A DNA stretch of 64,000 bases. It comes from Desulfosudis oleivorans Hxd3 (GTDB lineage Bacteria; Desulfobacterota; Desulfobacteria; Desulfobacterales; Desulfosudaceae). Location of the stretch: assembly GCF_000018405.1 (NCBI RefSeq), contig NC_009943.1, positions 3,785,001 through 3,849,000 of the forward strand. The letters are read 5' to 3'. How positions within the stretch are numbered: position 1 is the first letter of the stretch; each line of letters begins with the position of its first letter. The notes beneath the pieces are model-generated. The model was not told the origin of the DNA and did not search any database. It saw only the letters and a program-made list of their open reading frames with translations. Made by a program: the position numbers and the translations under genes. This document shows positions 1 to 64,000 of this stretch, one piece after another.

Positions 1-393
1 GGTCTCCACCTGCACATCCCTGCCCGCAAACGTCTTGAACAGTTCATTAATGGTTTTTGCCGGCAGTTCAGCGGCCAGCATGCCGCAGTTATACATGTTC
101 TGCCGGAAGATACGCGAAAAGCTCTCCGCGATCACCACGTCGATGTTGTTCACCTCCAGGGCCCAGGCCGCGTGCTCCCTGGATGATCCGCACCCGAAGT
201 TGGCCCGGGTGAGAATCACCCCTTTGCCCTTCAGGTCCCTTGCCGGGTCAAACCCTTCCAGGGCCAGGTCTTCCAGCAGGTGGGGCCCCAGGGCCTGCTT
301 GGAGATTTCGGTCAGGTATTTGGCCGGAATGATCTCGTCGGTGTTGATGTCCGACCGGTCTAAAAAAAGTATTTTGCCGTCAAAGGATTCCAT
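1..393 (-). CDS. leuD: 3-isopropylmalate dehydratase small subunit LeuD, partial (C-terminus beyond window)
   Basis: This reading frame begins at an ATG whose complement lies at 391-393 and stays open to the left edge, giving 131 residues. The protein carries the swivelling domain of the aconitase family, with NTDEIIPAKYL near residue 17 and the FGCGSSREHAAWAL loop near residue 66, both hallmarks of LeuD. It pairs with LeuC to isomerise 2- and 3-isopropylmalate in leucine synthesis. The start lies 7 nt after the leuC stop, so the two are co-transcribed. About 35 residues are probably missing at the C-terminus compared with archaeal/type-2 LeuD (around 165 aa). Confidence 0.93.
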   Translation of the reverse strand, partial: MESFDGKILFLDRSDINTDEIIPAKYLTEISKQALGPHLLEDLALEGFDPARDLKGKGVILTRANFGCGSSREHAAWALEVNNIDVVIAESFSRIFRQNMYNCGMLAAELPAKTINELFKTFAGRDVQVET

Positions 394-400
394 GCCGCTT

Positions 401-1696
401 CTACTCCGCGCGTTTTTTATACAGTTTCGAGTTGGTGATGCAACCGGCAATGGCGCCGGCCGCGGCCGTGGCCGGGCTGGCCAGGTGAACCATGCCGCCC
501 TTGCCCATGCGGCCGTTGAAATTCCGGTTGGTGGTGGACAGGCACACCTCGCCCGGGGCCAGCACGCCGTTGCTCATGCCCAGGCAGGCCCCGCAGGTGG
601 GGTTGGTGACACAGAAACCCGCGGCCATGAACGTCGCGATCAGTCCCTCCTCAAGCGCGGCCTGAAACACCGTGGGCGTGGCCGGAGAGACAATGCCCCG
701 CACCGACGGATGCACCTTTTTGCCTTTCAGTACTTTTGCGGCCACCCGCAGGTCCTCCAGCCGGCCGTTGGTGCACGAGCCGATATAGACCTGGTCGATG
801 GGGGTGCCCTCCATCTCGGCCACGGGTTTGACACAGTCCGGCTTGTAGCCGTAGGTCACCCGGGGCGACAGGTCGCTGATATCCATTTCCAGTACCCGGT
901 CGTAATCCGCGTCCGGGTCGGATACCAGTTTCTTGAACGCCTTGAGAGCCGCCTGCCGGGAAGGGTATTCGCCCTTGATGAACTCCCACAGGTAGGCCAC
1001 GGTGGTCTTGTCCGGATAGCAGATGCCGCAGGTGCCCCCGGCCTCGATGGCCATGTTGCACAGGGTCATGCGGGCCTCCATGCTCATAGCGTCCACGCAG
1101 GGGCCGGTAAACTCAATCACCCGGTTGGTGGCGCCGTTGACCCCCAGCTCGGCAATCACCGCCAGGATCACGTCCTTGGCATAAACGCCGGGGGAAAGCT
1201 TCCCGTTTAACACCACCTTGATGGTGGACGGATAGTTTAAGGCGCAGACGCCCTTTAAAATACCCACCTCCAGGTCGGTGGTGCCCACGCCCGCGGCAAA
1301 GGCGCCAAAAGCGCCGTAGGTGCAGGTGTGGGAGTCTCCCATGATAATGGTGTGGCCGGGCCGCACAAACCCCTGCTCAGGAAAAAGCGCGTGGCACACG
1401 CCGTTGCGGCCGATATCGAAAAACCCGTCGATGCCGTGACGCCGGGCCCACTGCCGCAGGATCTTTCCCTGGGCCGCGGTCTTGGAGTCCTTGGCCGGGG
1501 TCACGTGGTCGATCACCGCCTTGATCTTTGACGGATCAAAGACCCGGTCCTTATTTTTTTCCATCAGGTCGCAGATGGCTGTGGGTGTGGTGATCTCATG
1601 ACAGAACACACCGTCAAGCCTTATCACATGAACCTCTCCAAAGGGCTGGTCCACACTATGCGCGTCAAAAATTTTCTGTGCAATCGTTTTTCCCAT
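401..1696 (-). CDS. leuC: 3-isopropylmalate dehydratase large subunit LeuC (type 2)
   Basis: A 431-residue protein of the aconitase superfamily, the size of the type-2 LeuC/homoaconitase-like group rather than the ~470-residue E. coli type. The [4Fe-4S] ligands are visible as Cys308 in GSCTNGR and Cys368/Cys371 in PTCGACLG; GDSHTCTYGAFG lies at 120-131. With LeuD it forms the cytoplasmic isopropylmalate isomerase. It starts 10 nt after dapF and its Shine-Dalgarno (GGAGGAATAAGGA) overlaps the end of dapF, which suggests an amino-acid biosynthesis operon dapF-leuC-leuD. Homoaconitase or a related dehydratase activity cannot be excluded from sequence alone. Confidence 0.93.
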   Translation of the reverse strand: MGKTIAQKIFDAHSVDQPFGEVHVIRLDGVFCHEITTPTAICDLMEKNKDRVFDPSKIKAVIDHVTPAKDSKTAAQGKILRQWARRHGIDGFFDIGRNGVCHALFPEQGFVRPGHTIIMGDSHTCTYGAFGAFAAGVGTTDLEVGILKGVCALNYPSTIKVVLNGKLSPGVYAKDVILAVIAELGVNGATNRVIEFTGPCVDAMSMEARMTLCNMAIEAGGTCGICYPDKTTVAYLWEFIKGEYPSRQAALKAFKKLVSDPDADYDRVLEMDISDLSPRVTYGYKPDCVKPVAEMEGTPIDQVYIGSCTNGRLEDLRVAAKVLKGKKVHPSVRGIVSPATPTVFQAALEEGLIATFMAAGFCVTNPTCGACLGMSNGVLAPGEVCLSTTNRNFNGRMGKGGMVHLASPATAAAGAIAGCITNSKLYKKRAE

Positions 1697-1706
1697 TCAC
1701 AAATCC

Positions 1707-2564
1707 TTATTCCTCCGGTGGTGTACCGGACCACACCTCTGTTGAAAGGGTACCCATGGCGATTTTTGCCGCCGGTCCGGTCAACCGTATTGAATAGTCG
1801 TCTTTTACAGTGATGTCAAGCGTTCCGCCGGGCATGTGCACAATAATAGATTGGTCACAGACACCGATTCTGCGGGCTACGGCAGCGGATGCAGAAGCGC
1901 TGCTGCCCGAAGCCAGGGTATAGCCCGCGCCCCGCTCCCAGATCTCGATGGCGATGGTGTTTCTGTCGATCACCTTCATGAACTGGACATTGGTACGGTT
2001 GGGAAACCGGGGGTCGTTTTCCAGGGAGCTGCCCAGCTCCAGGGCCATTTGATCGGATATTTCATCGCAAAGCACCACGCAGTGGGGGTTGCCGATGGTG
2101 GCCCCGCAGTAGACCAGGTCCCGGCCTTTCACGCAAACAGGCTGGTTCAGGACCTCGCCTGTGATGCCCGTCACCGGAATATCGGCGGCCTCAAAGCTGA
2201 CGGTTCCCATGTCCACAGTGATCAGGCCGTCGGCCCCATGGACCATGGCATGGACCACGCCCCCTTTGGTGTCAATAGCAAAGGGCGCGTCAGCGTCCAC
2301 CAGCCCCATGTCCCACAGGTACCGGGCAAAAATCCGCAGGCCGTTGCCGCTCTTTTCCGCCTCGCTGCCGTCGGGGTTGAAAATGCGCAGGCCGAAATCG
2401 CCCCGGCTGCCGGCAAAAGGCCCGAACAGAATGCCATCTGACCCCATGCCGTAATTGCGGTGGCAGATGCGCCGCACCTGGTCGGCGGAGAGCACTTCCC
2501 CGGCATCCGCCGGGTCGATGACGATGTAGTCGTTGCCCAACCCGTGATATTTATGAAACTGCAC
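1707..2564 (-). CDS. dapF: diaminopimelate epimerase-like protein (DapF family, both active-site cysteines replaced)
   Basis: A GTG start at 2564 with GGGGGA upstream gives 285 residues beginning QFHKYHGLGNDYIVID, the usual DapF opening; the longer frame to 2669 adds 35 residues unlike the family. DapF interconverts LL- and meso-diaminopimelate for lysine and peptidoglycan. The fold motifs are present: GNDYIVID at 10-17, SGNGLRIFARYL at 72-83, ATIGNPHCV at 155-163 and ERGAGYTLASGSS at 210-222. However, Ile78 and Ser219 stand where the family normally has its two catalytic cysteines (GNGxRC and LACGTG). It may be a divergent isomerase or an inactive paralogue. It leads the leuCD operon. Confidence 0.8.
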   Translation of the reverse strand: MQFHKYHGLGNDYIVIDPADAGEVLSADQVRRICHRNYGMGSDGILFGPFAGSRGDFGLRIFNPDGSEAEKSGNGLRIFARYLWDMGLVDADAPFAIDTKGGVVHAMVHGADGLITVDMGTVSFEAADIPVTGITGEVLNQPVCVKGRDLVYCGATIGNPHCVVLCDEISDQMALELGSSLENDPRFPNRTNVQFMKVIDRNTIAIEIWERGAGYTLASGSSASASAAVARRIGVCDQSIIVHMPGGTLDITVKDDYSIRLTGPAAKIAMGTLSTEVWSGTPPEE

Positions 2565-2694
2565 CTGTCCCCCTTTCCCGCGTCCGGCCCCGGTTTTTGC
2601 TTGACAATCCAACGGCCGGGGACCGATAGTGTGGAGCATCGGCCGGTTGCAAAACCGGTCGAAAAACATGATAGGGATTTAATCACAGACAGCC

Positions 2695-3522
2695 ATGAAA
2701 CACAATAATGATCCGGCAACACGTCCCGGCTTTTACATGGGCATCGACATCGGCAGCCTCTCCTGCGACGCGGTGATTGTAGATGATTCGCTTGCCATTC
2801 GCGGCTTTTCCGTGGTGCCCACCGGCGCCCGGAACACCGAGGCGATCCGCCGGGCCACCACCGAAGCCCTGAACCAGGCCGGCCTTTCGAATACCGACAT
2901 TCTGGCCACCGTATCAACAGGCTACGGCAGAAACCGGGTGGAGGAAAAGCTGGCCGCGGTTACCGAGATTACCTGCCACGCCAGGGGCATCATTCACCTG
3001 CTGCCCGAGACCCGGCTGCTCATTGACATCGGCGGCCAGGACAGCAAGGCGATCCGCCTGGGCCCGGACGGCCGGGTGACCGACTTTGCCATGAACGACA
3101 AGTGCGCCGCCGGCACCGGCCGGTTCCTCGAAGCCATGGCCCGGGCCCTGGAGGTGGACATTGACCAGATGGCGACCCTGGACGAAGGCGCCCAGGAAAA
3201 CCTGACTTTGAGCAGCATGTGCACCGTGTTCGCGGAAAGCGAGGTGGTCTCCCTGATCGCCGGGGGCAAGCCCATCAACGAGATCGCCCGGGGCCTGAAC
3301 CGGTCCATTGCCTCCCGCACCCTGTCCCTTGTGCGGCGCGTTGCCGGAGACGACCTCGCCGTCCTGCCCACGGCCATGTCCGGCGGTGTGGCCCGCAACG
3401 CCGGCGTGGTTCAGGCCCTGTCCGAAGCTCTGGGAACCCCTGTTCACGTACCCGGGCACCCCGATCTTGTCGGCGCCCTGGGCGCGGCCCTGATCGCACG
3501 GGAGCGATCGGACAGAACATGA
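2695..3522 (+). CDS. BadF/BadG/BcrA/HgdC-type acyl-CoA dehydratase/reductase activase
   Basis: A 275-residue ASKHA-fold ATPase. It shows the phosphate-1 motif GIDIGSLSCDAV (16-27), the phosphate-2 stretch LLIDIGGQDSK (108-118) and the two cysteines that hold the intersubunit [4Fe-4S] cluster of the homodimer, Cys137 in NDKCAAGTGRF and Cys176 in SSMCTVFAESE. Known members use ATP to inject an electron into 2-hydroxyacyl-CoA dehydratases or benzoyl-CoA reductases. No partner dehydratase or reductase subunits occur in the window, so its target is unknown. It is transcribed divergently from dapF and heads a plus-strand run of four genes. Confidence 0.85.
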   Translation: MKHNNDPATRPGFYMGIDIGSLSCDAVIVDDSLAIRGFSVVPTGARNTEAIRRATTEALNQAGLSNTDILATVSTGYGRNRVEEKLAAVTEITCHARGIIHLLPETRLLIDIGGQDSKAIRLGPDGRVTDFAMNDKCAAGTGRFLEAMARALEVDIDQMATLDEGAQENLTLSSMCTVFAESEVVSLIAGGKPINEIARGLNRSIASRTLSLVRRVAGDDLAVLPTAMSGGVARNAGVVQALSEALGTPVHVPGHPDLVGALGAALIARERSDRT

Positions 3523-3636
3523 CCCGTACCCGCAGGCCCCGGCAGTTTGAATTTGCATTTATTCCAACGGTTATGATATAAGAGACCTTCTGCGTGACGT
3601 TGAAAACCTTAACTTCATAAACGGGAGACGCAACGC

Positions 3637-5355
3637 ATGATCATCGGGCTGGATGTCGGCGGAACCCATACCGACGTTGTCTTACTGGACAAGGATGGCC
3701 TGATCAAAGACATCAAGGTCCCCACCGACGAAACCAACCTGTTTCAGACCGTTCTCTCCGGCATCGAACAGATATCAAAAAATATCAAGCCCAAGGCCAT
3801 TGAACGGATCGTCCTCAGCACCACCCTCACCACCAACGCCATTGTCCAGGGCCTGACCCCGGATTTCGGCATGATCGTTCTGTCCGGACCGGGCATCGAC
3901 CCGGAAGCCTTTCGCACCCACGAGCACTACTACCCCATCCGCGGCGCACTGGACCACCGGGGCCGGGAGACCGAGCCCATTGACATGGAGCAGTTGAAAT
4001 ATGTCACGCGCAAGCTGAAAAGCGCCGGTATTCGTCACGTGGGCGTGGTGGGCAAATTTTCCGCGCGCAACCCGATCCACGAGCAAAAGGTGCGGGACGC
4101 GCTGAGAAAATCGTTTCGCAAGGTATTTCTGGGCCACTGGATATCGGGCAGCCTCAACTTTCCCCGGCGCATCGCCACCACCTTTTTAAACGCCTCGGTC
4201 TATCCCCTTCACAAGAAATTTTTCGAGGCCGTTCAAAAATCGCTGGACAGCAAGGGTCTGCGCATACCGATTCACGTCCTCAAGGCCGACGGCGGCACCA
4301 TGAGCCTGGAGTCTTCCATGAACTTTCCCGGCCAGACCATTCTGTCCGGCCCGGCAGCCAGCATCATGGGCGCCATTCCCTTTTGCGAAAAAGGCGAAGA
4401 GGTCATTGTCCTGGATATCGGCGGCACCACCACCGACATCGGCGTGGTGTTAAACCAGGTGCCGGTGCTCGAGCCGGTGGGCATTGAACTGGCCGGCCAC
4501 AAAACCCTGATCCGGGCGCTGAAAACCACCTCCGTGGGCCTGGGCGGCGACAGCGTGCTGGCCCTTGCCGACGGGCTCCTGAAAATCGGGCCTGGCCGCC
4601 GGGGCCGGGCCATGGCCTTTGGCGGACCGGAACCCACACCCACGGACGCGCTGCGGATTCTCGACAGAATCGCCACCGGGGACCAGCAGAAGTCCCTGGC
4701 CGGCATGCAGGAGCTGGCGGCCCGCATGGAAATGCCGGTAGTCCAGGCCGCTGAACATATCTACCAGCACTTTTGCGGCGAGGTGATCCGCCACGCCATG
4801 GCCCTTGTGGACGAAATCAACAGCAAGCCCCTTTACACGGTGCGGGAATACCTGGAAGGCCACACGGTCAGGCCCAACAAGATCCTGGTCCTGGGCGGCC
4901 CGGCCCCCTGCTTTGCCAGGGAGCTGGAGCTGCTTTCAGGCATTCCCACCATGGTTGTTCCCAAGTGGGGTGTGGCCAATGCCATGGGCGCCGCCTTTGC
5001 CCGCACCACCAGCGAGGTCACCCTGTTTGCCGACACCCAGCGGGGGATTCTCACCGCGCCGGAGGAAAACTTCTTTGACAAAATCACCAGCTCCTTTTCC
5101 CGGGAAGATGCCGTCAAAAAAACGCTGGCTCTTCTCAAGAAAAAGGCCCTGGGCAGAGGGGCCTCCGAGGCCGACCTGGAGATGGAGGTGGTGGAAAACC
5201 TCCAGTTCAACATGGTGCGCGGCTTTTCCGCAGCCGGCAGAAACATCCGCATCAAGGCCCAGGTGGTGCCCGGCCTGATCAGCGGGTATGACGTGATCGC
5301 CAGAAAACTGACGGCCGAAATGGCCATGCAAGCCGAGGCAGGCAACGTATGCTGA
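3637..5355 (+). CDS. hydantoinase/oxoprolinase-family ATPase (HyuA-like)
   Basis: A 572-residue protein with the N-terminal GLDVGGTHTDVVLLD (4-18) and a second ASKHA phosphate loop LDIGGTTTDIGVV (259-271), as in HyuA, 5-oxoprolinase and acetone carboxylase subunits. Family members are ATP-dependent amidases or carboxylases. No HyuB partner is adjacent and the length is shorter than HyuA (~690 aa), so the substrate is not predictable. GGGAGA 7-12 nt upstream supports the ATG. Its last 7 nt overlap the deacetylase-like gene, so the two are probably co-translated. Confidence 0.8.
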   Translation: MIIGLDVGGTHTDVVLLDKDGLIKDIKVPTDETNLFQTVLSGIEQISKNIKPKAIERIVLSTTLTTNAIVQGLTPDFGMIVLSGPGIDPEAFRTHEHYYPIRGALDHRGRETEPIDMEQLKYVTRKLKSAGIRHVGVVGKFSARNPIHEQKVRDALRKSFRKVFLGHWISGSLNFPRRIATTFLNASVYPLHKKFFEAVQKSLDSKGLRIPIHVLKADGGTMSLESSMNFPGQTILSGPAASIMGAIPFCEKGEEVIVLDIGGTTTDIGVVLNQVPVLEPVGIELAGHKTLIRALKTTSVGLGGDSVLALADGLLKIGPGRRGRAMAFGGPEPTPTDALRILDRIATGDQQKSLAGMQELAARMEMPVVQAAEHIYQHFCGEVIRHAMALVDEINSKPLYTVREYLEGHTVRPNKILVLGGPAPCFARELELLSGIPTMVVPKWGVANAMGAAFARTTSEVTLFADTQRGILTAPEENFFDKITSSFSREDAVKKTLALLKKKALGRGASEADLEMEVVENLQFNMVRGFSAAGRNIRIKAQVVPGLISGYDVIARKLTAEMAMQAEAGNVC

Positions 5356-6665
5356 AAGCCAAACGAAAAACCGGACTGGTCTTTTTCCCGGCCTTTGACT
5401 GGGCCATTGATCCCACCCACCCGGAACGGGAGGAGCGGCTGCTCTACACCCAGGACCAGGCACTGGAAGAAGGGCTCTTTGACATTGACGGCCTGGTGGA
5501 GTTCAAGTCCGACGTGGTCACCGAGGCGGACGTGAGCCGGGTTCACTTCTGTGTACCCACCGTGGCCGCGGTAATGACCGAGTCCCACTTTATCAGCGCG
5601 GGCAGCGCCAAGCGCATCGGCGTCGCCGTCATGAACAAGGAGATCGTAAACGGGTTCGCACTGGTGCGGCCTCCCGGCCACCACGCCAAACGGGTGGTGC
5701 ACGGGGCCAGAGGCTTCTGCAACGTCAACATCGAAGCCATCATGATCGAATACCTGCGAACCTTCCACAAGGTAAAAAAGGTGGCCATCGTTGACACCGA
5801 CTGCCACCACGGCGACGGCACCCAGGACATCTACTGGCACGATCCGGACACCCTGTTTATCTCCATTCACCAGGACGGCCGCACACTGTATCCGGGGTCG
5901 GGGTTTCCCGAAGAGATGGGCGGGCCCAATGCCGCGGGCCGCACGTTGAACATTCCCCTGCCCCCCCGGACCTCGGAAGACGGGTTTCTCCATATTATCG
6001 AAAACGTGGTGCTGCCCGTACTCAAGGATTTTAAGCCCGACATCATCGTCAACTCCGCCGGTCAGGACAACCACTACTCCGACCCGCTTACCGACATGAA
6101 CTTTTCGGCCCAGGGGTATGCCCGGCTCACCGAGCTGCTGAAGCCGGACATTGCCGTGCTCGAGGGCGGCTATTCCATTGAAGGGGCCCTGCCCTATGTC
6201 AACGTGGGCATCATCCTGGCCATGGCCGGTGTGGATTACAGCAAGGTCAAAGAGCCGGGATACGATCCCGAGGCCATTCGCCAGTCCGCCAACGTGACCG
6301 CCCAGATTGAGCGCATCGGCAACGCCGTGCTGGAGCTGTGGCAACAGCGGGACAGCCTCACCGAACAGCGCCAGGCCGGCAAGGAGTTTGAGGAGCGGAC
6401 CAGCCGCATCTTCTACGACACCGACGGCATCTACGAAACCCAGCACGAAACCATCCGTATCTGCAGGGAGTGCGGCGGCGCCCTGCGCATCGACTCCTCC
6501 TCGGACCGGGGCAACCGCATTCTGGCGGTTCACATTCCGCTTTTCGCCTGCGACGCCTGTAAAGCCACCGGCCACCAGTGGTACGACGAGGCCGATGTCT
6601 CCCAGTACCGCAAGGTCTTTCTGCAGAATCGGCCCGATGACGCGTACCTTGAGAAGAAGGCCTAG
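5349..6665 (+). CDS. histone deacetylase-fold amidohydrolase with C-terminal zinc-ribbon-like tail
   Basis: A 438-residue arginase/deacetylase-fold protein. Active-site signatures are RPPGHHA (107-113) with the catalytic His pair, the metal ligands Asp151 and His153 in DTDCHHGDG, and SAGQDNHYSDPL with the third Asp ligand. Relatives remove acetyl groups from lysines, polyamines or related small molecules. Residues beyond about 330 extend past the usual AcuC length and contain CRECGG and CDAC, a four-cysteine arrangement that could bind zinc. The start overlaps the upstream HyuA-like gene. The acetylated substrate is unknown. Confidence 0.85.
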   Translation: MLKAKRKTGLVFFPAFDWAIDPTHPEREERLLYTQDQALEEGLFDIDGLVEFKSDVVTEADVSRVHFCVPTVAAVMTESHFISAGSAKRIGVAVMNKEIVNGFALVRPPGHHAKRVVHGARGFCNVNIEAIMIEYLRTFHKVKKVAIVDTDCHHGDGTQDIYWHDPDTLFISIHQDGRTLYPGSGFPEEMGGPNAAGRTLNIPLPPRTSEDGFLHIIENVVLPVLKDFKPDIIVNSAGQDNHYSDPLTDMNFSAQGYARLTELLKPDIAVLEGGYSIEGALPYVNVGIILAMAGVDYSKVKEPGYDPEAIRQSANVTAQIERIGNAVLELWQQRDSLTEQRQAGKEFEERTSRIFYDTDGIYETQHETIRICRECGGALRIDSSSDRGNRILAVHIPLFACDACKATGHQWYDEADVSQYRKVFLQNRPDDAYLEKKA

Positions 6666-6677
6666 CCCGAAGCTTTC

Positions 6678-7583
6678 ATGTCCTTCCACCACCACTTAAA
6701 AACCCGGGCACTTGTCATCAACGCGGTGCGCCGGTTTTTTCTCGACCGTGACTACCTCGAAGTGGATACCCCGGTGCGCCTGCCCTCCCTTCTGCCCGAA
6801 GCCCACATCGATCCCGTGGCATCAGAAACCTGGTTTCTGCAGACCTCGCCGGAGCAGTGCATGAAGCGGCTGCTTTCAGCCGGCCACCAGCGCATCTTTC
6901 AGATATGCAAAACCTTTCGTAAAGCTGAACGGGGCAAAAAGCACCTGCCCGAGTTTTCCATGCTGGAATGGTACCGGGCCGGGGCCGATTATTTTGACCT
7001 GATGGCCGAAACAGAAGCACTGGTTCGATTTGTGGCCGAACAACTCGGCACGGGCAACTCCCTTTTCTACCAGGGCGCCGCCATCGACCTCTCCCCGGAC
7101 TGGCCGGCCATGACCGTGGCCCAGGCCTTTGAGCGGTACACCGACCAGACCATGGAACAGGCCGTAAAAACAGGGGCCTTTGACGAGCGAATCGGCTGTG
7201 ACATCGAGCCAGAACTCGGCCTGGACCGGCCCGTGTTTCTGTATGACTATCCGGCCGCAACCGGCGCCGCCTTTGCCCGGCAAAAAGCCGCGGACCCGAC
7301 TGTGGTGGAGCGGTTTGAGCTCTATATCGGGGGCCTGGAACTGTGCAATGGGTTCTCGGAACTCACCGGCGCCGCTGCTTACGAAGAACGGTTTCAACAG
7401 GAAGAATCCCGCCGAACCGGCCGGGGCCTTGCCCCCCTGCCCCGGCCGAAACAGTTTCTTTCCGACATGGATCGCATGCCCGACGCAGCGGGCAACGCTC
7501 TGGGCATCGACCGTCTGGTCATGCTTTTCTGCGACGCCACCACCATCGATGATGTGGTGGCGTTTCCCCCGGAGATGCTGTAA
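6678..7583 (+). CDS. epmA: elongation factor P (R)-beta-lysine ligase EpmA (PoxA/GenX)
   Basis: A 301-residue stand-alone class II lysyl-tRNA-synthetase-like catalytic domain without the N-terminal OB fold. Motif 2 is seen as RIFQICKTFRKAERG followed by HLPEFSMLEWYRA (from about residue 73), and motif 3 as NALGIDRLVMLF near the C-terminus. EpmA attaches beta-lysine to a conserved lysine of EF-P, relieving ribosome stalling at polyprolines. Neither efp nor epmB is in the window. It lies 12 nt after the deacetylase-like gene and so is probably in the same transcript. Confidence 0.88.
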   Translation: MSFHHHLKTRALVINAVRRFFLDRDYLEVDTPVRLPSLLPEAHIDPVASETWFLQTSPEQCMKRLLSAGHQRIFQICKTFRKAERGKKHLPEFSMLEWYRAGADYFDLMAETEALVRFVAEQLGTGNSLFYQGAAIDLSPDWPAMTVAQAFERYTDQTMEQAVKTGAFDERIGCDIEPELGLDRPVFLYDYPAATGAAFARQKAADPTVVERFELYIGGLELCNGFSELTGAAAYEERFQQEESRRTGRGLAPLPRPKQFLSDMDRMPDAAGNALGIDRLVMLFCDATTIDDVVAFPPEML

Positions 7584-7643
7584 CCTGGTTTTTTACACAG
7601 AAGCCCTTCTGGAAAAAAGATAAACCGGCGGCAACACCTTTCC

Positions 7644-7666
7644 AAATCGGGATCGGGATCGATTTT
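7644..7666. repeat. hexamer array H1 (GNNATC units)
   Basis: Three in-phase units of the form G-N-N-A-T-C (GGGATC, GGGATC, then GATTTT) follow AATC. Similar period-6 arrays lie in ten other intergenic loci of the window. Confidence 0.7.
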
Positions 7667-7697
7667 GTCCGGTTGCAACAACAGTCGTTTGCATTGT

Positions 7698-7766
7698 GTT
7701 TGTAGTGACGCCGTCAGGCGTTTACCGACCGGGCATGTTCGATGCCCTTACGGGCACACTACAAAC
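7698..7766. repeat. 69-bp REP/MITE-like element A1
   Basis: The element is bounded by the perfect inverted repeat GTTTGTAGTG / CACTACAAAC and contains two hairpins, ACGCC-GTCA-GGCGT and TGCCC-TTAC-GGGCA. Two further copies of exactly 69 bp and two half copies are present in the window. Confidence 0.9.
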
Positions 7767-7787
7767 AAGGGGGCGCCCGCGCTGTGC

Positions 7788-7820
7788 GTCATTGCGAGAA
7801 GCGGAGCGACGAAGCAATCC
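7788..7820. repeat. GTCATTGCGAG..GAAGCAATC repeat B1
   Basis: A short repeat of the form GTCATTGCGAG-(N)-GCGACGAAGCAATC. It recurs at 11279, 62302 and 62465. The ends are partly complementary (CATTGC / GCAATC), so it can fold back. Confidence 0.75.
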
Positions 7821-7924
7821 TGCCCGCGTCATGTGTTATTACCCGGCTTGCCTGTCGGGCCGCAGCCCGCAGGGCGAAGGTCGAACCGGGTGATCCAGGA
7901 TAAAATTGACCTGTTTCCGCATCC

Positions 7925-7965
7925 GTCATTGCCCAACTTGATTGGGCAATCCAGAATAAAATTGA
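7925..7965. repeat. hairpin repeat F1 ending in ATAAAATTGA
   Basis: GTCATTGCCCAACTTG is followed by its fold-back partner ATTGGGCAATCC and then AGAATAAAATTGA. An inverted relative lies at 62594-62634. A third, degenerate stretch ending in GATAAAATTGA lies just upstream near 7885-7910. Confidence 0.65.
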
Positions 7966-7990
7966 TTTAAATACCTTTTTGCTTTTCCGT

Positions 7991-8018
7991 GTACTTTTCT
8001 TGGCGGCAAGAAAAGTAC
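7991..8018. repeat. perfect hairpin repeat C1
   Basis: GTACTTTTCTTG and CAAGAAAAGTAC form a perfect 12-bp stem around a GCGG loop. A second copy is at 62539-62566 and a related one at 44599-44627. Confidence 0.85.
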
Positions 8019-8272
8019 GTTGCCGCACTGGGGTGCGGCGCTCCCGGCGTGCAAGACCCGCTTTTCTTTGTGGGAGTACGGCATACCGGTGCGGCTTGTT
8101 TTTTATCGGGTGGCACGGCCAAGCTGCATCCGCCGTCACCGGAGGCTATGACGGACAGGGGACTGGCCTTTTTTCTTTCCCTCCTCTTGAATCCATAGTA
8201 AAAAGAGTCTGCTGCATAAAAAAATGATCCGCACGTAACCGCCGAAACAATTTCTTTCCAAACCACAGGGAG

Positions 8273-8992
8273 GTGACATTGAGCACTTTTGTTCTGGTTC
8301 ATGGTTCATGGCACGGGGCCTGGTGCTGGTACAGATTGATACCCCTTCTGGAAGCGGCCGGCCATCGGGTAATTGCGCCGGACCTGTCGGGTTTTGGTCG
8401 CGACAAAACCCCCATCGCCGAGATAGGTCCGGACACGTGGGCACGGGATATCGGCCGGATTCTTGACGCCGCGCCGGAGCCGGTCCTTCTGGTCGGTCAC
8501 AGCCGGGGGGGCATGGTAATCAGCCAGGCGGCCGAGGCAAGGCCCGACAAGGTGCGGGCACTGATCTATCTCTGCGCGTTTCTGCTGCGCGACGGCCAGT
8601 CGGTACTGGATGTTCTGCTGGCCGATTTGACGTCAGACGTCACCTGCAACGTGGAGATCAACGAGGCCGGCGGATATGCCACCCTTCCGGAAACCGCTGT
8701 TCAGCAGGCCTTTTACGGTGATTGCGGCGACGCGGACGTGGCCCTGGCCCGGCTTCTGCTTCAGCCCGAACCCATGGCCCCGGTCATCGTGCCGATTCAT
8801 GTCACTTCGAAAAACTTCGGCCAGGCCCCTCGGGTATACATTGAGTGCCTGCGGGACAGGGCCATAACGCCGGAAGCACAGAAACGGATGTACAGCGCCA
8901 CCCCATGTGATACCATCATCACCATGGACACGAGCCACTCTCCGTTTTTTTCAGCGCCTGAAGCACTGGCGCGTCACCTGATATCGATCTGA
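8273..8992 (+). CDS. alpha/beta-hydrolase (EstC/salicylate-esterase-like)
   Basis: A protein of about 239 residues with HGSWHGAWCW near residue 12 (oxyanion-hole region), the nucleophile elbow GHSRGGM near residue 78 with the catalytic serine, and a C-terminal DTSHSPFFSAPEAL that supplies the histidine. This matches the small HNL/EstC-type esterase family, whose bacterial members have varied or unknown substrates. GGGAGGTGA lies directly before the gene. Its spacing favours a TTG start at 8279 rather than the GTG at 8273, with only two residues' difference. It is isolated, after a repeat island. Confidence 0.82.
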   Translation: MTLSTFVLVHGSWHGAWCWYRLIPLLEAAGHRVIAPDLSGFGRDKTPIAEIGPDTWARDIGRILDAAPEPVLLVGHSRGGMVISQAAEARPDKVRALIYLCAFLLRDGQSVLDVLLADLTSDVTCNVEINEAGGYATLPETAVQQAFYGDCGDADVALARLLLQPEPMAPVIVPIHVTSKNFGQAPRVYIECLRDRAITPEAQKRMYSATPCDTIITMDTSHSPFFSAPEALARHLISI

Positions 8993-9079
8993 TCCCGGGA
9001 TACGGCGGAGGTGCCGGAACGTTCGGTCGCAAGCCGTGATTCGGCTTTATACTGCCGAACGCGGTAACGCCCTTCTTCG

Positions 9080-9130
9080 TTGACACGGCCAACCAAAAGT
9101 ATTACTATTTCCGGTAATACGTATTACCGG
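9080..9130 (+). promoter_or_regulatory. promoter and palindromic operator of the toxin-antitoxin operon
   Basis: A -35 hexamer TTGACA (9080-9085) and a -10-like TACTAT (9103-9108) are spaced by 17 bp. They are followed at once by a perfect 20-bp palindrome made of CCGGTAATAC and its reverse complement (9111-9130). The palindrome covers the expected transcription start and abuts the ribosome-binding site GGAGG. AbrB/MazE-type antitoxins typically autorepress at such sites; the assignment is inferred. Confidence 0.75.
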
Positions 9131-9139
9131 AGGCAAATT

Positions 9140-9367
9140 ATGAGAGTCACCATAAAAGGCCAGGTTACCATTCCCCGGCATATTCGCAAAAAACTGGGCA
9201 TCACCCCGGCATCGGAGGTTGATTTTGTCGAGGAAAAAGGCCGTGTCTTTCTGGTAAAGCAAAAAGAAGAAAAAATCGCGGACCGAACGTTTGCAAAACT
9301 GCGCGGGATTGCCACGGTTAAAATGACGACCGACCAAATCATGGCCCTGACAAGGTCTGACAAATGA
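9140..9367 (+). CDS. AbrB/MazE-type antitoxin (SpoVT-AbrB domain)
   Basis: A 75-residue swapped-hairpin DNA-binding protein beginning MRVTIKGQVTIPRHIRKKLG, the canonical AbrB signature, followed by a charged tail that would neutralise the toxin. The ATG at 9140 has GGAGG 7 nt upstream and lies just after the palindrome. It overlaps the PIN-domain gene by 4 nt (ATGA), the classic antitoxin-toxin coupling. It is predicted to bind its own operator and the toxin. Confidence 0.9.
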   Translation: MRVTIKGQVTIPRHIRKKLGITPASEVDFVEEKGRVFLVKQKEEKIADRTFAKLRGIATVKMTTDQIMALTRSDK

Positions 9368-9771
9368 AGGGGCTTCTGGTCGACTCCAATGTGGTTCTGG
9401 ATGTCTTTCTTGATGATCCCGAATGGGCGGACTGGTCTGAATCCACACTGGCAGCTTATTGCGCCCGCACAGCCCTTTATATCAACCCGATAATTTATAC
9501 GGAAGTCTCGATCGGGTTTAAAAAAATCGAGGAAGTGGAGTCAGCACTTCACAAAGGCGGATTTCGAATGCTGGAAATTCCCAGAGAAGCCCTGTTCCTG
9601 GCAGGAAAAGCGTATCTCAAATACAGAAAGGCCAGAGGGACCAGAAAGGCTCCACTGCCCGACTTTTATATAGGCGCCCAGGCCGCGGTGCTTGACCTGG
9701 ATTTGATCACACGGGATGCAGGCCGGTACAGGACCTATTTCCCCGGCATCCGAATCATCTGCCCGGAGTGA
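9364..9771 (+). CDS. vapC: PIN-domain ribonuclease toxin (VapC family)
   Basis: A 135-residue PIN-domain protein. Acidic Mg-binding residues are visible at Asp7 (VDSNVVLD), Glu in YTEVSIGF, Asp in LPDFYIGAQA and Asp in ITRDAGRY, the four-acid pattern of VapC. VapC toxins cleave tRNA or rRNA to arrest growth; the target of this one is unknown. It is translationally coupled to the antitoxin by an ATGA overlap. All four acids are present, so it is probably active. Confidence 0.88.
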   Translation: MKGLLVDSNVVLDVFLDDPEWADWSESTLAAYCARTALYINPIIYTEVSIGFKKIEEVESALHKGGFRMLEIPREALFLAGKAYLKYRKARGTRKAPLPDFYIGAQAAVLDLDLITRDAGRYRTYFPGIRIICPE

Positions 9772-9855
9772 TTTTAGGGCTTTGTCAGAAAATTAACCGC
9801 ATGTTTCATGAAATATTTCGACATTAATCAATATTCGCGTAAAGGACAAATCATT

Positions 9856-11250
9856 ATGAGCAGTGTTTTTTTTAAAAGTGTTCGGCTTTGGATATGGTCC
9901 TGTTTTGCCGCCATGTTCTTTTTTGCAGTTACACCGGCGCAGGTGTCCGCTACGGATGCGGCCCAACAGGAGGTCCGGGATACGGTGGTGGCGAGCATGG
10001 AAGCCGTGTGGACCGGGAAGGCTTTTGCGCCTGACCTGGCCCAAAAACAGCAAAAAATGAGAAGCATGCTTGATAAGGGCCTTTTAACCAAAGCCGAACT
10101 TGAATCGATTGTAGAGCAGACGATTCCCATCCTGATGAACCGGCACATCACATCCAGGTACTATTTGCAGGAAATCTCCGGAAGGATTGACGGGCTTTTT
10201 GGTTCTCATTTAACATGGGAAGAGATTAAAAAACGGGTCTGGAAAGAGATGGCGTCCATTGTCAAGGACGGCGACCAGATGGTTTTCAAGGTCGGCACCC
10301 TTGCCCCCAAAGGCACGCCCTGGCTGAACGTGCCGGAAAAGATGCTGATTCCCCGCATGGAAGAATTAAGCGACGGAAAGATCACGCTGAAGCTTTACGG
10401 CGGGGGCATCATGGGAGAAGATTATGATATTTTAAGAAAAATCGACATCGGCCAGCTCGACGTCTGCGGGGCCACAACCCTGGGCATGCTGGCCGCCTCC
10501 CCGGAAACCGCGGTGTTCATGCTGCCGGGGCTGTTCAACAACTATGAAGAGATCGACTACATATACAAAAAGTTTCGGAAACGCATAGACGCGGGCTTTG
10601 AAGAAAGAGGGTATATCCTGGCGGCCCTTATCGACACCGGACACTTTCACATCTACTCAAAAAACCGGATAGACAGCCTTGCGGACCTTAGAAAACAGAA
10701 GGTTATCAGCTGCTGGGGGACGGTTGAAAGCACCATATACAATGAACTCGGTATCAACCCCATACCCGTGGTAGTGCCGGAAGTCATGTCGGCCTTGAGC
10801 ACGGGGCTGGCCGACACCACCCTGGCCCCCGCCGCCTGGATGCTCGGCATGCAGGCATATCAATACGCCGGTTACTATATCACCCCACCGCTGCTCTTTT
10901 CACCGGCTGTTGTTATCCTCGGCGTCCGGGCCGTGGAAAGAATACAGCGGCACTTTGAAGCGTCGGACACCTTTACCCGCAATGTTCAGGAGCTGCTCGT
11001 GTTTGAGGTTGGCCTGTTTGAAGGGGCTTGGAGAGACCAGATCAGGACCTACGACGAGCGGGCACTGAATGCCTTTAAAACCAAAACCGGCATGAAAGCC
11101 GTGACCCTCTCCGCCGCAGACCAGGCAGCCATCGCCCAGGCGGGCCTGCGGGTCAGAAAAAAACTAGCCGGCACCATCTTTTCCGAGGATCTCATGAATG
11201 ACGTGCTTGGCGCCCTTGAGGAATTCCGGGCGAACCAGGCGAAACCCTGA
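9856..11250 (+). CDS. orphan TRAP-type (DctP) periplasmic solute receptor with N-terminal extension
   Basis: A 464-residue secreted protein: a signal peptide (about 1-37, ending AQVSA), an extra helical region of about 110 residues, and then a DctP domain beginning FKVGTLAPKGTPWLNVPEKM. Residues such as GGGIMGEDYDILRKIDIGQLDV match DctP receptors that deliver dicarboxylates or related anions. The extra N-terminal region makes it longer than the usual ~340 aa. No DctQ or DctM membrane subunit is nearby. AAAGGA precedes the ATG at 9856. Because it has no transporter partner, it could act with a distant one or as a sensor ligand-binding protein. Confidence 0.8.
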   Translation: MSSVFFKSVRLWIWSCFAAMFFFAVTPAQVSATDAAQQEVRDTVVASMEAVWTGKAFAPDLAQKQQKMRSMLDKGLLTKAELESIVEQTIPILMNRHITSRYYLQEISGRIDGLFGSHLTWEEIKKRVWKEMASIVKDGDQMVFKVGTLAPKGTPWLNVPEKMLIPRMEELSDGKITLKLYGGGIMGEDYDILRKIDIGQLDVCGATTLGMLAASPETAVFMLPGLFNNYEEIDYIYKKFRKRIDAGFEERGYILAALIDTGHFHIYSKNRIDSLADLRKQKVISCWGTVESTIYNELGINPIPVVVPEVMSALSTGLADTTLAPAAWMLGMQAYQYAGYYITPPLLFSPAVVILGVRAVERIQRHFEASDTFTRNVQELLVFEVGLFEGAWRDQIRTYDERALNAFKTKTGMKAVTLSAADQAAIAQAGLRVRKKLAGTIFSEDLMNDVLGALEEFRANQAKP

Positions 11251-11278
11251 AAAGCAAGAGGCCATGCTTCGAGGCGGC

Positions 11279-11370
11279 GTCATTGCGAGGCGTAGACGAC
11301 GAAGCAATCTATTCGCATCCGGACAAGATTGCTTTGCGGCCCTGTCCCGCCTTGGCGGGATCGCAATGAC
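11279..11370. repeat. inverted pair of GTCATTGCGAG repeats B2
   Basis: GTCATTGCGAGGCGTAGACG and GAAGCAATCT on the left face GATTGCTTTGCGG and GGGATCGCAATGAC on the right, so the segment can fold into a long imperfect hairpin. Confidence 0.75.
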
Positions 11371-11450
11371 GTTTAAAACAAACACGGGCAGGCTGTCGCC
11401 TGGCCCGTGGCACCCGACAAAGACCGGTCGTTTGATACCGTTTTGCCGAA

Positions 11451-11474
11451 TGCCCTTACGGGCACACTACAAAC
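11451..11474. repeat. half copy of the 69-bp element (A2)
   Basis: Only the right half remains: the TGCCC-TTAC-GGGCA hairpin and the terminal CACTACAAAC. No left GTTTGTAGTG end is found upstream. Confidence 0.8.
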
Positions 11475-11548
11475 CTTGATGTTTTCCCCCGGCCCGTCTC
11501 CACAATGATGACCCCCTTCACATGTCACTACCCGATTTGCCGCATTTT

Positions 11549-11624
11549 GAATTTCGATTTCGATTTCGATACCGATACCGATACCGATACCGATACCGAT
11601 AGCGATAGCGATTTCTATTTGGAT
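11549..11624. repeat. hexamer array H2 (GATTTC/GATACC/GATAGC units)
   Basis: At least ten in-phase hexamers of the form GATNNC: GATTTC twice, then GATACC several times, GATAGC twice and GATTTC again. Units of one type are adjacent, as expected from local slippage. The array ends just beyond the stop of the permease gene. Confidence 0.9.
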
Positions 11625-11628
11625 TGGC

Positions 11629-12957
11629 CTAAATCAAGGGTTGACACAGGGACAAAACGGCAAACCCGTCAATGATGTAGAGCATCCAGTGGACCTCTTT
11701 TCCCTTGCCCAGCACCAGCTTGATCAGGGTGTAGATCAGAAAGCTCCAGATAACGCCCTGGGTGATGCTGTAGGTCATGGGAATCAGCACCACCGCCAGA
11801 AAGGCGGGGATGGCCTCCTCCAAATTCTTCCAGTTGATCTGCATCAGGGGCTGGGCCATGAAGACCCCCACCAGCACCAGCACCGGCGCGGTGGCCACCT
11901 CCGGAATAAAAGAGAGCAGGGGGGAAAGAAACATAAAGGGCAGGAACAGCAGGCCGGCCACCACGGCGGTGAGGCCGGTGCGCCCTCCCTCTTCAATTCC
12001 GGCCGCCGACTCCACGTAAACCGTTCCCGAAGATGAGCCGAAAAGGCCGGAGATGGTGGTGGACCCCGCGTCCACCAGCAGGGCCCTGCCCATGTTGGAA
12101 GGGGTACCGTCTTTTTCCACCAGGCCGGCCACATGGGAGATACCCACAAACGAGGCAATAGAGTCAAACAGATCTACAAACAGAAAAGCAAATACCGGCA
12201 TGATCATGCCCAGGGTCAGAGCGCCGGCAATGTCAAGCTTGAGAAAAACCTCCAGGCTGGGCCAGGCAAAAACCTTTTCCGGCAGCGTCACAATGGGGCT
12301 GTCCAGCCATCCGGCACCGGGCCCTGCCAGGGATACGGCCAGGGCCAGGAGCGATGTGATAAAAATACCGAGAATCAACGCGCCGGGCACTTTTTTAAGC
12401 ATCAGGGCCGAGGTGATCACCAGCCCGGCCACAAACAGTAAGGTGACCGCGTTCATGGGGCCAAAGGTGATCAATGTAGCCGGGCTGGCCACGATAAAGC
12501 CCGCGCTCTGAAAGCCGATAAGGGCCAGAAACACCCCGATGCCCGCGGCCAGGCCGAAACGAAGGGGGGGCGGAATGGCCTTGACGATCTCGGTTCGCAC
12601 GCCGGTCAGCGACAGCACCATAAAAAGAACGCCGGACACAAAAACCGCGCCCAGAGCGGTCTGCCAGTCAATGCCCATGCCGAGGACCAAGCTGAAGGTG
12701 AAAAAGGCGTTGATGCCCATGCCCGGGGCCAGGCCGTAAGGCAGGTTGGCGTAAAGCCCCATGGCAATGGAGCTGATCGCGCACACCAGCACCGTGGCAA
12801 ACAGCACTCCGGAAAAGGGCATGCCCGACTTGGAGAGAATACCGGGATTGACCACGATGATGTAAGCCATCATCAGAAAGGTAGTGATGCCGGCCCGAAT
12901 CTCGGTGCCGGCTGTGGTGTTTCTTTCCGCGAATTTAAAAAACGCGTTTATATTCAT
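11629..12957 (-). CDS. NCS2-family purine permease (AzgA/PbuG-like)
   Basis: A 442-residue inner-membrane protein with about 12-14 hydrophobic segments. It shows AzgA-type signatures such as GLAPGMGINAFFTF (from about residue 75) and LFVDLFDSIASFVGISH in the middle. Members import adenine, hypoxanthine or guanine with protons. The ATG at 12957 has GGGGGAGG upstream and is preferred over the six-residue longer frame. A terminator of the upstream cytochrome gene separates the two, so it is probably expressed on its own. Exact purine specificity is not predictable. Confidence 0.9.
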   Translation of the reverse strand: MNINAFFKFAERNTTAGTEIRAGITTFLMMAYIIVVNPGILSKSGMPFSGVLFATVLVCAISSIAMGLYANLPYGLAPGMGINAFFTFSLVLGMGIDWQTALGAVFVSGVLFMVLSLTGVRTEIVKAIPPPLRFGLAAGIGVFLALIGFQSAGFIVASPATLITFGPMNAVTLLFVAGLVITSALMLKKVPGALILGIFITSLLALAVSLAGPGAGWLDSPIVTLPEKVFAWPSLEVFLKLDIAGALTLGMIMPVFAFLFVDLFDSIASFVGISHVAGLVEKDGTPSNMGRALLVDAGSTTISGLFGSSSGTVYVESAAGIEEGGRTGLTAVVAGLLFLPFMFLSPLLSFIPEVATAPVLVLVGVFMAQPLMQINWKNLEEAIPAFLAVVLIPMTYSITQGVIWSFLIYTLIKLVLGKGKEVHWMLYIIDGFAVLSLCQPLI

Positions 12958-13002
12958 GGTGCCTCCCCCCGTCAATTGTGCGGCCCGCCCCCCGGCCAGG
13001 AC

Positions 13003-13045
13003 ATAAAAAAAGGCAGGGGAAAAGACGATGCTTTTCCCCTGCCTT
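13003..13045 (-). terminator. intrinsic terminator after cytochrome c3
   Basis: On the minus strand AAGGCAGGGGAAAAG pairs perfectly with CTTTTCCCCTGCCTT around a 6-nt loop and is followed by a run of seven T. It lies 30 nt beyond the cytochrome stop codon. Confidence 0.92.
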
Positions 13046-13074
13046 CTGCTTGTAAGAATTTTTACGGGCCGGTG

Positions 13075-13557
13075 TTACTTGGCCGTCTTGGGATGGCACT
13101 GGGTGCAGGACACAGGGGCCGGACCCTTTCGGGCGTCACCGACTTTTTCCTTGTTGTATGTCTCATGGCACCCCTGGCAGTTCTCATGAATGGCGCCGTA
13201 GTGATACTCGAGTTCCGCCTTTTTCTTGTCCGCCGGAGAGAGGCCGGCCAGGGCCTTTCTGTCAGGCATGCCGGTCTTGGTATGGCACTCCAGGCAGGGT
13301 TGTACATCGTCGCCCAGCTTCAACTTCAGGGGAGCGCCCTTGTCGTCATGATGACACTCGCCGCAGTCAAGCTTGTACTCCTCATTGTGCTTCTTGTGGG
13401 TAAACATGATAATGCCCTTGGTGTGCTTCTCGTAGGCACTCTTGTTTTCCATCTTGATCACATCGTCAACCTTTGTGCCGGCAAGGGCCAGGCTGACCGC
13501 GCACAGAAACGACACCACCACCGCCGCCACTGTCAATACCTTGGTCTTGTTCTGCAT
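13075..13557 (-). CDS. periplasmic tetrahaem cytochrome c3 (class III cytochrome c)
   Basis: A 160-residue secreted protein with a signal peptide (about 1-26, ending SLALA) and four haem c sites: CGECH (65-69), CLECH (88-92), CQGCH (127-131) and CTQCH (151-155), plus several extra histidines for bis-His ligation. This is the layout of cytochrome c3, which accepts electrons from periplasmic hydrogenases and formate dehydrogenases in sulfate reducers. GGAAAGGAG precedes the ATG at 13557, and a strong terminator follows, so it is a monocistronic gene. Confidence 0.93.
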   Translation of the reverse strand: MQNKTKVLTVAAVVVSFLCAVSLALAGTKVDDVIKMENKSAYEKHTKGIIMFTHKKHNEEYKLDCGECHHDDKGAPLKLKLGDDVQPCLECHTKTGMPDRKALAGLSPADKKKAELEYHYGAIHENCQGCHETYNKEKVGDARKGPAPVSCTQCHPKTAK

Positions 13558-13674
13558 GATCTTACTCCTTTCCTTATTTATATTTAAAGAGGTTATTATC
13601 ATTTTCGGAAAGGATATTTATATCAAAAGCACCGGCCGTTTGTCAAACAGAAAACAGGCAGGCAGCAACCCGGC

Positions 13675-14448
13675 TCAGGCGTCTTTTTCCTCTTTTCCCG
13701 CACTTTCAGCGCCCTGCTCGGGCTCGACCTTTTTCCCGAACACGCGGGCGCCCACAATGCTCAACTCGTAAAGGGCCATCAACGGAATGGCCAGCAGTAT
13801 CTGGCTGATCACGTCCGGCGGCGTCAGAATGGCGGCGCCCACAAAAAAGAGCAGAAGGGCATACTTTCTGTTTTTCTTTAAAAAGTCGGGGGTGACAAAA
13901 CCGAACCGGGCAAAACAGGTAAGCACCAGGGGCAGTTCAAAGGCCAGGCCGAATGCCAGCAGCAGCTTGGCCGAAAAGCCCAGGTATTCTTTCATGGAGG
14001 GCAGGGCTTGAATGTTGTCCGTGGCAAAGCCGAGAAAAAACTTGAACCCCAGGGGGAACACCAGAAAATAGGCGAACAGGGCGCCGGCGGCAAAAAAAAT
14101 CAGGGAGATCAGCACCACGGGCAGGACCAGGGTCCGTTCTTTCCTGTAAAGGCCCGGGGCCACAAACATCCAGAACTGGTAAAAAATCACAGGCAGGGCC
14201 AGAATAATGCCGGCCAGCAGCGACACCTTGAGATAGGTAAAAAAAGCCTCGGGCAGGCCGGTGAAAATCATCTGGCCTTTGTCGCCCATCACCGCCACCA
14301 GGGGCCGGATCAGCACCGCAAAAAGCTTCTCCTTAAAGGCGTAAGAAATCGCAAACCCCACGCCGATGGCGATGGCACACCGTATCAGGCGTTTTCGCAG
14401 CTCCTCCAGGTGTTCGGTAAGGGGAACCTGTTTCTCATCGTCACTCAT
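13675..14448 (-). CDS. tatC: Sec-independent protein translocase TatC
   Basis: A 257-residue six-helix membrane protein. It starts with LTEHLEELRKRLI (10-22), the conserved N-terminal motif, and has EAFFTYLKVSLLAGI and FGLAFELPL further on, all diagnostic of TatC. TatC recognises twin-arginine signal peptides. It overlaps tatB by 8 nt and is the second gene of a tatB-tatC pair. The C-terminal 30 residues are charged and poorly conserved. Confidence 0.97.
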   Translation of the reverse strand: MSDDEKQVPLTEHLEELRKRLIRCAIAIGVGFAISYAFKEKLFAVLIRPLVAVMGDKGQMIFTGLPEAFFTYLKVSLLAGIILALPVIFYQFWMFVAPGLYRKERTLVLPVVLISLIFFAAGALFAYFLVFPLGFKFFLGFATDNIQALPSMKEYLGFSAKLLLAFGLAFELPLVLTCFARFGFVTPDFLKKNRKYALLLFFVGAAILTPPDVISQILLAIPLMALYELSIVGARVFGKKVEPEQGAESAGKEEKDA

Positions 14449-14809
14449 CGGCGCCCTCTTTGCGCGTATCGTTCACCGTCGCGGACGGGCCTGTTTCCTC
14501 CGGCGGAGCCGGTGCGTCGGCCGGCTCGGCATTTCCGGCAGGGGCGCCGGCCGGTGACGGCGCCGCGTCAACCGGGTCGGCCTCCCGAACCGCCTCCTTC
14601 CAGGTGTCGGCCACGGACTGTTTGATATCCTTGAGCTCCTTGACATCCTCCTCCACGTTCATGGTGTCCTTGAACTCCCTGGCCGCTTTCTTGAACTCGC
14701 CCATGGCCCTGCCCAGGGAGCGGGCCAGGTCGGGCAGCTTCTTGGGGCCGATGACGATCAGGGCCACCACCAGGATCAGAAGAAACTCCGGCATGCCGAT
14801 GCCAAACAT
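14441..14809 (-). CDS. tatB: Sec-independent protein translocase TatA/TatB-type subunit
   Basis: A 122-residue protein with an N-terminal membrane helix (FGIGMPEFLLILVVALIVI), the hinge GPKKLPDLARSLG and an amphipathic helix. A Pro/Ala-rich acidic tail follows. The length and the Glu at position 8 are closer to TatB than to TatA. It is translationally coupled to tatC. No separate tatA is in the window, so this subunit may serve both roles or tatA may lie elsewhere. Confidence 0.9.
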   Translation of the reverse strand: MFGIGMPEFLLILVVALIVIGPKKLPDLARSLGRAMGEFKKAAREFKDTMNVEEDVKELKDIKQSVADTWKEAVREADPVDAAPSPAGAPAGNAEPADAPAPPEETGPSATVNDTRKEGADE

Positions 14810-14850
14810 GAAAAAACTCCTTATTAATGATTCAATCGACCTTCAGGTTG

Positions 14851-15327
14851 CTAGGCCTTGAAATGGCCGCTTTTACCGCCCAGCTTTTCCATCAGGCGAA
14901 TATCGGAGACCACCATTCCCCTGTCATAGGACTTGCACATGTCGTAAATGGTCAATGCGGCAATGGCCGCCGCCGTCATGGCCTCGATTTCAACCCCGGT
15001 TTTACCAAATGTGCGGACCTCGGCGATAATTTCAATGGCACTGCCCGCCATATCCGGCACAAAATCGATGCCGGCATAGGTCACATTTATGGGATGGCAC
15101 AGGGGAATCAGATCCCGCGTTTTCTTGGCCGCCATGATGCCGGCGATTCTTGCCGCCTCCAGCACATTGCCCTTTTTAACACTGCCGCCGATGATCTTTT
15201 CCAGTGTATCGGGCTTCATTTTAATCACGCCCGTGGCCAAAGCCTTTCGGTTGGTGTTCTTCTTGTCGGAAACATCCACCATCCGGACATTGCCGCTGGC
15301 GTCAATATGGGTAAACTCCTCGCTCAT
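14851..15327 (-). CDS. moaC: cyclic pyranopterin monophosphate synthase MoaC
   Basis: A 158-residue protein with LIPLCHPINVTY near residue 74, GKTGVEIEAMTAA near 108 and DRGMVVSDIRLMEKLGGKSG near the C-terminus, the full MoaC signature set. With MoaA it converts GTP to cyclic pyranopterin monophosphate, the first step of molybdopterin synthesis. The Tat and other molybdopterin genes beside it suggest a role in maturing exported Mo/W enzymes. Confidence 0.96.
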   Translation of the reverse strand: MSEEFTHIDASGNVRMVDVSDKKNTNRKALATGVIKMKPDTLEKIIGGSVKKGNVLEAARIAGIMAAKKTRDLIPLCHPINVTYAGIDFVPDMAGSAIEIIAEVRTFGKTGVEIEAMTAAAIAALTIYDMCKSYDRGMVVSDIRLMEKLGGKSGHFKA

Positions 15328-15372
15328 CTTTACATCCCTTCTGTTTGTTTTGTTTTAACGGGCGGCGTTCGC

Positions 15373-15735
15373 TTACGCCTTTTCTTCGGCCTTGGTCACC
15401 ACCGTGGATTTCACCTCGTCCAGCAGGGAGCGCATGGCGTCAAACACGTTGCCCCGCACATCGCCGGCCACCACCATCAGCATGATATCGTCACCCACGG
15501 CCAGCCGCCGGCCCTCTGCAATCTCCACCGCCACCTCGATAATGCCGGGCATGCGCCGGTGTTTCTCGATCACCCGGGCCAGTTTTTCATGGTCCACCGT
15601 AGGGGTCAGGCCGGAAACCCGGGTCTTGCCGTCGGCGGCGGTTTCGCGAACCACGCCGTTGTGACATAAGACCATGCCGGCCTTTGCAAAATCCGGGTGG
15701 CGCTTTACCCTGTTGACCATTTTCGCCAGGTCCAT
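15373..15735 (-). CDS. MoaE-like molybdopterin synthase catalytic subunit (short form)
   Basis: A 120-residue protein starting MDLAKMVNRVKRHPDFAKAG. It contains HNGVVRETAADGKTRVSGL, comparable to the MoaE segment HxGxVR..GRxVxxL, and GDDIMLMVVAGDVRGNVFDAM, comparable to the C-terminal part of MoaE. It is shorter than E. coli MoaE (150 aa). MoaE transfers sulfur from MoaD thiocarboxylate into precursor Z. The position between moaC and mobA supports a molybdopterin role. The family assignment is moderately sure; activity is inferred. Confidence 0.72.
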   Translation of the reverse strand: MDLAKMVNRVKRHPDFAKAGMVLCHNGVVRETAADGKTRVSGLTPTVDHEKLARVIEKHRRMPGIIEVAVEIAEGRRLAVGDDIMLMVVAGDVRGNVFDAMRSLLDEVKSTVVTKAEEKA

Positions 15736-15806
15736 TGTGTTCTCCCTGCGGCAACCACCGGGGGCCGCCCATGATTGTCCCGCATTCTATCCATACGGTG
15801 TTAAAA

Positions 15807-16415
15807 TCAGGATATCCGGCCGGCCTTTATCGCGGCCTCCGCCTTTTCAAGCTCCTCTTTTGTATTGATGTTCCAGAAGGAAACCAGGTCCGGGTCCACT
15901 GCCCGCAGCCGCTTTTCCGAAATCGTCCGCACCCGCAGCTTGTTGTAAACGGCCTTGATCACCATTCGCCCCTGGTGCAGGTGCCGCTCGATCACCTCCA
16001 GGCACCGCCTGGAATAGACCGCGCACAGGGGTTCCATACCCTCTTTTTTTTCCGGCACCACCACGTCGATATGGTCCTCAATGCCCCCTATAATGGTCTT
16101 GATAACCGCCTGTTTCAAAAAGGGGGTGTCACAGGCGGAGATAAAGGCGTATTCGTGGCCGGCGCTCATCAGGCCAGCGTGAATGCCCACCAGAGACCCC
16201 CGGAAATCAAACAGATCCGTGGCCAGCACCGCGTTCCACCCGAGATAGTCCAGAGGCGTGTTGGCGACGATCACCATGTCGTCACAAACGCTTTTCACCG
16301 TATCATGTACGCGGTCGATCATTGTCCGGCCATCCAGCATGCGAAAGGCCTTGTTGCCGCCCCCGAACCGCCGGCTCTCGCCGCCTGCCAGAATGATGCC
16401 CGTCACCGCATCCAT
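15807..16415 (-). CDS. mobA: molybdenum cofactor guanylyltransferase MobA
   Basis: A 202-residue nucleotidyltransferase with the N-terminal signature GIILAGGESRRFGGGNKAF (about 6-24), the DLFDFRGSLVGIHAGL region and the metal-binding SACDTPF. MobA joins GMP to Mo-molybdopterin to make the bis-MGD cofactor used by formate dehydrogenases and similar enzymes. The ATG at 16415 fits the family start; the frame to 16499 would add 28 atypical residues. It is the first gene of a mobA-moaE-moaC run towards tatBC. Confidence 0.9.
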   Translation of the reverse strand: MDAVTGIILAGGESRRFGGGNKAFRMLDGRTMIDRVHDTVKSVCDDMVIVANTPLDYLGWNAVLATDLFDFRGSLVGIHAGLMSAGHEYAFISACDTPFLKQAVIKTIIGGIEDHIDVVVPEKKEGMEPLCAVYSRRCLEVIERHLHQGRMVIKAVYNKLRVRTISEKRLRAVDPDLVSFWNINTKEELEKAEAAIKAGRIS

Positions 16416-16698
16416 GATGCCTCTTGCCTGTACACGACCATCCGTTATTCGCCTTAAATACCGCCAAGCCTTCTTTATATCACCTGACCCTTGAATCATG
16501 CAACCCGAAAGCCCGGCACAGTATCGTCCATCATTACAGGCGGCTGCACTTTTTTATTGATCCGCCCCCGCCTTGCACTTATAATACACAAATAAAACAA
16601 CTCATGAATATATATACGCTTAGTATGACCGGGCTGTATATCTGCACGTTTCCTGAAGTGTCCGGACGTAAAAAACAAACAAAAGACAGGACAGCATT

Positions 16699-17106
16699 AT
16701 GTACAATCATGCCACAACAGGCACGGCAGGAAACCGTGTTGCAAAAAAACAGCCGGTAGGACTGCGCAAAAGCAAGCGCTTTGTGGTGAAAAACGCCGGC
16801 ATTCACATGCACAGACCAGGATTGTTGAAATTCCTTACAAAACCCCCCGGCCAGGTGTCTCTCGTCAACCTCAGCAACAGCGGTCTTCAGCTGATGGTGA
16901 CCCAACTGCTGAAAACCGGGGCCCGCTACCAGATTCGCCTTTCCGTGCCCGGAGCCCGCAATCCGCTGGACATACGCGCCGCCGTGGTCTGGTGCAGAAT
17001 ACACAAAACCTTTTTCAACAGGACCTATTACCGGGCCGGGTTCCGGTTTGCCGACATCAGCCATGAAGCGGCCCACCGCATAAAGAAGCTCGAAGCCGCC
17101 TTCTGA
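16699..17106 (+). CDS. PilZ-domain protein (putative c-di-GMP receptor)
   Basis: A 135-residue protein. LRKSKRF (about 22-28) gives the RxxxR motif and NLSNSGLQL (about 58-66) the (D/N)xSxxG motif of PilZ domains, which together bind cyclic di-GMP. The spacing fits a single PilZ beta-barrel with a short C-terminal helix. No partner gene is adjacent: pyrE follows after 138 nt. The window also encodes a diguanylate cyclase (39851-41239), but no specific link is visible. Confidence 0.8.
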   Translation: MYNHATTGTAGNRVAKKQPVGLRKSKRFVVKNAGIHMHRPGLLKFLTKPPGQVSLVNLSNSGLQLMVTQLLKTGARYQIRLSVPGARNPLDIRAAVVWCRIHKTFFNRTYYRAGFRFADISHEAAHRIKKLEAAF

Positions 17107-17244
17107 GCCATCCACTTCGAAAAAACCGTTTGCGCGTCCGCAACGCCTGGAATCCGCGCCCCGCACTTCAATATTGTACGGGGCCGGGTTTCATGGTATG
17201 CAGGCGATACGAAGCATGCACCCCCTTCGATTGTGGAGCCGACC

Positions 17245-17799
17245 ATGAATGACAGACAACGACTGATCGAACTGATACGGCAGCGAGCCTACCGCCGCAC
17301 TGAAACACCGGAAATCACCCTGGCCTCGGGCAAGAAGAGCTGCTTCTACTTCAACCTGAAAAAGGTCATCTGTTCGTCGGAAGGCCAGTACCTTTCCGGC
17401 CGGTTGGTCTACGACAAAATAATGGCGCTGGGACTTGCGCCGGACGGCGTCGGCGGGCTGACCATGGGGGCTGACCCCATCTCCTATGCCACGGCCTATA
17501 CCTTTCACCTCAACCACGGGGCTGTCGAGGCCTTTTCCATCCGCAAGGAGCCCAAGGACCACGGCGCCGGCCTTCAGATCGAAGGCAACATCGGCCAGGG
17601 CGCCCGGGTGATCATCACCGAAGACGTGGTTACCACCGGCGGCTCCACCATCAAGGCCATCACCATTGCCCGGGCCCACGGCCTCCAGGTAATGGGCGTC
17701 ATCGCCCTGCTGGACCGGTGCGAAGAAAACGGCAGACAGAACATCGAGGCACAGGGCGTTCCCATGCACGCCATTCTGTCCATCGCCGATTTCAAGTAA
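17245..17799 (+). CDS. pyrE: orotate phosphoribosyltransferase PyrE
   Basis: A 184-residue type I phosphoribosyltransferase. The PRPP loop is VIITEDVVTTGGSTIKAI (from about residue 118), and LASGKKSCFYFNLK near residue 29 and IRKEPKDHG near residue 98 match OPRT. It makes orotidine monophosphate in pyrimidine synthesis. The ATG at 17245 with TGTGGAG upstream is preferred over one four codons earlier. Other pyr genes are not adjacent, although pyrR lies 26 kb away. Confidence 0.92.
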   Translation: MNDRQRLIELIRQRAYRRTETPEITLASGKKSCFYFNLKKVICSSEGQYLSGRLVYDKIMALGLAPDGVGGLTMGADPISYATAYTFHLNHGAVEAFSIRKEPKDHGAGLQIEGNIGQGARVIITEDVVTTGGSTIKAITIARAHGLQVMGVIALLDRCEENGRQNIEAQGVPMHAILSIADFK

Positions 17800-17912
17800 T
17801 CTACTGACTTAAGACCTGCCGCTCCCCAGGCTGTTGCCGCTTGACGAAACCGGCAAAACAGCGCACAATCGGTCTGCCCTGAACACGATAACCCCCATGC
17901 CAGAACTGCCCC

Positions 17913-19649
17913 ATGTTCAGAATACGACGCATATACGACGACGCGGCCCCGGCCAACCGGACAGCCATCGCAACGGTCCAGCAAATTCTGCGGGACCGGT
18001 TCCCCCTGCTCCACCCCGACGAGGTGGACCATCTTCTGGAAAAACTGAAAAACCCGTTAAAATACCGCTTCCGGTCCATCCTGTTCGTGGCGGATGTCAA
18101 GCGGGCCATACGGGGGTTTGCCCTGCTGATGCACGCGCCGGACCTGAACTTCTGTTTCCTGGATTTCATCTCCACGGCCCAGCATCAGGCCGGCCGGGGG
18201 CTGGGCAACGCCCTCTACGACAGAATCCGGGAAGAAGCGGCCCGACTGGGGTGCCGGGGCCTTTTTTTTGAATGTCTCCCTGACGATCCGGCCCTGTGTA
18301 CCGATCCCGAAGTTCTCAAACAGAACGCCCGCCGTCTCAAGTTTTACGAAGCCTGGGGGGCACGGCCCCTTGCCAACACCCGTTATGAAACACCGGTCCG
18401 GAAGAATGATGACAACCCGCCCTTTCTGGTGATCGACACCCTGGGCCGGGACACCACCTTTGCCAGAAAGGAGACGCGGGCCATTGTGCGGGCCATTCTG
18501 GAACGCAAGTACCCGGACGTGTGTGACCGAAAATATGTCCGCATGGTGGTCGGCTCCATCACCGACGACCCGGTACGGCTCCGGCCCTTCCGGTATGCAA
18601 AAAAGAAAACTGTTGAGCCGGTGAAAAAAGCCCTGCCCGAAGACCAGCGCATCGGCCTTGTCTATAGCGCCAACCACCAGATCCACCATGTGCGGGAGCG
18701 GGGCTACGTGGAGTCGCCGGTGCGCGTAAAAAGCATTCTCAAGCACCTGGAACGGTCCGACCTGTTTTCCGTGCTGCCGGTGCGCCACTTTGCCGATGAC
18801 CATATCACCGCCGTTCATGACAAACACTTTGTCCGGTATCTTCAGGCCGCCTGCGCATCCGTGCCGGAAAACGAGTCCATCTATCCTTACGTGTTTCCCA
18901 TCCGCAACAGCACCCGGCCTCCGAAGTCCCTTCCCATGCGGGCCGGGTACTACTGCATCGACACCTTCACCCCGCTGAACCGGAGCGCTTATGCCGCGGC
19001 CCGTCATGCCGTGGACTGCGTGCTGACCGGGGCCGACGACCTGCTGGAGGGCCGATACCTGGCCTATGCATTGGTGCGGCCCCCCGGCCACCACGCCGAA
19101 ACCAGCATGTTCGGGGGGTTCTGCTATTTCAACTCCGCGGCCATCGCTGCCCACTACCTGAGCCGCCACGGCCGGGTGGCGATTTTGGACATTGACTATC
19201 ACCACGGCAACGGCCAGCAGGAAATCTTTTACCGACGCGCCGATATCTTTACCCTCTCCATTCACGGCCATCCCCGCTTCACCTACCCCTTTTTCAGCGG
19301 ATTTGCCGAGGAGACCGGAGAGGCGGGGGGCAAGGGCTTCAACCTCAACCTGCCCCTGCCGGAAAACAGCACCGCCGCTACCTATCTTCAGGCCATAAAA
19401 CGCGCGTTAAATCGCCTGCGGGCCTTTGCCCCCCAGTTTGTAGTGGTGGCCCTGGGATTTGACACGGCCAAGGGGGACCCCACCGGCACCTGGCCCCTGG
19501 ACGCGGCCGACTATGAAGAGATCGGCGATTTGATCGGCAGCCTTCCCCACGCCACTCTTTTTGTGCAGGAAGGGGGATACAACACCCGAACCCTGGGGAA
19601 AAACGCGGCCCGCTTTTTTGCGGGCATATGGAAAGGATCATTCACATAG
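17913..19649 (+). CDS. GNAT acetyltransferase - histone-deacetylase-fold fusion protein
   Basis: A 578-residue two-domain protein. Residues about 1-160 look like a GNAT acetyltransferase: a central strand LNFCFLDFIST followed by the acetyl-CoA pyrophosphate-binding stretch AGRGLGNALYDRI (93-105) and a terminal RRLKFYEAWGARPL. Residues about 240-578 are an acetylpolyamine-amidohydrolase/deacetylase domain with RPPGHHAE (389-396), metal ligands Asp428 and His430 in DIDYHHGNG, and LGFDTAKGDPTG. It joins a possible acetyl writer and eraser in one cytoplasmic polypeptide. The substrate is unknown. It follows pyrE by 113 nt. Confidence 0.85.
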   Translation: MFRIRRIYDDAAPANRTAIATVQQILRDRFPLLHPDEVDHLLEKLKNPLKYRFRSILFVADVKRAIRGFALLMHAPDLNFCFLDFISTAQHQAGRGLGNALYDRIREEAARLGCRGLFFECLPDDPALCTDPEVLKQNARRLKFYEAWGARPLANTRYETPVRKNDDNPPFLVIDTLGRDTTFARKETRAIVRAILERKYPDVCDRKYVRMVVGSITDDPVRLRPFRYAKKKTVEPVKKALPEDQRIGLVYSANHQIHHVRERGYVESPVRVKSILKHLERSDLFSVLPVRHFADDHITAVHDKHFVRYLQAACASVPENESIYPYVFPIRNSTRPPKSLPMRAGYYCIDTFTPLNRSAYAAARHAVDCVLTGADDLLEGRYLAYALVRPPGHHAETSMFGGFCYFNSAAIAAHYLSRHGRVAILDIDYHHGNGQQEIFYRRADIFTLSIHGHPRFTYPFFSGFAEETGEAGGKGFNLNLPLPENSTAATYLQAIKRALNRLRAFAPQFVVVALGFDTAKGDPTGTWPLDAADYEEIGDLIGSLPHATLFVQEGGYNTRTLGKNAARFFAGIWKGSFT

Positions 19650-19752
19650 CCTTCCGGCCCGGCACTCCACCACGCCGGAAGGCAGGCCCGGATCGTCGAC
19701 CGGCTGGGCCAGGCCGAAGACCACCCCGTGGTTTGGTATCATAATCAAACGG

Positions 19753-19773
19753 GTTCGATACCGATTTCGATTT
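19753..19773. repeat. hexamer array H3 upstream of a phosphatase gene
   Basis: A short run GATACC-GATTTC-GATTTA ends 15 nt before the ATG at 19788 and just ahead of its ribosome-binding site. It is one of eleven period-6 loci. Confidence 0.65.
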
Positions 19774-19787
19774 ATAAAAGGACCGCC

Positions 19788-20366
19788 ATGAAAACGATAA
19801 CAAAAACCCTGACCCTGCTTGTCTTTTTGCTGTCCGCCGCAACCCTTTACGCAGAGGAGCCCCGGGTCCGGCCGGACACCTGGGCCCGGCCGATCATCAA
19901 CACCGACCTGAAAAACTGGCACCGGGTGGATGACAAGGTCTATCGCTCGGCTCAGCCCAATGCCGAGGAGATGAACGCCGTTGAGTCCTTCGGCATTGAA
20001 GAGGTTCTGAATTTGCGCAACCTTTTTTCTGATGATGACGAGGCCGAAGGCACCGGCCTGGTGCTCCACCGGATACCGTCGTCAGCCGGCAGGATGACCC
20101 GGGAACAGGTGACCGAAGCCCTTAAAATTATAAATGATGCCAAAGGCCCCATCCTGGTCCACTGCTGGCACGGGGCCGACCGCACCGGCGCGGTAGTCGC
20201 CGCCTGGCGCATGGCGGCCCACGGCTGGTCCGCGGAGGCGGCCATCGATGAAATGGTCAACGGCGGGTTCAACTTTCATGCCACCTACGACAACCTGATC
20301 ACCCTGCTTAAAGGACTGGATGTGGAACAGGTACGACGCGACGCCGGGCTGCCGGCCCGGCCGTAA
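19788..20366 (+). CDS. secreted dual-specificity/tyrosine phosphatase-like protein
   Basis: A 192-residue protein with a signal peptide (about 1-22, ending TLYA). The phosphatase loop HCWHGADRTGA near residue 124 is a complete HCX5R(T/S) signature, and VYRSAQPNAEEM near residue 50 matches the substrate-recognition segment of the Siw14/DSP-like bacterial group. It would act in the periplasm on phosphotyrosine or phosphorylated small molecules. GGAC lies 7 nt before the ATG. No kinase or partner is adjacent. Confidence 0.85.
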   Translation: MKTITKTLTLLVFLLSAATLYAEEPRVRPDTWARPIINTDLKNWHRVDDKVYRSAQPNAEEMNAVESFGIEEVLNLRNLFSDDDEAEGTGLVLHRIPSSAGRMTREQVTEALKIINDAKGPILVHCWHGADRTGAVVAAWRMAAHGWSAEAAIDEMVNGGFNFHATYDNLITLLKGLDVEQVRRDAGLPARP

Positions 20367-20423
20367 AACCCTTTCCAACCGCCCGTAAATGGGATACTCT
20401 TTTTACAACCGGAGGGCGGTTGC

Positions 20424-22940
20424 ATGGAGCACTTGTTCAACATTCTTGTTTTTGCCGCAAGCTTTGCCGTCATTGCCCTGGCGTCAAAGCAGATCGGCCA
20501 CTACCTGGTGCGCACCTCCCTGCCCCTGATCACCGGGTTTCTGCTCACCGGCATCCTGGCAGGCCCCCACGGCCTGAACCTGATCTCCGCGTCCGCCGTT
20601 TCCGGCCTGGGCTTTGTCGATGAAATCGCGCTGGCCTTCATTGCCTTTGCCGCGGGCAACGAGCTTTACATCAAAGACCTGAAAAACCGGATTAAAAGCA
20701 TTCAGTGGATGACGGTGTGTCTGGTTGTCGCCACCCTTGGCATCTGCGGCACCGCCATTTTTTTCCTGGCCAACCAAATTCCGCTGCTGGGAGCCCTGTC
20801 TGTGCCGGGCCGCGTGGCGGTGTCCCTGCTCGGGGCCTCTATTCTCGTGGCCCTTTCCCCTTCAGCGACCATGGCCGTAATCAACGAACTCCGGGCCAAG
20901 GGGCCCTTCACCCAGACCGTGCTGGGCGTGACCATGATCGCGGACGTGGTGGTGATCACCCTGTTTGCCATCAGCCTGTCGATGACCAGCGGGCTGTTGA
21001 CCGGCATGGGAATCAATATCGGCTTTATCGGCATCCTGCTTCTTGAAATGTCTCTTTCCCTGGTTTTTGGGTACCTGCTGGGCAGGCTCTTCATGGGCAT
21101 TCTCCGGCTACCGGCAGGCAGGCCGGTCAAGGCCGGGGCCATCCTGATGTCCGGTTACGGGATATATGCCCTTGCCGGGGCCATCCGCGCCCTCTCTCAG
21201 TCTTACCTGCCTTTCAGCATCATTGTTGAACCCCTGCTGATCTGCATGATCGGCGGGTTTGTGGTGTCCAACTACGGCCAGGGCCGAATGGAGTTTTCAG
21301 ACATTCTCCAGGAACTCGGGCCGGCGGTGTACATCGCCTTTTTCACACTTACCGGGGCATCCCTTCCCCTGGATGTGCTGGCCCGGACCTGGCAGATCGC
21401 CCTGGTGCTGGTGGTGGTACGGTTCGGCGCCGTGGTGGTCGGCGCCGTGGCCGGCGGCGTGGCGGCACGGGAGCCGGCGGCCTACAACCGGGTGGGATGG
21501 ATGGCCTACATCACCCAGGCCGGGGTGAGCCTGGGCCTGGCCAAGGCGGTGGTGGTGGAATTTCCGGAATGGGGCGGGCCTTTTGCCACCATTCTCATTG
21601 CCGTGGTGGTGTTCAACCAGATTCTTGGGCCCCCGCTGTTAAAGCAGGCCATCCTTCTGCTGCAGGAGGCCCATCCCAAGGGAGAAGCCCCGGTCCACGC
21701 CGGCCCGCGGGAGGCCATCATCTTCGGCCTGGAACCCCAGGCCCTGGCCCTGGCCCGGCTGCTGGCATCCAATGACTGGCAGGTGAGAATCACCGTTCTG
21801 GGAGGATGCGCGGACACCTCCAGGAACATGGGTGTTAAAATCTGTCATATTCCCAGCCTGACCCTGAACGCCCTTGAACAGATGGATGCCGGCCGGGCCG
21901 AAGCCATTGTCACCCTGCTTTCCGATGAAGAAAACCTTCGCGTCTGCGAACTGGCCTACGAACACTTCGGCACGCCCAACCTGGTGGTACGGCTCAATGA
22001 CCGGGCCAACATCAACCGGTTCCAGGACCTGGGGGCACTGATCGTGGACCCGGGAACGGCCATGGTCAACCTGCTGGACCAGTTTGTGCGCTCGCCCTCG
22101 GCCGCCTCCCTGCTGCTGGGCATGGAGGAAAACCAGAGCGTGGTGGAGCTGGAGGTGAGAAACCCGAACCTGCACGGTATTGCCCTGCGGGACCTGCGCC
22201 TGCCCATCAGCACCCTGATTCTATCCATTCGCCGCCATGGCCAGGTGCTGGTGTCCCATGGGCATACCCGGCTGGAGGTGGGGGATACCGTCACCCTGGT
22301 GGGCACGCCGGAAAGCCTGAAGGAGGTGGAGCTGAAGTTTGACGTGAACCGGGAACACGCCCTGGCCCATCTGGTAGAAAGAATAACACCCCGGGCGCTG
22401 GTTTCCGATTCCCTGGCCACCGAGGTAAGAGAGATGGTGCGGACCGGCCCGGAAGCCCCGGATGCAAACCGGCCCATGGACCGGTTTGACCGGTTTATCG
22501 AGGAGGGCCTGGTGCTGGACCTGGACCGCCGGGTAGGCGTGGAAGAACTGTTCAGACAAATCGCCGATGCCCTGGCACCACGGCTGGCCACACCGCCGGA
22601 CCGTCTTTACGCGTTGCTGGTGGCCCGGGAAAAGGAGAGCAGCACCGCCATCACCCAGGGCCTTGCCATCCCCCACATCGTCATTGACGGATCCCGCACC
22701 TTTGCCATCCTGCTGGCCCGGTGCCGCCAGGGGGTGCGTTTTTCCGACGCCGCGCCCATGGTGCATGCCGTGTTTGTGCTGGCCGGCACCAGGGACGAAC
22801 GAAACTTTCACCTGCAGGCCCTCTCCGCCATTGCCCAGATCGTTCAGAACCCCAACTTTGAACGGCTGTGGCTGCGGGCCAAAAACGCCCAGGCCCTGCG
22901 AGAAGTGGTGCTGCGGGCCGAGCGGAAACGGCAGGGATAA
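20424..22940 (+). CDS. CPA2 cation/proton antiporter fused to RCK domains and a PTS EIIA-like domain
   Basis: An 838-residue protein in three parts. Residues 1 to about 410 hold 12 or so membrane helices of a KefB/GerN-type antiporter. Residues about 425-665 hold a nucleotide-binding RCK-N-like fold (EAIIFGLEPQALALARLLA) and an RCK-C domain (GDTVTLVGTPESL). Residues about 690-838 form an EIIA(Fru/Ntr)-like domain with the phosphorylatable-type His751 in GLAIPHIV. It probably exchanges K+ or Na+ for H+ under ligand or phosphorelay control. GGAGGGCGG lies upstream. It converges with a ClC channel gene that also ends in an RCK-C domain. Confidence 0.9.
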   Translation: MEHLFNILVFAASFAVIALASKQIGHYLVRTSLPLITGFLLTGILAGPHGLNLISASAVSGLGFVDEIALAFIAFAAGNELYIKDLKNRIKSIQWMTVCLVVATLGICGTAIFFLANQIPLLGALSVPGRVAVSLLGASILVALSPSATMAVINELRAKGPFTQTVLGVTMIADVVVITLFAISLSMTSGLLTGMGINIGFIGILLLEMSLSLVFGYLLGRLFMGILRLPAGRPVKAGAILMSGYGIYALAGAIRALSQSYLPFSIIVEPLLICMIGGFVVSNYGQGRMEFSDILQELGPAVYIAFFTLTGASLPLDVLARTWQIALVLVVVRFGAVVVGAVAGGVAAREPAAYNRVGWMAYITQAGVSLGLAKAVVVEFPEWGGPFATILIAVVVFNQILGPPLLKQAILLLQEAHPKGEAPVHAGPREAIIFGLEPQALALARLLASNDWQVRITVLGGCADTSRNMGVKICHIPSLTLNALEQMDAGRAEAIVTLLSDEENLRVCELAYEHFGTPNLVVRLNDRANINRFQDLGALIVDPGTAMVNLLDQFVRSPSAASLLLGMEENQSVVELEVRNPNLHGIALRDLRLPISTLILSIRRHGQVLVSHGHTRLEVGDTVTLVGTPESLKEVELKFDVNREHALAHLVERITPRALVSDSLATEVREMVRTGPEAPDANRPMDRFDRFIEEGLVLDLDRRVGVEELFRQIADALAPRLATPPDRLYALLVAREKESSTAITQGLAIPHIVIDGSRTFAILLARCRQGVRFSDAAPMVHAVFVLAGTRDERNFHLQALSAIAQIVQNPNFERLWLRAKNAQALREVVLRAERKRQG

Positions 22941-22975
22941 CGCCCACCCTGGTGGCGCCCCTCCCCCCCTTTTTT
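22941..22975. terminator. possible terminator between converging genes
   Basis: A small stem, CGCC(C)ACC with GGTGGCG, is followed by a pyrimidine tract ending in six T. It lies in the 51-bp gap between the antiporter and the ClC gene. The stem is short and the T run is displaced from it, so support is weak. Confidence 0.35.
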
Positions 22976-22991
22976 GCGGAAAAAGCCTGTT

Positions 22992-25121
22992 TTACGACAC
23001 CTGCTCTGCTTTCTGGAAGGTGCGGATATCATCCAGCACCCCCACCACCACGATCCGGTCCCCGGGATTCAGGGGGGTGTCCGGATCCGGAATGATGTCC
23101 GGCCGGCCTTTTCGTTTGATCAGAATTATCTCCAGGTTGTACTGGTTCCGGAAAGCAAGATCCTTCAGGCTCTTTCCCATGAAACTCTCAGGCAGCGGCA
23201 GTTCGGTGAGCCGATACCCTTCACCCAGAGAAACGCCTTCGGTAATGTCCTTGTATTTTTTCCGGGTCACCACGGCCAGGGCCAGCTCCCGTTTCTTGAT
23301 TTCGGAGTTGTACAGGGAAATCACGTCCTGTACCGATACCATGCCAAGGTATTTTTTCTCCCGGGCGTTGTTTACGATGGGCACTTCTTCCACCAGCCGG
23401 TGGTTGTTGATTTCCATAACATTGTGCAACGTCCCCTTGCGGGTCAGGAACACCGGTGGCGCGGCAATGTCCTTTGCAATGACCAGGTCGGCCAGAAAAT
23501 CCCGTTGGTAAAAAACGGTTTTCAATCCGCCAAGGGTCAACGTGCCCCGCAGCAGGCCATCTTCATTCACCATCGGGAAAACGTTCTGCGTGCTGGTCAA
23601 TACCTGGTCAATGATCGGTCGCAGGGGCATGTTTTCCGGGAACACGAGACCCTGCCGCATGACCCTTTCCACGCCGATCTCCTTGAGAATACTCTCCTCC
23701 TTGCCCTCGGTGAGCCGAATGCCCTTGAGCTGGAGCTTCTGGGTATAGATGGATTCACTCTTGACCATGGAGGCCACCAGGGTGCTGATGATGCAGGAAA
23801 ACATCAGCGGCGGAATAATGTGATAGTCCTGTGTCAGTTCAAAAATAATGATAATGGCGGTAATCGGGGCCTGGGTGGTGGCCGCCACCACCGCGCCCAT
23901 TCCCACCAGCGCGTAAGTGCCGGAAGTGGCGGCCTGGGGAAACAGCTGGTGCGTCACGGTGCCCACGACCCCGCCCACTGAAGCGCCGATGAACAGGGAC
24001 GGGGCGAACACACCGCCCGACCCGCCGGATGCCAGGGTAATGGACGTCGCCATGATTTTCATGAACACCATGGCCACCAGCATCCATAGCGGCCAGGCGC
24101 CGTGCAGAGCGCCATTGATGCTGTCATACCCCACACCGTACATGTGGGGAAAGGCCAGGCAGATAATGGCCACAAGAACGCCCCCGGTAAAGGGCTTCAG
24201 ATATTCGGGAAACCGCCAGTTATCATAGGCGTGTTCCATCCGGTACAACACCACGATAAACAGAACGGCCACCAGTCCGGCCACCGCCCCCAGCACGGTA
24301 TAGGGTATCAGCTCCCACGGGGTGTTCAGCGCATAGGGCGGCACGGAAAAGGCCACCAGGTTGCCTTCCAGGCCGCGGGCGACAATAGTGGAAATCACCG
24401 AGCTGATGATGATGGGACTTAAGGCCGCCACCCCGAAATCACCGAGAATGATTTCCACGGCAAACAGGGCGCCGGCAATGGGCGCGTTAAAGGCGGCGGC
24501 AATGCCGCCGGCGGCGCCACAGGCCACCAGCGTGGCGGTATCCCGCTTTTCCAGGTTAAACCGCTGGGCAATTGTGGACCCCAGGGAAGAGCCGATCTGG
24601 ACAATGGGGCCTTCCCGGCCCACCGACCCGCCGGAACCGATGGTAATGGCCGACGCCAGGGCCTTTACAAAGGCAACCCGTTTTCGAATGCGACCGTCCC
24701 GAAGGAGAACCGCCAGCATCACTTCAGGCACCCCGTGGCCCTTGGCTTCCTTGGCCAGAAAGTAGATCAGTGGGCCCACAATAAGGCCACCCAGCATGGG
24801 AGCGGCCAACCGCCTTGCAACAGACACCTGCGTCACGGATTCCAGAAAGTTGCCGTACACCCCGAAAAAGAGCAGGGTGCCGTACTTGATCATAAGCCGG
24901 ATGGCCACCGCGCCGAGCCCTGAACAAACCCCCACAACGAGAGCCAGAAGGATCAGGTTCAGGTGGCGATTGGTCAGCGGAGACCGAAGCCGGATACCCA
25001 TATCAGGCCGTGTGCGTCCGGTTATGCCAACCGGCCGGGTGGCGACGGCCTTCCAGCCGTCCTGTTGTTTGGGAAAGACCGCCCGTATCGGCGGTAGAAG
25101 GGGAGAAATGAATATAAGCAC
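22992..25121 (-). CDS. ClC-type chloride channel/transporter with CBS pair and RCK-C domain
   Basis: A protein of up to 709 residues. The ClC core (about 50-450) shows GHGVPEV (128-134), GREGP (168-172) with the gating glutamate Glu170, and GGSGGVFAPSLFIGA. Two CBS domains follow (about 490-610), and a C-terminal RCK-C/TrkA-C domain ends with GDRIVVVGVLDDI. Such proteins move Cl- or F-, with or without proton exchange, under nucleotide control. The first 40 residues are proline/arginine-rich and not family-like; an alternative ATG at 25001 gives 669 residues but lacks a clear ribosome-binding site. Confidence 0.88.
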   Translation of the reverse strand: MLIFISPLLPPIRAVFPKQQDGWKAVATRPVGITGRTRPDMGIRLRSPLTNRHLNLILLALVVGVCSGLGAVAIRLMIKYGTLLFFGVYGNFLESVTQVSVARRLAAPMLGGLIVGPLIYFLAKEAKGHGVPEVMLAVLLRDGRIRKRVAFVKALASAITIGSGGSVGREGPIVQIGSSLGSTIAQRFNLEKRDTATLVACGAAGGIAAAFNAPIAGALFAVEIILGDFGVAALSPIIISSVISTIVARGLEGNLVAFSVPPYALNTPWELIPYTVLGAVAGLVAVLFIVVLYRMEHAYDNWRFPEYLKPFTGGVLVAIICLAFPHMYGVGYDSINGALHGAWPLWMLVAMVFMKIMATSITLASGGSGGVFAPSLFIGASVGGVVGTVTHQLFPQAATSGTYALVGMGAVVAATTQAPITAIIIIFELTQDYHIIPPLMFSCIISTLVASMVKSESIYTQKLQLKGIRLTEGKEESILKEIGVERVMRQGLVFPENMPLRPIIDQVLTSTQNVFPMVNEDGLLRGTLTLGGLKTVFYQRDFLADLVIAKDIAAPPVFLTRKGTLHNVMEINNHRLVEEVPIVNNAREKKYLGMVSVQDVISLYNSEIKKRELALAVVTRKKYKDITEGVSLGEGYRLTELPLPESFMGKSLKDLAFRNQYNLEIILIKRKGRPDIIPDPDTPLNPGDRIVVVGVLDDIRTFQKAEQVS

Positions 25122-25252
25122 TTGCTTTCATGGAATTTATATCTAGCAGGGCCGGTCCGGCGTGTCAATGCTTTTCTCCAGACGCCGACATGCTGCAACC
25201 GGGCACCCGCATCCTCTGCTCAACAACAGGCCGATTGCTTCCACATTGAAAA

Positions 25253-25489
25253 AGGGGTCAAGGATTCGAGGGATCAAGTGGCCGAGGGCCTGTTATTAAA
25301 AGATGTATCAGGACTCTGCCCCCGTTTTTCTTGCTGCTCTGTTGTTATTCCAAAGAAAAATGAATTATTGGTGAACACTGTCCGGATTTCATCCCATCAA
25401 CCGAACGTTCATGTGCTTATAAGGCCCTTGGTTTATTGTGTTGTACTTGACCCCTGGACCCCTCGAATCCTTGAACCCTTGAACCCTAA
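25253..25489. repeat. element bounded by inverted repeats (TCAAGGATTCGAGGG)
   Basis: The left end, AGGGGTCAAGGATTCGAGGG followed by ATCAAGTGG, is matched on the right by CCCCTCGAATCCTTGA, with further ACTTGACCCC and TTGAACCCTTGAACCC repeats. Just inside, GAGGGCCT and AAGGCCCTTGG are also inverted. The roughly 140-bp centre is AT-richer and has no coding signature. Confidence 0.65.
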
Positions 25490-25494
25490 AACAA

Positions 25495-25541
25495 AAAGCC
25501 CTTTCCCGGTAAAGTTAAACAACACCGGAAAAGGGCTTTTG
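25495..25541 (-). terminator. intrinsic terminator of the acs operon
   Basis: On the minus strand AAAAGCCCTTTTCCGG pairs with CCGGGAAAGGGCTTTT around a 15-nt loop, and the sequence continues TTTGTTTT. It starts about 24 nt after the acsE stop codon. Confidence 0.88.
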
Positions 25542-25564
25542 TAAACGACTTGTACCGCTCGTAA

Positions 25565-26449
25565 CTACACCTCAAGCCACGAGTCGGAATAGAGGGAGTG
25601 GCCCAGAATGACCTTGGCGGTCTTGACATAATCCACCATCTCCTGGGTGGAAGCGTCCGGCTCTTCCCCATCCATGACCGCATGCACCACCTCGACGATG
25701 TCGGGACGGTTGCCCTTGGCGATATCGGTCAGTTTCTCGTCCAGGGGATCGGAAATAACCGAGTACATGCCATAGCGCTCCAGCATGATCATGTAGGTCT
25801 GGTTCAAAATGGGCCGCAGATGGGAGGGCGGTCCATTGGAAACGTTGGACAGACCGCAGGTGCTTTTAGAGCCCGGCGCGATGTCGGCCAGCATCATCTG
25901 GAAATTGAGCAGGCTCATCAACTGGTCCTGCTGGGTGTTGACCGGTGTCACAATACCGTCAAACCAGAGCCGCTCATTCTCAATGCCGGCTTCGTTGGCG
26001 GCATACATCAGCTCAACCGCCAGGGCTGCCCGCTCATTCTCGTCCCTGGGCAGGCCTTCCGGCCCCCACAGCAGGGCGATAAAATCAGCGTTGTGCTCCG
26101 CGGCCAGGGGAATCATCTTCTCATACCGCTCGGGCCGGGCCATGATGGAGTTGATCAGCACCGGCTTCTCCGTCGGCTTGTACACCTTCAGCGCCGCCGC
26201 AATGGCGTCGATGTTGGAGGTGTCCAGAACCAGAGGCAGATCCGACACCACCTCCTGAACGGTCTGCACCACCCAGGGCATCAGCTCATGGCCGTCCTTC
26301 TTGGCAGGGCCCAGGTTGATGTCGATGTAATCCATGCCTTTGGCCTTCTGGTCCAGGGCCTCTTCCTGAATCGGCTTGGGGTCGCGCTCCTTGAACGCCT
26401 TGCCGATCTTCTTTGAAATAACGTTTAAACTTTCACCAATGAGAATCAT
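25565..26449 (-). CDS. acsE: methyltetrahydrofolate:corrinoid/iron-sulfur protein methyltransferase AcsE
   Basis: A 294-residue TIM-barrel pterin-binding protein. IGESLNVISKKIGKAF (3-18), DYIDINLGPAKKDG (about 40-53), LVLDTSN and CGLSNVSNGPP match AcsE and MetH-type pterin domains. It moves the methyl group from methyltetrahydrofolate to the cobalt of the AcsCD corrinoid protein, joining the methyl and carbonyl branches of the Wood-Ljungdahl pathway. GGGGAAC lies before the ATG. It is last in the operon acsD-acsA-acsB-acsC-acsE and is followed by a strong terminator. Confidence 0.95.
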   Translation of the reverse strand: MILIGESLNVISKKIGKAFKERDPKPIQEEALDQKAKGMDYIDINLGPAKKDGHELMPWVVQTVQEVVSDLPLVLDTSNIDAIAAALKVYKPTEKPVLINSIMARPERYEKMIPLAAEHNADFIALLWGPEGLPRDENERAALAVELMYAANEAGIENERLWFDGIVTPVNTQQDQLMSLLNFQMMLADIAPGSKSTCGLSNVSNGPPSHLRPILNQTYMIMLERYGMYSVISDPLDEKLTDIAKGNRPDIVEVVHAVMDGEEPDASTQEMVDYVKTAKVILGHSLYSDSWLEV

Positions 26450-26514
26450 ATTCGGTTCCCCTTATTTGTTATGTTGATGTTGGCGCCGGCCCACCGCGGC
26501 CCGGCCGACCTCCT

Positions 26515-27855
26515 CTATTTTCTGGCTTTCAGAAATCCGGGGATATGGGGCGCTTCCCTGGGGCCGACGGTAATGGTCCAGCCCGGCAGTTCTTCCTCGA
26601 TTTCGCCGGCAATGGCCGCCGCGTAACCGGGAATGATCAGCTCCGTGTGTTTTACCTTATCCATGATCCCGCATTTCTTGACAAAAGCACCCACGTCATC
26701 GCCCGCAAACTTGCCGGCGGCCCAGGCGGTGAGTACGGACAGGCCTTCAGAGTCCTTGATCAGCAGCCAAGAGGGCACCTTGCTGTTTTCGATTTCACCG
26801 GAAACAATAAAGTAGGTCAGGGCAAAGTTGGTGGTTACCAGCACCGGAGAGTTCTCGTCAGGATTGCCGATCTCGTAGATGCCCTCGGTAACGGTCATGG
26901 GCCGCTGCGGGTCGGTAAAGATGTTGAGCCGCTCCAGCAGCAGCGGGAACACGGTCTCGCCCACGAAATCGGAAAGCACGACGATGCTGCCGTACTTGGC
27001 GATATGCATGGCCGCGATCATGGTCTCCACTTCCGGGTTGGATGCCATCTCGCAGGGAAAAGCAATGGTGGGAAAACCAAGGGCCTTGTTGCCGGCCTTC
27101 AGGGCCGCGCGGCGAATGGCCACCATGTCTTCAAGGGACTTCTTGGGTTCCCGTGAACCGGGATCCATAACGATGTCCTTGAGGCCCATACCGGTAAGCT
27201 TCTGGGTCAGGCCCGTCAGGGCGTCGATGGAGTCTGCCTTCACGCCCAGGGGAAGTCCGGCGTCCACGGCCAGCTTGCCCATGGCGTCGATATTGTCCGC
27301 GGTGGCGCCGTACAGCAGGGGCCGCTTAGAACCGCAGGCATCCACACCGGCCTTCATGGTATCAGGGTTTTCGGTCATCAGGATGACGTTGAACTCGGAG
27401 GTCTCGGCTACCGTCTTGGCCGTCTCGGCAAAGGCCTTGGCATCGCCGGTATCCTTGATCGCCACCATCTCAGGCCGCAGGTTCAGACCCACCCGCTCAT
27501 ACTGAATAGCGTTCCACGCCTTGAGCTTGGACTCGAGATCCTTTTTCTTGATGTCGCCGTTGATGCAGGCGGCCAGTACCGTGGGGCTGTAAAAAGTTTT
27601 TTCGTGACGGTACATCACTGTCTCGCCGCCGGCCACGCATGCCCGGACACCCTTGCCCAGCTTGACGGGCCGAATGGGGGGGGCCGACGCCTCGGCCAGC
27701 TTTTCCCGTGCCTCATCCGATACATACGGACAGCTGTCCAGCTCCGCTTTCCCGGATGCCAGGTTCATGGCAAAGGCAAGGCACGTCGGAGAGCCGCACT
27801 CCTTGCAGTTGGTCTGCGGCAGGAGTTTGAAAATCTGAATTCCGGTTAATGCCAT
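26515..27855 (-). CDS. acsC: corrinoid/iron-sulfur protein large subunit AcsC (CdhE-type)
   Basis: A 446-residue protein with an N-terminal [4Fe-4S] domain: cysteines 17, 20, 25 and 42, in NCKECGSPTC and DSCPYV, have exactly the spacing known for AcsC. A TIM barrel and a cobalamin-binding C-terminal domain follow. With AcsD it carries the methyl group as methyl-cobalt(III) from AcsE to acetyl-CoA synthase. An 85-nt gap holding a UUCG hairpin separates it from acsB. Confidence 0.96.
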   Translation of the reverse strand: MALTGIQIFKLLPQTNCKECGSPTCLAFAMNLASGKAELDSCPYVSDEAREKLAEASAPPIRPVKLGKGVRACVAGGETVMYRHEKTFYSPTVLAACINGDIKKKDLESKLKAWNAIQYERVGLNLRPEMVAIKDTGDAKAFAETAKTVAETSEFNVILMTENPDTMKAGVDACGSKRPLLYGATADNIDAMGKLAVDAGLPLGVKADSIDALTGLTQKLTGMGLKDIVMDPGSREPKKSLEDMVAIRRAALKAGNKALGFPTIAFPCEMASNPEVETMIAAMHIAKYGSIVVLSDFVGETVFPLLLERLNIFTDPQRPMTVTEGIYEIGNPDENSPVLVTTNFALTYFIVSGEIENSKVPSWLLIKDSEGLSVLTAWAAGKFAGDDVGAFVKKCGIMDKVKHTELIIPGYAAAIAGEIEEELPGWTITVGPREAPHIPGFLKARK

Positions 27856-27908
27856 TTCTATCTCCTTATATTTCCAAAGTTTTAATAAAACTCAATCTCG
27901 TAGGAAAA

Positions 27909-27939
27909 GGGGCGGTCGACGAATCGACCGCCCCGGGTC
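27909..27939 (-). promoter_or_regulatory. UUCG-capped hairpin between acsB and acsC
   Basis: On the minus strand GGGGCGGTCGA pairs perfectly with TCGACCGCCCC around a TTCG tetraloop, followed by TTTTCC. It sits directly after the acsB stop at 27941. It could be a weak terminator or an mRNA-stabilising hairpin that sets the acsB:acsC ratio; the function is inferred. Confidence 0.75.
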
Positions 27940-27940
27940 A

Positions 27941-30151
27941 TTACATCAGCGGATCCATGGAAAGAGCGGGGTGTCCCTTTTCCTCCAGCCACGGCCGGAT
28001 TTCCTCTTCTGTGGTGCCGATGGTCTCGTCAGCGATCTTGTCGTAAAGATCCGGCACGCCCATGGCTTTTCCACGGGCCTCGATGCGCTCCTTGATCTCC
28101 TCCTTGAGCATCTTGGGCATCCAGACCATGCGCAGCAGACCGCCGTCACCCTTGATGAACTTGCCCTGGGTGATGTTGTACTTGGAGTGGCCCACAAAGC
28201 CCGGGGAAACCGCGCCGCCGCCCATCACACCGGCCAGGGTGGTAAACTTCATGCCGCAGGGGGTGTCGCCGGTGTAATCCCGGCCCACCGTCATGACGCC
28301 GTTCAACCCCGGCAGGGTGGCCGCGATACATTCGCAGCAGCCGCAGGTGGTCATGGGGTCATGCACCATGGAGTAGAGATTGTATTTTTCAACGGCACCA
28401 CGGGATGTCTTGTAAACAAAATCGTTGACACCCTTCCACTGTCCCAGAACGGGATCAAGGCACTCACCCTTCTGAATCGGCTGGTTGGGGCCGGTGGGGT
28501 TGATCTCAAAGGAAGCCTTGCAGTCCATCCAGTTGTAGGCGCCGCACAGGCCGGTCCGCTCCGGGCTGACCGTGCACACGTGGTTGGGCGCAAAGGACTG
28601 GCACAGGGTGCAGGAGTAATAGGTCTCCACGTCGTCGTCGGTCATCTTGTCCACGCGCTCGTCTCTGCGCTTGTACTCGGCCCGGGCCGTTTCCGTGAGC
28701 TTGTCCACATCCTTCTTGTCCGTGTACAGGGTCACCTGGACCTTGTCCAAAATCTTGCCGAAGTCCTGATGCAGCTTCGCATGCAGCACAACACCGATAT
28801 CTTTCAGGGTAAATCCCTTTTCCACGGCGGCCTTGCTCACGCGGACCCAGGATATGTCCCGCTGGCCGATGTGCATGACGCCCTGGATGTAGTTGACCAG
28901 GTGGTGCGTCTGGCGCTCGAGAATGGGCTCAAAGTCCTCCTGGAACTCGCGACCCGCGATCTGGACAAAGATACCCAGCGGCAGGGTGTCGCCTTCCTTG
29001 AGGTCGGGAATGTCCTTGCCCACCACGGTGACCTTGCCGTCTTCGATCTCCTTCATGTCGGCCGACTTGACCAGCTCGGTACACTGGGTCTTGCCGCCGC
29101 CCATCTGGGAATGCAGATCCTTACCACGGACCCGCTCACCTTCGTAAGCCGGACCAAAGGCACACGGAATATCAATTTCGGAAACCGTAACCTTCAGGCC
29201 GCGCACTTCCACGGACCGCTGCACCATCTCATCATGCGGCACATTGGCCACCACGTGTTCGTAGGTACAGATACCGGTGGGCAGAATTTCCGGAATGTCG
29301 GTGTCGGCCAGGGTCGGAAAACCCCAGTTGACGCAGCCGGCCGCCGCGCAGGCCCACTCGGTGCCGATGTCGCCCAGGGCGTTAACAAAGGCAAAGATAC
29401 GGTTTTTGTTGTACATCAGTATTTTTTTATAGTCGCCGGGCTGAACACCACCAAAGGCCATGGCGGCCCGGTTGGCAAAACCCAGGGCAAACACCGCCGA
29501 GGAGATGTCCGGACCAAAGGGAACGATACGGGTGTTCCATCCGATCTGAACGCCGGCCTCAAGCAGCTGGTCAATGAGGCTGGTGCCGTTGTGATTGGCG
29601 GCGCAGAAGATGTAGAGGTTCCGTTTCTGATAGTCCTCCACGATCATCTTGGCGATCTCGGGATTCGGGGCCGCGCCCACCATGGCGGCAAAGCCGGGGG
29701 CCGAGCCGTCCACGAACTCCACGCCGCGTTTTCTCAGGATGATGTCGTCGGCCGGGCCGACCCACTTCTTGCCGTTTTCCAGGTCCGGGTCTTCCTCGGG
29801 AAAATAAAAATCCGGCTCCCGGACGATCCGTAAGGCCTCCTTGACTTCATAGGCCAGAATGGAAGCCATGCCGGCGTCCAGAAGCGGCCCCAGGTAGGGC
29901 AGATGGTTTTTGCCCTTGATGTGAGGGGGCAGCAGCTTGCGGGCAAACGCCATGGGCGCCTTCATGTCTTCCAGCGTCTCGACTTTCATGCCGGTCAGCG
30001 AATAGATAACCGGCAGATAGTAACCGGTATTGGGAAACTCCACCTTGGTATCCGCGCTCATGGACTCAAGCGCGTTTTCCAGCTCGCCCTCGACCTGGGA
30101 TACCACTTTATAACCGCCCTGAATGGCGGCGAATGCAACCAACTTAGACAT
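27941..30151 (-). CDS. acsB: acetyl-CoA synthase AcsB (CODH/ACS alpha subunit)
   Basis: A 736-residue bacterial-type ACS that includes the N-terminal CODH-contacting domain absent from archaeal CdhC. A-cluster ligands are visible: four cysteines of the cubane in CTLCQSFAPNHVC and TGLCGAYN (spacing C-x2-C-x8-C-x9-C, near residues 510-535), and the Cys-Gly-Cys of the distal nickel in TTCGCCEC near residue 600. It condenses CO, the corrinoid-bound methyl and CoA into acetyl-CoA, or the reverse in acetate oxidation. It is third in the operon. Confidence 0.97.
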   Translation of the reverse strand: MSKLVAFAAIQGGYKVVSQVEGELENALESMSADTKVEFPNTGYYLPVIYSLTGMKVETLEDMKAPMAFARKLLPPHIKGKNHLPYLGPLLDAGMASILAYEVKEALRIVREPDFYFPEEDPDLENGKKWVGPADDIILRKRGVEFVDGSAPGFAAMVGAAPNPEIAKMIVEDYQKRNLYIFCAANHNGTSLIDQLLEAGVQIGWNTRIVPFGPDISSAVFALGFANRAAMAFGGVQPGDYKKILMYNKNRIFAFVNALGDIGTEWACAAAGCVNWGFPTLADTDIPEILPTGICTYEHVVANVPHDEMVQRSVEVRGLKVTVSEIDIPCAFGPAYEGERVRGKDLHSQMGGGKTQCTELVKSADMKEIEDGKVTVVGKDIPDLKEGDTLPLGIFVQIAGREFQEDFEPILERQTHHLVNYIQGVMHIGQRDISWVRVSKAAVEKGFTLKDIGVVLHAKLHQDFGKILDKVQVTLYTDKKDVDKLTETARAEYKRRDERVDKMTDDDVETYYSCTLCQSFAPNHVCTVSPERTGLCGAYNWMDCKASFEINPTGPNQPIQKGECLDPVLGQWKGVNDFVYKTSRGAVEKYNLYSMVHDPMTTCGCCECIAATLPGLNGVMTVGRDYTGDTPCGMKFTTLAGVMGGGAVSPGFVGHSKYNITQGKFIKGDGGLLRMVWMPKMLKEEIKERIEARGKAMGVPDLYDKIADETIGTTEEEIRPWLEEKGHPALSMDPLM

Positions 30152-30196
30152 ATCGTCCTCCTTCGTTGAGGATTTATTTAAAAAAAGAAATATCCA

Positions 30197-32236
30197 CTAT
30201 GCTTCCAGGGCCTGGCGGTCGGCCATATCCATGAGCACCCGCTCCCGGGCCTTGTCGATGCCCAGGGCCTTGCGCTTCTTGTCGATATGGGCGATCATCT
30301 TGTGGGCGTGCTTGATCGGATCGATTTCCAGGTCCCACATGCCGCCGTAGAGCTTTTCAAACTCATTGAAGATGTAGTTCTGGAAAACCGGTGCCCCCTC
30401 TACGGGAAGCCCCACGCCAAAGACCGTGTAGACACCGGACGCCACAAAGTAGTGGCCGATACTGATGGCCTTTTCGCTCATCCACTCGGGCGCGCTGCCG
30501 GCCACGGGCAGATCGGAAAGATCGTTGCCCAGGCCGCCGGCTTTGACCACCTCGGTGGCGGCCAGCAGAATGCGGCTGTTGTCCACGCAGGAGCCCAGGT
30601 GCAGAACCGGCGGAATACCCACGGTCTCGCACACCTCGGTCAAGCCCGGACCACAGTAAACACCGGCTGCCTCAGGGGTCAGCAGGCCTTCCATGGCGCA
30701 GGCAATGGCGTTGCAGCCGGTGGTCAGCACCAGAACGTCGTTCTTTATCAGTTCCTTGACGACGGTGATGTGGCCTTCGTTGTGCCGGGTCCGGGCGTTG
30801 TTGCAGCCCACCACGCCGGCCACGCCTCGAATGCGGCCGTTGATGATGTTGTCGTTCAATGTATAAAAGGTTCCCCGGAAGGAGCCGCCCAGGTGATACT
30901 CGATGGACTCCACGCCGAAGCCGGCCACCTGGGCCGCCTTGTGACGGGGAATCATGACCTCGGTTTTCCGGTTTTCAAAGTTGTCGATGGCCATCTTGAC
31001 GATCTTCTTGGCATCATCAAGGGCATGGTGCTCGTCAAACTCGATATGGATCACGTTGTCCTGCTCCATCTTGGCGATGGGATGGGTGGTGATCAGCTTG
31101 GTGTGAAAACACTTGGCCACGTTGGCCAGGTTCTGGAAGATGCACTGAATGTCCACCACCATGGCGTCACAGGCGCCGGTGATGATGGCCAGTTCCTGCT
31201 GCAGAAAGGTGGCTGCCGTGGGAATGCCGTGGCGCTGAAGGATTTCGTTGGCCGTACAGCAGATGCCGCCCAGCTGAATGCCCTTGGCGCCCTTTTTCTT
31301 GGCATAATCGAGCATCTCCGGGGACTGGGCCACGGCCACGACGATCTCGGAAAGAACCGGCTCATGGCCGTGAACAATGATGTTCACATGGTCTTCCTTC
31401 ATGATGCCCAGGTTGGCTTCGGACTGAATGGGAGACGGAGTGCCAAAAACAATGTCCTGCAGGTCAGTGGCCAGCATGGAGCCGCCCCATCCGTCGGCCA
31501 GGGCCGCCCGGGTACCCTGCTTGATAAGATTCCGGTAATCCTGGTCCACGCCCATGTGGGTGCGGTGCATGATTTCCACGATCTCCCGGTCGATGTTTCT
31601 GGGCAGGACGCCCATCTTCTTCCAGAGTTCGTACCGGGGCTTGGGGGCCCGCTTCAGGTAGAGCAGTTCACCCTCGGACTTACCCCATTCGTTTAACGCC
31701 TTTTCAGCGGTTTCCAGGGCGATCTCATCCATATCCCTGGCCTTGGTCTCGCCGTCCACTTCAACGGTGGTGGCCACGTCCAACGCCTCGGCCACGGCCA
31801 GAAGCTTCTGGGTATCCTTGATCTGATATGCATCGGTCTCTTTACGGGCCGCGGACATAAACACCTCGGCCACGGACCGGCCGTGATCGGAATGGGCGGA
31901 TGCGCCACCGGCGATCATGCGGATAAAGTTTCTGGCCGCAATGGTGTTGGGTGTGGCCCCGCACAGACCCTTACGGGTATCCTCGCCCACGATTCCGCCC
32001 TTGGGCAGGGGCAGGCGGCAGGGTCCCATGGAACAGTTTTTACAACAGATTCCCGTTGCGCCGATGGCGCAGGGTTTCATGGCTTCAGCTCTGTCAAAGA
32101 CAGTGTCGATCCCCAGTTCCTGTGCCCGGGCGATCATCTGCTGGGTGGCGGGATCGATTGACGCCTTGATGGGGTCAGCCAGTTTGGGCGCTTTGTCCGC
32201 CTTGGCTGCGACTGCTTTTTTTTCTTCATCTGCCAT
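30197..32236 (-). CDS. acsA: anaerobic CO dehydrogenase catalytic subunit (AcsA/CooS)
   Basis: A 679-residue Ni-Fe CO dehydrogenase. The N-terminal cysteine-rich stretch GATGICCKNCSMGPCRLP (about 59-76) supplies the B- and D-clusters. Conserved CGATPNTIAARN, EFDEHHALDDA and HLGSCVDNSRI carry C-cluster and nearby residues. It interconverts CO2 and CO and feeds CO by tunnel to AcsB. Its size and position between acsD and acsB mark it as the ACS-linked enzyme rather than a stand-alone CooS. No cooC or acsF maturation gene is in the window. Confidence 0.96.
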   Translation of the reverse strand: MADEEKKAVAAKADKAPKLADPIKASIDPATQQMIARAQELGIDTVFDRAEAMKPCAIGATGICCKNCSMGPCRLPLPKGGIVGEDTRKGLCGATPNTIAARNFIRMIAGGASAHSDHGRSVAEVFMSAARKETDAYQIKDTQKLLAVAEALDVATTVEVDGETKARDMDEIALETAEKALNEWGKSEGELLYLKRAPKPRYELWKKMGVLPRNIDREIVEIMHRTHMGVDQDYRNLIKQGTRAALADGWGGSMLATDLQDIVFGTPSPIQSEANLGIMKEDHVNIIVHGHEPVLSEIVVAVAQSPEMLDYAKKKGAKGIQLGGICCTANEILQRHGIPTAATFLQQELAIITGACDAMVVDIQCIFQNLANVAKCFHTKLITTHPIAKMEQDNVIHIEFDEHHALDDAKKIVKMAIDNFENRKTEVMIPRHKAAQVAGFGVESIEYHLGGSFRGTFYTLNDNIINGRIRGVAGVVGCNNARTRHNEGHITVVKELIKNDVLVLTTGCNAIACAMEGLLTPEAAGVYCGPGLTEVCETVGIPPVLHLGSCVDNSRILLAATEVVKAGGLGNDLSDLPVAGSAPEWMSEKAISIGHYFVASGVYTVFGVGLPVEGAPVFQNYIFNEFEKLYGGMWDLEIDPIKHAHKMIAHIDKKRKALGIDKARERVLMDMADRQALEA

Positions 32237-32319
32237 CAGAGGTTCCTCCTCGTGTTATATAATCTTTATTATGGTTTCGGCTTTCCGCCGGTGCATTATA
32301 TGACAGTCACGCCACCATG

Positions 32320-33876
32320 CTAGCCGCGCTTGTGGAACCGGGCCAGGTTGACAAGAATCTCGTCAAGCCCGGACAGCACCTCGCCGGCCGGTGTCACTTT
32401 GATGGTTGACTTTACTGTGGGTTTCCGTGAGGCCGCCAGCTTTGCCTTTTCTTCGGCCCGTTTCAGGCGCAGGGCGTTTTCCTCTTCATCGCGCTTGGCC
32501 CGTGCCTCGGCTTCCGCCTTTTTCTGTGCTTCGGCCTCTGCCTTGGCCTTGGCTTCGGCTTCGGCCTTGGCTTTGGCGGCTGCCTCGACTTTTGCCTTGG
32601 CATCGGCTTCGGCCTGGGCCTTGGCATCCATCTCGGCTTTTACCTTAGCTGCGGCATCGGCCTTGGCGGCTGCTGCCGCATCCACGGCCGGGGCTGCAGG
32701 AGCTGCTGCCGCTGCCGGAGCCGCGGCAGGTGCTGCCGGGGCTGCCTTGGGCGCAGCCTTGGGCGCGGCCTTTGGGGCCGCCTTGGGCGCCGCCTTGGGG
32801 GCCGCCTTCTTGGGCGCGGCCTTCTTTTCTTCTTCCTTTATGGTCAGGTCGGGCTTGGGCGCCAGCTTTTCGTAATCGATCTTGGCTTCTGCCAACAGTT
32901 TCTTGGCGCCGGCAATATCGTCAACCTTGCCGCCATCGGCCAGCTTGTCGATAAACGAACGGACCATGCGCACTGCTTCGGGATGGCGCATGAAAAGGAC
33001 ATCACTGCCCGACATCAGGTAGGAAACAGCGCCCACGGCCTCCATCAGAATGCCCCGCCGCTCGGGATCGCCCAGTGTGGGGGCCTCATCCGCGGTCAGC
33101 TTGGCTTCCTTGGACTTCCAGACCTCGTTGCCCAGGTTGTTAACCATGGGGAACTGAAGCTTGTCGTCGCCCTGAGCCATGGCGGCCATGCGCAGCCGCT
33201 CCATGACCGAATAGGTGTATTCCAGACCGTAGCCCAGACCGCCGGTGGTTGGATCCACCAGCACGCGGTCCATGGGCATGCCCAGGTTTTCCAGCAGAAT
33301 GTTGACCTGCTTGGCCAGGTTGACGTCGATGGGCGAAGAAGAGATCACCAGGTGACCGTATCCCATGGCAGCGGCGCCGATGGTTTTGTGGTTCTTCTCT
33401 TCCACCGGGCCCATGGTCAGGGTCAGGTCCTGGCAGTCTTCGGCGATCTTCTTGAAGACTTCGGCATCCTTTTCGACGTTGGCGGACCCCCAGATAATCA
33501 GGGGTACGTCAATGGCCGCGGCCACCTTTTTTACCGTGGCCACCGCGTCGGCGGGGCCGGCATTGTTGCCGTTGGGGTCGATGCTCTTGAGCTGGAGCAC
33601 GATCATGTCCGCGCCGTAGTCCTTAACGCACTTCTTGGCCCAGGCCGCCGGATCACCGAGAACATCCTTGAACGGCGCGGTCGCCGACTCGGGCCAGTCT
33701 TCCGGTTTTATGTCCCAGATTTCCATGGCCACCTTCGGCTTGTTGGGCATTTCGCCTTCGAACAGATAAAAGGGATAACTGGTTTCACCACCGACCTTTA
33801 CTGCTTTTTTCCCCTTGCCGATGGAGATCTCTTTTATGCTGCCGGCATAAGACTCTTTTGCAATTTCAAAACCCAC
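32320..33876 (-). CDS. acsD: corrinoid/iron-sulfur protein small subunit AcsD with long low-complexity C-terminal tail
   Basis: A GTG start with AAGGAGG at optimal distance gives 518 residues, against about 310-325 for the usual AcsD. Residues 1 to about 340 are the TIM-barrel domain (GGETSYPFYLFEGEMPNKP, DPTTGGLGYGLEYTYSVMER). Residues 341-518 are a tail: an AAPK/AAPA repeat segment (about 352-400), a long Ala/Lys/Glu stretch likely to be a coiled coil (about 400-485) and a well-ordered end with KVTPAGEVLSGLDEILVN. AcsD heads the operon and binds AcsC. The tail may tether the complex or another partner; its role is unknown. Confidence 0.9.
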   Translation of the reverse strand: MGFEIAKESYAGSIKEISIGKGKKAVKVGGETSYPFYLFEGEMPNKPKVAMEIWDIKPEDWPESATAPFKDVLGDPAAWAKKCVKDYGADMIVLQLKSIDPNGNNAGPADAVATVKKVAAAIDVPLIIWGSANVEKDAEVFKKIAEDCQDLTLTMGPVEEKNHKTIGAAAMGYGHLVISSSPIDVNLAKQVNILLENLGMPMDRVLVDPTTGGLGYGLEYTYSVMERLRMAAMAQGDDKLQFPMVNNLGNEVWKSKEAKLTADEAPTLGDPERRGILMEAVGAVSYLMSGSDVLFMRHPEAVRMVRSFIDKLADGGKVDDIAGAKKLLAEAKIDYEKLAPKPDLTIKEEEKKAAPKKAAPKAAPKAAPKAAPKAAPKAAPAAPAAAPAAAAAPAAPAVDAAAAAKADAAAKVKAEMDAKAQAEADAKAKVEAAAKAKAEAEAKAKAEAEAQKKAEAEARAKRDEEENALRLKRAEEKAKLAASRKPTVKSTIKVTPAGEVLSGLDEILVNLARFHKRG

Positions 33877-34020
33877 AGCTGCCTCCTTACGTATGAAAAT
33901 TTAGTCATTACCCGGCTGCCACTCCTTGAAAGAAGCCTGTTTTTAATTTGGTTACACGCTTTTTTCAGGTGCAGCCTTCCATAACCTGAATATATTCAAC
34001 ATGCCCGTTCGGGCAAAATA

Positions 34021-34071
34021 ATTTGTATTTTCAAATATTTAAACATCAAAACCGGGTGAAACATCAAAACC
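34021..34071. promoter_or_regulatory. candidate operator: two 13-bp direct repeats and an inverted repeat
   Basis: AAACATCAAAACC occurs twice with an 18-bp period (34041-34053 and 34059-34071). Beside it ATTTG and CAAAT are inverted around a 6-bp spacer within AATAATTTG..CAAATATTT. They lie just downstream of the candidate acs promoter, so a repressor or activator site is plausible. Confidence 0.5.
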
Positions 34072-34081
34072 AAAGAGAGAG

Positions 34082-34108
34082 TTTATACTGATAGAACAGC
34101 CATGTCAA
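34082..34108 (-). promoter_or_regulatory. candidate sigma70 promoter of the acs operon
   Basis: On the minus strand TTGACA (34103-34108) and TATAAA (34082-34087) are separated by 15 bp, shorter than the usual 17. It lies about 200 nt before the acsD start. Confidence 0.45.
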
Positions 34109-34193
34109 CAGAATTGAGCCAAAAAAAAGGCTATTGGTTTAAACTAGTTACAACCCACGAGAAGTGAAATGGGATGAAAAATGAAAGGGTTAC

Positions 34194-34231
34194 CGTCCAT
34201 GCCGCCGGCGTCGTTTCCGGCGGCATGGACG
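34194..34231 (-). terminator. 15-bp perfect hairpin after the DhnA aldolase gene
   Basis: CGTCCATGCCGCCGG and CCGGCGGCATGGACG pair perfectly around an 8-nt loop, 77 nt beyond the aldolase stop. The minus-strand continuation has only a scattered T tract, so termination is likely but not textbook. Confidence 0.6.
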
Positions 34232-34307
34232 ATAGCGTCTGACGCGTTTTTATGGAGGACTCAAAAATTAAATGCGCTATGTTTTCGTGCGGGGCGGCAG
34301 CAGGTGC

Positions 34308-35111
34308 TTACTGATCCGCTTCCAGCATGGCCATGGCCTCTGCCGCGCTGATGCCGTCATGCACGATGGCGCAGGCCGCTTTTACAAACAGCGAAGGCGT
34401 GCGGTGCTGAAAGGCGTTACGCCCGATGGACAAACCCTTGGCGCCGACCTGCATGGCGCCTTCGATCATCTCGAACATCTCTTTGTCCCCGGCCTTGCTG
34501 CCACCGGCGATCAGCACCGGCGCGGGACATCCCTCCACCACCCTTGCAAAGGACTCGGGGTCGCCGGTGTAGTTGGTCTTGACAAAATCGGCGCCCAGTT
34601 CCGCGCCGATGCGGGCCGCCAGCTTGACATGCTCAACGTCCTTTTCGTCGTCGATCTTGGGCCCCCTGGGATACATCATGGCGATCAGAGGCATGCCCCA
34701 GTAGATGCACTCCACCACCACTTTTCCGAAGTCCCTGAGCATCTCGGCCTCGTTCTCGTCGCCGATGTTGATATGGATAGAAACCCCGTCGGCCCCTACG
34801 CGCAGGGCGTTTTCCACGGTGTTGACCAGCACCTTCTTGTTGGGCTTGGGAGACAGAATACTGGCGGCGGACAGGTGCAGGATCAGGCCCACGTCCCGGC
34901 CGTAATTGCGGTGGCCGAACTTGGGAAGGCCCAAATGGCCAATCACCGCGTTGGCCCCGCCTTCGGCCACCATGTCCACGGCCGCCGACAGGTTGATCAG
35001 CCCGTCTATCGGCCCCACGGTCACCCCGTGGTCCATGGGAACGATCACGGTCTTGCCGGTGTTCCGGTTCATGATCCGCTCCATTCTTACCGCCTTGCCG
35101 CTGGTAAACAT
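34308..35111 (-). CDS. DhnA-family class I aldolase (2-amino-3,7-dideoxy-D-threo-hept-6-ulosonate synthase-like)
   Basis: A 267-residue TIM barrel, the size of the archaeal MJ0400 family. [11 protein letters not shown] near residue 25, MYPRGPKI near 145 and FVKTNYTGD near 175, with the Schiff-base lysine, match these aldolases. In archaea and some sulfate reducers this enzyme starts an alternative route to 3-dehydroquinate and aromatic amino acids; other members are fructose-bisphosphate aldolases. AGGAGAAC precedes the ATG at 35111. The partner dehydroquinate synthase II is not adjacent, so aldolase specificity remains open. Confidence 0.82.
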
Positions 35112-35225
35112 CGCCTGTTCTCCTTGCCTGTAAAGTTTTCTTGAACGAACCGGCATGCGGTCCGCCGCAATTGTTCTGCCTGTGTTTTTACCACAGGCCC
35201 AAAGGCAAGACAATCCCGCGTTTTA

Positions 35226-35330
35226 AATCGGGATCGACGTCGGGGTCGAGGTCGAGCACGAGTAAGAGTAAGAGTAAGAAAATAAGGTATGAGGTTATCG
35301 ATACCGATACCGATTTCGATGGGGGATACC
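35226..35330. repeat. hexamer array H4, mixed GNNRTC, GAGCAC, GAGTAA and GATNNC units
   Basis: In one phase it reads GGGATC, GACGTC, GGGGTC, GAGGTC, GAGCAC and then GAGTAA three times. After a short gap it continues GATACC, GATACC, GATTTC. Two unit types seen separately elsewhere are joined in phase here. Confidence 0.85.
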
Positions 35331-35396
35331 CTCCTTCACGATTCGAAGGGCCGGCCTTTGCGACCGGCCGGGGGGTGTTGAGCAGGGCATCGACCT

Positions 35397-35465
35397 GTTT
35401 GTAGTGTGCCCGTAAGGGCATTTTGTGCGGCCGGATGCCAAACGCCTGACGGCGTCACTACAAAC
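35397..35465. repeat. 69-bp REP/MITE-like element A3 (inverted)
   Basis: It is bounded by GTTTGTAGTG and CACTACAAAC, with hairpins TGCCC-GTAA-GGGCA and ACGCC-TGAC-GGCGT in the opposite order to A1. The length is exactly 69 bp. Confidence 0.9.
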
Positions 35466-35508
35466 GGGCCGGGACATCAAGACCAGGGCTGTGTTTCGGC
35501 CGGGGTGC

Positions 35509-36498
35509 CTAAAAATAGCGCGAGGGACCGGTGTGGACTTCCCAGCCCACTTCTTCATAGATCGTTTTGCAGTGGTCCACGGTGTCGCCCCGGCCCTGTT
35601 CGGTCTTTTCTTCGATATCTCTGGGATTGGCGCCCACTTCGGCCCAGAAAAGGTTGGCTCCGGCAAGCGCGCCCAGGGTGCAGGGCTCGTGGGTACAGTT
35701 ACCCAGGGTGGTGCGGGGCATGGCCATGCGGGTGACAGCCACGATCTGGGCCATGCGCAGCTCGGAGATCATGCCCAGGGGTTCCAGGGGACCGCCGGGA
35801 ATGGTGATGCGCCGGGCCGCGCCGCTGAAGGCCGGGGAAATGGAAGCGGTGAAAAGAATCCGGTCGGCGATCTCTTCGTTTGTGTGTTCCGGCCCCACCG
35901 GCTCCACGCAGGTGCCCACGGACAGGCCCGCCTCCTGAAAGTTGCGCATGCTGATCTTGCGCTGCTCCGGGTCCAGGTCGGTATCCACTCCTTCGCGCAT
36001 GCGCAGGGCATGGTATACGCCTTTGTACCCGGCCTCCTTTATCTGCCGGGCCTGGGCAGGGGTTTTGTCTCCCACATTGGCGATCATCACCGTCTCTTTT
36101 TTCAGATTGTGCCGCACCTCTTTTGAGACGTCTAAAAACTTTTCAAACGGATAAAAAGCCGTGGTCATGACATAGATCGCATTGGCGCCGTTTTCTTCAA
36201 ACAGCCGGGCCTGGGCCACGGCCTCGTCAACGGAAATCTCGGTGGCCTTTGAAAAAATTCTGCTGTCCGCGGAAAACGAACAGAACTTGCAGTTGCAGGC
36301 ACAGGGGGCAAGGTTTAAGGCAAACTGGCCCTGAACCTCGGCCCGGTTGCCGGTAAGGTCCCTGGAGATGCGGTTTGCCTCGGCCAAAATCCGGTAAGTC
36401 TCGGGCGCGTTGGGCGCAAATTCCAGCATTTGAATCAGCTCTTCTTTGGAAAAAGCGCCGCTGTCCATGGATTTGCGTATCAGGTCATCAATATTCAA
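35509..36498 (-). CDS. BioB-like radical SAM enzyme (biotin synthase family)
   Basis: A 329-residue radical SAM protein. The cluster motif is CX3CX2C in PCACNCKFCSFS (from about residue 65), and the C-terminal AVTRMAMPRTTLGN and AGANLFWAEVGANPRD resemble the RIMMP and AGANSIF segments of BioB. Canonical BioB has GACPEDCAYCPQS at the cluster and a conserved arginine region near the second cluster, which differ here. It may be a divergent biotin synthase or a relative that acts on another substrate. No other bio gene is nearby. Confidence 0.72.
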   Translation of the reverse strand: MNIDDLIRKSMDSGAFSKEELIQMLEFAPNAPETYRILAEANRISRDLTGNRAEVQGQFALNLAPCACNCKFCSFSADSRIFSKATEISVDEAVAQARLFEENGANAIYVMTTAFYPFEKFLDVSKEVRHNLKKETVMIANVGDKTPAQARQIKEAGYKGVYHALRMREGVDTDLDPEQRKISMRNFQEAGLSVGTCVEPVGPEHTNEEIADRILFTASISPAFSGAARRITIPGGPLEPLGMISELRMAQIVAVTRMAMPRTTLGNCTHEPCTLGALAGANLFWAEVGANPRDIEEKTEQGRGDTVDHCKTIYEEVGWEVHTGPSRYF

Positions 36499-36555
36499 GA
36501 ATGACTCCTTTCAAGTGTTTTATTGTGGCTCCCCTGCTCATGACAATCACATGGA

Positions 36556-36677
36556 GATGGCAACGTAAAAGTTCAAGATCAAGGCGCGCAAACCCCGAGG
36601 AATGAGGCGTACTGATCGTACGCCGCAGTGACGAGGGGTGCGGCGCAACACAGATATTGGGCTTTTACGTTGTCATC
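36556..36677. repeat. 122-bp MITE-like element D1
   Basis: Inverted ends GATGGCAACGTAAAAG / CTTTTACGTTGTCATC enclose AAGGCGCGCAAACCCCGAGG, the central hairpin GGCGTAC-TGATC-GTACGCC and GACGAGGGGTGCGGCGCAAC. Two other full copies and one end fragment are in the window. Confidence 0.88.
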
Positions 36678-36678
36678 G

Positions 36679-37242
36679 TCAAGGTTTTCGAAAAACCGCC
36701 GCCGTGCTCAGGGCCACGCCGGGCCGGGCCACACGAACCAGGCCCGCGCTTTGCACAAAACCGGACAGCCGCTCAAAGTAACGGGGCTTTACATGGTTTT
36801 TGGGTTCGGCCAGAAAATAGTGGCCTTCCGGTTTGAGCATGTCCGCGACCTGGCGGACGGTGGACACCGGATCGGGCATCTCGTGCAGGGACCAGAAACT
36901 CAAGACAAAATCAACCGGACCAGAGACTCCCAGCACGTCCGGCCGGCACTGGTGGGGCATCACGATCCCGTCCACCCCGGCCCGTTTGAACCGGCGGGTC
37001 GCCACCTGCAATATTTTTTCCTGCACGTCCACGGCCCACACCCGGCCCGACGGCCCAACGATTTTTGCCATGCCGATGGAAAAATATCCCATGCCACACC
37101 CCACATCCACGGCTGTCATACCGGGTGCCAGGTACGCTGAAAACAGGTGGTGCGGGTTGTGAAACAGCCGGCGCAAAGGGTTGTCAAAAAAATAGGCCAT
37201 CCACCAGGGGCACAGGTGAGTAAACTGGGTGTCAGTGCTCAA
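36679..37242 (-). CDS. class I SAM-dependent methyltransferase
   Basis: A 187-residue Rossmann-fold methyltransferase. Motif I is VDVGCGMGYFSIGMA (about 45-59), the acidic loop VWAVDVQEKIL follows, and DFVLSFWSLHEMPDP gives motif II. It resembles UbiE/arsenite-methyltransferase-like small enzymes, but the substrate is not predictable. A D-type repeat lies directly after its stop and a large hairpin lies upstream, so it is probably transcribed alone. Confidence 0.82.
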   Translation of the reverse strand: MSTDTQFTHLCPWWMAYFFDNPLRRLFHNPHHLFSAYLAPGMTAVDVGCGMGYFSIGMAKIVGPSGRVWAVDVQEKILQVATRRFKRAGVDGIVMPHQCRPDVLGVSGPVDFVLSFWSLHEMPDPVSTVRQVADMLKPEGHYFLAEPKNHVKPRYFERLSGFVQSAGLVRVARPGVALSTAAVFRKP

Positions 37243-37289
37243 TAGAGTCTCCTTCAGCGGTGGTATATATCATCGTCCTTGTCCGTTTT

Positions 37290-37369
37290 CTTACCCTTGC
37301 TCGTACTCTTACTCTTAATCCCCTGTCAGCTGTTACTCGATTAAGATTAAGAGTACGAGCAAGAGTAAG
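37290..37369. repeat. long hairpin built of hexamer units (H5)
   Basis: Two 31-nt arms (37290-37320 and 37339-37369) made of CTCTTA/GAGTAA-type units are complementary at 29 of 31 positions around an 18-nt loop. It lies between a hydrolase stop and a methyltransferase start, both on the minus strand. Confidence 0.88.
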
Positions 37370-37405
37370 AGTAAGAAGAAGGGCCAGCACAGTCGGGGCC
37401 GTAAC

Positions 37406-38011
37406 TTACCCAATCATCTCCTCAATCCGGGCCTGCAACTCCCGGTCAAACCCCCAGAACATGTGGTCTGCGCCCTGGACCACGGAAAGCCGGGCGGTTT
37501 TGTTCCAGCCGGGCACCAGAGCCCCGACCGGGCCCGGCGGCGCCAGGTCATCTGCCTCACCCACCACCACCCCGGCCAGTTGCGGAATCGATGTCACATC
37601 GTCAAACGACACAAAAATGACCGGCGGCGCCACCAGGATGACATGGTCCACTCCTGCCAGGCCTGCCGCGCACAGGGCGATCACCCAGGCGCCAAAGGAG
37701 TAACCGGAAAGGGCCACCGGCCCGATCCCCCGGTCCTGCATCCAGGCCAGGGCCGCGGCCACGTCCTCCTGTTCGCCCTCACCGTCGTCGTACCGCCCGG
37801 TACTGGCGCCGGTGCCGCGAAAGTCAAACCGCAGCGCGGCATACCCTTTTTCACGGTAGGCCCGGGCAATGGTTTCCACCACCGGATTGTACATGTTGCC
37901 GCCGTACAGGGGGTGAGGATGGGTGATGACCACGCCTTTTTTGCCAAGCCCCTCGTCAAAAAGGCCGGACAGGGTGATGTCGCCGCATGGGATGGATACT
38001 TTTTGTTCCAA
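37406..38011 (-). CDS. alpha/beta-hydrolase (dienelactone-hydrolase/YpfH-like)
   Basis: A 201-residue protein. HPHPLYGGNMYNPVV (about 31-45) is typical of the CocE/DLH-like 'alpha/beta hydrolase' group, LRFDFRGTGASTG follows, and GYSFGAW near residue 105 is the nucleophile elbow. GADHMFWG near the C-terminus supplies the histidine. A TTG start with CGGAG upstream fits. The substrate is unknown. It is next to RNase D but separated by a hexamer array. Confidence 0.8.
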   Translation of the reverse strand: MEQKVSIPCGDITLSGLFDEGLGKKGVVITHPHPLYGGNMYNPVVETIARAYREKGYAALRFDFRGTGASTGRYDDGEGEQEDVAAALAWMQDRGIGPVALSGYSFGAWVIALCAAGLAGVDHVILVAPPVIFVSFDDVTSIPQLAGVVVGEADDLAPPGPVGALVPGWNKTARLSVVQGADHMFWGFDRELQARIEEMIG

Positions 38012-38086
38012 CTGTTTCTCCGGTGTTCAGGGTCGTTGAATGGAAAATGCCCGGCCCTTGTATGGCAACCGGCCTCCATTGTTGTT

Positions 38087-38124
38087 TTCGATTTCGATCT
38101 CGATAGCGATAGCGATTTGGATTC
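38087..38124. repeat. hexamer array H6
   Basis: In-phase units GATTTC, GATCTC, GATAGC, GATAGC, GATTTG. The array lies between the hydrolase start and the RNase D stop. Confidence 0.8.
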
Positions 38125-38133
38125 AGCTGCCGG

Positions 38134-39282
38134 TCATCGCCCCGAACCAAGAGCCTCCAGCATTTCCGGCCCCAGGGCCTCGACCTGCCACCGTCTCACG
38201 CCCTCGACCCGGCCCAGGTCGGCCAGGGTTTTCGGCCCCTCCTGGGCTACGGCCGTCACCAGGGACTTGGGAAAGAGCAGGCCCGGGTCCAGGCACAGCC
38301 GGGTGGCCGCCTTTTCCCGCCACTGCTTTAAAATCTCCACCCGGCGGGCCGCGGCCCTGGGCAGGGCCGGCTGCCGGGTCCGGGGATAGACCGGCAGTTG
38401 ACTGTCCGGCAGGACCATGGCCCGTTCAACAGCGGCCAGGACCCCGTCGGCCACCATGGGAAGCTGCTTTTTTGAAAACACGCCCATGGCCTCCAGGGCC
38501 TTCCGGTTCCGGGGCCGCTCCTGGGCCAGCCTGAGCAGGGCATCGTTGCCCATGACCTTGAACGGGGGGCGGTCTTTTTTCCGGGCCATCTTCTGTCTTG
38601 CAACCAGCAGGGCTTCCAGCACGGCCAGGGTGCGCCGGCTCAGGCGGCCAGCCCCTTTGAACCGGACAAACAGGGGCGTGTCTTCCCCGTTTGCGTACCG
38701 GACGCGGCTTAAAAGTTCGCACTCCTCGGCCACCCATTCGGCCCGGCCCATCTGCTGCAACTCATTTTGCAACTGATGGTAAAGGTCCACCAGGTAACGC
38801 ACGTCCAGGGCCGCGTAGCTCAGCATCTTTTCCGGCAGGGGCCGCTGGGTCCAGTCCTGCTTGCGGCACCCCTTGTCCATGGTGACGCCGAACCGCCTGT
38901 TCACCACGTCGTTGAGCCCGGTGGATTGAACCCCCAGAAACCGGCTGGCGATTTCGCTGTCAAACAGGCCGGTGATGGTGATGCCGAAATCCCGGTAAAG
39001 GGACCGGACATCGTAATCGGCGCCGTGCAACACCTTTATGACGCCGGGATCGGCAAAAAAGGGTTTTAAGGAGGAAAGATCGGAAAGGGCCAGGGGGTCG
39101 ATCAAAAAGGCGTCACCGTTTACGCCGATCTGGATCAGGCAGACCTTTTCCGTAAAATGGTGCAGGGAGTCGGCCTCCAGGTCCACGGCCACCACCGGCA
39201 CCCGCTCAAGGCGGTGGACCACCTGCGCAAGGCCGGAAGGGGTGTTTACAAAGGTGAAGGGCTGCTGGGGGTCATCTGCCAT
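38134..39282 (-). CDS. rnd: ribonuclease D
   Basis: A 382-residue DEDDy exonuclease. Exo I VAVDLEADSLH (about 31-41), Exo II HGADYDVRSL (about 85-94) and Exo III SYAALDVRYL (about 155-164) hold the catalytic acids and tyrosine. An HRDC domain (about 210-290) and a second helical C-terminal domain follow. It trims tRNA and other structured RNA 3' ends. The length matches E. coli RNase D. It lies 32 nt after the lipoprotein gene on the same strand. Confidence 0.93.
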   Translation of the reverse strand: MADDPQQPFTFVNTPSGLAQVVHRLERVPVVAVDLEADSLHHFTEKVCLIQIGVNGDAFLIDPLALSDLSSLKPFFADPGVIKVLHGADYDVRSLYRDFGITITGLFDSEIASRFLGVQSTGLNDVVNRRFGVTMDKGCRKQDWTQRPLPEKMLSYAALDVRYLVDLYHQLQNELQQMGRAEWVAEECELLSRVRYANGEDTPLFVRFKGAGRLSRRTLAVLEALLVARQKMARKKDRPPFKVMGNDALLRLAQERPRNRKALEAMGVFSKKQLPMVADGVLAAVERAMVLPDSQLPVYPRTRQPALPRAAARRVEILKQWREKAATRLCLDPGLLFPKSLVTAVAQEGPKTLADLGRVEGVRRWQVEALGPEMLEALGSGR

Positions 39283-39314
39283 GAGAGCTCGTTGTCAATG
39301 CGCGGGCAGCCGGT

Positions 39315-39851
39315 CTACTGCATGTTCTTGCGTCTCTTTTCAAGCTGAATGTCCAGTCGTTTGAGCTTTTCTATCACGTTTTTATGGTCCTGGTTCTCCT
39401 GCTCCAGGGCCGCGGCCTGCTGCTTCAGTTTTGCGTTCTCCAGGTCCACGGCCGCGGCACGGGCCGCACACGCATCAAGCTGGACCAGAAGGGCCGATAC
39501 GAAGCGGCCGTCCACCGGCGGTTGCATATCGGCACAGTCCTTCATGCAGGAAAGGGCCTTTTTGTAATCGGGCCCGGGGTTGTCCGGATGGGCGTAAAGC
39601 ATGGCCAGCTGCACCAGAAGCCGCCCCTTTTCTTCCGGCGGAATGGTCCAGGCCAGGCGCTCTTCAAGCTGGGCGATCCGGCCGGCAATGTCCTCTTTTC
39701 CCTCTGCCGGGTAAGGCGCGGGCCGCGGGGACGGGCCCATGGCGCATCCGGTCAGCAGCAGAAGGCCCGTGCCGACCAACAACACGGCCATCGGCCTGAT
39801 TATGATGAAATAATAGTTTTTATTGCGTTCCACAAAAATCCCCGTAGCCAT
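39315..39851 (-). CDS. predicted lipoprotein with C-terminal coiled coil
   Basis: A 178-residue protein, with a further possible start at 39791 giving a more typical signal. AVLLVGTGLLLLTGCAMG shows a lipobox cysteine (LTGC). The mature part has an alanine/proline-rich linker, two helical TPR-like stretches with cysteines, and a heptad-like coiled coil at the end (LENAKLKQQAAALEQENQ). The family is not recognised. Its ATG overlaps the stop of the diguanylate cyclase gene (TGATG), suggesting that both act in one signalling or envelope function. Confidence 0.75.
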   Translation of the reverse strand: MATGIFVERNKNYYFIIIRPMAVLLVGTGLLLLTGCAMGPSPRPAPYPAEGKEDIAGRIAQLEERLAWTIPPEEKGRLLVQLAMLYAHPDNPGPDYKKALSCMKDCADMQPPVDGRFVSALLVQLDACAARAAAVDLENAKLKQQAAALEQENQDHKNVIEKLKRLDIQLEKRRKNMQ

Positions 39852-41239
39852 CAAGCGGAGGGGTGTTCCCGCCGGTCTACCAGAAAGAGGCTGCCCGGAA
39901 CGGTCTTGGCATACTCCTTGAGTTCCGCCGCAACCTCGCCGATCCGCACGCTGTTGATCTCCTTCTGGCTCAGGTTGGTCACCACCGCAATGGAGACCGT
40001 CATAAGGGGAAACTGCTCCTGCTTTCCCTGCCGTGTTTTGGCGATGACATAACCCCTGTCTCTGTCTTCGGGATCATAGAACGTAGGGGATTTTCTGTCA
40101 AATGCCTCGATGATGGCCTGGCACACCTGGCCATACCGGTCCGGGTGAAGGATCACCGCAAAATCGTCGCCGCCGATATGGCCGACAAAGGCGTCTTCAG
40201 TACCGTGGTCGGCAATGGCCGATTCCAGTATCTTTCCCGTGGCCTTGATCACCTCGTTGCCCCTGGCATAACCGTACCGGTCGTTAAACGCCTTGAAGTT
40301 GTCGATATCCACCAGGCAGAAGGCGATATCCTGCTGCTGGGCCAGACGGGTCTCCAGCACATTTTCAATGGCCACGCCGCCGGGCAGCCGGGTCAGGGGG
40401 CTGGCGTCCAGATCCATCACCTCCAGCCGGGCAAGGCGCTGGGCCATGGCGATAAAGGCCCTGGCCAGCATGCCGAACTCATCCTTCTGCCGCAGGTCAG
40501 GGACAAAATCGAACTGCCGCTCGGAAAACTTGGCCGTGGCCAGCTTGAGCTGGGCAATGGAGCGGGACATGCTGCGCGTGATGATGTAGGCCGACCCGAT
40601 GCCCAGGCAGATACCCAGGGCCGACAGCAGGGCTGCCACGTGAAAGGCCCTCATGCTGGCCGCATCGGTCCGCCGGCTTTTTTGCGCCAGCCCCTCCCTG
40701 GCCTCCTGTGTCATGGCCTTTATGATTGCCAGCTGATCATCCAGGCCCTGGCGAATCCGGTCGTCATACACAGCGCCGGCCGTGGCCAGCTCCTTTTCCG
40801 GCAGATCGAAAATCCCGGCATAAAGGGCGGTAAAATCATCGTGGCGGGCCTTCAAACTCCTGATAAGGGACAGATCCATCTCGTCCACCCGGGCCAGAGT
40901 GTCAAGGGTATTGTCGATCTCGGTGCTGCGGGTTTGAAACAGCTCTTTCATTTCATCGCTTTTCATGATCAGGTAACGGCGGCCATAGGCCTCCTGGGCC
41001 AGCAGGTTCTGGGTGAGGCTGTCCGTGGCCTCGATCACCACCATGTCGCCGGTCACAATGCTGCGGCTGATATCGCCCAGCTCACTCAGAGAGGAGAGGG
41101 TGTAGACCGAGATAAGAACGATGATAATCGCCAGGGGAAGATAGGCCAGGGTCATGCGGGTGGCGATGGTCAACCCGAAAAACCGGTCCAGAAACCGGTC
41201 TTTGAAGTCAGCAAGCTTTGGCAGCCCAATGGTCTTCAT
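39851..41239 (-). CDS. membrane diguanylate cyclase (four-helix sensor - HAMP - GGDEF)
   Basis: A 462-residue protein: a first membrane helix (about 28-52), a periplasmic helical sensor of about 140 residues, a second helix (about 200-222), a HAMP segment and a GGDEF domain whose active site reads GGDDF (356-360), a permitted variant. LVDIDNFKAFND is the substrate-binding motif. It makes cyclic di-GMP from two GTP. No I-site RxxD is obvious before GGDDF. GGTAAGG precedes the ATG at 41239. It is coupled to the lipoprotein gene downstream. Confidence 0.88.
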   Translation of the reverse strand: MKTIGLPKLADFKDRFLDRFFGLTIATRMTLAYLPLAIIIVLISVYTLSSLSELGDISRSIVTGDMVVIEATDSLTQNLLAQEAYGRRYLIMKSDEMKELFQTRSTEIDNTLDTLARVDEMDLSLIRSLKARHDDFTALYAGIFDLPEKELATAGAVYDDRIRQGLDDQLAIIKAMTQEAREGLAQKSRRTDAASMRAFHVAALLSALGICLGIGSAYIITRSMSRSIAQLKLATAKFSERQFDFVPDLRQKDEFGMLARAFIAMAQRLARLEVMDLDASPLTRLPGGVAIENVLETRLAQQQDIAFCLVDIDNFKAFNDRYGYARGNEVIKATGKILESAIADHGTEDAFVGHIGGDDFAVILHPDRYGQVCQAIIEAFDRKSPTFYDPEDRDRGYVIAKTRQGKQEQFPLMTVSIAVVTNLSQKEINSVRIGEVAAELKEYAKTVPGSLFLVDRREHPSA

Positions 41240-41389
41240 AATGCCCTTACCACCAGAGCACAAAACCGGCGCTCTTGATTTTTTACTTGACCCGCATGAT
41301 GGTATTTCATTATTTATAGGCTTTGCCGATTTTTGTCAAATATTGAAATTTTTTAAAAACTTCTTCTGGCCCCCGCGGCGGAGAACAAC

Positions 41390-43303
41390 ATGATCACCAT
41401 CACGCTTCCCGACAGCAGCACGAAAACCTTTGACGGTCCGGTGACGGGAGAACAGATAGCAAAAAGCATTTCAGAAGGTCTTTGGCGGGAGTGCGTGGCC
41501 GTTGAGGTGGACGGCGCGGCCATGGACCTGTCCGAACCCATTGCCACCGACGCCGCGGTCCGGCTGATCACCACCCGGGACCCGGAGGGGCTGCACATCA
41601 TGCGCCACAGCGCGGCCCATGTCATGGCCGAGGCCGTGCAGAGAGTTTTTCCCGATGCCGAGCTGACCATCGGCCCGGTGGTGGAGGACGGGTTCTATTA
41701 CGACATCGACATGGAGCCGGTGTCCGAGGAGATCTTTTCCAGGGTGGAGGCTGAGATCAAAAAGATCGTTTCAGCCAAAATCCCTTTTGTCCGCAAAGAG
41801 GTGGACAAGGCCGAGGCCCTGGATCGTTACAGGGACCAGCCCTACAAAACAGAAATTCTCAACGAGATCGAAGACGACACGGTATCGCTGTACACCAACG
41901 GCGACTTTACCGACCTGTGCCGGGGACCCCATGTACCCCACACCGGGTTTGTGCGGGCCGTGAAATTGACCAAGATATCCGGGGCCTACTGGCGGGGAGA
42001 CCAGAACCGGGAGCAGCTGCAGCGGCTTTACGGCACCGCCTTTTTCTCCAAAAAGGAGCTGGACGCCTACCTGACCCTTATCGAAGAGGCCAAAAAAAGG
42101 GACCACCGCAAGCTGGGGGCCGAACTGGACCTGTTCAGCTTTCACGAAGAGGCTGCGGGCATGCCCTTTTTTCACCCCAACGGCATGAAGCTGTGGAACG
42201 CCCTGCTGGACTACTGGCGCCTTGAACACCGGGCCGCCGGCTACGTGGAGGTGAAGACCCCTGTAATGCTGGACCGGGCCCTGTGGGAAAAAAGCGGCCA
42301 CTGGGAAAACTACCGGGAAAACATGTACGTGTCGGTCATTGACGACAACCAGTACGCCATTAAGCCCATGAACTGCCCCGGCGGCATGCTGCTTTACAAG
42401 GAGAAACGCTACTCCTACCGGGACCTGCCCCTGCGGGTGGCCGAAATCGGCCTGGTGCATCGGCATGAGCTCAGCGGCGTGCTCTCCGGCCTGTTCCGGG
42501 TCCGGGCCTTTCACCAGGACGACGCCCATATCTTCATGACGCCGGACCAGATCGAGCAGGAGATTTTCGGGGTGCTCAAGCTGGTGGAGACCATCTACAG
42601 CACCTTTGGCCTGGGCTTTCACCTGGAGCTCTCCACCCGGCCGGCCAAGTCCATCGGCACGGACGAACAGTGGGTAAAAGCCACAGCCGGCCTGCGGGCC
42701 GCCCTGGACGCCTACGGCAAAGGGTACGCGGTCAACGAGGGAGACGGTGCCTTCTACGGCCCCAAGATCGACGTGCACATCAAGGACGCCCTGGGCCGGA
42801 CCTGGCAGTGCGGCACCATTCAGCTGGACATGTCCCTGCCGGAGCGGTTCGACCTCTCCTATATCGACGCGGGCAGTGAAAAGCAGCGGCCCGTGATGAT
42901 TCACCGGGTGATCTACGGCTCCATTGAGCGGTTTTTAGGCATTCTCATTGAGCACTTTGCCGGAAAGTTCCCGCTGTGGCTGGCGCCGACCCAGGCCGTG
43001 CTGCTGCCCCTCAATGACGACATGATTCCCTATGCCCGCGAGGTGCGGCAGGAGTTTGAACAGGCCGGCATTCGGACCGAAATCGACGACCGCTCCGAAA
43101 GCCTGAACAAAAAGGTACGCCAGGCCCAGATCGACAAGATTCCGTTGATTATCACCCTCGGCGGCAAGGAAAAAGAGGCGCGCACCCTTTCCGTCCGGAC
43201 CCTGGACGGGCAGGTGCGCCACGGCGTTAGCCATGAAGCGTTTTTCGCCGTTGCAAAAGAACATATTGCAAAAAGATTGCAGACCCCGGTGGTCTTTGCA
43301 TAA
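41390..43303 (+). CDS. thrS: threonyl-tRNA synthetase
   Basis: A 637-residue class II synthetase with the full E. coli-type layout: TGS domain (1-60), editing domain (HHIMRHSAAHVMAEA near 65, with the HxxxH pair), catalytic core (MNCPGGML, HRHELSGVLSGLFRVRAF) and an anticodon-binding domain. The zinc-binding cysteine is in NCPG. It charges tRNA-Thr and edits Ser-tRNA. It starts 150 nt from the divergently transcribed diguanylate cyclase. No T-box or repressor-type leader is apparent. Confidence 0.97.
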   Translation: MITITLPDSSTKTFDGPVTGEQIAKSISEGLWRECVAVEVDGAAMDLSEPIATDAAVRLITTRDPEGLHIMRHSAAHVMAEAVQRVFPDAELTIGPVVEDGFYYDIDMEPVSEEIFSRVEAEIKKIVSAKIPFVRKEVDKAEALDRYRDQPYKTEILNEIEDDTVSLYTNGDFTDLCRGPHVPHTGFVRAVKLTKISGAYWRGDQNREQLQRLYGTAFFSKKELDAYLTLIEEAKKRDHRKLGAELDLFSFHEEAAGMPFFHPNGMKLWNALLDYWRLEHRAAGYVEVKTPVMLDRALWEKSGHWENYRENMYVSVIDDNQYAIKPMNCPGGMLLYKEKRYSYRDLPLRVAEIGLVHRHELSGVLSGLFRVRAFHQDDAHIFMTPDQIEQEIFGVLKLVETIYSTFGLGFHLELSTRPAKSIGTDEQWVKATAGLRAALDAYGKGYAVNEGDGAFYGPKIDVHIKDALGRTWQCGTIQLDMSLPERFDLSYIDAGSEKQRPVMIHRVIYGSIERFLGILIEHFAGKFPLWLAPTQAVLLPLNDDMIPYAREVRQEFEQAGIRTEIDDRSESLNKKVRQAQIDKIPLIITLGGKEKEARTLSVRTLDGQVRHGVSHEAFFAVAKEHIAKRLQTPVVFA

Positions 43304-43344
43304 TTCACAGGAAGCAGTGCGCGGCACTGTTTCGCGGAGGGAAA

Positions 43345-43890
43345 ATGGAGATGGAAAAACGCACCCCGGTACTGGACGGCCAGGGCATCAACACGGTCCT
43401 GATTCGCTTGGCCCGGGAGATCATCCAGCGCCACACCAACCTGGAGCCGCTGGTAATCATCGGGGTCCACACCCGGGGGGTCCACCTGGCCCGGCGACTG
43501 GCCGACACCATTGCCGAGATCAACGGCAGGGCCATTCCCACCGGAGACATCGACATCACCCTGTACCGGGACGACTGGACCAAGATCGGGTATTCGCCGG
43601 TGGTCCAGTCCACCCAGATCGGGTTTCCCATTGATGACAAAACCGTGATCCTGGTGGACGACGTGCTGTTTACCGGCCGCACCACCCGGGCGGCCCTGGA
43701 CGCGCTCACCGACTTTGGCCGGCCCGCCAAGGTGGAGCTGGCCGTGCTGGTGGACCGGGAGGGCATGCGGGAGCTGCCCATTCAGGCTGACTACGTGGGC
43801 ATGTTCGTAAAAACCGACAAGGCTGAAATGGTCAATGTACTGTTGTCAGAAACCGACGGTGAAGACGCGGTGGTTGTCAATACACCCTGA
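43345..43890 (+). CDS. pyrR: pyrimidine operon regulator / uracil phosphoribosyltransferase PyrR
   Basis: A 181-residue type I phosphoribosyltransferase fold. VILVDDVLFTGRTTRAAL (about 101-118) is the PRPP loop of PyrR, and GVHTRGVHLARRLA near residue 40 and DITLYRDDW near residue 72 are diagnostic. PyrR binds pyr mRNA in response to UMP and has weak UPRTase activity. GGAGGG lies before the ATG. No pyr attenuator is evident beside it, so any RNA target would lie elsewhere. Confidence 0.93.
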   Translation: MEMEKRTPVLDGQGINTVLIRLAREIIQRHTNLEPLVIIGVHTRGVHLARRLADTIAEINGRAIPTGDIDITLYRDDWTKIGYSPVVQSTQIGFPIDDKTVILVDDVLFTGRTTRAALDALTDFGRPAKVELAVLVDREGMRELPIQADYVGMFVKTDKAEMVNVLLSETDGEDAVVVNTP

Positions 43891-43916
43891 AGAATGACAA
43901 AAAGCCAAAACCCGGA

Positions 43917-44036
43917 CGGTTTCGTAAAACGTTCAAGTTCAAGGCGCGCAAATTCCGAGGAATGAGGCGTACTTGTCGTACGCCGCAATGACGAGGGGTG
44001 CAGCGCAACACAGAAATTGGGCGTTTTACGAAGCCG
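43917..44036. repeat. 120-bp MITE-like element D2
   Basis: Inverted ends CGG(T/C)TTCGTAAAACG / CGTTTTACGAAGCCG enclose AAGGCGCGCAAATTCCGAGG, the hairpin GGCGTAC-TTGTC-GTACGCC and GACGAGGGGTGCAGCGCAAC. The element ends 24 nt before the MoaB-like gene and so supplies most of its upstream region. Confidence 0.9.
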
Positions 44037-44060
44037 CCAAGCTTAAAGCGAACAACTAAC

Positions 44061-44564
44061 ATGGGTACCCACGATCACAAAAAAGCGGCCCCCCGGCGGT
44101 TGGACATCGGCATTCTGACCGTGTCCACCACCCGCTCCCTGGCCGACGACAAAAGCGGCCACTGGATGGCGGGCCGGGCCAAAAAGGAGGGCCACACCGT
44201 GGTTTTCCACGACGTGGTCACCGACAGCGTACCGGCCATTCAAAAGGTGTTGTGCGACGCCATCAACACCCACCGGCCCCAGATAATGATTCTCACCGGC
44301 GGCACCGGCATCACGCCGCGGGATGTCACCATTGAGGCGGTGCGCCCCCTGTTCAAAAAGGAACTGACCGCCTTTGGTCCGGTGGTGGCCCAGCTCAGCC
44401 TGGAGGATATTGACTCGGCGGCCATCCTGTCCCGGTCCGTTGCCGGCATCGCGGCAAAGACCGTGGTGTTCTGCATTCCCGGCAGCCTGGCGGCCTGCAA
44501 ACTGATCTGCAAGGCGGTTATTTTTCCCGAGGCGGGACATCTGGCCAAACATGTGAGTGAATGA
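44061..44564 (+). CDS. molybdopterin adenylyltransferase-like protein (MoaB/MogA family)
   Basis: A 167-residue protein from the ATG at 44061. ILTGGTGITPRDVTIEAVRPL (about 77-97) is the MoaB/MogA signature, with DGxxD-type acidic residues near the start. LDIGILTVSTTRSLADDKSG gives the first strand. MogA adenylates molybdopterin before metal insertion. It fits with moaC, moaE-like and mobA at 15-16 kb but is not linked to them. A longer frame to 43998 would read into the D2 repeat and is rejected. Confidence 0.85.
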   Translation: MGTHDHKKAAPRRLDIGILTVSTTRSLADDKSGHWMAGRAKKEGHTVVFHDVVTDSVPAIQKVLCDAINTHRPQIMILTGGTGITPRDVTIEAVRPLFKKELTAFGPVVAQLSLEDIDSAAILSRSVAGIAAKTVVFCIPGSLAACKLICKAVIFPEAGHLAKHVSE

Positions 44565-44566
44565 AT

Positions 44567-44594
44567 GATGGCTTTGTAAAACGCCCAATTGCTG
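44567..44594. repeat. end fragment of the D element (D4)
   Basis: The 28 bases starting GATGGCTTTGTAAAACG match the inverted right end of D3 at about 24 of 28 positions. The rest of the element is missing. Confidence 0.75.
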
Positions 44595-44598
44595 TAGT

Positions 44599-44627
44599 GT
44601 CCTTTTCTTTGGCGCAAAGAAAAGGAC
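44599..44627. repeat. hairpin repeat C3
   Basis: GTCCTTTTCTTTG and CAAAGAAAAGGAC form a perfect 13-bp stem around GCG. It is a relative of C1 and C2 with a changed outer base pair. Confidence 0.8.
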
Positions 44628-44884
44628 CAAAAGAAACATGTCCTTGCAGCTTGGCCACGCCACAGGCGTGGCTTCCCTCGCGCAAACGCTTTTTTCGGCG
44701 CGGGCAGGAACTCGTTCGCCTGCGGCGAACTCAAACAGCCTGCCCGCTTTTCCCGAAAAAACCGCCCGCGCTCAGCTGCGCTGCAACGGACGGGGCAACA
44801 CGATATGTTCGATTGCCGTTTTCCCTGTCCGGATAATTGTGCTGGGTATTAATATAGCTGTATAATAGCGGTTAGATAAAAAAT

Positions 44885-45283
44885 ATGATTAACAAAAATG
44901 ATCTCAAAATCATACTAATCTCTTTTGTACTGATTTTTTCAGTACAGTTTATATTCGTTGCCATTGAAACGGCATTGCAGTTTTTAGGTATAACATTAGC
45001 AGCGCCACTTTTCTTTTATGTCCTGTATGGGTATTCACCATTAGCCTTTACGGGCTTGTATATTGGTTGGACCAAAACAAGTTCGAAAACTAAAGTCTGT
45101 TTATTGGCTAGCTTGTTTTATATTTTAAAAAGATTTTGTTTCGGTGGCTTTGAAACAGATTCTAGGCACAACTTTTCGGAATACAACTTTATGATTGTAC
45201 TGAATTTGACAGCCCTCAGTTTTTTGATAATTCTTGGGGCTAATACTCTTTCACAACAAATCAAAAAAATTAAAAACACCTAA
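44885..45283 (+). CDS. hypothetical AT-rich membrane protein
   Basis: A 132-residue protein not assigned to a family. Four hydrophobic stretches are visible (about 8-30, 36-60, 70-85 and 105-122), and the C-terminus is lysine-rich (QQIKKIKNT). The composition is unlike the neighbours: codons are strongly A/T-ending and the region is around one-third GC. Only a weak ribosome-binding site is seen. It is flanked by a D-element end fragment on the left and a full D element on the right, which suggests recent acquisition. It could also be a non-functional remnant. Confidence 0.55.
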   Translation: MINKNDLKIILISFVLIFSVQFIFVAIETALQFLGITLAAPLFFYVLYGYSPLAFTGLYIGWTKTSSKTKVCLLASLFYILKRFCFGGFETDSRHNFSEYNFMIVLNLTALSFLIILGANTLSQQIKKIKNT

Positions 45284-45312
45284 CCTGCCGCTTCGCGCGA
45301 GTGGGCAGAATC

Positions 45313-45435
45313 GATGGCTTTTCAAAACGTTCAAGTGCAAGGCGCGCAAGCCCCGACGAAGAGGCTGTACTTGATGTACGCCGATTGAGGAGGGGCGCGG
45401 CGCAACACAGCAATTGGACGTTTTGGGAAGCCATC
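45313..45435. repeat. 123-bp MITE-like element D3
   Basis: Inverted ends GATGGCTTTTCAAAACG / CGTTTTGGGAAGCCATC enclose AAGGCGCGCAAGCCCCGACG, the hairpin part TGTAC-TTGAT-GTACGCC and GAGGGGCGCGGCGCAAC. It is diverged from D1 and D2 by about a fifth of its positions. It ends 14 nt before the acyl-CoA ligase start. Confidence 0.88.
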
Positions 45436-45449
45436 TTCAGGCGAAGACT

Positions 45450-47027
45450 ATGATTATAACTGAAATTTTGGCCCGCAACGCCCGCATGTACGGCCATGAG
45501 GTCGCCCTTGTGGAACGCAGCCCGGCGGAGAACCTGCGCCGTCAGATCACCTGGTCCGAGTTTGACCGGCAGAGCGACCAGGTGGCAAACGCCCTGGTCG
45601 GCCTGGGCATCGGCAAGGGGGACCGGGTGGTCCACCTGATGACCAACTGCCTGGAGTGGCTGCCCATCTACTTCGGCATTCTGCGCACCGGTGCCTGGGT
45701 GGTGCCGTTGAACTTCCGGTTTGTGGCCACGACCATTCAGAAATGCGTGCAAACGGCTGAGGCAAAAGTGATCTTTTTCGGCGAAGAGTTTATCGACCGC
45801 ATTCACGCGGTCAAGCCGGAGCTGGACAAAACCGTGCACACCTATATCTTCACCGGCAGCGAGGCTGCGGCCCCGGATTACTGCAAGACCTACAAACAGT
45901 TGCTGGAAACAACGGCGCCGGTCCGGCCGGACGTTCCCCTCTTTCTGGAAGACAGCGCGGCCCTCTATTTTACCTCCGGCACCACCGGCGACCCCAAGGC
46001 CACCCTGCTGACCCACAAGAACCTGGAGTTTGCCTGCTACGTGGAAAACCACCACCACCGCCAGACCCATGAAGACAACTTTCTGTGCATTCCCCCGCTC
46101 TACCACACCGGCGCCAAGATGCACTGGTTCGGCAACTTCATCGTGGGCGCCAAATCCGTAATCATGAAGGGCGTGGAGCCCCGGTGGATCATTGAGGCCG
46201 TGTCCGAGGAGAAGATCACCGTGGTCTGGCTGCTGGTGCCCTGGGCACTGGACCTCCTGTTTGCCATTGAGAATAAGGACATTCGGCTGGACGACTTTCA
46301 GCTGGACCAGTGGCGGCTCATGCATATCGGGGCCCAGCCCGTGCCGGCCAGCCTGATCCGGGAGTGGAAAAAGATCTTTCCCCACCACGACTACGACACC
46401 AACTACGGCCTTACGGAAAGCACGGGCCCTGGGTGCGTACACCTGGGCATGGAAAACATGCACAAGGTGGGGGCCATCGGCAAGGCCGGGTTCGACTGGG
46501 AGACCCGCATCGTGGACGAGGCCCTGACCCCGGTCAAACAGGGAGCGGTGGGAGAGCTGATCATTCGCGGCCCCGGCGTGATGAAAGAATATTACAAAAA
46601 CCCCGAGGCCACGGCCGCGGTCTTAAAAGACGGGTGGCTCCTCACCGGTGACATGGCCCGGGAAGACGAGGACGGCTTTATCTGGCTGGTGGATCGTAAA
46701 AAAGACATCATCATCACCGGCGGAGAGAACATCTATCCCGTGGACGTGGAGGAGTTTCTGTTCACCCATCCCAAAATTCACGACGCCGCCGTGATCGGCC
46801 TGCCCAGCCTGCGCCTGGGGGAAATCGCCGCGGCCATCATCCAGGTCAAGGAGGGCCAGACCCTGACCAAGGAGGAACTGGTCGCCTTCTGTGAACAGCT
46901 GCCCCGGTACAAGCGGCCCCGCAAGTTTTTCTTCGACAAAATTCCGAGAAACCCCACCGGCAAAATCGAAAAGCCCAAACTGCGACAGAAATACGGCGGC
47001 GCAGAGGAGAGCTTTCAGGTCAAGTAG
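45450..47027 (+). CDS. acyl-CoA synthetase / AMP-dependent ligase
   Basis: A 525-residue adenylate-forming enzyme. The P-loop YFTSGTTGDPKAT (about 170-182), NYGLTEST, LTGDMAREDEDGFIWLVDRKKDIIITGGENIYP and the C-terminal RNPTGKIEKPKL with the catalytic lysine are all intact. It activates a carboxylic acid as its CoA thioester, probably a fatty or aromatic acid; specificity is not predictable. The ATG at 45450 matches the family start, although its ribosome-binding site is weak. A D element lies directly before it and an E element directly after its stop. Confidence 0.9.
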   Translation: MIITEILARNARMYGHEVALVERSPAENLRRQITWSEFDRQSDQVANALVGLGIGKGDRVVHLMTNCLEWLPIYFGILRTGAWVVPLNFRFVATTIQKCVQTAEAKVIFFGEEFIDRIHAVKPELDKTVHTYIFTGSEAAAPDYCKTYKQLLETTAPVRPDVPLFLEDSAALYFTSGTTGDPKATLLTHKNLEFACYVENHHHRQTHEDNFLCIPPLYHTGAKMHWFGNFIVGAKSVIMKGVEPRWIIEAVSEEKITVVWLLVPWALDLLFAIENKDIRLDDFQLDQWRLMHIGAQPVPASLIREWKKIFPHHDYDTNYGLTESTGPGCVHLGMENMHKVGAIGKAGFDWETRIVDEALTPVKQGAVGELIIRGPGVMKEYYKNPEATAAVLKDGWLLTGDMAREDEDGFIWLVDRKKDIIITGGENIYPVDVEEFLFTHPKIHDAAVIGLPSLRLGEIAAAIIQVKEGQTLTKEELVAFCEQLPRYKRPRKFFFDKIPRNPTGKIEKPKLRQKYGGAEESFQVK

Positions 47028-47028
47028 G

Positions 47029-47209
47029 TAGTTTCCATCCATAAATGGCCTTTTTCCGCAATCTCTGCGTCAAACTGCGGGCTTCCTTGTGCGGCGTACA
47101 ACAGTACGCCTCCGCGTCAGCCCTTGTTTTCCTTGATCTTGCAAAAAAATTCTCATTTCTGGATTGGAAACACCATGTGGTGTCATCCATGTTACATGGA
47201 TGGACACTA
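47029..47209. repeat. 181-bp MITE-like element E1
   Basis: TAGTTTCCATCCAT and ATGGATGGACACTA form terminal inverted repeats (13 of 14). The flanking TA on both sides would fit a TA target duplication. It contains the hairpin GGCGTAC-AACA-GTACGCC. It starts two bases after the acyl-CoA ligase stop and is about 97-98% identical to E2. Confidence 0.92.
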
Positions 47210-47233
47210 AGTAAGGTCTTCTGCCGGAAGTTA

Positions 47234-47346
47234 AAATCCAAATCGAAATCGGGGTCGCTATCAATGGCCCCATACCCTATTTTCTTGCTCTTGATCATAA
47301 TCGTGACCCTGATCGAGCCTGATCCCGATAGCGACAGCGATTTGAA
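47234..47346. repeat. hexamer array H7 (two facing arrays)
   Basis: A left array of GNNATC/GNNGTC units (AATCGAAATCGGGGTCGC) faces a right array of GATNNC units (GATCCCGATAGCGACAGCG) about 60 bp away, so the two are roughly inverted relative to one another. Confidence 0.75.
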
Positions 47347-47361
47347 TAAACAAGGAGGGTG

Positions 47362-47760
47362 TTATCCGCTTCGGCCCAGGGTAAGGGCCATAAACCCGCC
47401 GAAGCCGACACACCATGCGTTGATCAAGCCGTTGGTGACCAGTTCAACCGGGGAGGCGGCATAGATGCCGTTCTGAAGGTTGAAGGAAAAATCCAGCAGG
47501 CCCAGAAAGATCAGGCCCCCGGCGCAGACAAGGGAAAGAGACCGGCCCCCGGCTTTACCTGCAAGGAGCAGGCACCCGGCCACAACCAGGCCCACCGCAA
47601 GTACGCTGTCAGGAAAAGGAAAGGCGTGCTCGTAGGCAAAGTAGCATTCCGGCGGGTTTTGAGGGGCCAGGCCGATGGTGAAAAAGGCGGCCCAGAACAG
47701 CAGAATGCCGATGCCGGTGGCAACTTGCAGCAGGGCTGTGGCCCGGCCCCGCCTATTCAC
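47362..47760 (-). CDS. small integral membrane protein, last gene of the kdn operon
   Basis: A 132-residue protein with four hydrophobic segments (about 8-30, 48-66, 73-92 and 104-128) and few charged residues. The family is not recognised. It overlaps the end of the giant GlmS-like gene by 8 nt, so it is probably co-translated with it. A role in presenting or exporting the product of the kdnAB/GlmS-like pathway is conceivable but is only inferred from position. Confidence 0.75.
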   Translation of the reverse strand: MNRRGRATALLQVATGIGILLFWAAFFTIGLAPQNPPECYFAYEHAFPFPDSVLAVGLVVAGCLLLAGKAGGRSLSLVCAGGLIFLGLLDFSFNLQNGIYAASPVELVTNGLINAWCVGFGGFMALTLGRSG

Positions 47761-50700
47761 TGTTTTTCTCCACTGCCGTCACAATGGATTCGGCGATCTT
47801 TTCCGCGGATTTGCCGAACAGGTCCTGGATGTCCACCTGTTCAAGAAAACTGTCCTGCCACACCACGCTGCTCTCCTGGACAATGTTCTTGATGCGCTCG
47901 GCCTTGCCGCCCAGGGCCTTTTTCTTTTCAAACAGGGTGGCCTCTTTTCTGAACCCGATGTTGAGCAGCAGAATGAACCGGATCATGCCGCCCCGGGCCG
48001 GAGAAGCCGACAGCACCGGGATCACAACGATATGGCGGTCGTCCTTGCGGCCCTTGCCGATATAGACGTTGCCCTCCCGCACAATGATCTTCTTGGTGCC
48101 CTTGAGCCGTTTGTCGGACTCCACCCGGGACGGTATCTCGGCCAGAACCCCGGTCTTTTTGATAATGGCGATGGTGGTCTCGTCCGTGGGCTCGCCCAGC
48201 AGGTTCAAGTGGTCCACCTTGTAAAGAATGGCGCCCTTGATTTCCGATACAATGAGCTGAACGTTTCGAAGCACCACGATATTGGTGTTGGTGAGCTGGG
48301 AGATATGCAGATCAAAGCCGGCCAGGGTTTCAAACAGAATGCCCTCCATGGTCTCTTTTGTCCGGCTGGTGCCCACGGTCACGGTTTTGGCCTGGTGCTT
48401 GATGGCGTCCACGGGCCGGGCCATGTGGTTGATGGAGCGGCCCAGGTATTCAAACAGGGTGTCGATCATGTTGGGGGCCGTGCCTTTTTTGCCGAAGTCC
48501 AGTTCAAAATCGGAAAAGGGCAGCCGGCCGGACAGGTACTTGAGCAGCAGGGCCAGGTCCGAAGCCAGGGAGATGGCCGCCGGACAGTCGGCGTCATGCC
48601 GCCGGGACCGGAACACGGTGTAAAACCGGGCGATTTTTTCACGGAACCCGTTTTCAAGCAGAATTTCAAAAAGGTCCAGTCCCTTCTGCATGTAAGCGGT
48701 AATGTCGCCACGCACTGTTTCCCGGAATTCGTGAAGCAGCCGGGCCCCTTTGTTAATGGCCAGGGCCGCGTAGTATCCCCACAGGTGGCCGGCAAAGGTG
48801 TTGACAATGGGGCCGAAGTGTTCGGCCACCTGGGGCACGGGAATCACGGCCTCGGCATAGGGGGCAAACCGTTCTTCTCCCTCGTCGGTGATGACGATGG
48901 GCACGGCCTTGTGGGCTTTGAAAATCGCGGTGTCCTTGACGATGTCCTCCAGGACCCGGGAACGGGACCCGGCCGCGCACACGATGATCAGGGGCTCGGC
49001 GGAAAGGTCGATATGCTTCTTGTCCTCCACGTAGTCCGAGGAGATGGTCTTGTAGCACAGTTCGCTGAGCTTGATCCGGATTTCATCGGCCGCCGCCTTG
49101 TTGGGGCCGCTGCCCACCACGGCCCAGTAGGTCCGGGCCGAGGCCAGCCGGTCGGCGCAGGCGGAGATGGCATCCCGGCGGGTGAAGATCCGCCGCAGGC
49201 AGGCGGGCAGCCGCAGCATCTGTTTGATCTCGCTGGTGATAAACTCACCGTCCCTGGCGCCCCGAATGCGGGCCAGGGCAAGTCCCAGCAGCGCCCCGGC
49301 CACCACCTGGGAGTAGAAGGCCTTGGTGGAGGCCACCGACATCTCGATGTCCCGGCCGGTGCTGGTGTAGATTACGCCGTCCACCTTGAAGGTGATATCC
49401 GAATCCCGGCGGTTGACAATGGCCAGAGTGTGGGCCCCCCGTTTTTTTACCATGTCCACGGCCCGGTTGGTGTCGGTAGTGGTGCCGGACTGGCTGATGG
49501 CGCACACCAGGGTATCGGCCAGGGTGTCCGTGCCGGCATGTTCCATCATGTCCAGGCCGCTGAGTTCCGACGCCTTCAGCGCCCGCACCCCCATGGAGGG
49601 ATCGGCAAGGTAGTACTCCAGGATACCGGCGCAGGCCAGGGCCGCCACCCCCGCTGTTCCCTGGCCGATAAAGAAAATGCGGCGGATCGTGCCGTCGGCC
49701 ATGGCCCGGCACAGGGCCGGCGGCAGGCTGGCCTTCTCCAGGGCGACTTCCAGGCCCTGGCCGCCATCCACGGTTTTCCAGCGGTTGTAAAGGGTCTTTT
49801 CAATGGCCGCCGGGGCCTCGGAGATCTCTTTTAAAAAATAGTGGGAATAGCCCTGGCGGTCCACGTCCCTGGAGGTGATGTCGGTGGTCAGGGCCTGGTG
49901 GGCTACGACGGCCACCGGGGTGCCGTCGTAGCACAGGGTCTTTACGCCGCCGACACCACCGCTTCCGGCCCCGTCCAGGATCACGATCTGGCCGCTGCCG
50001 GCCGTGCCCGAGCCGTTGGCGTTCATTTTGACAAAATCGGCGGTCTCTTCCACGATACCGTAAAGCTCGGAGGAGACAATATAGTGGTCCGGCGCCAGGC
50101 CCAGAAACAGGGCCTGGCCGCTGCCCTTCTGGGCAAAAAACATTTTACCCGGCGCCAGGCTGGTCTGCATGGAGATGGCGTGGGAGCCCTTGAAATCGTT
50201 TACCGCCAGGCGAAAGGCGGATTCAATGTCATGCCCCTGTTCCAGGTGGACCTGAACGCGCAGGGCGATGATCTTGGTGTCGGTGGTGATCTCTTCGGGA
50301 ACCGGGTTGTTTGATGATTCGTATTCCGCCTTGAGCTCCTGGAAGTTGTCGATGTCACCGTTGAGGCAGACCTGGATAACCGGATGGTCCGGCGGTTCCC
50401 GGTCCGTGGTCCGGCTGTCCTGGGGGTGGCAGTTGGCTTCGGTGATGGTGCCCACCGATGCCCACCGGGTGTGGGCCGACAGGGTGCAGTGGCGCACAGG
50501 GCTCTCCAGCAGGCGCCAGAAGAGGGAGTCTCCCTGAATCTGCTCCCGCAGAAACCGCACATTGTCGCCCAGGCTGCCAATTTCCGCGGCCACCTTGTAG
50601 ACAAAGGCAAGGCAGACCGGCGCTTTCAGGCCGGTACGGGAAAGGGCGACAGAGCGGTTTGAAAGTATGCGAGGGTTGGTCCGCTGCGCAAACTCTTTGT

Positions 50701-51325
50701 CAAGGCCGGCCTGGGCAAGGGAAGCGGAAAACCGGTCAAACGCCGGGGCATCCAGAACCGCCATGACGGAGATGCCGGCCGAGTCCCGGCCCCGCACCTC
50801 CAGCCGGTCCAGGCTGTTAAACGTGGTGTTGATTTTTCTGACAAGGCAGGCGGCGGAAAAAGAAAGGTTCCGGCCCCCGGCAAGGGCACCGACTTTTTTT
50901 ACGTTGTCGCACACCTCGGTTTCCAGGCACCAGCAGATGTCCCGAAGCGTTTCCAGGCGGTCAAAAGCCGCGGCAGCGACAGCGGCTTCCATTTGACCGG
51001 CCTGCCGGTCCATGGCATCGGCTTCGGCGTCGATCAGCCCCCGAAACCCTATTCCCAGGTCGCACACCGCCTTTGCGGCGTCGGCATGGGCATAAAGATG
51101 GAAAAAAGCGGCGTCGGTTTTCAGGTCACGGGCGGCTTTTGCCAGGGCGTCACAAACGGCGTCGCCGCCCAGGTAACGGTCCGCTGAAAAGCCGCCGGCT
51201 TCGATCATTCGGTCCAGCGTGGTTTCCCGCACCCGGTCGACCATGTCCTGAAGGACCGATACGTCAACAACCGGCGCCGGTCCGGCCCCGTTTTGAAACG
51301 GAACAATGGCGACAATGCCGCACAT
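47753..51325 (-). CDS. giant GlmS-like protein (glutamine amidotransferase + two SIS domains + insertions)
   Basis: A 1190-residue protein, about twice the length of GlmS. Cys2 is the Ntn nucleophile. GlmS-type motifs follow in order: RGRDSAG (178-184, displaced by ~150 inserted residues), HTRWAS (285-290), NGDIDN (322-327), HYFLKEISEAP (about 495-505), SIS1 with FIGQGTAG (552-559) and SQSGTTTDT (611-619), and SIS2 with VGSGPNKAAADEI (737-749). Glu755, His771 and Lys980 in QAKTVTVG stand where GlmS has its isomerase residues. About 110 residues are inserted within SIS2, and about 205 unfamiliar residues follow 985. It probably transfers an amide nitrogen to a sugar phosphate. It lies 24 nt after kdnB. 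Confidence 0.85.
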   Translation of the reverse strand: MCGIVAIVPFQNGAGPAPVVDVSVLQDMVDRVRETTLDRMIEAGGFSADRYLGGDAVCDALAKAARDLKTDAAFFHLYAHADAAKAVCDLGIGFRGLIDAEADAMDRQAGQMEAAVAAAAFDRLETLRDICWCLETEVCDNVKKVGALAGGRNLSFSAACLVRKINTTFNSLDRLEVRGRDSAGISVMAVLDAPAFDRFSASLAQAGLDKEFAQRTNPRILSNRSVALSRTGLKAPVCLAFVYKVAAEIGSLGDNVRFLREQIQGDSLFWRLLESPVRHCTLSAHTRWASVGTITEANCHPQDSRTTDREPPDHPVIQVCLNGDIDNFQELKAEYESSNNPVPEEITTDTKIIALRVQVHLEQGHDIESAFRLAVNDFKGSHAISMQTSLAPGKMFFAQKGSGQALFLGLAPDHYIVSSELYGIVEETADFVKMNANGSGTAGSGQIVILDGAGSGGVGGVKTLCYDGTPVAVVAHQALTTDITSRDVDRQGYSHYFLKEISEAPAAIEKTLYNRWKTVDGGQGLEVALEKASLPPALCRAMADGTIRRIFFIGQGTAGVAALACAGILEYYLADPSMGVRALKASELSGLDMMEHAGTDTLADTLVCAISQSGTTTDTNRAVDMVKKRGAHTLAIVNRRDSDITFKVDGVIYTSTGRDIEMSVASTKAFYSQVVAGALLGLALARIRGARDGEFITSEIKQMLRLPACLRRIFTRRDAISACADRLASARTYWAVVGSGPNKAAADEIRIKLSELCYKTISSDYVEDKKHIDLSAEPLIIVCAAGSRSRVLEDIVKDTAIFKAHKAVPIVITDEGEERFAPYAEAVIPVPQVAEHFGPIVNTFAGHLWGYYAALAINKGARLLHEFRETVRGDITAYMQKGLDLFEILLENGFREKIARFYTVFRSRRHDADCPAAISLASDLALLLKYLSGRLPFSDFELDFGKKGTAPNMIDTLFEYLGRSINHMARPVDAIKHQAKTVTVGTSRTKETMEGILFETLAGFDLHISQLTNTNIVVLRNVQLIVSEIKGAILYKVDHLNLLGEPTDETTIAIIKKTGVLAEIPSRVESDKRLKGTKKIIVREGNVYIGKGRKDDRHIVVIPVLSASPARGGMIRFILLLNIGFRKEATLFEKKKALGGKAERIKNIVQESSVVWQDSFLEQVDIQDLFGKSAEKIAESIVTAVEKNSE

Positions 51326-51349
51326 GAAGGCTCCCCTCTCTTATGAAAA

Positions 51350-52414
<1,065 letters not shown>

Positions 52415-52421
52415 TCACCTG

Positions 52422-53609
52422 TTACTTTGAAAAGAGGGTTCTTATTTTTTCAATCCTGTCGGCCAGCTGGTCCGGGCTCCAGGACAGCTTGATCTGCATG
52501 GAGATGCACCGGGACATGATGGTGTCGGAACGGGGCATGTCCACCGTTGAATAGTCGGGAAAGTTATCGGCCAGGGAGGCCGGCACCCGGGCCGCTGCCA
52601 CCATCTTTTTCAGGTGGTGCCACTGGCGGATGTAGTGCCAGTTGTTGGCATACCAGTAGAAACAGCCGTCCACGCCGGCATCGGCCAGGTCTTTGGCCGC
52701 CTGCCGGGTCTGTGCTTCATCGGGCAGGAAAAAGGAGAGAAAGGTGGCTGAGTCGCCTGCCGGGTCGGGAATATGCCGGAAGGAGATTTTTGTAAATTCG
52801 GCCATGGCCGATTTGATCGCATTTTTGTTGGCCCGCTGGACGGCAAGAATATGGTCCAGCTTGCGCAGCTGGGCCACGCCCACGGCGGCGTTGAGCTCGC
52901 TGATGCGGTAGTTGGCGCCCAGCACGATATGGTCCTCCTTGCCCCGGTCGTTGCCGATGTGGTCATGGCCGTGGTCGGCATAGGCGTCGGCCTTCACGTA
53001 GCAGTCCCGGTCGTCGGTGATCATGCCGCCGCCCTCTCCGCAGGTGATGGTTTTGACCGGGTCAAAAGAGAAACACCCGGCTTTTCCGAACCGGCCCAGG
53101 CTTTTGCCGCCGAAGGTGGCGCCGATGGACTGGCAGGCATCTTCGAGCAGGACCAGCCCTTTTCGGTCGCACAACTCCTTGAGCGCGTCGATTTGCGCCA
53201 TGCTGCCGCACATGTGTACCGGCATCACCGCCTTTGTGCGGGGGGTGATGGCCTTTTCAACGGCCTCCGGGTCCAGGCAGAGGGTCTCGTCGATCTCCGC
53301 GAACACCGGAATGGCCCCGGCATTGAGCACCGCCTCGAAGGAGGCCACAAAGGTGAAGGGCGGTATGATCACTTCATCACCGGCGCCCACGCCGCAGGCG
53401 GCCATGGCCACGGAAAGGGCCGCGGTGCCGCTGGAGCAGAGCAGGGCAAACCCGGCGCCGGTGCGCTCACACAGCTCCTTTTCAAAGGTTTTCGCCTTCC
53501 AGTGACCGTTTCGGGCCGCGTCAAAGCCGTACCGGAACAGCACGCCGGTGGACAGCACGTCGTTTACCTCTTTCCTCTCCTCGTCGCCGAAAATTTCAAA
53601 TCCGGGCAT
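52422..53609 (-). CDS. kdnA: DegT/DnrJ/EryC1 aminotransferase, Kdo8N transaminase KdnA-like
   Basis: A 395-residue PLP-dependent sugar aminotransferase. The phosphate-binding CSSGTAAL (about 58-65), LLEDACQSIGATFGG (about 154-168) and the lysine in GCFSFDPVKTITCGEGGG, which holds PLP, are conserved. Next to a KdnB-like oxidase it is predicted to convert 8-oxo-Kdo to Kdo8N with glutamate as donor. AAGGAG lies before the ATG. Element E2 fills the gap to metG upstream, so the operon promoter, if separate from metG, must lie within or beside that element. Confidence 0.85.
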   Translation of the reverse strand: MPGFEIFGDEERKEVNDVLSTGVLFRYGFDAARNGHWKAKTFEKELCERTGAGFALLCSSGTAALSVAMAACGVGAGDEVIIPPFTFVASFEAVLNAGAIPVFAEIDETLCLDPEAVEKAITPRTKAVMPVHMCGSMAQIDALKELCDRKGLVLLEDACQSIGATFGGKSLGRFGKAGCFSFDPVKTITCGEGGGMITDDRDCYVKADAYADHGHDHIGNDRGKEDHIVLGANYRISELNAAVGVAQLRKLDHILAVQRANKNAIKSAMAEFTKISFRHIPDPAGDSATFLSFFLPDEAQTRQAAKDLADAGVDGCFYWYANNWHYIRQWHHLKKMVAAARVPASLADNFPDYSTVDMPRSDTIMSRCISMQIKLSWSPDQLADRIEKIRTLFSK

Positions 53610-53631
53610 TTTGTTCTCCTTGTATCTTATT

Positions 53632-53812
53632 TAGTTTCCATCCATAAATGGCCTTTTTCCGCAATCTCTGCGTCAAACTGCGGGCTTCCTTGTGCGGCGT
53701 ACAACAGTACGCCTCCGCGTCAGCCCTTGTTTTCCTTGATCTTGCGAAAAAATTCTCATTTCTGGATTGGAAACACCACATGGTGTCATCCATGTTACAT
53801 GGCTGGACACTA
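53632..53812. repeat. 181-bp MITE-like element E2
   Basis: Same length and ends as E1, with about four differences. A 12-nt palindromic core reads CACCACATGGTG here and CACCATGTGGTG in E1, exact reverse complements. Its right terminal TA supplies part of the metG stop codon TAG. It separates metG from kdnA. Confidence 0.92.
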
Positions 53813-55732
53813 TTTAAGCCGCGTCCCCGGCGGGGCCGGTTTATCGACCGTGGCCGTGATGCCGTTTTTACCGTCCACCGCGGCCAAAACCATGCCGTGG
53901 GATTCCACGCCCATCAGGACGGCGGGCTTGAGGTTGGCCACGATCACCACCTGCCTGCCCACCAGATCTTCCGGCGCGTAGGCTTCGGCAAGGCCCGCCA
54001 CCACGGTGCGAATTTCGCCGATGTCCACGGTGAGCTTGAGGAGCTTGCGGGCCTTGGGAATTTTTTCCGCGGCCGTCACCGTGCCCACGCGCAGGTCCAC
54101 CTTTGAAAAGGCGTCGATGTCGATCTCCGGCGCGAACGCGATGGCCGGTGGTGCGTCTTCGGGCGCACAGGCGTTGTCCGTTGATGGCGCCAGTTCCACC
54201 CGGGGAAAAAGAGAGGCCGGTTTTGCCACCACGGTGTCCGGCACAAGCCGTCCCCACTGCTTGAAGTCCTCCAGCCGGAACAGCTCCGAATCCGGGCCGT
54301 CAAGTCCCAGGTGGGCCATCATGGTTTTTCCGGTACCGGGCATCACCGGGTAGACCAGGCCGGCCACTATCCGCAGCCCTTCTAACAGGGTGTAGATCAC
54401 CGCGGCCAGGGCATCGGCTTTGGCCGGGTCTTTGGCAAGGGTCCAGGGCGCCGAGTAGTCGATGAACCGGTTCATGGCGCTGATCAGGTCCCAGACCGCG
54501 GCCAGGGCCCGGTTCATGTGAAAGGTCGCCATCTGGGCCTCATACGCGGCCACGGTGGTCCGGGCCAGGGCGCCAATGTCGATGTCGCACGGCGGCAGGT
54601 TGGCGTCGTCTGCTGCCGGCACCCGGTTTTTAAAATACTTGGCCGTCATGGCCAGAACCCGGGAAAAAAGGTTGCCCAGGTCGTTGGCCAGGTCCGCGTT
54701 GATCCGCTGGACCAGGGCTTCTTCGGAGAACCCGGCATCCAGGCCAAAGGACATCTCCCGACAGAGAAAATAGCGAAAGGCGTCCGTGCCGTAGGTGTTT
54801 TTCATGTCCAGGGGGTTGACCACGTTGCCCAGGCTCTTGGACATCTTGCATGATTCGATCTGCCAGAACCCGTGCACGTTGAGATGGTTGTACAGGGGGA
54901 TGCCGGCGGCCTTGAGCATGATGGGCCAGTAGATGCCGTGGGGCTTGATGATGTCCTTGGCCGTCAGGTGCTGAACCGCGGGCCAGAAGGTCATGTACCT
55001 GTCGTCGTCCGGGTACCCCAGGGCCGACACGTAGTTGAGCAGGGCGTCAAACCATACATAGGTCACATACCGGTCGTCAAAGGGAAGGGGAATGCCCCAG
55101 TCCAGCCGGGACGTGGGCCGGGAGATGCACAGGTCGTCTAAGGGCTCTTTTAAAAACGACAGAATCTCGGTACGGTAGCCTTCGGGCCGGATAAAATCGG
55201 GATTGTCGGTAATATGATCAATCAGCCACTGCTGGTACTTGCTCATCTTGAAAAAATAGTTGGCCTCCTGAATCCGCTCCGGCGGGGTGTCGTGGTCCGG
55301 GCACTTGCCGTTTACCAGCTCCCGCTCGGTGTAGAACCGTTCGCAGCCGAAACAGTAAAGCCCCTCGTATTCGCTGAAGTAGATGTCGCCGGCCTCATAA
55401 ATGGCGGCCAGAACCCGGCTTACCACCTGTTTGTGATTCTCGTCGGTGGTGCGGATAAAGTGGCTGTAGCCGATGTCCAGTTCGGTCCAGAGATCCCTGA
55501 ACAGGGCGGAAATGGTGTCGGCATAGGCCTTGGGCGATACGCCCCGGGCCGCGGCGGCCTTCATGATCTTGTCGCCGTGTTCATCGGTGCCGGTGAGAAA
55601 AAAGACCTTTTTGCCGGCCATGGCATGAAAACGGGCCGCCACGTCGGCCATGATGGTGGTATAGGCGTGACCCAGATGGGGCTTTGCGTTCACATAGTAG
55701 ATCGGTGTGGTGATGTAAAAACAGTCGGGCAT
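53810..55732 (-). CDS. metG: methionyl-tRNA synthetase with C-terminal tRNA-binding domain
   Basis: A 640-residue class I synthetase. HIGH appears as PHLGHAYT (18-25), KMSKSLGN near residue 296, and the zinc cysteines in YCFGCERFYTERELVNGKC (about 125-143). The C-terminal 105 residues form an EMAPII/Trbp111-like domain (KVDLRVGTVTAAEKI) that aids dimerisation and tRNA binding. It follows ricT by 18 nt. Its last codon, AAA, and its stop TAG abut the inserted element E2, so the original 3' end may have been longer or different. Confidence 0.97.
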   Translation of the reverse strand: MPDCFYITTPIYYVNAKPHLGHAYTTIMADVAARFHAMAGKKVFFLTGTDEHGDKIMKAAAARGVSPKAYADTISALFRDLWTELDIGYSHFIRTTDENHKQVVSRVLAAIYEAGDIYFSEYEGLYCFGCERFYTERELVNGKCPDHDTPPERIQEANYFFKMSKYQQWLIDHITDNPDFIRPEGYRTEILSFLKEPLDDLCISRPTSRLDWGIPLPFDDRYVTYVWFDALLNYVSALGYPDDDRYMTFWPAVQHLTAKDIIKPHGIYWPIMLKAAGIPLYNHLNVHGFWQIESCKMSKSLGNVVNPLDMKNTYGTDAFRYFLCREMSFGLDAGFSEEALVQRINADLANDLGNLFSRVLAMTAKYFKNRVPAADDANLPPCDIDIGALARTTVAAYEAQMATFHMNRALAAVWDLISAMNRFIDYSAPWTLAKDPAKADALAAVIYTLLEGLRIVAGLVYPVMPGTGKTMMAHLGLDGPDSELFRLEDFKQWGRLVPDTVVAKPASLFPRVELAPSTDNACAPEDAPPAIAFAPEIDIDAFSKVDLRVGTVTAAEKIPKARKLLKLTVDIGEIRTVVAGLAEAYAPEDLVGRQVVIVANLKPAVLMGVESHGMVLAAVDGKNGITATVDKPAPPGTRLK

Positions 55733-55750
55733 GGTTTTTCCCCTGTGAGG

Positions 55751-56605
55751 TTATTCTTCGGCTGCCTGTCCGTTTGATTCTTTTGTCGGTTCTCCGGCCG
55801 GTTTTTCAGCCGGTGGCAGAATGTCGGCCAGGGCCACATCCACCCGGGTGCCGTCATTTTTCTGCAGCACAATCCGGCCCCCTACCGGGTTGATCTCCAC
55901 CACTTTTCCTTCTCCCACGGTGGTGTTCACGCGCCGCCCTGTTTCCGGCATACCTTTTTTGAGCTTGTTGTAGGATGCCTCTTCATAGGCCAGGCAGCAC
56001 ATAAGCCGGCCGCAAAGCCCGGATATCTTGGTGGGATTTAAGGAGAGCCCCTGGTTTTTGGCCATGCGGATCGATATGGGGTCGAACTTCTGCAGAAAAC
56101 TGGCGCAGCAGATCTCCCGTCCGCACCGGCCGATGCCGCCGGTGATCTTGGCCTGGTTGCGAATGCCCACCTGGCGCATCTCGATCTTGATGCGGAACTC
56201 CTTGACCAGCCGCTTGACCAGCTCCCGAAAATCGACCCGGCCGTCGGCGGTGTAAAAAAAGGTCAGCTTCCGGGAGTCAAAGGTGCACTCCACGGAAAAC
56301 AGGTTCATCTCCAGGTTCAGGGCGCTGATCTGCTCCTGGCAGAAATCAAATCCCTTTGCTTCAAGCGACCGGTTCTCCTCAAGTTGGGCAAAATCCTTTT
56401 CAACGGCCTTTCGATGGACCTTTTTGAGCGGCGTTTTAATCCGCTCCATGTTGGCCGTGGCCGGCAGGGAGCAGACCACGCCCATGCCGAACCCCTGTTC
56501 GGTCTCCACGATCACAGTGTCCCCGACCTCCAGCACAAAGGCGCCACAGTCGAACACGTAGGCCTTGCCGTCGGGTTTGAACTTTATTTCAACGGTTTTT
56601 CTCAT
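55751..56605 (-). CDS. ricT: PSP1-domain protein RicT (YaaT)
   Basis: A 284-residue PSP1 protein. Cysteine pairs in GRCGREICCASFL (about 158-170) and GLCGRLMCCLAYE (about 196-208) match those that bind an iron-sulfur cluster in Bacillus YaaT. In Bacillus it works with RicA/RicF on RNase Y and mRNA processing; outside Firmicutes its role is less clear. It lies between holB and metG, the arrangement common to many bacteria, and overlaps holB by 4 nt. The last 25 residues are acidic and not conserved. Confidence 0.9.
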   Translation of the reverse strand: MRKTVEIKFKPDGKAYVFDCGAFVLEVGDTVIVETEQGFGMGVVCSLPATANMERIKTPLKKVHRKAVEKDFAQLEENRSLEAKGFDFCQEQISALNLEMNLFSVECTFDSRKLTFFYTADGRVDFRELVKRLVKEFRIKIEMRQVGIRNQAKITGGIGRCGREICCASFLQKFDPISIRMAKNQGLSLNPTKISGLCGRLMCCLAYEEASYNKLKKGMPETGRRVNTTVGEGKVVEINPVGGRIVLQKNDGTRVDVALADILPPAEKPAGEPTKESNGQAAEE

Positions 56606-57621
56606 AATCGGTTTGCCAGCTCCAGGGCCAGTTTTTCCGTGGCCAGTCGGGGGTTTAAATTGCGGTTCAGCGCCTTTTCCATTGCCACCACGGCGTCAAT
56701 TTTTCGGCCCAGAGAGGCGATGCTCTCCTGCTCTGACAGGGCTGCCACAGCGTCGGTCATGTCAATGTTCATAATGCGGCCGGGCTGGTATTTCCATACC
56801 ACCGCGTCATAAAGGCAGGTCTGTATCATGCCCAGCCACTGACCGATCTGGTCTTTGTTCTTCTGCAGCTTTTCCGCAAAGGCCAGCACCAGGGGCACCG
56901 GACGTGACGGCAGGGCCGCCAGTTCAGCGGCCAGCCATTGCCGCCACGCGCCCAGGGGCACGTCGGTCAGGGCCAGTGCCCTGGCCACGCTGCCGCCGGA
57001 CATCAGGGCCGCCGACCGGGCCGCTTTTTCGTCCACGCCGTGGTGCTGCTGCAGAAAGGCTGCGATGCGATCGGCGGATACCGGGGCAAACCGGATGTGA
57101 CGGCAACGGGAGACCACGGTGGGCAGCAGATCGGACGCGTGTTCGGCGGTCAGAAAAAAAAGGGTTTGCGGCGGCGGTTCTTCCAGGGACTTGAGCAGGG
57201 CGTTGGCGGCCTCAGGGTTCATGGCCCAGGCGTCGGAAATAATCACGGCCCGCATTTTTGCCTCGTGGGGCCGGAAGGCCACCTTTTCGATCAACTCCCG
57301 AATGCGGCCGATTTTGATGGCATTTCCTTCCGGCGCGATAGTGATCACGTCCGGATGGGTGCCTGCGGCAATGGCCCGGCAGATTCGGCAGGTACCACAA
57401 AAGGGAAGCCCGCTGTCGCCGGGAACGGGCACCGGCAGGGGCTTTTCCTGGACGGCGGCAAGGCAGTTGCACGCCATGGCAAAACCCATGGCGGCGCTGC
57501 GTTTTCCAATGCCGTCAATGCCGGTAAAGAGAAATGCGTGGGGAATATCGCCTCTGGCAAGAATGCCGGCAAGGGTCCGCAGGGGCTTTTCCTGATCCAT
57601 CAGCGCATCAAGTCGCGGCAC
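56602..57621 (-). CDS. holB: DNA polymerase III delta-prime subunit
   Basis: A 339-residue AAA+ clamp-loader subunit from a GTG at 57621. The sequence around it, LDALMDQEKPLRTLAGIL, aligns with the family start; an ATG at 57600 is an alternative. GIDGIGKRS is the Walker A region, the zinc module is FCGTCRICRAI, and VVSRCRHIRF gives the SRC motif. It forms part of the complex that loads the sliding clamp. It follows the HU gene by 4 nt. Longer frames to 57816 would overlap the HU gene and are rejected. Confidence 0.9.
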   Translation of the reverse strand: MPRLDALMDQEKPLRTLAGILARGDIPHAFLFTGIDGIGKRSAAMGFAMACNCLAAVQEKPLPVPVPGDSGLPFCGTCRICRAIAAGTHPDVITIAPEGNAIKIGRIRELIEKVAFRPHEAKMRAVIISDAWAMNPEAANALLKSLEEPPPQTLFFLTAEHASDLLPTVVSRCRHIRFAPVSADRIAAFLQQHHGVDEKAARSAALMSGGSVARALALTDVPLGAWRQWLAAELAALPSRPVPLVLAFAEKLQKNKDQIGQWLGMIQTCLYDAVVWKYQPGRIMNIDMTDAVAALSEQESIASLGRKIDAVVAMEKALNRNLNPRLATEKLALELANRL

Positions 57622-57625
57622 GTCC

Positions 57626-57901
57626 CTAGCCGTTGATCCGTTCTTTAAGCTCTTTTCCGCATTTGAAAAACGGAAGTTTCTTGGGAGCGATGGTGACTTT
57701 TTCGCCGGTTTTCGGGTTTCTGCCGGTGTAGCTCTTGTATTCCTTGACAAAAAAGCTGCACAGGCCCCGCACTTCGACCCGCTCACCCGTGGCCAGGGTG
57801 TCGGCCATGGTGTCAAAAAAGGTTTTGACGATCTTGGCGGCCTCGACCTTTGAAACGCCGGTCTTGTCTTTCAGGGCGGTGACCAGTTCCAGTTTGTTCA
57901 T
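57626..57901 (-). CDS. HU/IHF-family DNA-binding protein
   Basis: A 91-residue histone-like protein with the HU fold: MNKLELVTALKDKTGVSKVEA at the start and GRNPKTGEKVTI (about 61-72), the DNA-intercalating beta-arm motif with its proline. It compacts and bends DNA as a dimer. The sequence RVEVRGLCSFFV shows features of both HU and IHF-alpha, so the exact class is not fixed. It starts the operon HU-holB-ricT-metG. Confidence 0.95.
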   Translation of the reverse strand: MNKLELVTALKDKTGVSKVEAAKIVKTFFDTMADTLATGERVEVRGLCSFFVKEYKSYTGRNPKTGEKVTIAPKKLPFFKCGKELKERING

Positions 57902-58056
57902 CTATCCTCCTTGAAAATATGAAACGACACGATGGTTTTCTGTTTATCATCCGGATTTTAAAAAACAGGAATGTTAAACCATATTAAAGCAGGGGAAGTC
58001 AAGAAATTATAGAGATTTTTATAAATACCGGCACTTTTCCGCAACGGCCACGCGCA

Positions 58057-60354
58057 TCAGGGATACTGTTCAACATCGGCGCCGGAAATATCAGTGCCGA
58101 ACTCGCCCAGGCCGTAAAGATTGATCATCACGGTGTAGGTGCGGTCTCCGGGTTCATCGGTGTAGTTCACGTCCACCGACCAGCAGGAGGCCCGGTAGAC
58201 CACGCCGGTCTGGACCAGAATATCCGTGCCGCTGAAGATGTTGCGCTCATACTCGCCATAGAGCAGAAACGCCTCGTTTACCTCCAGGGCCGCCTTGCCG
58301 TAGACCGACTCGGACACTCCCTGCCGGTACCGGTAGCCCCCGGAAAATTTGTCCCCCCTGGCATCGCTTAAGGCAACCTCGCCGTTATAGGCCTGCCATT
58401 CGCCGGTGTAGGGGCACCACAGGCCGTCACCATCCAGCCGCACCGAGGTTGCGGGACGGGCGTCCAGCTCCACTGCCACCGGGGAGAAGGGCCGGCGCTG
58501 GTCCGGGCTTGCCCATTGGGCCGGATCGTCCTCTTTGGCTTCGTTGATGTCATAGCTCTGGGAGACCTTGAGCCGGACCACTTCTCTGTAGAGGGCGTCC
58601 CTTACCAGGGGCGGGGAAGCGGCTTCCGCTGTTTCCAGGGCGTCGGCAGCCGAAGGCGCCGCGCCCCGCCACTCCTTTACGGTCAGCAGGTTGGTGACCG
58701 ACCAGGTGACGGTGTTCTGTTTTTCAATGACATCGGCCGCGTCGGTGAACCGGGGGTAGTCGTCCTGGTTTTTGTGCGGCACATATTCATATTCCAGCCG
58801 GGGCACAATGGTGTGGCAGGCCCGCTTCCCGGTTTCGGGATTTACGTCAAACACCCTGTACAGTTCGGAGGACAGGTCGGCCCGAAGGTCGAACAGTTCA
58901 CGGGATTGGGTGTGGTCCGTGTCATTGGCCCCGGCATCCCGGTCCATGCGCCACACGGTCTCCCGAAAGCCCACCGACGGTTCAAATGAAAAAAAGTTTT
59001 TAAACCGGCCGGGCAGAGCAATTCGCGGGTGCATGTCGGCCCGGTGGCCCCGCAGGCTGTCTTCTGTGTAGCCGTACAGGTATTCGCTGTTTAATTCGTA
59101 AAAAAGAGGAGTTGCGCCGAGTTTCTGCTTATTGGCGTCAAATGAGACCACGGGCAGCCGCTGAACGGTGTCGTCTTCGTCGGCCCATCGCCGCTTGATC
59201 ACGTCATCATCCCACCGCACCCCGGCGTTGAGGCTGTTCTGGGTCCAGTTTTTCTGAAGATTGAAGATACTGGTGCGCACCGGGTTGTCGGCGTCGTCCA
59301 GGTCCCGGCCAAAGACCTTTTCAAAATAGCGGTCCGCCGCGTCAAACCCGGTATATCCGCTTTCGAATTCCAGCAGGTAGTCCTGGTCGCTGACAAGGTC
59401 GATGTCCAGTTTGGCCGACAGGCCGGGCCCCAGGCCGTGGTCGTGTTTCATGCGCAGCCAGTACCGGTCGTTGTTGGGGCGAAGCCACCTGTCATGGGTG
59501 TATGCCCAGTCCTGCCCGGGATCGGTGTTGGCCTTGCGGTCCTCCAGAAAATCAAACATGAGCGTGGTCCGGGATGTTGCGTCCATCACCTGGCGGTACT
59601 CAAACCCCAGTTTTTCGCCCCTCCGGCCCATGTGATGGGCGTAAAAGGTCATGTCCGCGCTGTCGCTGATCACCCAGTAGAAGGGCTGCTCGATCTCTTC
59701 CCATTTTCTGTCCGAATAGCTGACCCGGGGCACCAGAAAACCGGTCTGTCGCTTGATTTTCACCGGGAAAAAGAGGTAGGGCGTGTACAGCACCGGCATG
59801 GACCGGGCCCACAGGGCCGCGTGGCGCAGGGAGCCGTAGCCCTCCACGGTGAGGCGAAGGTCTTGACCGGTGATCTGCCAGTCCGGGTTTCCCGGCTCAC
59901 AGGAGGAGAAGCTCACCCGGTCGGCGGTGTAGGTGTCCGGCCCGGTTTTTTGAATGGTGTCGCCGATAATGTAAAAATGGCGGTCTCCCAGGAACACGGT
60001 GCCGTTGGAGATGGTGCCGGTTTCAGCGGCCATGTCCATCTCCATGTGGTCCCCGGAAAGCACATCCGGCCCGGCGGTCATGGTCACGTTACCGTCGGCA
60101 AAAAGGCGCTGGTTTTTCTGGTCAAACCAGATACTGTCCGCGACAATCCGCTTGCCCTCCTTGGTGATGGTCACCTTTCCCACCGCCAGGTAGAGATCGG
60201 CCTGCTTGTCATAGGTGATGGCCCCGGCGTCAATGCGCCAGGCGCTTTTCGGGTCCATGCGGAAAAGGTCGCCGGCCGTGTCCGCTGCCCAGGCCTCATG
60301 CCCGTACCCTGACAGGAGAGCGGCGGCAATCGCCCACCACAAAAAAAATTTCAT
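58057..60354 (-). CDS. lptD: LPS assembly outer-membrane protein LptD
   Basis: A 765-residue secreted protein from the ATG at 60354. A signal peptide (about 1-24, ending EAWA) is followed by an OstA/LptA-like beta-jellyroll (ITYDKQADLYLAVGKVTITKEG, WFDQKNQRLFADGNV) and a large C-terminal beta-barrel with many aromatic strands. LptD inserts LPS into the outer leaflet with LptE. The cysteines of E. coli LptD are not clearly conserved. It shows that the organism makes LPS, consistent with the Kdo8N genes 5 kb away. The frame to 60456 adds non-family residues. Confidence 0.92.
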   Translation of the reverse strand: MKFFLWWAIAAALLSGYGHEAWAADTAGDLFRMDPKSAWRIDAGAITYDKQADLYLAVGKVTITKEGKRIVADSIWFDQKNQRLFADGNVTMTAGPDVLSGDHMEMDMAAETGTISNGTVFLGDRHFYIIGDTIQKTGPDTYTADRVSFSSCEPGNPDWQITGQDLRLTVEGYGSLRHAALWARSMPVLYTPYLFFPVKIKRQTGFLVPRVSYSDRKWEEIEQPFYWVISDSADMTFYAHHMGRRGEKLGFEYRQVMDATSRTTLMFDFLEDRKANTDPGQDWAYTHDRWLRPNNDRYWLRMKHDHGLGPGLSAKLDIDLVSDQDYLLEFESGYTGFDAADRYFEKVFGRDLDDADNPVRTSIFNLQKNWTQNSLNAGVRWDDDVIKRRWADEDDTVQRLPVVSFDANKQKLGATPLFYELNSEYLYGYTEDSLRGHRADMHPRIALPGRFKNFFSFEPSVGFRETVWRMDRDAGANDTDHTQSRELFDLRADLSSELYRVFDVNPETGKRACHTIVPRLEYEYVPHKNQDDYPRFTDAADVIEKQNTVTWSVTNLLTVKEWRGAAPSAADALETAEAASPPLVRDALYREVVRLKVSQSYDINEAKEDDPAQWASPDQRRPFSPVAVELDARPATSVRLDGDGLWCPYTGEWQAYNGEVALSDARGDKFSGGYRYRQGVSESVYGKAALEVNEAFLLYGEYERNIFSGTDILVQTGVVYRASCWSVDVNYTDEPGDRTYTVMINLYGLGEFGTDISGADVEQYP

Positions 60355-60385
60355 GACGCCTGGCACGAAAAACCGTTGCCCTGCA

Positions 60386-60568
60386 TCATGATTTTTTCTT
60401 TTTGGGTGGAAGATCAGCCTCTTTTGGCTGCCGGACCGTGGTGTCAATGGTTTCATATACCTGCTTGAAGGATTCGGGAAAGGTTGCCGGAGAGATTCTG
60501 CCGATTTCGATAAACTTTATCACCACTTCCTTGGCGGCCCGCAATACCTGCTCGTCTCGTGAGCTCAT
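60386..60568 (-). CDS. small conserved-looking hypothetical protein
   Basis: A 60-residue protein from an ATG at 60568 with AAGGAG 9 nt upstream. It is mostly helical (SSRDEQVLRAAKEVVIKFIEIGR then PATFPESFKQVYETID) and ends in a lysine run PKKKKS. The family is not recognised by eye, but the ribosome-binding site and the ordered helical pattern argue for a real gene. It precedes lptD by 31 nt on the same strand. Confidence 0.7.
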   Translation of the reverse strand: MSSRDEQVLRAAKEVVIKFIEIGRISPATFPESFKQVYETIDTTVRQPKEADLPPKKKKS

Positions 60569-60669
60569 TGGCGCAAACTCCTTGTGTCGTGTCCGGTTTT
60601 TCACCCATACCTACTAAAATATGGAAGTTTATTCAATAACATTAGTGCTGCCATCAACAGGAACCTTAT

Positions 60670-60725
60670 CAAAATCGGGATCGGGATCAATAGCCCTTAT
60701 TATTCGGATAGCGATTTCGATGGGC
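60670..60725. repeat. hexamer array H8
   Basis: GGGATC-GGGATC units on the left face GATAGC-GATTTC-GATGGG on the right across about 25 bp. The remaining part of the 60569-60847 gap shows no other feature. Confidence 0.7.
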
Positions 60726-60847
60726 AAAGGCTTCAGCCCACACTTCCACCGGCACAGCGATATTCCGTTGAAATCGGCGCACGGTTCCATTACATTACAC
60801 TAAATATCTAATCTTTTTACATACCCTACAATTTTTGTGAGGTTCTG

Positions 60848-62218
60848 ATGCATATTCCGGAAATCATCTACAGTGCGGCCGCCGGCGCCCTTGCCGGCAT
60901 TTTTTTCACCTGGCTGGTCATGCGGGCCCGCCGGGCTGTGCTGGCCGACCGGCTGGCGAGTGCCACCACTGAAATTGAAACCACCAGAACCGAGCGGGAT
61001 GCTTTGCGCGGCGAGCTGTCCGACCACTCGGCCCGGTTCGCCCGGCTTGAATCGGCCCTGGAGCAGGAGCGGGAAAAATCAAAAGAGATGGCCGCCTTTG
61101 CCCAGGCCGCCACGCAAACCCTGAAGGACACCTTCAAGGGGCTTTCCGCCGACACCCTGGCCCAGAGCAGCGAGCAGTTTCTGCACCTGGCCAAAAGCGC
61201 GTTTGAGTCCTTTCACGTCAAGGCGTCCGGTGATCTGGCCCAGCGGCAGAAGGCCGTGGAAGAGATTGTCCGGCCGGTAAAAGAGGCCCTGGACAAGGTC
61301 AACACCCAGGTGGCCGAGGTGGAAAAGAGCCGCAAGCAGGCCTACGGGTCGCTGACCGCCACGGTGGAGTCCCTGCTGCGCGGCCAGAAGGAGCTTTCCA
61401 CGGAAACCGGCAACCTGGTCTCGGCCCTGCGCAAGCCCATGGTGCGGGGCCGGTGGGGCGAGATCCAGCTGCGCCGGGTGGTGGAGTTTGCCGGCATGCT
61501 GCCCCACTGCGACTTTGTGGAGCAGAGTTCGGTGAAGACCGAAACCGGCACCCTGCGGCCCGACATGCTGGTCCGCCTGCCCGGCGGCAAGCTGGTGGTG
61601 GTGGATTCAAAGGCCCCGCTGGAGGCCTATCTTTCGGCGGTCAGCGCCGAAGACGAGGCCACGCGCAAAAAATTCATGGCCGACCACACCCGGCACCTGC
61701 GCACCCATATTCAGCAACTGTCGGACAAGGCCTACTGGGAGCAGTTTGACCAGGCCCCGGATTTCGTGGTGCTGTTCCTGCCGGGCGAACCCTTTTTCAG
61801 CGCGGCCCTGGAGCAGGACGAAGGGCTCATTGAGTTCGCCGTGGCCCGCCGCATCATTCTGGCCTCCCCCACCACCCTGATCACCCTGCTTCAGGCGGTC
61901 TCCTACGGCTGGCAGCAGGAGCAGATCGCGGAAAACGCCCGCCACATTCAGGAGCTCGGGGCCGATCTGTACCGGCGGATTTCAAAGATGGCCGACCATT
62001 TCGGCACGGTGGGAAAATCCCTGGACAGGGCCGTCAAAAGTTACAACGATGCCGTGGGCTCCCTGGAGGCCCGGGTCCTGCCCGCGGCCCGCCGCTTTTC
62101 CGAGCTGGACACCAGCATCAAAAACGAGATTCCCAAGATCGAGCCGGTGAATGTGGTGTCAAGAGATATCTCCGCTCCGGAGCTGATTGAACCGCCGGAG
62201 GAGGAAGAGGAGACCTGA
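60848..62218 (+). CDS. rmuC: DNA recombination protein RmuC
   Basis: A 456-residue protein: an N-terminal membrane helix (about 8-22), a coiled coil (about 30-180), and the RmuC nuclease-like domain with VRGRWGEIQLRRVVEFAGM (about 196-214) and VVVDSKAPLEAY (about 252-263), the PD-(D/E)xK-type core. RmuC limits inversions between short repeats in E. coli; the mechanism is unclear. This is notable in a genome stretch so rich in inverted repeats. TGAGG precedes the ATG. The C-terminus is acidic. Confidence 0.92.
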   Translation: MHIPEIIYSAAAGALAGIFFTWLVMRARRAVLADRLASATTEIETTRTERDALRGELSDHSARFARLESALEQEREKSKEMAAFAQAATQTLKDTFKGLSADTLAQSSEQFLHLAKSAFESFHVKASGDLAQRQKAVEEIVRPVKEALDKVNTQVAEVEKSRKQAYGSLTATVESLLRGQKELSTETGNLVSALRKPMVRGRWGEIQLRRVVEFAGMLPHCDFVEQSSVKTETGTLRPDMLVRLPGGKLVVVDSKAPLEAYLSAVSAEDEATRKKFMADHTRHLRTHIQQLSDKAYWEQFDQAPDFVVLFLPGEPFFSAALEQDEGLIEFAVARRIILASPTTLITLLQAVSYGWQQEQIAENARHIQELGADLYRRISKMADHFGTVGKSLDRAVKSYNDAVGSLEARVLPAARRFSELDTSIKNEIPKIEPVNVVSRDISAPELIEPPEEEEET

Positions 62219-62238
62219 CCGGTCGGGTTTTTCCTTTT

Positions 62239-62280
62239 ATCGAAATCGGGATCGAAATCGGGATCGAAATCGATTGCGAC
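62239..62280. repeat. hexamer array H9
   Basis: In-phase GAAATC, GGGATC, GAAATC, GGGATC, GAAATC, GATTGC: two unit types alternate, unlike the runs of one type in H2. Confidence 0.85.
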
Positions 62281-62301
62281 ACCGGAAGCGAGGCCCACTG
62301 C

Positions 62302-62335
62302 GTCATTGAGAGGAGTGGAAGCGACGAAGCAATCT
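62302..62335. repeat. GTCATTG..GAAGCAATC repeat B3
   Basis: A diverged copy of the B family: GTCATTGAGAGGAGTGG followed by AAGCGACGAAGCAATC. Confidence 0.7.
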
Positions 62336-62372
62336 TTGTCAAAATACGTAGCCATGAGGTCGCTTGCGTTCT

Positions 62373-62441
62373 GTTTGTAGTGACGCCGTAAGGCGTTTAA
62401 AAACCGGACAGCCCCGATGCCCTTACGGGCACACTACAAAC
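62373..62441. repeat. 69-bp REP/MITE-like element A4
   Basis: Full copy in the same orientation as A1: GTTTGTAGTG, hairpin ACGCC-GTAA-GGCGT, hairpin TGCCC-TTAC-GGGCA, CACTACAAAC; exactly 69 bp. Confidence 0.9.
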
Positions 62442-62464
62442 GGGGAGTTTCGCCCGCACCGTGG

Positions 62465-62498
62465 GTCATTGCGAGGAGCGAAAGCGACGAAGCAATCT
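62465..62498. repeat. GTCATTGCGAG..GAAGCAATC repeat B4
   Basis: GTCATTGCGAGGAGCGAAAG followed by CGACGAAGCAATC, the best-preserved B copy. Confidence 0.78.
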
Positions 62499-62538
62499 TG
62501 ACCATTTAAAATCGATCTTTCTTAAAGTGTTTTTCAGT

Positions 62539-62566
62539 GTACTTTTCTTGGCGGCAAGAAAAGTAC
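62539..62566. repeat. perfect hairpin repeat C2
   Basis: Identical over all 28 bases to C1 at 7991-8018, with a 12-bp stem and GCGG loop. Confidence 0.9.
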
Positions 62567-62593
62567 AATGGAAAGCAATGTAAAGGTGGAGAA

Positions 62594-62634
62594 TCAATTT
62601 TATGCTGGATTACCCGGTCAAGCCGGGTAATGAC
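62594..62634. repeat. hairpin repeat F2 (inverted)
   Basis: TCAATTTTATGCTGG then ATTACCCGG-TCAAG-CCGGGTAAT-GAC; the inverted relative of F1, with the stem sequence changed on both sides so pairing is kept. Confidence 0.7.
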
Positions 62635-62664
62635 GAACAGGAAAAGCCCGGCAGCGCATGAACT

Positions 62665-62722
62665 TCGATTACGAGCACGAGCACGTGCTCGAGGAAGATT
62701 GAGAGTAAGAGTAAGAGAAGGG
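62665..62722. repeat. hexamer array H10 (GATTAC, GAGCAC and GAGTAA units)
   Basis: GATTAC, GAGCAC, GAGCAC, then an inverted GTGCTC, and further on GAGTAA, GAGTAA, GAG. Like H4 it joins the GAT- and GAG-type units. Confidence 0.78.
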
Positions 62723-62744
62723 ATATCGAATATGCCCGGCCGAA

Positions 62745-62770
62745 AAACGCCTGACGGCGTCACTACAAAC
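62745..62770. repeat. half copy of the 69-bp element (A5)
   Basis: Only the ACGCC-TGAC-GGCGT hairpin and the terminal CACTACAAAC remain. Confidence 0.78.
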
Positions 62771-62803
62771 ACAATGTAAATTACTGCTGTTGCAGGCGGG
62801 TGG

Positions 62804-62842
62804 AATCGATTTCGATACCGATAGCGATACCGATAGCGATTA
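62804..62842. repeat. hexamer array H11
   Basis: GATTTC, GATACC, GATAGC, GATACC, GATAGC, GATTAT in phase, ending 6 nt before the GGGAGAGG ribosome-binding site of the ubiA-like gene. Confidence 0.85.
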
Positions 62843-62858
62843 TAAGGGAGAGGTATTT

Positions 62859-63731
62859 GTGGTGACTCGACATATAGTTACGTATGGGAAAATGATAAAG
62901 TTTTCCCATACGATATTTGCTCTGCCCTTTGCTCTGTCTGCGGTGCTGCTGGCTTTGCGGGAGCATCCGGTCTCTTCGGCATGGCCGGTGTTGTGGATCG
63001 TGCTGGCCATGGTGGGAGCGCGGTCGGCGGCCATGGGATTCAACCGCATTGTGGATGCCCGGTTTGACGCCAAAAACCCGCGCACGGCGGGCCGGGAGAT
63101 TCCAGCGGGAAAAATTTCGCTGCTGTCGGCCGGACTGTTTGTGGGGCTTTCCTCTGCGCTTTTTGTCTTTTCCGCGGCCATGTTGAATCCGCTGTGCTTT
63201 TATTTTTCATTTCCGGTGCTGGTGCTGCTGCTTTCCTATTCGTTTACCAAGCGGTTTACCATGTTCTGCCATCTCTACCTGGGGTTTGTGATCTCCCTGG
63301 CGCCCCTGGGGGCCTGGATGGCGGTCACCGGTGAATTTTCCTGGCGGATTGCCGTTCTGTCAGCTGCCCTGCTGACCTATATTGCGGGGTTTGACATCAT
63401 CTACGCCTGCCAGGACACGACCTTTGACCGCGACACCGGGCTCTTTTCCATGCCGGCCCGGATCGGGGTGCGCGCCAGCCTGCATCTTTCTTCCCTGCTT
63501 CACGTTTTTTCCACTGCCGCTTTTGTGGCCCTGCTGTTTGTATTTGACCTGAACGTGATATATCTTATAACTGTTATCATGATCGCTACCCTGTATGTGA
63601 TAGAGCATGTTGTGGCCCGGCCGGGAAAGCCCGAGGCGATTCAGATGGCCTTTTTCAATATCAACGGCGTTATTTCGATTTTGCTGTTTTGCGGCATTGC
63701 CGCGGACCTTATGGTGGAAAAATGGTTATGA
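62859..63731 (+). CDS. UbiA-family polyprenyltransferase (menaquinone/ubiquinone-type)
   Basis: A 290-residue protein with about nine membrane helices, from a GTG at 62859 with GGGAGAGG upstream. Prenyl-diphosphate-binding aspartates are in NRIVDARFDAKNPRTAGR (about 65-82) and DIIYACQDTTFDRDTGL (about 185-201). UbiA enzymes prenylate 4-hydroxybenzoate or related acids. A sulfate reducer would be expected to use menaquinone, so it may act as MqnP of the futalosine route; this is inferred. It overlaps the ubiX-like gene by ATGA. The frame to 62790 reads a hexamer repeat and is rejected. Confidence 0.88.
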   Translation: MVTRHIVTYGKMIKFSHTIFALPFALSAVLLALREHPVSSAWPVLWIVLAMVGARSAAMGFNRIVDARFDAKNPRTAGREIPAGKISLLSAGLFVGLSSALFVFSAAMLNPLCFYFSFPVLVLLLSYSFTKRFTMFCHLYLGFVISLAPLGAWMAVTGEFSWRIAVLSAALLTYIAGFDIIYACQDTTFDRDTGLFSMPARIGVRASLHLSSLLHVFSTAAFVALLFVFDLNVIYLITVIMIATLYVIEHVVARPGKPEAIQMAFFNINGVISILLFCGIAADLMVEKWL

Positions 63732-64000
63732 AAAAAATCGTGGTGGGCATCAGCGGCGCGTCCGGCGCCATTTACGCGGTGCGACTGCTTGCGGCCCTGG
63801 CGGCGTGTCCGGTGCATGTTTATCTGATTGTCTCGGACACCGGGGCCGAGCTGTTGAAAATGGAGACCGGTATTGAGGCCCCCGGCCTTGAGGCGTGGCT
63901 TTCTCAAAACACCGCCTTTCACAAGGAGGCCCGGATTTCCGTGTGCGGCATTGGCGATTTTTACACGCCCCCGGCCAGCGGATCGTTTCTCCATGACGGC
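63728..64000 (+). CDS. ubiX: UbiX-like flavin prenyltransferase, partial (cut by right edge)
   Basis: Ninety-one residues are visible, from an ATG overlapping the ubiA-like stop. MKKIVVGISGASGAIYAVRL is the UbiX start, with the flavin-binding GASG, and VYLIVSDTGAELLKMETG follows. UbiX makes prenylated FMN for the UbiD decarboxylases used in quinone or aromatic-acid metabolism. Gene order ubiA-ubiX fits a quinone operon continuing beyond the window. About half the protein is missing. Confidence 0.93.
   Translation, partial: MKKIVVGISGASGAIYAVRLLAALAACPVHVYLIVSDTGAELLKMETGIEAPGLEAWLSQNTAFHKEARISVCGIGDFYTPPASGSFLHDG

Follow-up and report, generated by a model that had tools for sequence, protein, structure and literature searches.

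At position 11,549 of the stretch of DNA analysed here (the window; 64,000 nucleotides of the Desulfosudis oleivorans Hxd3 genome), an array of hexamers keeps the frame GATNNC every six bases while its two middle bases change. Such an array could have grown by slippage at an independent site, could be held in place as a row of binding sites or as an RNA structure, or could be one copy of a repeat dispersed through the genome. Our results point to the last of these: the arrays are probably, though not certainly, copies belonging to a single family of short repeats, non-autonomous and dispersed between genes, that are REPIN- and STRR-like in kind. We found no description of these GATNNC arrays in the open-access literature.

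Period-6 arrays in the window and the genome

A preliminary description had listed eleven period-6 loci in the window, and all eleven hold period-6 sequence, at most three bases from the starts that it gave (Table 1). Its formula, GATNNC/GNNATC, suits nine of them, several with just two or three perfect units, but not the loci at 37287 and 62664, which consist of a second hexamer, GAGNAM. The opposite-facing second arm that is also present at 35225, 47234, 60671 and 62239 was absent from that description. At 11549, the TATTTGGATT following the array is the distal end typical for the family.

Table 1. Hexamer arrays in the 64-kb window (positions are those of the window).
Feature	Position	Strand	Composition
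Short GNNATC array	7644..7663	-	AAATC GGGATC GGGATC GAT
Single-arm GATNNC array	11549..11625	+	Ten perfect units (in order, two GATTTC, five GATACC, two GATAGC, one GATTTC), then TATTTGGATT
Short array	19753..19774	+	GATACC GATTTC
Composite	35225..35322	.	Left GNNATC-type arm, GAGCAC/GAGTAA centre, right arm GATACC GATACC GATTTC
Second hexamer family (GAGNAM), not GATNNC	37287..37378	.	Inverted arms of about 44 nt, 84% complementary (GAGTAA/GAGCAC)
Single-arm array	38086..38123	+	GATTTC GATCTC GATAGC GATAGC, then GATTTGGATT
Two-armed element	47234..47344	.	Inner arms 17 nt, 88% complementary
Short two-armed element	60671..60723	.	Arms 20 nt, 75% complementary
GNNATC arm, then degenerate GATNNC arm without loop	62239..62293	.	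Five units in the GNNATC arm
Second hexamer family	62664..62717	.	GAGCAC/GAGTAA
Single-arm array	62804..62845	+	GATTTC GATACC GATAGC GATACC GATAGC

The window contains 17 overlapping (GATNNC)3 matches against none in 100 shuffles, and the whole genome, searched as one contig of 3,944,167 bases, contains 530 against none for the same pattern reversed. Chance is therefore excluded. In an even sample of 864 kb (the window together with 40 evenly spaced 20-kb blocks), 47 loci with period-6 arrays of four fixed bases belong to the CGAT/ATCG class, the next class having 7. Three or more GATNNC units were present at 48 loci of this sample, which by scaling suggests slightly more than 200 such loci in the genome. 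The GAGNAM family gave 12 matches at 11 loci in the same 864 kb (L056, L059 and L076 among its places outside the window) and at times directly adjoins GATNNC arrays.

Using gene calls from a dicodon caller (82.6% coding), 48 of the 50 placeable arrays of the sample are intergenic, two more at block edges being left out, which agrees with the claim that the arrays lie between genes. The two coding arrays consist mostly of words outside the family set, and the 17 "coding" arrays returned by an initial gene caller were mostly spurious short frames. The 48 intergenic arrays lie in 28 co-directional, 12 convergent and 8 divergent gaps (30.5, 7.6 and 9.9 expected by length), and at co-directional sites 17 share the strand of the genes and 11 oppose it. 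These counts give no firm gene-end or strand rule; the strand bias and gene-end preference that the preliminary description had put up for checking are not clear, and a rule for convergent sites is likewise weak or absent. Co-localization with other repeat families showed mild excesses, which we set aside because intergenic gaps were drawn uniformly rather than by length.

Other repeats share the intergenic space. Period-9 arrays of CTTCGTGNN occur between genes at L072, L075, L076 and in other intergenic regions (four strict matches in 864 kb), and dispersed palindromes (TTTGTAGTGACGCC.../CACTACAAAC, CATTGCGAG...CTCGCAATG, GTACTTTTCTTGGCGGCAAGAAAAGTAC) occur in the window at about 7690-7760 and 62380-62440 and in many sampled blocks. 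Longer tandem repeats (GCCTTG, GCCTTGGGCGCC) lie within a long open frame at 32528-32826 of the window.

Word set, carrier element and distribution

The composition of the arrays was studied in 130 distinct arrays of this genome with 611 units, which are not an unbiased set. The core is perfect in 592 of these units, and four words, GATCCC, GATTTC, GATACC and GATAGC (hereafter C, T, A and G), make up 541 of the 592, their middle bases being CC in 168, TT in 133, AC in 120 and AG in 120. The earlier remark on varying middle positions is thus correct but leaves out this restriction. There is also a preferred word order: compared with units shuffled within arrays, the steps C-G (49 vs. 29), A-G (32 vs. 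20) and G-T (36 vs. 26) are in excess, whereas T-T (3 vs. 17) and T-G (11 vs. 26) are depleted. Thus, the unit does change within a kept frame, as had been stated, but not freely, being drawn from a small inherited word set. Similarity between loci stops about 2 bp to the left of the array and about 12 bp to its right (GATTTGGAT...), so that for most loci the shared part is the array itself.

Some arrays, however, sit inside a dispersed element of about 110-130 bp. Searched with 271 bp around one array, the genome gave at least 50 matches, 40 out of 271 first-look candidates having been scored; at least about 24 of these matches are full or partial copies of this carrier with the array inside; unit number and words differ between the 24 copies. 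As a guard against retrieval through the array itself, 1.05 Mb was searched with the flanks only, and all 10 carrier copies recovered contained an array. In the carrier copies, the GAT..C core shows 2 substitutions in 504 positions, a count without the frame-shifted unit of L236 and the boundary unit of L251, or 6 in 516 with all parsed units. In contrast, the middle bases show at least 18 changes in 252, about the rate of the flanks; against a consensus made by eye, the latter have 80 differences in 1004 positions and 121 in 978 (8-12%). The difference between core and flanks is strong even on the 6/516 figure (p about 1e-14), so the core is either constrained or homogenized. These rates fit selection on a period-6 feature; nevertheless, both selection and homogenization among hundreds of arrays could explain the constancy of the core.

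Outside this genome, the distribution is patchy. Among the genome of the window and 39 relatives (40 in all), (GATNNC)4 was found in nine, the window's genome included; one relative has 768 matches, and neither of the two other members of the family to which the window's genome belongs has any. In a phylum set of 395 genomes, 40 match, again including its own (319 matches; next highest 206), although chance may account for lone matches in unrelated genomes, such as those in coding repeats. Word use varies by genome, but the word set is partly common to other families of the phylum, and the order TTC-CCC-AGC-TTC recurs in two other genomes (G416 and G215). In one contig of the latter (L273, G215 C1), arrays of 15-20 units alternate two words (TTC/AGC, TTC/CCC or CCC/AGC), as if recently expanded.

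Paired arms, turnover and inversion

Opposite-sense arrays at most 60 bp apart face outward in at least 100 cases and inward in two, when four sets are pooled. The ratio is 17:0 in this genome, 22:0 in a pair of congeneric genomes of another family (G171/G142), 3:1 in G416/G215 and at least 58:1 among the matches listed for public contigs of many phyla, a set fetched with a pattern favouring common words. The stem-loop energy is lower than in shuffles, with z below -2, in 89 of 100 outward pairs (for the public contigs, pairs among the matches listed). In the even sample, a partner lies no more than 90 bp away on the inner side of 9 of 51 arrays and on the outer side of none of 51, as compared with 31 of 2460 random 90-mers. 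Nevertheless, single arms are commoner in this genome, 42 of 51 arrays having no partner within 90 bp.

The two arms of an element are not matched to each other. In comparisons that took public-contig pairs from the matches listed, arms of the same element shared 20, 23 and 65 words, as against 23.1, 24.8 and 60.2 for swapped partners, and their duplex energies were no better than those of swapped arms, real pairs being slightly weaker in this genome. Because arms fit their partners no better than the arms of other elements, there is no sign of co-evolution between them, nor of homogenization of arms by template switching, and this result speaks against frequent intramolecular switching. Paired arms are not better preserved either (13 of 138 deviating units, against 57 of 473 in single arms; p 0.45).

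The history of individual sites was followed in G171/G142, whose flanks are about 73-91% identical. It is only for this pair that turnover and inversion can be shown, as a search for close relatives of the genome under study found none; the candidate, a Desulfosudis oleivorans FI88 MAG (L104), proved not to be syntenic, its DNA being only 69% identical over about 1 of 8 kb, and one of the two species labels may be doubtful. Of 23 sites examined, 21 were informative (L265 ran into a contig end and L296 gave no match); several G142 sites had been chosen for their likeness to the L267 element, and one flank search was run without the L263 flank and with shortened versions of several among the seven others. 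The element is present in both genomes at nine sites (L264, L267 twice, L302, L262, L304, L266, L292:1255 and L307), being weak in one of the two at L292:1255 and L307. Degenerate remnants were found at two (L301, L303), and at ten the element is absent from one genome (L260, L300, L261, L276, L278, L308, L275, L295, L298, L274). No clean empty site was seen among them, as sites without the element mostly differ over longer stretches. One comparison (L276:6932-7009 vs. L294) is a rearrangement breakpoint: at the place of the G142 element, G171 carries other sequence for about 9.5 kb.

In seven two-armed pairs, the loops could be compared between the two genomes. Three are clearly inverted: L264/L279 (13/16 identities inverted vs. 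8/16 direct), L267:1972/L292 (18/19 vs. 10/20) and L266/L317 (15/17 vs. 11/17). Two others are probably inverted, L304/L315 (global score 5 vs. -3, local 5 vs. 4) and L320/L292:1255 (global tie, local 10 vs. 5), one is probably not (L302/L310; local 9 direct, 5 inverted), and L267:4365/L292 allowed no call. Some loops are nearly palindromic, which weakens orientation tests, but the L267:1972 loop is not. Independently of the loop, a collinear 6.3-kb match (81% identity) contains 61 bp that align to the opposite strand at 92%, and a reversed 81-bp match at 74% covers the L266 element (L266/L317). The paired form has therefore been flipped in place between two genomes, suggesting copied, inherited repeat elements rather than chance microsatellites; together with the outward pairs and the turnover of sites, these flips argue for copied elements rather than slippage in situ at independent sites.

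Rival readings and relation to known repeats

The preliminary description had proposed slippage followed by selection for a period-6 feature. Part of this stands, as unit number varies in the 24-copy family and the core is far better conserved than the middle bases and flanks, but the fixed word set and order, the outward pairs, the turnover and the flips favour copied elements. Plain microsatellites, grown by slippage from independent GAT-rich seeds and altered by drift, seem highly improbable: they would explain the variable unit number and the long alternating arrays of some genomes (L273), but neither the 530 matches against none reversed, nor the four-word alphabet in preferred order, nor the excess of outward pairs, nor the related words in distant families. 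An RNA-level device is hardly more attractive and in our judgement very unlikely. Its transcribed stem-loops would serve as terminators or mRNA stabilizers, with selection on the stem, in keeping with the folding of 89 of 100 pairs and with one G142 array (L307) that precedes a terminator-like hairpin; however, the arms do not co-vary, most arrays here are single, co-directional sites show no strand preference and no Rfam match was obtained at gathering score within the window.

Tandem binding sites deserve more attention, although we consider them a rather doubtful explanation. A nucleoid-type or global regulator would read GAT..C every six bases, leaving the middle two free, and the arrays would be kept in place. 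The contrast of core, middle bases and flanks within the same carrier copies, the almost exclusively intergenic location and the outward pairing, which suits a head-to-head protein, are consistent with such a regulator, and IHF/HU-type regulators have been proposed for the paired tandem repeats of Geobacter metallireducens (PMC2700814). In contrast, the want of a strand or gene-end rule and the fast turnover of sites between congeners do not suit it, and it leaves the word order without explanation.

A family of copied elements, our preferred reading, would work as follows. The basic piece is an arm of about 3-10 tandem GATNNC hexamers from the small word set, running from its inner end outward as GATTTC, GATACC or GATCCC, GATAGC, GATTTC and GATTTGGAT, and where two arms stand back to back, separated by a loop of about 16-30 bp, they form a stem-loop. 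An enzyme would disperse the copies, slippage would add or remove units, and the pairing of arms may let replication switch templates, so that the element flips. The GAT..C core would be kept either by selection, if that enzyme or some DNA-binding protein recognizes it, or by homogenization among copies. No mobilizing gene was found for the arrays: a RAYT was considered, but arrays flank none of the four Y1_Tnp genes, and the closest that an array of at least three units comes to any of these genes is about 2.5 kb. More speculatively, and we think improbably, the arrays could represent a mobile repeat class with arms written in a hexamer "alphabet" around a protein-read core, spread across phyla, able to invert in place as a switch does, and mobilized by a so far unrecognized enzyme.

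The arrays thus offer a way to test how tandem repeats of such short units have come to occupy intergenic DNA in distant bacteria, which is also an open question for the STRR and TAACTGA repeats. The carrier copies allow core, variable and flank rates to be separated at one place, and the congeneric pair indicates that bacterial stem-loop repeats can flip and turn over within about 73-91% DNA identity, a time scale on which orientation and word content should be trackable in strains.

STRRs are heptamers of filamentous cyanobacteria, short tandem units dispersed between genes. The GATNNC arrays resemble them and the TAACTGA repeats in being short tandem units dispersed in intergenic DNA, but their period is six rather than seven bases, and they differ from STRRs in their fixed four-base core, small word set and frequent outward pairing. 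The TAACTGA direct repeats of Beggiatoaceae form intergenic tandem arrays, patchy across distant phyla, for which horizontal transfer was suggested (MacGregor, 2015, PMC4679880). They consist of one invariant heptamer, mostly placed right before start codons in one strain (PMC4679880), whereas the GATNNC arrays use a set of words and have no such placement rule. In Geobacter metallireducens (Aklujkar and colleagues, 2009, PMC2700814), tandem repeats are paired on opposite strands in dozens of copies; their consensus units, TCTCCGTS[Y] and MTYCTGA, are different, and the parts of that account used here describe one genome and do not cover inversion.

The GATNNC family works most like REPINs. 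REP sequences and REPINs are short extragenic repeats in hundreds of copies, in which inverted doublets with a spacer form hairpins and single copies are also common (Bertels and Rainey, 2011, PMC3116915). Inverted doublets are over-represented here as well, yet singles are commoner. A REP arm, however, is one 16-mer rather than a tandem array of hexamers, and REPINs flank a RAYT (Y1_Tnp) gene. The REPIN tags are lacking here: around the 130 arrays, GTAG is near one on the left and one on the right, and CGTC near six and one. REPIN doublets are also better conserved than singlets, which does not hold for paired arms here. Because the tag, the adjoining RAYT and the better doublet conservation are missing, we do not class the family as REPINs. 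Template switching between inverted repeats in yeast homogenizes arms and inverts spacers, the latter requiring an intermolecular switch (Abraham and Hazkani-Covo, 2021, PMC8604942). The in-place inversion between inverted arms is alike in the two cases, but the yeast examples concern short spacers in genes, whereas in the present elements the inverted stretch comprises the loop (16-19 bp) and, it appears, most of the element.

Follow-up and report, generated by a model that had tools for sequence, protein, structure and literature searches.

A double-length GlmS with a predicted PAS/GAF-like C-terminal domain is the probable glucosamine-6-phosphate synthase of Desulfosudis oleivorans Hxd3

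The stretch of DNA analysed in this work (hereafter the window; 64,000 nucleotides of the Desulfosudis oleivorans Hxd3 genome) carries a gene for a GlmS-like protein that, as the initial annotation had noted, is twice the usual GlmS length (Table 1). The protein opens with MCGIVAIV, and its gene starts just beyond the end of the upstream gene with AAGAGAGGGGAGCCTTC-ATG, a purine-rich stretch that resembles a ribosome-binding site. The two genes directly upstream are kdnB and kdnA, whose enzymes turn Kdo into 8-amino-Kdo and were described from Shewanella. Together they provide for the synthesis of Kdo8N, a lipopolysaccharide sugar (KdnB: PMC5125639). An open reading frame of 719 aa (47675-49834, plus strand) runs antisense to the GlmS gene; it matches no family, was rejected as a real gene and most probably arises as a side effect of high-GC coding.

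Table 1. Features of the long GlmS gene, its neighbourhood and related loci
Feature	Position	Strand	Basis or remark
Long GlmS gene	47753..51325	-	1190 residues + stop; ORF, Pfam, NCBIfam, genome search
Cys2, putative catalytic nucleophile, straight after Met1; no leader in the window lineage	51320..51322	-	
Insert 1, residues 12-162 (151 aa), predicted all-helical	50840..51292	-	alignment + model; Pfam: none
Insert 2, about 63 aa within residues 189-259	50549..50761	-	alignment
Glutaminase core, GATase_6, residues 281-419	50068..50485	-	Pfam match
SIS1, residues 548-680	49286..49684	-	Pfam match
SIS2 region, about residues 717-856, with Lys752, Glu755, His771	48758..49177	-	alignment + model
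Insert 3, residues 857-971, predicted helical	48413..48757	-	alignment + model
GlmS C-tail, residues 972-985, with putative Schiff-base Lys980	48371..48412	-	alignment
C-terminal domain, residues 986-1190 (205 aa), predicted PAS/GAF-like	47756..48370	-	models; no sequence match
kdnB (Kdo 8-oxidase)	51350..52411	-	PDB 5k8c, E 7e-157
kdnA (Kdo8N transaminase)	52422..53609	-	PDB 5k8b, E 2e-166
Transpeptidase (PBP) gene, ~460 aa, in relatives	L006 3855-5249; L013 6405-7784		between metG and kdnA/GlmS
Split GlmU candidates	L159 2078-3361; L160 901-1746	-; +	uridyltransferase-type / hexapeptide acyltransferase-type, the latter beside glmM
NagB / NagB-like loci in order genomes lacking GlmS	L166 (G043:C6:1-5000); L168 (G022:C13:45000-49500)		

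In its catalytic parts, the long protein closely resembles GlmS/GFAT (TIGR01135; 1jxa, 6svm), with a glutaminase and a two-SIS half that share its fold and have its catalytic residues in matching order. Judged from a full-length AlphaFold2 model built from 61 relatives (mean pLDDT 84.4, pTM 0.73), this GlmS core is complete, because the model can be superposed on E. coli GlmS (1jxa_A; Z 41.0, 595 of 608 residues, VIA-align) and equally on human GFAT-1 (Z 41.1, VIA-align); pLDDT is low in stretches around His771 and Lys980. Pfam recognises GATase_6 and one SIS domain and no others. The NCBIfam glmS model TIGR01135 matches far beyond chance (239 bits, E 8e-71) but below its equivalog cut-off of 418 bits (231 bits in the genome search), and the core is 26-31% identical over ~605 positions to ten canonical GlmS of the same phylum. 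The glutamine-site residues R73, N98, G99 and D123 of GlmS correspond here to R287, N322, G323 and D349, and the isomerase residues K485, E488, H504 and K603 to K752, E755, H771 and K980. C2, R287, N322, G323, D349, Q612, S613, T616 and S666 are invariant in a 61-sequence family alignment, and so are the four isomerase residues; this confirms the GlmS order of Cys2, Glu755, His771 and Lys980 that had been read from the sequence at the outset. The phosphate loop of SIS1 is also kept, with SQSGTT and VASTK as mostly invariant motifs. At the same time, the long-form family carries its own substitutions. At sites that are invariant in canonical GlmS, it has Gln or His in place of Cys300, Ser in place of Lys487, Lys in place of Glu124 and, almost throughout, Val in place of His77; further changes are Ala for Ser303 and, again in nearly all members, Ser for Thr76. 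The GlmS-type core and residues support the earlier assignment to the glutamine-dependent sugar-amination enzymes.

Whereas GlmS ends at the C-tail (AKSVTVE) after about 610 residues, the long form passes beyond it by 205 further residues, and this C-terminal domain together with the insertions doubles the protein. Three extra segments of about 150, 110 and 205 residues had been recognised initially. All of them exist, but a fourth (insert 2) had been missed, the limits of the first are corrected from residues 20-170 to those in Table 1, and the one of ~110 residues, previously placed within SIS2, surrounds the last helix, between the final SIS2 strand and the C-tail that bears Lys980. The view that these segments fall outside described families held up: a Pfam search at E up to 5 returned one chance match (0.07) and nothing else, with no PAS or GAF model matching the C-terminal domain at E <= 5, and a PDB sequence search with the profile of this domain gave nothing significant (best 0.64).

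Structure prediction is more telling for the C-terminal domain. Modelled alone (pLDDT 91.5), it comprises five strands, with helices between strands 2 and 3 and at both ends, and this predicted order of elements would fit that of PAS domains (five-stranded antiparallel sheet, helices between strands 2 and 3). The best Foldseek matches are LOV (PAS) proteins at 0.004, none reaching E <= 0.001. With VIA-align, the top match and the single one with a Z over 8 comes from the mycobacterial large glutamate dehydrogenase, whose segment 171-361 reaches Z 9.1 (rmsd 4.9 over 167 aligned residues); the next row has a Z of 6.7, and GAF, PAS and CACHE domains follow. The dehydrogenase, too, is an enzyme of nitrogen metabolism that sensor-type domains have made larger, although identity over the aligned part is 13% and its catalytic core is unrelated, with the domain attached at the opposite end. 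With moderate confidence, we thus predict a PAS/GAF-like fold, which suggests a possible sensor role. The prediction would fit the new regulator imagined in the initial annotation, whose other option, a second active site, found no support. Indeed, a highly conserved basic cluster around residues 1066-1097 could be taken for catalytic, but the C-terminal domain matches no enzyme family and no enzyme fold, and we consider a second active site there highly improbable. A weightier alternative is a glucosamine-6-phosphate synthase with purely structural extras, serving oligomer contacts or stability and sensing no ligand. Inserts 1 and 3 are predicted to be helical, a frequent feature of oligomer interfaces, sequence searches reveal no known sensor domain, and the C-terminal domain gives a fold match of moderate quality. 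Yet conservation of this domain is strong (69% mean column identity, with many invariant charged and glycine residues), and the structures that resemble it best are sensor domains of the PAS/GAF type. We regard purely structural extras as possible though on balance doubtful, while a regulatory function of the C-terminal domain, as predicted from the models, appears to us an evenly poised proposition.

In most bacteria, GlmS supplies the first committed amino-sugar precursor for peptidoglycan and lipid A. The genome of the window (one contig of 3,944,167 bases, 99.99% complete) contains no second glmS: the next best match is PurF, and the two remaining matches of the glmS search are weak and glutaminase-only. 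NagB (glucosamine-6-phosphate deaminase), which in the biosynthetic direction is an alternative source of glucosamine-6-phosphate (GlcN-6-P), although it is a smaller and unrelated protein that uses free ammonia, was searched for in this genome and not found. GlmM is present (532 bits). GlmU is apparently split into an NTP-transferase-type protein of 281 aa and a hexapeptide-repeat protein of 427 aa adjoining glmM; a full-length GlmU above the cut-off was not found in four related genomes either. Given the lack of another glmS and of nagB, the presence of glmM and the order-wide replacement of canonical GlmS by the long form, the long GlmS is very probably the housekeeping GlcN-6-P synthase of the organism in an enlarged form. 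On the simplest reading, each genome keeps one main source of GlcN-6-P, which here would be the long GlmS. The initial annotation had hinted instead at a special enzyme beside a normal GlmS. This finds no support in the complete genome, where the lack of any other glmS is the very situation that it had itself equated with the housekeeping enzyme.

The replacement is visible at the scale of the whole order, where the long form was found in 91 of 96 genomes, canonical GlmS in three and both in none. A sample of 395 genomes of the phylum was scored by a match to the C-terminal-domain profile for the long form and by a score above the GlmS cut-off for the canonical one; 48 genomes have the former, 311 the latter, one has both and 37 have neither at the thresholds used. 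The two forms exclude each other (Fisher p 2e-36, without correction for relatedness), a value that overstates independence because both track phylogeny. In long-form genomes, the long GlmS occupies by replacement the same genomic role as GlmS/GFAT. Within a single genus (g26), one genome has canonical GlmS (G086) and two have the long form (G025 and G454). The only genome found with both (G274; loci L134 and L125) may owe them to recent transfer or contamination. Two genomes of the order have neither GlmS: in G022, alone among the 96, NagB scores above the cut-off, and in G043 a NagB-like gene adjoins glmM, so that NagB or a NagB-like gene is likely a third route to GlcN-6-P in these two. Some long-form genomes, G095 and G065 among them, likewise contain NagB-like genes that score below the cut-off. 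A contig search for the long form returned only this group among the 80 loci listed, GlmS-like matches in plasmid records all have less than 60% identity with none covering 80% of the query, and viral contigs contained no relative. The order, made up of sulfate-reducer-type bacteria, appears as a whole to produce with a double-size GlmS the first amino-sugar building block of its cell wall and outer membrane.

The genes around the long GlmS are in part devoted to envelope synthesis, in keeping with a role as GlcN-6-P synthase. More than half of the longer contigs of relatives have holB, ricT and metG farther upstream, and about 20 have kdnA/kdnB. The two relatives that were checked carry a penicillin-binding transpeptidase gene after metG; the matching position in the window is a gap (53610-53809) too short for such a gene. 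Because kdnA/kdnB often adjoin the long GlmS in the order, amino-Kdo is suggested to occur in the lipopolysaccharide of these bacteria. The same proximity, the score below the equivalog cut-off and the substitution of Cys300 and Ser303, close to the sugar site, throughout the family could also indicate that the enzyme aminates another ketose phosphate, e.g. for a special lipopolysaccharide sugar, with GlcN-6-P obtained from elsewhere. A different ketose substrate is conceivable because G274 has both forms and 37 of the 395 phylum genomes have neither. However, the window's genome has GlmM yet no other GlmS or NagB, long and canonical GlmS are mutually exclusive across the phylum, the phosphate loop and all isomerase residues are retained, and kdnA/kdnB are missing at many long-GlmS loci and make their own amino group. 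We consequently find another substrate unlikely and retain fructose-6-phosphate as the probable one.

A further peculiarity concerns the N-terminus. In most relatives, the codon ahead of the catalytic Cys is not a start and the frame runs on to an ATG ~40-70 codons upstream, a leader that is not known from canonical GlmS. Its end, immediately ahead of the Cys, is conserved (roughly [VI]Y[FW]G[RK]...VP..[SA]I[VI][FL][FL]P....L-x), with Pro at -8 in 66/66 sequences, Gly at -23 in 57/66 and a variable residue at -1 (Cys in 32/66). Third codon positions hold similar shares of the base changes in the leader (51%) and in the start of the mature protein (52%); this codon pattern and the invariant residues rule out an untranslated upstream sequence. 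A lipoprotein signal was likewise discarded on inspection, as there is no lipobox and residue -1 varies. The leader is found in distant families as well. Among 86 long forms placed on a FastTree tree, 75 have the leader and 11 start with Met-Cys, a pattern that needs three changes. Both main branches are populated by leader-bearing forms, a distribution most simply read as loss of the leader in about three lineages, one of them probably the family of the window's genome, whose own protein begins with Met-Cys.

Class II (Ntn) glutaminases need a free N-terminal Cys, and for this reason the leaders of the relatives are expected to be removed. A propeptide is not known to us from any GlmS, and none was found in the literature, within a search confined to open-licence papers. 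A precedent exists in PurF, as many GPRATases have an N-terminal propeptide that is removed autocatalytically (PMC7056826). By analogy, we infer a similar proenzyme processing for the long GlmS of most relatives, which shares with PurF the class II glutaminase and a Cys behind a leader to be removed. The two enzymes differ in their second domain, and the long-GlmS leader is conserved in sequence and missing in the window's protein. The PurF of the window's genome (L161 1966-3486, plus strand) has an apparent short leader, MNEPERPREA-CGIFGI, if that ATG is the start, and seems to be a processed amidotransferase of the known type.

Taken as a GlcN-6-P synthase, the long GlmS would work as follows. 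Its N-terminal Cys, after removal of Met, would hydrolyse glutamine, and the ammonia released would move to the two-SIS isomerase half. There, Lys980 would form a Schiff base with fructose-6-phosphate, while Glu755, His771 and Lys752 would carry out ring opening and isomerisation to GlcN-6-P, which would then feed GlmM and the split GlmU. The C-terminal domain continues directly from the active-site C-tail, and together with the helical inserts it would most likely make up a layer for regulation or assembly that works through this tail. In most relatives, the enzyme would be made with a leader that is cut off to free the Cys, a step no longer needed in the window lineage if the leader was lost there.

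To conclude, our search of open-licence papers found nothing relevant on an enlarged GlmS or on GlmS in these bacteria, and the combination of an enlarged architecture, a predicted PAS/GAF-like domain and the leader of the relatives is, as far as we found, an undescribed GlmS variant. We propose tentatively, and as slightly less than an even bet, that a distinct proenzyme GlmS family with a PAS-like C-terminal sensor displaced canonical GlmS in a large order and in several further families of the phylum, giving post-translational and allosteric control of the first amino-sugar step towards cell wall and lipid A, and that some lineages, including that of the window, later lost the leader. Besides, the long form would explain why model-based annotation of these genomes lacks an equivalog-level glmS. 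Its replacement of canonical GlmS across environmentally important anaerobes offers a natural test of how this step is regulated.
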